Source of the DNA: Pirellulaceae bacterium
GTDB lineage: Bacteria > Planctomycetota > Planctomycetia > Pirellulales > Pirellulaceae
Assembly: GCA_030744095.1 (NCBI GenBank)
Contig: JASLRF010000106.1
Span: 1-7,642 of the forward strand
Reading direction: 5' to 3'
DNA: 7,642 nt
Shown: piece by piece, positions 1 to 7,642 of the stretch
How the letters are laid out: every line of letters starts with the position of its first letter
How positions within the stretch are numbered: position 1 is the first letter of the stretch
Program-made: the position numbers and the translations under genes
The notes under the pieces: generated by a model
Seen by the model: only the letters and a program-made list of their open reading frames with translations
Told to the model about the DNA's origin: nothing
Databases searched by the model: none

Positions 1-1
1 C

Positions 2-1345
2 TTGACCGGGCTTGCTCGGTCACAATTCGATCGTGGTCGGTTTCTCGAGGCCGCCCAAACAAGCTCGCGATTGTTGGCGCTCTCTCCGCCCCCACACGTG
101 GCAACCAACACGCTGCTTTTACAAGGCCGCGCGTTTGAGGCCGACGAACAGCCGAATGCTGCGCTGGCGAGCTACCAGCAGATCTACGAATACGACCCGA
201 TGTGCGAACCGGCGTCCTCGGCTCTGTTTGCCGCGGCGCGCATCCTGGCAGATCAAGGACATCGCCAGCAAGCTTGTGAGCGGCTGGAGCAGCTTGTCCG
301 GCAGGACGCTGTGTTCGAGCAACGAGACGGCGCGCTCTATCAACTCGCGTGGCTGCTGTTGGAAACTGGCGACCAAACTCAAGCCGATCTTCGGTTCGTG
401 CAGCTCGTCAAAGAACATCAGCGTAGCCCGTTGTGGGTCGACGCGATGTTTCGTCTTGCCCGAAATGCCGCCGAACGAAATGACGTGACACAGGCAAACT
501 ATTGGCTCGACGAACTGCTGTTCGGCGTGGCACGCAATTCGACTCGTGACCATCAGAGACCACACGACACGCAACGCGATTCCACCACAACTACGACCGA
601 CATCAGCCGGATTGTCTGTCACGCACTTTATCTGCAAGGCAAGCTTGCCGTCGATGCGGGAGAGTGGCTCGCGTCGTTGCGGAGTTACCAGCGCATCGTC
701 GAAGAATACCCACAATCTGATCTGGCGAGTGCCGCATCGTTCTGGTCGGCGGAATCGCAATTCCATCTGGCCCATTACGAGCAGGCTGACGCGATGTTGG
801 CACAACAACAATTCACGGCAACCGATTCACACAAGGAATATCAGGCGATGATTCCCTTGCGTCGCGCCCAGATCGCCGTGCACCGCCGAAAATGGGCGGA
901 CGCATTGGAGATGGCGCAAGGAATTCGCGACCGATTTCCAGATTTCAGTTTGCAGTTCGAGGTGGACTACTTGATCGGACGTTGCCTGCACAGCCAGGCC
1001 CATTTTTCCATGGCCAGGCAATCATTCCGCCGAGTAATCGACGCGCCCCAGGCGCGGCGTACCGAGACTGCCGCCATGGCGCAGTGGATGATCGGCGAGA
1101 CGTATTTTCATCAATCAAACTACAACGACGCGATCCGTGCCTATTACCGGGTCGATGCACTCTACGCTCTGCCTCGGTGGCAAGCGGCGGCGCTATTGCA
1201 GGCTGCCAAGTGCCATGAACTGAATGATCAATGGAAGGAAGCTCAGCAGCTCTATTCGCAATTGCGCAGCGACTATCCAGAAAGTCGATTTGCCGCCGAG
1301 GCGATGCGGCGTCTGCGAATCGCGACAAAGAACCGCGCAGAGTAG
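2..1345 (+). CDS. Tetratricopeptide-repeat protein, C-terminal part (5' end outside window)
   Basis: The frame is open from the first bases of the window to a TAG at 1343-1345, so this is the C-terminal ~447 residues of a longer protein; the TTG at base 2 is not a credible start. The chain is built of about ten helix-turn-helix repeats in two blocks (roughly residues 1-176 and 206-440). They carry TPR-like signatures such as Y-Q-R-I-V-E-E-Y-P-Q-S (239-249) and Y-S-Q-L-R-S-D-Y-P-E-S (418-428), close to the YbgF/CpoB and BamD style of TPR found beside Tol-Pal genes. A hydrophilic Thr/Asp/His-rich insert (about 179-201) separates the blocks. No catalytic motif is visible. The exbB-like gene starts 39 bases downstream, so co-transcription is likely. 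I infer a periplasmic or outer-membrane scaffold serving the ExbB/ExbD complex. The TPR fold is secure; the partner and location are guesses, because any signal peptide lies outside the window. Confidence 0.85.
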   Translation: MTGLARSQFDRGRFLEAAQTSSRLLALSPPPHVATNTLLLQGRAFEADEQPNAALASYQQIYEYDPMCEPASSALFAAARILADQGHRQQACERLEQLVRQDAVFEQRDGALYQLAWLLLETGDQTQADLRFVQLVKEHQRSPLWVDAMFRLARNAAERNDVTQANYWLDELLFGVARNSTRDHQRPHDTQRDSTTTTTDISRIVCHALYLQGKLAVDAGEWLASLRSYQRIVEEYPQSDLASAASFWSAESQFHLAHYEQADAMLAQQQFTATDSHKEYQAMIPLRRAQIAVHRRKWADALEMAQGIRDRFPDFSLQFEVDYLIGRCLHSQAHFSMARQSFRRVIDAPQARRTETAAMAQWMIGETYFHQSNYNDAIRAYYRVDALYALPRWQAAALLQAAKCHELNDQWKEAQQLYSQLRSDYPESRFAAEAMRRLRIATKNRAE

Positions 1346-1384
1346 CGATCGAAACCTGTGACGTATTAGAAAGTTGAGGAATCC

Positions 1385-2308
1385 ATGTGGACGCGATCAC
1401 TGATCCCCGAGAGGGATAAGCCAATAATGTGCACCGGGCGATGCAGGCACTCGAATCGCCTACGCCGAGGACCATGCACCGTGATGTCAAGAGTATGTCT
1501 GGGCATGGTGTTCTGCGGTCTGCTGTACGCGCCCTGGGTTTCCGCTCAGGTGCCCGATCCGCCGTCCAATGTCACAACCTCGGCAGCCGCCACTGAGCAA
1601 CTCGCGGTGCCGTTGGCTGCAGAGAATCCCATCCCCACCAAAAGCCTGCTGCAAGTGATTCGAGACGGTGGGCCGTTGATGCTGCCGATCGCGTTCTGTT
1701 CGTTCGTTCTGTTGGTCTTCGTATTTGAACGCGCCATTAGCTTGCGACGCGGCCGCGTAATACCAGGGCCGTTTGTCCGCAAATTCATCGAACAGCTACG
1801 TACCAAACAGCTTGATCGGGAAACGGCCTTAGAACGGTGTGAAAAGAATCGCAGTCCGGTCTCGGATGTCTTTGCGGCCGCCATCAATAAGTGGGGCCGA
1901 CCCGCCGTCGAAATCGAGCAGGCAATCATCGACGAAGGCGAGCGGATGACGCACGGCCTGAGGAAGTACATTCGTTTGTTCAATGGAATCTCGACCATCT
2001 GCCCATTGCTCGGGCTGCTGGGCACCGTGCTGGGGATGATTCGCGCCTTTAATTCCATCGCCACCGCGGATGCCATGGGGCGTCCCGAGTTGCTGGCGGC
2101 CGGGATTAGCCAGGCCTTGTTGACGACGGCGGCGGGACTCACCGTCGCGATTCCCGCACTGATCGCCTATCTGTTCTTCGTGGGCCGTGTCGACCGGCTG
2201 ATCATTGACATCGATACACTTGGTCAGAAAGTGGTCGGACTCATTTCTGCCGAGACACGAAACCGAGAAGGGGAACCAAAAACCAAATCTCGTACGAAAG
2301 CCGCATAG
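1385..2308 (+). CDS. exbB: ExbB/TolQ/MotA-family proton channel subunit
   Basis: This 307-residue protein is an inner-membrane ExbB/TolQ homologue, which pairs with ExbD to turn proton flow into mechanical work on a TonB-like partner. A signal-peptide-like stretch ends V-S-A|Q at about residue 54, followed by a short periplasmic segment. Membrane helix 1 is at about 96-118 and a cytoplasmic domain at about 119-200. Helix 2 (about 201-223, containing C-P-L-L-G-L-L-G-T-V-L-G-M) and helix 3 (about 241-266, containing T-T-A-A-G-L-T-V-A-I-P) carry the family signature. The tail is basic. The start at 1385 has GAGGA at 1376-1380 but gives an unusually long Arg-rich n-region. GTG 1481 or ATG 1484, with GAGGA at 1467-1471, would leave a compact normal signal peptide and is a serious alternative. 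A signal peptide before helix 1 is known in some ExbB variants. exbD follows 70 bases downstream. The family call is secure; the start is not. Confidence 0.93.
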   Translation: MWTRSLIPERDKPIMCTGRCRHSNRLRRGPCTVMSRVCLGMVFCGLLYAPWVSAQVPDPPSNVTTSAAATEQLAVPLAAENPIPTKSLLQVIRDGGPLMLPIAFCSFVLLVFVFERAISLRRGRVIPGPFVRKFIEQLRTKQLDRETALERCEKNRSPVSDVFAAAINKWGRPAVEIEQAIIDEGERMTHGLRKYIRLFNGISTICPLLGLLGTVLGMIRAFNSIATADAMGRPELLAAGISQALLTTAAGLTVAIPALIAYLFFVGRVDRLIIDIDTLGQKVVGLISAETRNREGEPKTKSRTKAA

Positions 2309-2378
2309 CATGACCAGGCAGGGGCCGGGACATCAGCCGATGGATTGCCAGCCTTGCCAGGGAAGGATGTGAAAGACG

Positions 2379-2804
2379 ATGCCGATAAAGACAACTCAAT
2401 CCGACGAACAACCGTCGCTGAATCTGACTCCCATGATCGACGTGGTGTTCTTGCTCATCATTTTTTTCATGGCTGGTACCAAGTTCACAGAACTGGAGCG
2501 GAAGATCGCGTTGCAGGTCCCGCAAGTCGCTGACTTGAAAGCGCTCTCGCCAGCACCAGAAAGACGCGTTATCAACGTTTACCGAGATGGCAGCATTTCG
2601 CTGGATCGGATGGAAGTGACGGTCGAACAGCTCGTCGAGCGGCTGTCGTCCGCCCGGGGCGAATACGCACAGCTGGGCGTGGTGGTACGCGGTGACGCAA
2701 CGGGTGAATTTCAGAACGTGGCGTCTGTGTTAGGTGCCTGCCGCCGCGCTGGGATTCAAGACATGGGCATCTCGGTGCGTTTGGCGCAAAGGGAAACACG
2801 GTGA
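2379..2804 (+). CDS. exbD: ExbD/TolR-family biopolymer transport protein
   Basis: This 141-residue protein has ExbD architecture: a short cytoplasmic N-terminus, one membrane helix (about 18-34), and a periplasmic domain (about 45-141). The helix opens with N-L-T-P-M-I-D-V-V-F. Asp21 in it matches the conserved proton-translocating aspartate of ExbD and TolR, so the protein is likely active. The periplasmic part has the usual family pattern, including I-N-V-Y-R-D-G at 65-71, V-V-V-R-G-D at 101-106 and an amphipathic helix to about 125. Length is normal. The ATG at 2379 is preceded by GGAAGGA at 2361-2367, a somewhat long 11-base spacing, and lies just upstream of the membrane helix. It follows exbB by 70 bases on the same strand. 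ExbD and TolR cannot be told apart from sequence alone; the absence of Pal or TolB genes here favours neither. Confidence 0.94.
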   Translation: MPIKTTQSDEQPSLNLTPMIDVVFLLIIFFMAGTKFTELERKIALQVPQVADLKALSPAPERRVINVYRDGSISLDRMEVTVEQLVERLSSARGEYAQLGVVVRGDATGEFQNVASVLGACRRAGIQDMGISVRLAQRETR

Positions 2805-2897
2805 TCGGGTTAGTGGAGACATTTTGGATCAGAACCTTCAGGACCGAGCAAGCTAGTGCTCTATCAAGACCAAGAATTAGGGTTGTCGAGCCTGATT

Positions 2898-2949
2898 GTC
2901 GTGGTTCGCTCTGCGAACGAAACGCTTTGGTTGCGGAGCGATCAACGAC
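2898..2949. repeat. Imperfect inverted repeat, REP-like
   Basis: Two 22-base arms (2898-2919 and 2928-2949) flank an 8-base loop. Sixteen of 22 positions are complementary, including GTCGT/ACGAC at the base and TCGCTC/GAGCGA in the middle. Three of the six mismatches would be G-U wobbles in RNA. The motif of opposed 'CGCTC' and 'GAGCG' resembles intergenic palindromes that recur in planctomycete genomes; that resemblance is from memory and was not checked here. Confidence 0.55.
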
Positions 2950-3044
2950 TATCTCGCCAGACGACCATTCTTCTTCAACCCTAAAATCAAAAATTGACAC
3001 AGCACGTGTATCAGCTCTGCCTTTACAAATGAGTCGAGTTTTCA

Positions 3045-3127
3045 GCGACGGGCACCTACCGCAGGTGGGTCGCGGAGCGAGTTGCCACTACCGAGCGATA
3101 GCTCGTATCGGTCAGAGGCACCGCCTC
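3045..3127. repeat. Cluster of three short perfect hairpins
   Basis: Three stem-loops follow each other. CACCT/AGGTG (3053-3057, 3063-3067) has a 5-base loop and an outer GCGAC/GTCGC pair (3045-3049, 3069-3073). CGAGC/GCTCG (3092-3096, 3101-3105) has a GATA loop. GAGGC/GCCTC (3115-3119, 3123-3127) has a 3-base loop. They end 52 bases before the start codon of the fusion gene and could fold in its leader RNA. Function is unknown; no T-tract follows any of them, so they are not intrinsic terminators. Confidence 0.5.
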
Positions 3128-3179
3128 ACGAGCCATTGAGCGAGTGTAGCACGCTTGCGGCAACGTCGAGATAAGAAGC

Positions 3180-5195
3180 ATGAACGCAATCATCCTGGTC
3201 GGTAGCCTCGGAGACGCCTGGTTGTCGGCTCGTACCTTGGGGCTGATGTTGTGGGGCGGTCTGGCCGTCCTCACATTGGCACTGTTGATCGTGACTCGGA
3301 CTCGCTGGGGACACGCGCAGCCGCTTTCAAAATGCGTCGTGCTTTCCGTGTTCGCGCACGTGCTGTTCATGGGGTACGCCTACGGTACCAAACTGATATT
3401 TGATGCGGGACACCAGACGCGGGAAGAGGTTATGCAATTGGCAGTGATTGCCGCGGACCGCGATACGAAGTTCACGCAAGCTCCTGCCGACGCACTGCAA
3501 CCATGGGACCGTCTCGCGAGCGAAGCGGCCAGCCCAGCCGAGATTGAAGCGCCTGAGCGTTTGCTGACCAGTTTTCAAGAACCAACCACGGCGATCACCG
3601 TGACGAAGCCGAATTTCGAGTCGCCCCCCGCGCCACAAGATATCGAAACTCCCGAACCAGAGCGACCACTTCCCGCAGCGGCGCCCGTTGAAACGTCCCC
3701 GCTGATGCCCGCTGAAATCCCGAAGGTGGAGATTGATTCGACCAGCGACGAACCGTCCGTAGTTGCGACGCCCAATGCTCGGCCGGAACCGACTGGGCCA
3801 GAATTGCCACGAGCGGTGGTCGACCAAAGTCCAACGCCCAACGATTCCACCGATTCGCCACGACACGACGAAGTCGGTCCCGACGGCCAGCAAATCCAGC
3901 GTCTGATCGACGTACCCATCGAAGCAGATTCTGCGCAGACTGCCCGTGGAGCGTTCGACCAAATGGAAGCCACCGACAACGCAGCGGATTTGCAAAACAA
4001 CGCGGCGCCGATTTCTGTGATTCAGGACGGAACTCCCGTGCCGCTGGTTGAAGCAACGGTTATGCCAACCCCGGTTGTCGCGGGCCCAGCTCGACGTCGT
4101 CCCGGAGATGGCCTGCCAGTCCCCAAGCTCTATCAGATGCGCAACCCTGAGAATCGACTTCGTATGGCACAACAGTTTGGTGGAAACGAGCATTCCGAAG
4201 GCGCGGTTGATGATGCGCTGTCATGGCTTGCGTCCGCACAATCGGCCGACGGCCGCTGGGATGCAAACCAATTTGACGGCGGTATTGAATCCCAGACGTT
4301 GGGTCACGATCGCCAAGCCGCCGGTACGGACGCAGACACGGGGATCACGGGGCTTGTGCTGTTGGCCTTCCTGGCGGCCGGGCATACGCACCTGGAGGGC
4401 ACGTACCGAGAGAACGTCCAACATGGCCTCGAGTTTCTTTTGCGAAGCCAGGCCGATAACGGAAACCTGTATGGCGATGCGAGACTCTTCGCCAGGATGT
4501 ACTGTCATGGGATTGCCGCCTTGGCGCTCGGCGAAGCGTACGTCATGACGGGCGACCATCGCTTAATGCCATTTCTCGTACAAGCCACACGGTATATCCG
4601 CAACTCACAGCATCCTTCGCTCGGCGGCTGGCGATATCAGCCTGGGGACGAAGGGGACATGAGTCAGTTCGGTTGGCAAGTCATGGCGCTTCGCAGCGCC
4701 GAACTTGCCGGTATCGAAATTCCGAGTGAGACGCGCGACGGTATGCTGCGTTTTTTGCGACGAGCACGTACCGGACCGCATGGTGGATTGGCCGCCTATC
4801 GTGCCGGCGAGCGTCCGTCCCGGACGATGACCGCCGAAGCCATGGCGTGCCGTTATTTTCTGCGCATGACACCGACACAAGCAAGCGTCGACGAAGCGAC
4901 GGACCTGATCCACCGCGAGTTGCCTGGGACGGGTCGAGTGAATCTCTACTACTGGTACTATGCGACGCTGACTTTGTTTCACGGTCAGGACCCTGATTGG
5001 GAGCGATGGAACGAAGCCCTGCAGGACCAACTCCTTAGTTCGCAACGCCGCCACGGGCAACTCGGCGGCAGTTGGGACCCAGATACCGTTTGGGGCGGGT
5101 ACGGCGGTAGGGTGTACAGTACGGCCATGGGGGCACTGTGTTTGGAGGTCTACTACCGGTATTTGCCGTTGTTTGATGAAGCGGCTAAACCATAA
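3180..5195 (+). CDS. TonB-like membrane transducer fused to a prenyltransferase/squalene-cyclase-like toroid
   Basis: The protein has 671 residues. Membrane helix 1 (about 19-38) is followed by a basic loop T-R-T-R-W-G-H that should be cytoplasmic. Helix 2 (about 51-73) contains S56-V-F-A-H60, the Ser-x3-His arrangement of the TonB membrane helix that contacts ExbB/ExbD. Residues about 75-340 form a Pro/Glu/Ala/Thr-rich linker, as expected for a periplasm-spanning rod. Residues about 343-661 form an alpha/alpha-toroid of the prenyltransferase/squalene-oxidase repeat type: Q-S-A-D-G-R-W (354-360) is a QW-like motif, and there are Gly-Gly-Trp (482-484) and Gly-Gly-Ser-Trp (629-632) turns. The cyclase D-x-D-D motif is absent; D-A-D-T-G (384-388) is the nearest match. 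No thioester motif is present. It lies downstream of exbB-exbD on the same strand. Planctomycete proteins of this toroid type are usually annotated only as 'prenyltransferase/squalene oxidase repeat-containing'. ATG 3180 has only a weak AAGAAG upstream. The toroid is secure; the TonB-like role is inference. Confidence 0.88.
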   Translation: MNAIILVGSLGDAWLSARTLGLMLWGGLAVLTLALLIVTRTRWGHAQPLSKCVVLSVFAHVLFMGYAYGTKLIFDAGHQTREEVMQLAVIAADRDTKFTQAPADALQPWDRLASEAASPAEIEAPERLLTSFQEPTTAITVTKPNFESPPAPQDIETPEPERPLPAAAPVETSPLMPAEIPKVEIDSTSDEPSVVATPNARPEPTGPELPRAVVDQSPTPNDSTDSPRHDEVGPDGQQIQRLIDVPIEADSAQTARGAFDQMEATDNAADLQNNAAPISVIQDGTPVPLVEATVMPTPVVAGPARRRPGDGLPVPKLYQMRNPENRLRMAQQFGGNEHSEGAVDDALSWLASAQSADGRWDANQFDGGIESQTLGHDRQAAGTDADTGITGLVLLAFLAAGHTHLEGTYRENVQHGLEFLLRSQADNGNLYGDARLFARMYCHGIAALALGEAYVMTGDHRLMPFLVQATRYIRNSQHPSLGGWRYQPGDEGDMSQFGWQVMALRSAELAGIEIPSETRDGMLRFLRRARTGPHGGLAAYRAGERPSRTMTAEAMACRYFLRMTPTQASVDEATDLIHRELPGTGRVNLYYWYYATLTLFHGQDPDWERWNEALQDQLLSSQRRHGQLGGSWDPDTVWGGYGGRVYSTAMGALCLEVYYRYLPLFDEAAKP

Positions 5196-5597
5196 TCACC
5201 CCTGAAACAGTGACTGTACTGCCCAAGCGGAACCGTACTGTGGTACTGTCCGTCGTGATGTGTCGCTGCCTTTGGCACGTCTGGCACAACCGTCACACTC
5301 TTTGTGAAATGGCTGGGACTTGACCACTTCAGCTCCTACTCACACGGGTCAGACTGCGCAAGCTTTGTCTATCAAGTGGCTTATGTGGTTGGCGATGTTG
5401 CCTGCAAAGCCCCATTTGTGTTTGACAAGCGGAACGCTGGCGTTAGAATTGAGAGCAACAGAGGGTACGTTTGTGCGGAAGTGCAAACAGCGCGCACGTT
5501 GGTTCTGGAGACGCCCTTCCAGGGAAGTTTCCCGCTTTCGCCGGTCGATTGCGTGCTAGTGCCCAACATCCCACCTTTTAGTGCGAGAGCGTTTACC
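5196..5597 (+). other. Intergenic region and leader of the tat unit
   Basis: No gene is supported in these 402 bases. A frame in phase with tatA is open from 5304, but its translation is Cys/Ser-rich, unrelated to TatA, and overlaps a strong promoter (5422-5449). The first part holds three copies of GTACTG (5216-5221, 5235-5240, 5243-5248) and a short ACAGT/ACTGT dyad (5208-5218), which might be operator sites. No clear terminator for the upstream operon is visible. From the promoter, a leader of roughly 140 bases would precede tatA. Confidence 0.6.
5422..5449 (+). promoter_or_regulatory. Sigma70-type promoter of the tat unit
   Basis: A perfect TTGACA (5422-5427) and TAGAAT (5444-5449, five of six consensus bases) are separated by 16 bases. 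Transcription would start near 5456 and give a leader of about 140 bases. It is the best-matching housekeeping promoter I found in the window. Its position inside the open frame upstream of tatA supports translation starting at 5598, not 5304. Confidence 0.7.
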
Positions 5598-5816
5598 ATG
5601 TTGATGTCCAATGCAGTTCTGTTCGGCTTCTTCGGAATGCCAGGTCACATCGAACTTCTGATTATCGCAGGAATCGCGGTTCTTTTCTTTGGCCACCGGT
5701 TGCCAAGTGTGATGCGCTCGATGGGTCGAGGTGTCGTCGAATTCAAGAAGGGTGTACAGGGAATCGAAGACGAATTGGATTCGGCCATCGATGAAAAGCC
5801 CAGCAAGGACGCTTAG
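5598..5816 (+). CDS. tatA: Sec-independent (twin-arginine) translocase subunit TatA
   Basis: The 72-residue product is a typical short TatA, which oligomerises in the inner membrane to let folded proteins with twin-arginine signals cross. A short N-terminus (F-G-F-F-G-M-P-G) leads into a membrane helix at about 18-31. The hinge is F31-G32, followed by R-L-P and an amphipathic helix with G-R-G-V-V-E-F-K-K-G (43-52), the family hallmark. The tail is short, acidic and polar. ATG 5598 is chosen because TatA homology begins just after it and GAGAG lies at 5585-5589. ATG 5604 is nearly as good. The frame is open back to 5304, but those 98 extra residues do not resemble TatA and contain the promoter. 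A second tat gene starts 104 bases downstream. No tatC is in the window; it may be elsewhere. Confidence 0.9.
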   Translation: MLMSNAVLFGFFGMPGHIELLIIAGIAVLFFGHRLPSVMRSMGRGVVEFKKGVQGIEDELDSAIDEKPSKDA

Positions 5817-5848
5817 GTCTTTGGTCTCGATGATCGTCTCTAATCGAA

Positions 5849-5879
5849 TGCAATCCGCTTACAGCAGGCGGCCATTGCA
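5849..5879 (+). promoter_or_regulatory. Bulged hairpin between the two tat genes
   Basis: TGCAATCCGC (5849-5858) pairs with GCGG (5868-5871) and ATTGCA (5874-5879), giving a 10-pair stem with a two-base CC bulge and a 9-base loop. No T-tract follows, so it is not a normal terminator. It could stabilise or process the mRNA and set the relative amounts of the two Tat proteins. Structure is read by eye only. Confidence 0.45.
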
Positions 5880-5920
5880 CCCTGCCACGAAGAACCACCC
5901 TGCATGAGAGAACTCCCATC

Positions 5921-6226
5921 ATGTTTGGACTAGGATTTCAAGAATTGGCCTTGGTCGGCGTTGTCGCCGTCCTTCTGTTTGGCAAACGACTACCGGAAGT
6001 CGCCCGTTCACTGGGCAAGAGCTACCACGAATTCCGCAGCGGTCTGACAGATATCCAGTCGACCTTCGACTACACGAACATGGGCAGCACGTCAAAGCCT
6101 TCCTATTCGAGTTCACAAAGCGACTACGACGACCACGACGAACCGACCGCGCCGAAATTCGAGCCGCCGCCGGCGGAACCACAAATCCCGACGGGCGACA
6201 TCCCGAAACCGGTATCGGAGAAATAG
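5921..6226 (+). CDS. tatA: Second TatA/TatB-like twin-arginine translocase subunit
   Basis: The product has 101 residues. Its N-terminus (M-F-G-L-G-F-Q-E-L) runs directly into a membrane helix (about 8-20). A hinge F20-G21-K-R-L-P and an amphipathic helix with A-R-S-L-G-K-S-Y-H-E-F-R-S-G (28-41) follow. These are TatA-family features: the F-G hinge favours TatA, while Glu8 in the helix is a position also used by TatB, so a TatB-like role is possible. The region from about 50 to 101 is Ser/Tyr-rich, then acidic (D-Y-D-D-H-D-E), then proline-rich, and probably disordered. ATG 5921 has GAGAG at 5906-5910. It sits 104 bases after the first tatA and probably shares its transcript. The paralogues differ strongly outside the core, so this is not a recent duplication. 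Confidence 0.88.
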   Translation: MFGLGFQELALVGVVAVLLFGKRLPEVARSLGKSYHEFRSGLTDIQSTFDYTNMGSTSKPSYSSSQSDYDDHDEPTAPKFEPPPAEPQIPTGDIPKPVSEK

Positions 6227-6258
6227 GTCACGTTTTTCCAACCGCAATTCACAACAGG

Positions 6259-6306
6259 CAAGGGCTGAACAGAATTCGCCTCAGCGCGGCTTCTATTCAG
6301 CCCTTG
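6259..6306 (+). terminator. Large stem-loop, probable terminator of the tat unit
   Basis: CAAGGGCTGAA (6259-6269) is perfectly complementary to TTCAGCCCTTG (6296-6306), with two further pairs after one mismatch and a 20-base loop. A short TTTT run (6312-6315) follows 5 bases later. It lies 32 bases after the second tat gene and before the tRNA. The weak and displaced T-run makes it a likely but not perfect intrinsic terminator. Confidence 0.55.
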
Positions 6307-6346
6307 TCAGGTTTTGTACATTGGTGATTCGACAAATTGAATCGAA

Positions 6347-6420
6347 GGGCGTTTAGCTCAGTTGGTTAGAGCGCTGTGTTCACACCGCAGAGGTCACTGG
6401 TTCGAATCCAGTAACGCCCA
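6347..6420 (+). tRNA. tRNA-Val (anticodon CAC)
   Basis: The full cloverleaf can be drawn. The acceptor stem is GGGCGTT/AACGCCC (6347-6353, 6413-6419). The D stem is GCTC/GAGC (6356-6359, 6369-6372). The anticodon stem is CTGTG/CGCAG with one G-T pair (6374-6378, 6386-6390). The 7-base loop TTCACAC places anticodon CAC at 6381-6383. The T arm is ACTGG-TTCGAAT-CCAGT (6396-6412), and A6420 is the discriminator. CAC reads the valine codon GTG. The 3' CCA is not encoded, so it must be added after transcription. No other tRNA is adjacent. Confidence 0.96.
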
Positions 6421-6441
6421 CTGCTGTTAAAGTGTTTAAAT

Positions 6442-6478
6442 AAAAGGACTTGCAAATTGACGCGTGCAAGTCCTTTTT
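6442..6478 (+). terminator. Intrinsic terminator of the tRNA gene
   Basis: AAAAGGACTTGCA (6442-6454) and TGCAAGTCCTTTT (6465-6477) form a perfect 13-pair stem with a 10-base loop, ending in a run of five T (6474-6478). It starts 21 bases after the tRNA. Because the stem begins with an A-run, it could also stop transcription coming from the right on the minus strand. Confidence 0.88.
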
Positions 6479-6481
6479 CTG

Positions 6482-6505
6482 TTGGTGATACCTTTGGTGA
6501 TACCT
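6482..6505. repeat. Perfect 12-base tandem duplication
   Basis: TTGGTGATACCT occurs twice head to tail (6482-6493 and 6494-6505), four bases after the tRNA terminator. No function is evident; it could be a replication-slippage product or a paired protein-binding site. Confidence 0.8.
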
Positions 6506-6659
6506 TTCTGTTGATCCTTGGTACAGTCCACCCCCGTCGTGACGTGCCCCTGTGCCAAGGTCTCACCACATTCACTTCGCAGGGCAAGTCAGTCAAACCA
6601 ACTGTCTCCATCCTGATAAAGGGCGACCGTTCAAAATGTGGCAAAACCCAAGCAACAAG

Positions 6660-6674
6660 CCCCGGCCGCAGGGG
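6660..6674 (-). terminator. Weak GC hairpin downstream of the small minus-strand gene
   Basis: CCCC (6660-6663) and GGGG (6671-6674) flank a 7-base GC-rich loop, 18 bases beyond the stop codon of the minus-strand gene. The following minus-strand bases are only moderately T-rich (GTTTT near 6641-6646). It is a possible but weak terminator. Confidence 0.25.
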
Positions 6675-6692
6675 TTGATGCGTTGGCATTTC

Positions 6693-7007
6693 TCACCCGT
6701 CGCTCGACCTCTGCTTAATCCGCTTCTCGGCTTCCTTCTTCACCTCAGCCAGTTTGCTCTCCGCCTCCTTCGCGAGTTTCGATAGGTGGGCAACGGCTTC
6801 GATTGCGTAGTCACAAAGCTCTAGAATCTTGTCGAGATCACCAGCAGCTCTGAACCCGAACTCGATCGCCGGTATCCCGTCTCGGTCGAACCATGATTCA
6901 TCATAGCGACGAAGCCATTTATCCGTGTGCTTGTTCAGTTCGTCGATGGCCTGAGCCACGGTCGGTTGCTTGGTTGGGCGACGTCCTGGGTATTGGCTTC
7001 TGCTCAT
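6693..7007 (-). CDS. Small helical protein of unknown function
   Basis: The protein has 104 residues and I do not recognise its family. ATG 7007 is strongly supported: AAGGAG at 7020-7015 sits 7 bases upstream, the best Shine-Dalgarno in the window. The frame stays open to 7184, but the extra 59 residues are Trp/Arg/Ser-rich, look non-coding and would ignore this site. The N-terminus (2-15) is basic and polar. Residues about 16-35 (T-V-A-Q-A-I-D-E-L-N-K-H) are helical. A central segment with D-E-S-W-F-D-R-D-G-I-P-A-I-E-F-G-F (36-52) looks globular. Residues about 55-100 form long helices, the last one (A-K-E-A-E-S-K-L-A-E-V-K-K-E-A-E) rich in alternating Lys/Glu and likely a coiled coil. There is no signal peptide or membrane helix, so it is probably cytoplasmic. 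An inverted repeat lies just upstream (7039-7057). It appears to be a single-gene unit with no plausible partner nearby. Confidence 0.7.
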   Translation of the reverse strand: MSRSQYPGRRPTKQPTVAQAIDELNKHTDKWLRRYDESWFDRDGIPAIEFGFRAAGDLDKILELCDYAIEAVAHLSKLAKEAESKLAEVKKEAEKRIKQRSSDG

Positions 7008-7038
7008 GTCTGGTCTCCTTGCTCTGAGTGGTTGTGAT

Positions 7039-7057
7039 GACCGTTTTCGCCACGGTC
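7039..7057. promoter_or_regulatory. Inverted repeat upstream of the small minus-strand gene
   Basis: GACCGT (7039-7044) and ACGGTC (7052-7057) are perfect 6-base inverted arms around a 7-base spacer. They lie 31 bases upstream of the start codon at 7007. The position fits an operator or a leader hairpin; there is no evidence for which protein would bind. Confidence 0.4.
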
Positions 7058-7242
7058 GTTTCGATACCCACTGAGCGAGAGCGATCAGCCAGGAGGGCCA
7101 AGAATTCCAGGAAATTTTGAGTCGTCCAGGAACGGCGTACGAAATCACAACAGAGTGTCTGCTCGAATTCCCCGTGACGAACACGATTTCAAGCCAAACT
7201 GCCCAGCCAGACAGGAATCGAGCACGGGGCTAAGTCATTCGG

Positions 7243-7256
7243 ACGGAACGTTCCGT
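7243..7256. repeat. Perfect 14-base palindrome
   Basis: ACGGAACGTTCCGT reads the same on both strands. With no loop it suits a dimeric DNA-binding protein better than an RNA hairpin. It sits 57 bases beyond the hydrolase stop codon. Function is unknown. Confidence 0.6.
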
Positions 7257-7313
7257 TGAGTCCCGACCATGGGTCCGCATTTGAATAGAGCTGATTGTTC
7301 ACTGGCCACTTTC

Positions 7314-7642
7314 CTACTGCTTCTTCATCAGTCCTCGGCTCCGCATCCACTCTTCACAACGCTGCGGCCATGTCGATGCAGGATGCTCTGACGGCCTCAA
7401 GCCGAAGCCATGCCCTCCGCTGGCGTAGATGTGTAGCTCTGCTGGCACTTTGGCCTTCTTCAGTGCCAAATACATCGTGATGCTGTTCTCTGAACTGATC
7501 CGATCGTCACTGGCATGAGCAAAGAACGTCGGTGGCGAGTCCGCCGTGACGCGGATCTCTGGAGCCAGTCCGTCACCCTCCGTCAGATACGCCGGATAGA
7601 CCAGCACGGCGAAGTCTGGGCGGCAGTTGACGTCGTCAATCT
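7314..7642 (-). CDS. Alpha/beta hydrolase, C-terminal part (5' end outside window)
   Basis: The minus-strand frame enters from the right edge and ends with TAG at 7316-7314, leaving about 109 C-terminal residues. The GTG at 7607 is not the start, because homologous sequence (D-D-V-N-C-R-P-D-F-A before V-L-V-Y-P-A-Y-L) continues to the edge. The fragment has the last third of an alpha/beta-hydrolase fold: a beta strand V-L-V-Y-P, then P-T-F-F-A-H-A-S-D-D-R-I, whose Asp is the likely catalytic acid, then L-H-I-Y-A-S-G-G-H-G-F-G, whose His is the likely catalytic base. The nucleophile Ser would lie outside the window. This pattern matches the acetyl-esterase/BD-FAE-like enzymes, which deacylate carbohydrates and are abundant in polysaccharide-degrading planctomycetes. 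Fold confidence is high; substrate is a guess. Location cannot be judged without the N-terminus. Confidence 0.88.
   Translation of the reverse strand, partial: IDDVNCRPDFAVLVYPAYLTEGDGLAPEIRVTADSPPTFFAHASDDRISSENSITMYLALKKAKVPAELHIYASGGHGFGLRPSEHPASTWPQRCEEWMRSRGLMKKQ

Follow-up and report, generated by a model that had tools for sequence, protein, structure and literature searches.

The membrane helix of Escherichia coli TonB carries Ser16 and His20 in a Ser-x3-His spacing, and both residues are needed for coupling to ExbB/ExbD. In the available part of PMC12215075, these two residues contact Ser34 and Trp38 on the outer face of E. coli ExbB, and Trp38 touches Pro190. Two further signatures are the SHLS motif of Ton/Tol transducers, taken from the available part of a Tol review (PMC8928145), and the motor box, which the available part of PMC12204202 describes for TonB and TolA. 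In the same part of that study, Williams-Jones et al. (2025) report TonB-headed transducers with vWA ends, which in the PVC group adjoin TPR, tolQ-like, and paired tolR-like genes. Neither "squalene" nor "toroid" appears in the main text of PMC12204202, and "Planctomycet," "toroid," "vWA," and "squalene" are all absent from the available part of a 2026 review of Ton/Tol motors (PMC12905483). Judged by titles and abstract openings, no toroid-ended transducer was recognized in the literature, with bioRxiv and most subscription journals lying outside coverage.

The locus described here lies in a window of 7,642 bases (the whole stretch of DNA that was analyzed) and encodes a TonB-headed toroid protein of 671 amino acids. 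The + strand holds, in order, a TPR protein gene truncated by the window edge (2..1345), exbB (1385..2308, likely start at 1484; ExbB/TolQ type, PF01618, E=7.5e-28), exbD (2379..2804; ExbD/TolR type, PF02472, E=1.5e-24), the toroid gene (3180..5195; ORF confirmed), and two tatA-like genes downstream of it (5304-5816 and 5921-6226). An earlier note on this DNA had placed exbB and exbD upstream of the toroid gene on the same strand, in agreement with the Pfam matches. A tRNA gene is located at 6347-6420 (Rfam RF00005, 71.1 bits). Seven full-length relatives share 64-96% identity with the protein and many more share 35-50%, the nearest among the matches listed being a Pirellulaceae MAG protein with 96% identity. 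An AF2 model (mean pLDDT of 75.7, pTM of 0.63) was built from an alignment, A1, of 87 rows, comprising the window, 60 of 63 related loci with a complete 5' end, and 26 of 120 listed proteins. The model places membrane helices at residues 17-40 (3228..3299) and 48-74 (3321..3401), in a block with pLDDT of 70-86 except at its end, followed by a disordered linker at residues 76-322 (3405..4145), with pLDDT mostly near or below 50, and an alpha/alpha toroid at residues 323-666 (4146..5177), mostly at 94-99. Helix 1 is probably oriented N-out and loop-in, because an Arg/Lys-bearing loop comes after it, and helix 2 is the equivalent of the TonB helix by the model and by motif conservation.

The nearest precedent for this architecture is the published vWA transducers. 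Both have a TonB-like head, a linker, an unrelated globular end, and upstream motor and TPR genes in the PVC group, and three toroid proteins themselves contain a vWA domain, of the YfbK type. However, the protein in the window ends in an alpha/alpha toroid, has no VWA domain match, and is accompanied by a single exbD, not a pair. To the proposed motor-driven transducers, the toroid family adds a second noncanonical end domain after vWA. Compared with E. coli TonB and TolA, the locus shares the Ser-x3-His helix, the Pro-rich linker, a motor-box-like strand, and ExbB/ExbD (TolQ/TolR) encoded alongside, in which the pore Thr and Asp are retained, but the toroid protein has one more helix ahead of the TonB-like helix and neither the TonB/TolA C-terminal domain nor the Leu and Ser of SHLS, and its partner ExbB has no Trp38 equivalent.

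The S56-V-F-A-H60 motif (3345..3359) is present in helix 2 at the position given in the earlier note, which had also proposed that its conservation be checked. Seven of 70 related genome loci were dropped since the contig begins inside the gene, and among the 63 complete loci, His60 is kept in 63 and Ser56 in 60, with Ala replacing Ser56 in the other three (L054, L062, and L065). The Ser-x3-His spacing also occurs in all 120 listed homologs, the best 120 of 912 matches. In the wider family, 84 regions were read, four from Blastopirellula marina and 80 picked from the strongest matches listed, which yielded 102 toroid ORFs. A membrane segment ahead of the toroid carries Ser-x3-His in 70 of these (the automated count of 71 included a false match at 104 in L153, which was dropped), Ala-x3-His in 9, and Leu-x3-His in 1, the last 10 cases being added by eye for a total of 80; the remaining 22 ORFs are without such a His and have a signal-peptide-like start, no transmembrane segment, or another arrangement. 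The motif is rare in the controls, occurring in 39 of 2013 membrane segments from the remaining ORFs of ≥200 aa in these regions (ORFs that will not all be genes) and in 5 of 174 ORFs with a single N-terminal transmembrane segment. The Fisher p values (~6e-77 and ~5e-34, respectively) are indicative only, because the toroid rows are related and kinship inflates the statistics. Canonical TonBs from the same planctomycete genomes show S-x3-H within the first 160 aa in 18 of 20 fetched. The full SHLS motif is not found in the window protein, in which the Leu and Ser positions are A67 and K71; nor are these two positions constant among the 17 TonB heads extracted from planctomycetes.

The linker was described earlier as about 270 residues rich in Pro and Glu. 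It is indeed Pro-rich (15%), but it spans about 247 residues, and Ala (13.4%) exceeds Glu (8.5%); Pro and Glu together make up 23.5%, versus 9% in the toroid. About 25 residues past His60, a strand-like patch at residues 84-92 (VMQLAVIAA; 3429..3455), identified by pattern match, resembles the TonB/TolA motor box, as a comparison of SIRVTLVSSDAE in the related locus L012 with PISVTMVTPADL in E. coli TonB illustrates. The pattern, which is a simple one and not a structural criterion, occurs in 63 of the 87 A1 sequences versus 21 of 522 other linker windows, and it finds E. coli TonB and misses E. coli TolA.

Linkage to the motor genes was the other point proposed for checking, and it holds among the relatives whose 5' end is complete. 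ExbD immediately precedes the toroid gene in 63 of 63 loci, its tblastn match ending 5-293 bases ahead of the chosen start codon, and ExbB is upstream in 62 of 63, the contig of L012 beginning too close upstream for ExbB to be assessed. The TPR gene, whose product in B. marina is 984 aa long, was found in 52 of the 63 loci. It was not found in 8 of the 60 loci where its presence could be tested (the contig ends first in L012, L033, and L047), four of the eight having been examined ORF by ORF. The TPR protein is therefore not an obligate partner, and the minimal unit is exbB-exbD-toroid. Chance or artifact as the source of the TonB-like head and its linkage was rejected on the ExbD adjacency, the controls, and the motor-box counts.

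The earlier note expected helix 2 to dock on ExbD Asp21, which aligns with the membrane Asp of E. coli ExbD. This is the wrong site judging from the contacts of E. coli TonB Ser16/His20 with ExbB Ser34/Trp38 in the available part of PMC12215075. Ser106, Thr214, Thr248, and Pro257 of the window ExbB correspond to Ser34, Thr148, Thr181, and Pro190 of E. coli ExbB. Across the partner ExbBs (the window and 62 loci, one a partial match), the Ser34 equivalent is kept in all 62 with a letter at that position and the Thr148, Thr181, and Pro190 equivalents in 63 of 63. The Trp38 equivalent is not kept, being mostly V, L, C, M, or T. Five other B. marina ExbB paralogs that keep Pro190 are likewise without Trp38, and four of them keep Ser34; four diverged paralogs of this genome were left out of the comparison.

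These features make it very likely that the protein is a force transducer of the Ton/Tol type, driven by ExbBD and bearing a toroid as its end effector. Within the Pirellulales set, the sequences show the head, the motor-box-like strand, the linker, and a strict linkage in the operon. As far as sequence can indicate, the transducer half is well supported because Ser56/His60 conservation, gene linkage, the motor-box-like strand, and the retained ExbB Ser34 concur. Helix 2 would dock onto the outer face of the protein's own ExbB pentamer through His60 and Ser56, the strand past helix 2 would probably pair with the ExbD periplasmic domain in the manner of a motor box, and the Pro-rich linker would span the periplasm. 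Proton flow through ExbB/ExbD might then pull or turn the toroid, which may grip an envelope partner. Counting against the transducer reading are the lost Trp38, the incomplete SHLS, a motor-linked toroid protein without a membrane His (L180), three surveyed loci for which no ExbB was found, and a motor-box frequency at background in orphan toroids. If the transducer reading is right, the locus seems to point to a previously undescribed motor-driven job in the planctomycete cell envelope.

A Pfam search at E<=1 matched neither TonB_C nor TolA in the window protein, which has a toroid in place of the usual C-terminal domain, as the earlier note had recognized. The toroid is a single alpha/alpha toroid of SHC-like fold with QW-type repeats. 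A search of PDB sequences with the single protein returned one match (E=0.9), and the A1 profile matched E. coli TolA weakly over the head and linker (E=0.015), which is not counted as evidence because it may reflect composition. In a fold search, terpene cyclases, sugar epimerases, GH76 enzymes, and AprG all matched the toroid, so that function was not distinguished. Residues D386, Y441, H443, D493, S495, W499, Y590, Y593, R644, and T648 are highly conserved, and these polar and aromatic positions may line a pocket.

A membrane-anchored toroid enzyme, such as a terpene cyclase, prenyltransferase, or sugar enzyme, would account for the fold and QW-type repeats, which are related to those of squalene cyclases, and for conserved residues such as D386, Y441, H443, D493, and W499, which resemble an active site; the head would then be an anchor and exbB/exbD mere operon neighbors. 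However, a bare anchor would not explain how strictly Ser-x3-His and the ExbD adjacency are kept, and the motifs that define such enzymes are not conserved. DxDD is the catalytic motif of class II terpene cyclases, and protein prenyltransferase beta subunits have an Asp-x-Cys ... His zinc site. DxDD occurs in 5 of the 87 A1 toroids, near the C-terminal end, and in 15 of 99 in the paralog set; DxC, counted anywhere, occurs in 15 of 87; and CxEQ, the thioester motif, in 0 of 87. The conserved Asp lies instead in D493-x-S495, which is present in 87 of 87. A terpene cyclase, a prenyltransferase, and a thioester-domain enzyme were rejected on these counts, and the anchored-enzyme explanation as a whole is improbable. 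Relative to squalene-hopene and single-domain class II terpene cyclases, the window protein thus shares the alpha/alpha toroid and QW-type repeats but is a one-domain toroid on a membrane arm with no conserved DxDD.

The same counts bear on the substrate suggested in the earlier note, in which the motor-driven toroid would carry lipids, polyprenyl, or hopanoid-like molecules. Lipid chemistry is not supported because no DxDD, DxC, or thioester motif is conserved, and sugar enzymes match the fold almost equally well; a motor-driven carrier of this kind is unlikely. The preferred reading, a force transducer with a toroid end, suggests that some proteins named for squalene or prenyltransferase repeats may be mechanical parts and not lipid enzymes. 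Planctomycete toroid paralogs are often annotated as "prenyltransferase/squalene oxidase repeat" or hypothetical proteins.

The earlier reading concerned a single gene, and the toroid family is phylum-wide. Of 59 planctomycete genomes, 58 have matches to the toroid profile, frequently in large numbers and reaching at least 23 per genome; up to 20 candidates were scored per genome, so toroid counts are lower bounds. The paralogs have the same toroid, mostly behind an S/A/L-x3-H membrane helix, but differ from the window protein in that ExbD lies just upstream in only 10 of the 102 surveyed ORFs and 92 do not adjoin exbD. In three of the loci with an adjacent ExbD (L080, L112, and L113), ExbB was not found within the region. 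When 112 toroids were placed in a tree, 19 of the 21 with a motor-linked tag fell into one clade (support of 0.909). The 21 tags comprise 10 survey toroids and 11 A1 rows, three of the latter being P-number proteins tagged as linked with their neighborhoods unseen. Motor linkage is seen in three lineages, because L080 and L180 fall outside the clade. The motor-box pattern occurs in only 3 of 9 surveyed motor-linked toroids with a head. The orphan toroids differ further in having shorter linkers (median of 120 aa) and no motor-box pattern above background (4 of 72 versus 18 of 268 control windows), and it is the Ser/Ala-x3-His helix, a single sequence feature, that would extend the transducer reading to them.

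Genomes without receptors bear on what the motors drive. A 2012 survey (PMC3422733) states, in its available part, that TonB and its receptors are jointly absent from Rhodopirellula baltica and other planctomycetes. Among the 59 genomes, Plug was found in 46 and TonB_C in 47, with both in 46, neither in 12, and a weak TonB_C match only in 1, and ExbD-type matches were found in all 59 (1 to 15 each). All 12 genomes without Plug and TonB_C have toroid matches (from at least 1 to at least 15) and ExbD (2 to 7). Nine of them have at least one toroid read with an S/A-x3-H helix, the one toroid read in G031 is without it, and the toroids of G002 and G026 (one match each) fall outside the head count. 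A TonB variant that energizes TonB-dependent receptors through the toroid would explain the TonB-like head, motor-box-like strand, and linker. However, the window protein has no TonB_C match in the Pfam search, and canonical TonB tracks the receptors while toroids are present in all 12 genomes with neither. This reading was rejected on the co-occurrence and is very improbable; the proposal that the toroid acts independently of TonB-dependent receptors is supported. With 12 of 59 genomes lacking Plug and TonB_C and with TolB_N so scarce, the toroid family offers a testable answer to what the motors of these bacteria drive.

The job of the protein is the least certain part of this reading. A Tol-like role in envelope maintenance, with the toroid gripping peptidoglycan, a component of the outer membrane, or the TPR protein encoded nearby, is tentatively favored over receptor-driven import. 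This role is weakly indicated because TolB_N was found in 1 of 59 planctomycete genomes (none in B. marina), the window TPR protein passes the cut-off of the YbgF model (TIGR02795, 128.3 bits versus 90.1, a score summed over generic repeats), the window ExbB and ExbD score highest with the TolQ and TolR models of NCBIfam, and some toroid proteins carry PD40 repeats. TolB also carries PD40 propeller repeats. Against such a role, the TolQ/TolR scores are all below cut-off, and the window ExbD is nearer solved ExbD than TolR by phmmer. A broader proposition is that the toroid-ended, ExbBD-driven transducer replaces the TolA/TolB half of Tol-Pal, that the large headed-toroid family shares the same motors, and that the toroid is the phylum's main PMF-driven, receptor-independent end effector; taken jointly, this is doubtful.

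Several surveyed toroid proteins carry additional domains. PD40 repeats occur with a C-terminal toroid in four motor-linked proteins (L115:3612-7418, L184:3345-7025, L185:6038-10132, and L186:2188-6348), where they lie between the first and later membrane helices, before the S/A-x3-H helix. A vWF_A/VWA/YfbK_C module is joined to a toroid in L190:5401-8532, L123:8155-10902, and L153:104-2833. The protein of L190 has an Ala-x3-His helix followed by vWA and toroid and is the only vWA-toroid protein with a TonB-like helix; those of L123 and L153 lack such a head, and their toroids score lower (130 and 159 bits). In L133, a toroid is joined to a VIT-VWA module. L180:4799-7570, with exbB and exbD upstream, consists of FHA, one membrane helix without His, and a toroid; this exception to the head rule is possibly a cytoplasm-sensing variant. 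HEAT repeats occur in the toroid proteins of L116, L117, L140, L171, L174, and L179.

Same-strand neighbors of the surveyed toroids are mixed, the main recurrence being PPIC/SurA-type families (at most 5 of 58 scanned); the scan covered 58 of 77 neighbors, with ExbD, toroid-bearing, short, and near-duplicate ORFs excluded by eye. In the window, an unusually long gap of 375 bases (2805-3179) separates exbD from the toroid gene; it holds GGTTGCGGAGCGA at 2929 and, at 3068, a 92% copy of it. Of the 63 relatives, 25 have TatA-like matches no more than 4 kb from the toroid gene, downstream on the same strand in 19, and the headless B. marina toroid L078 has, by eye, a Tat-signal-like start.
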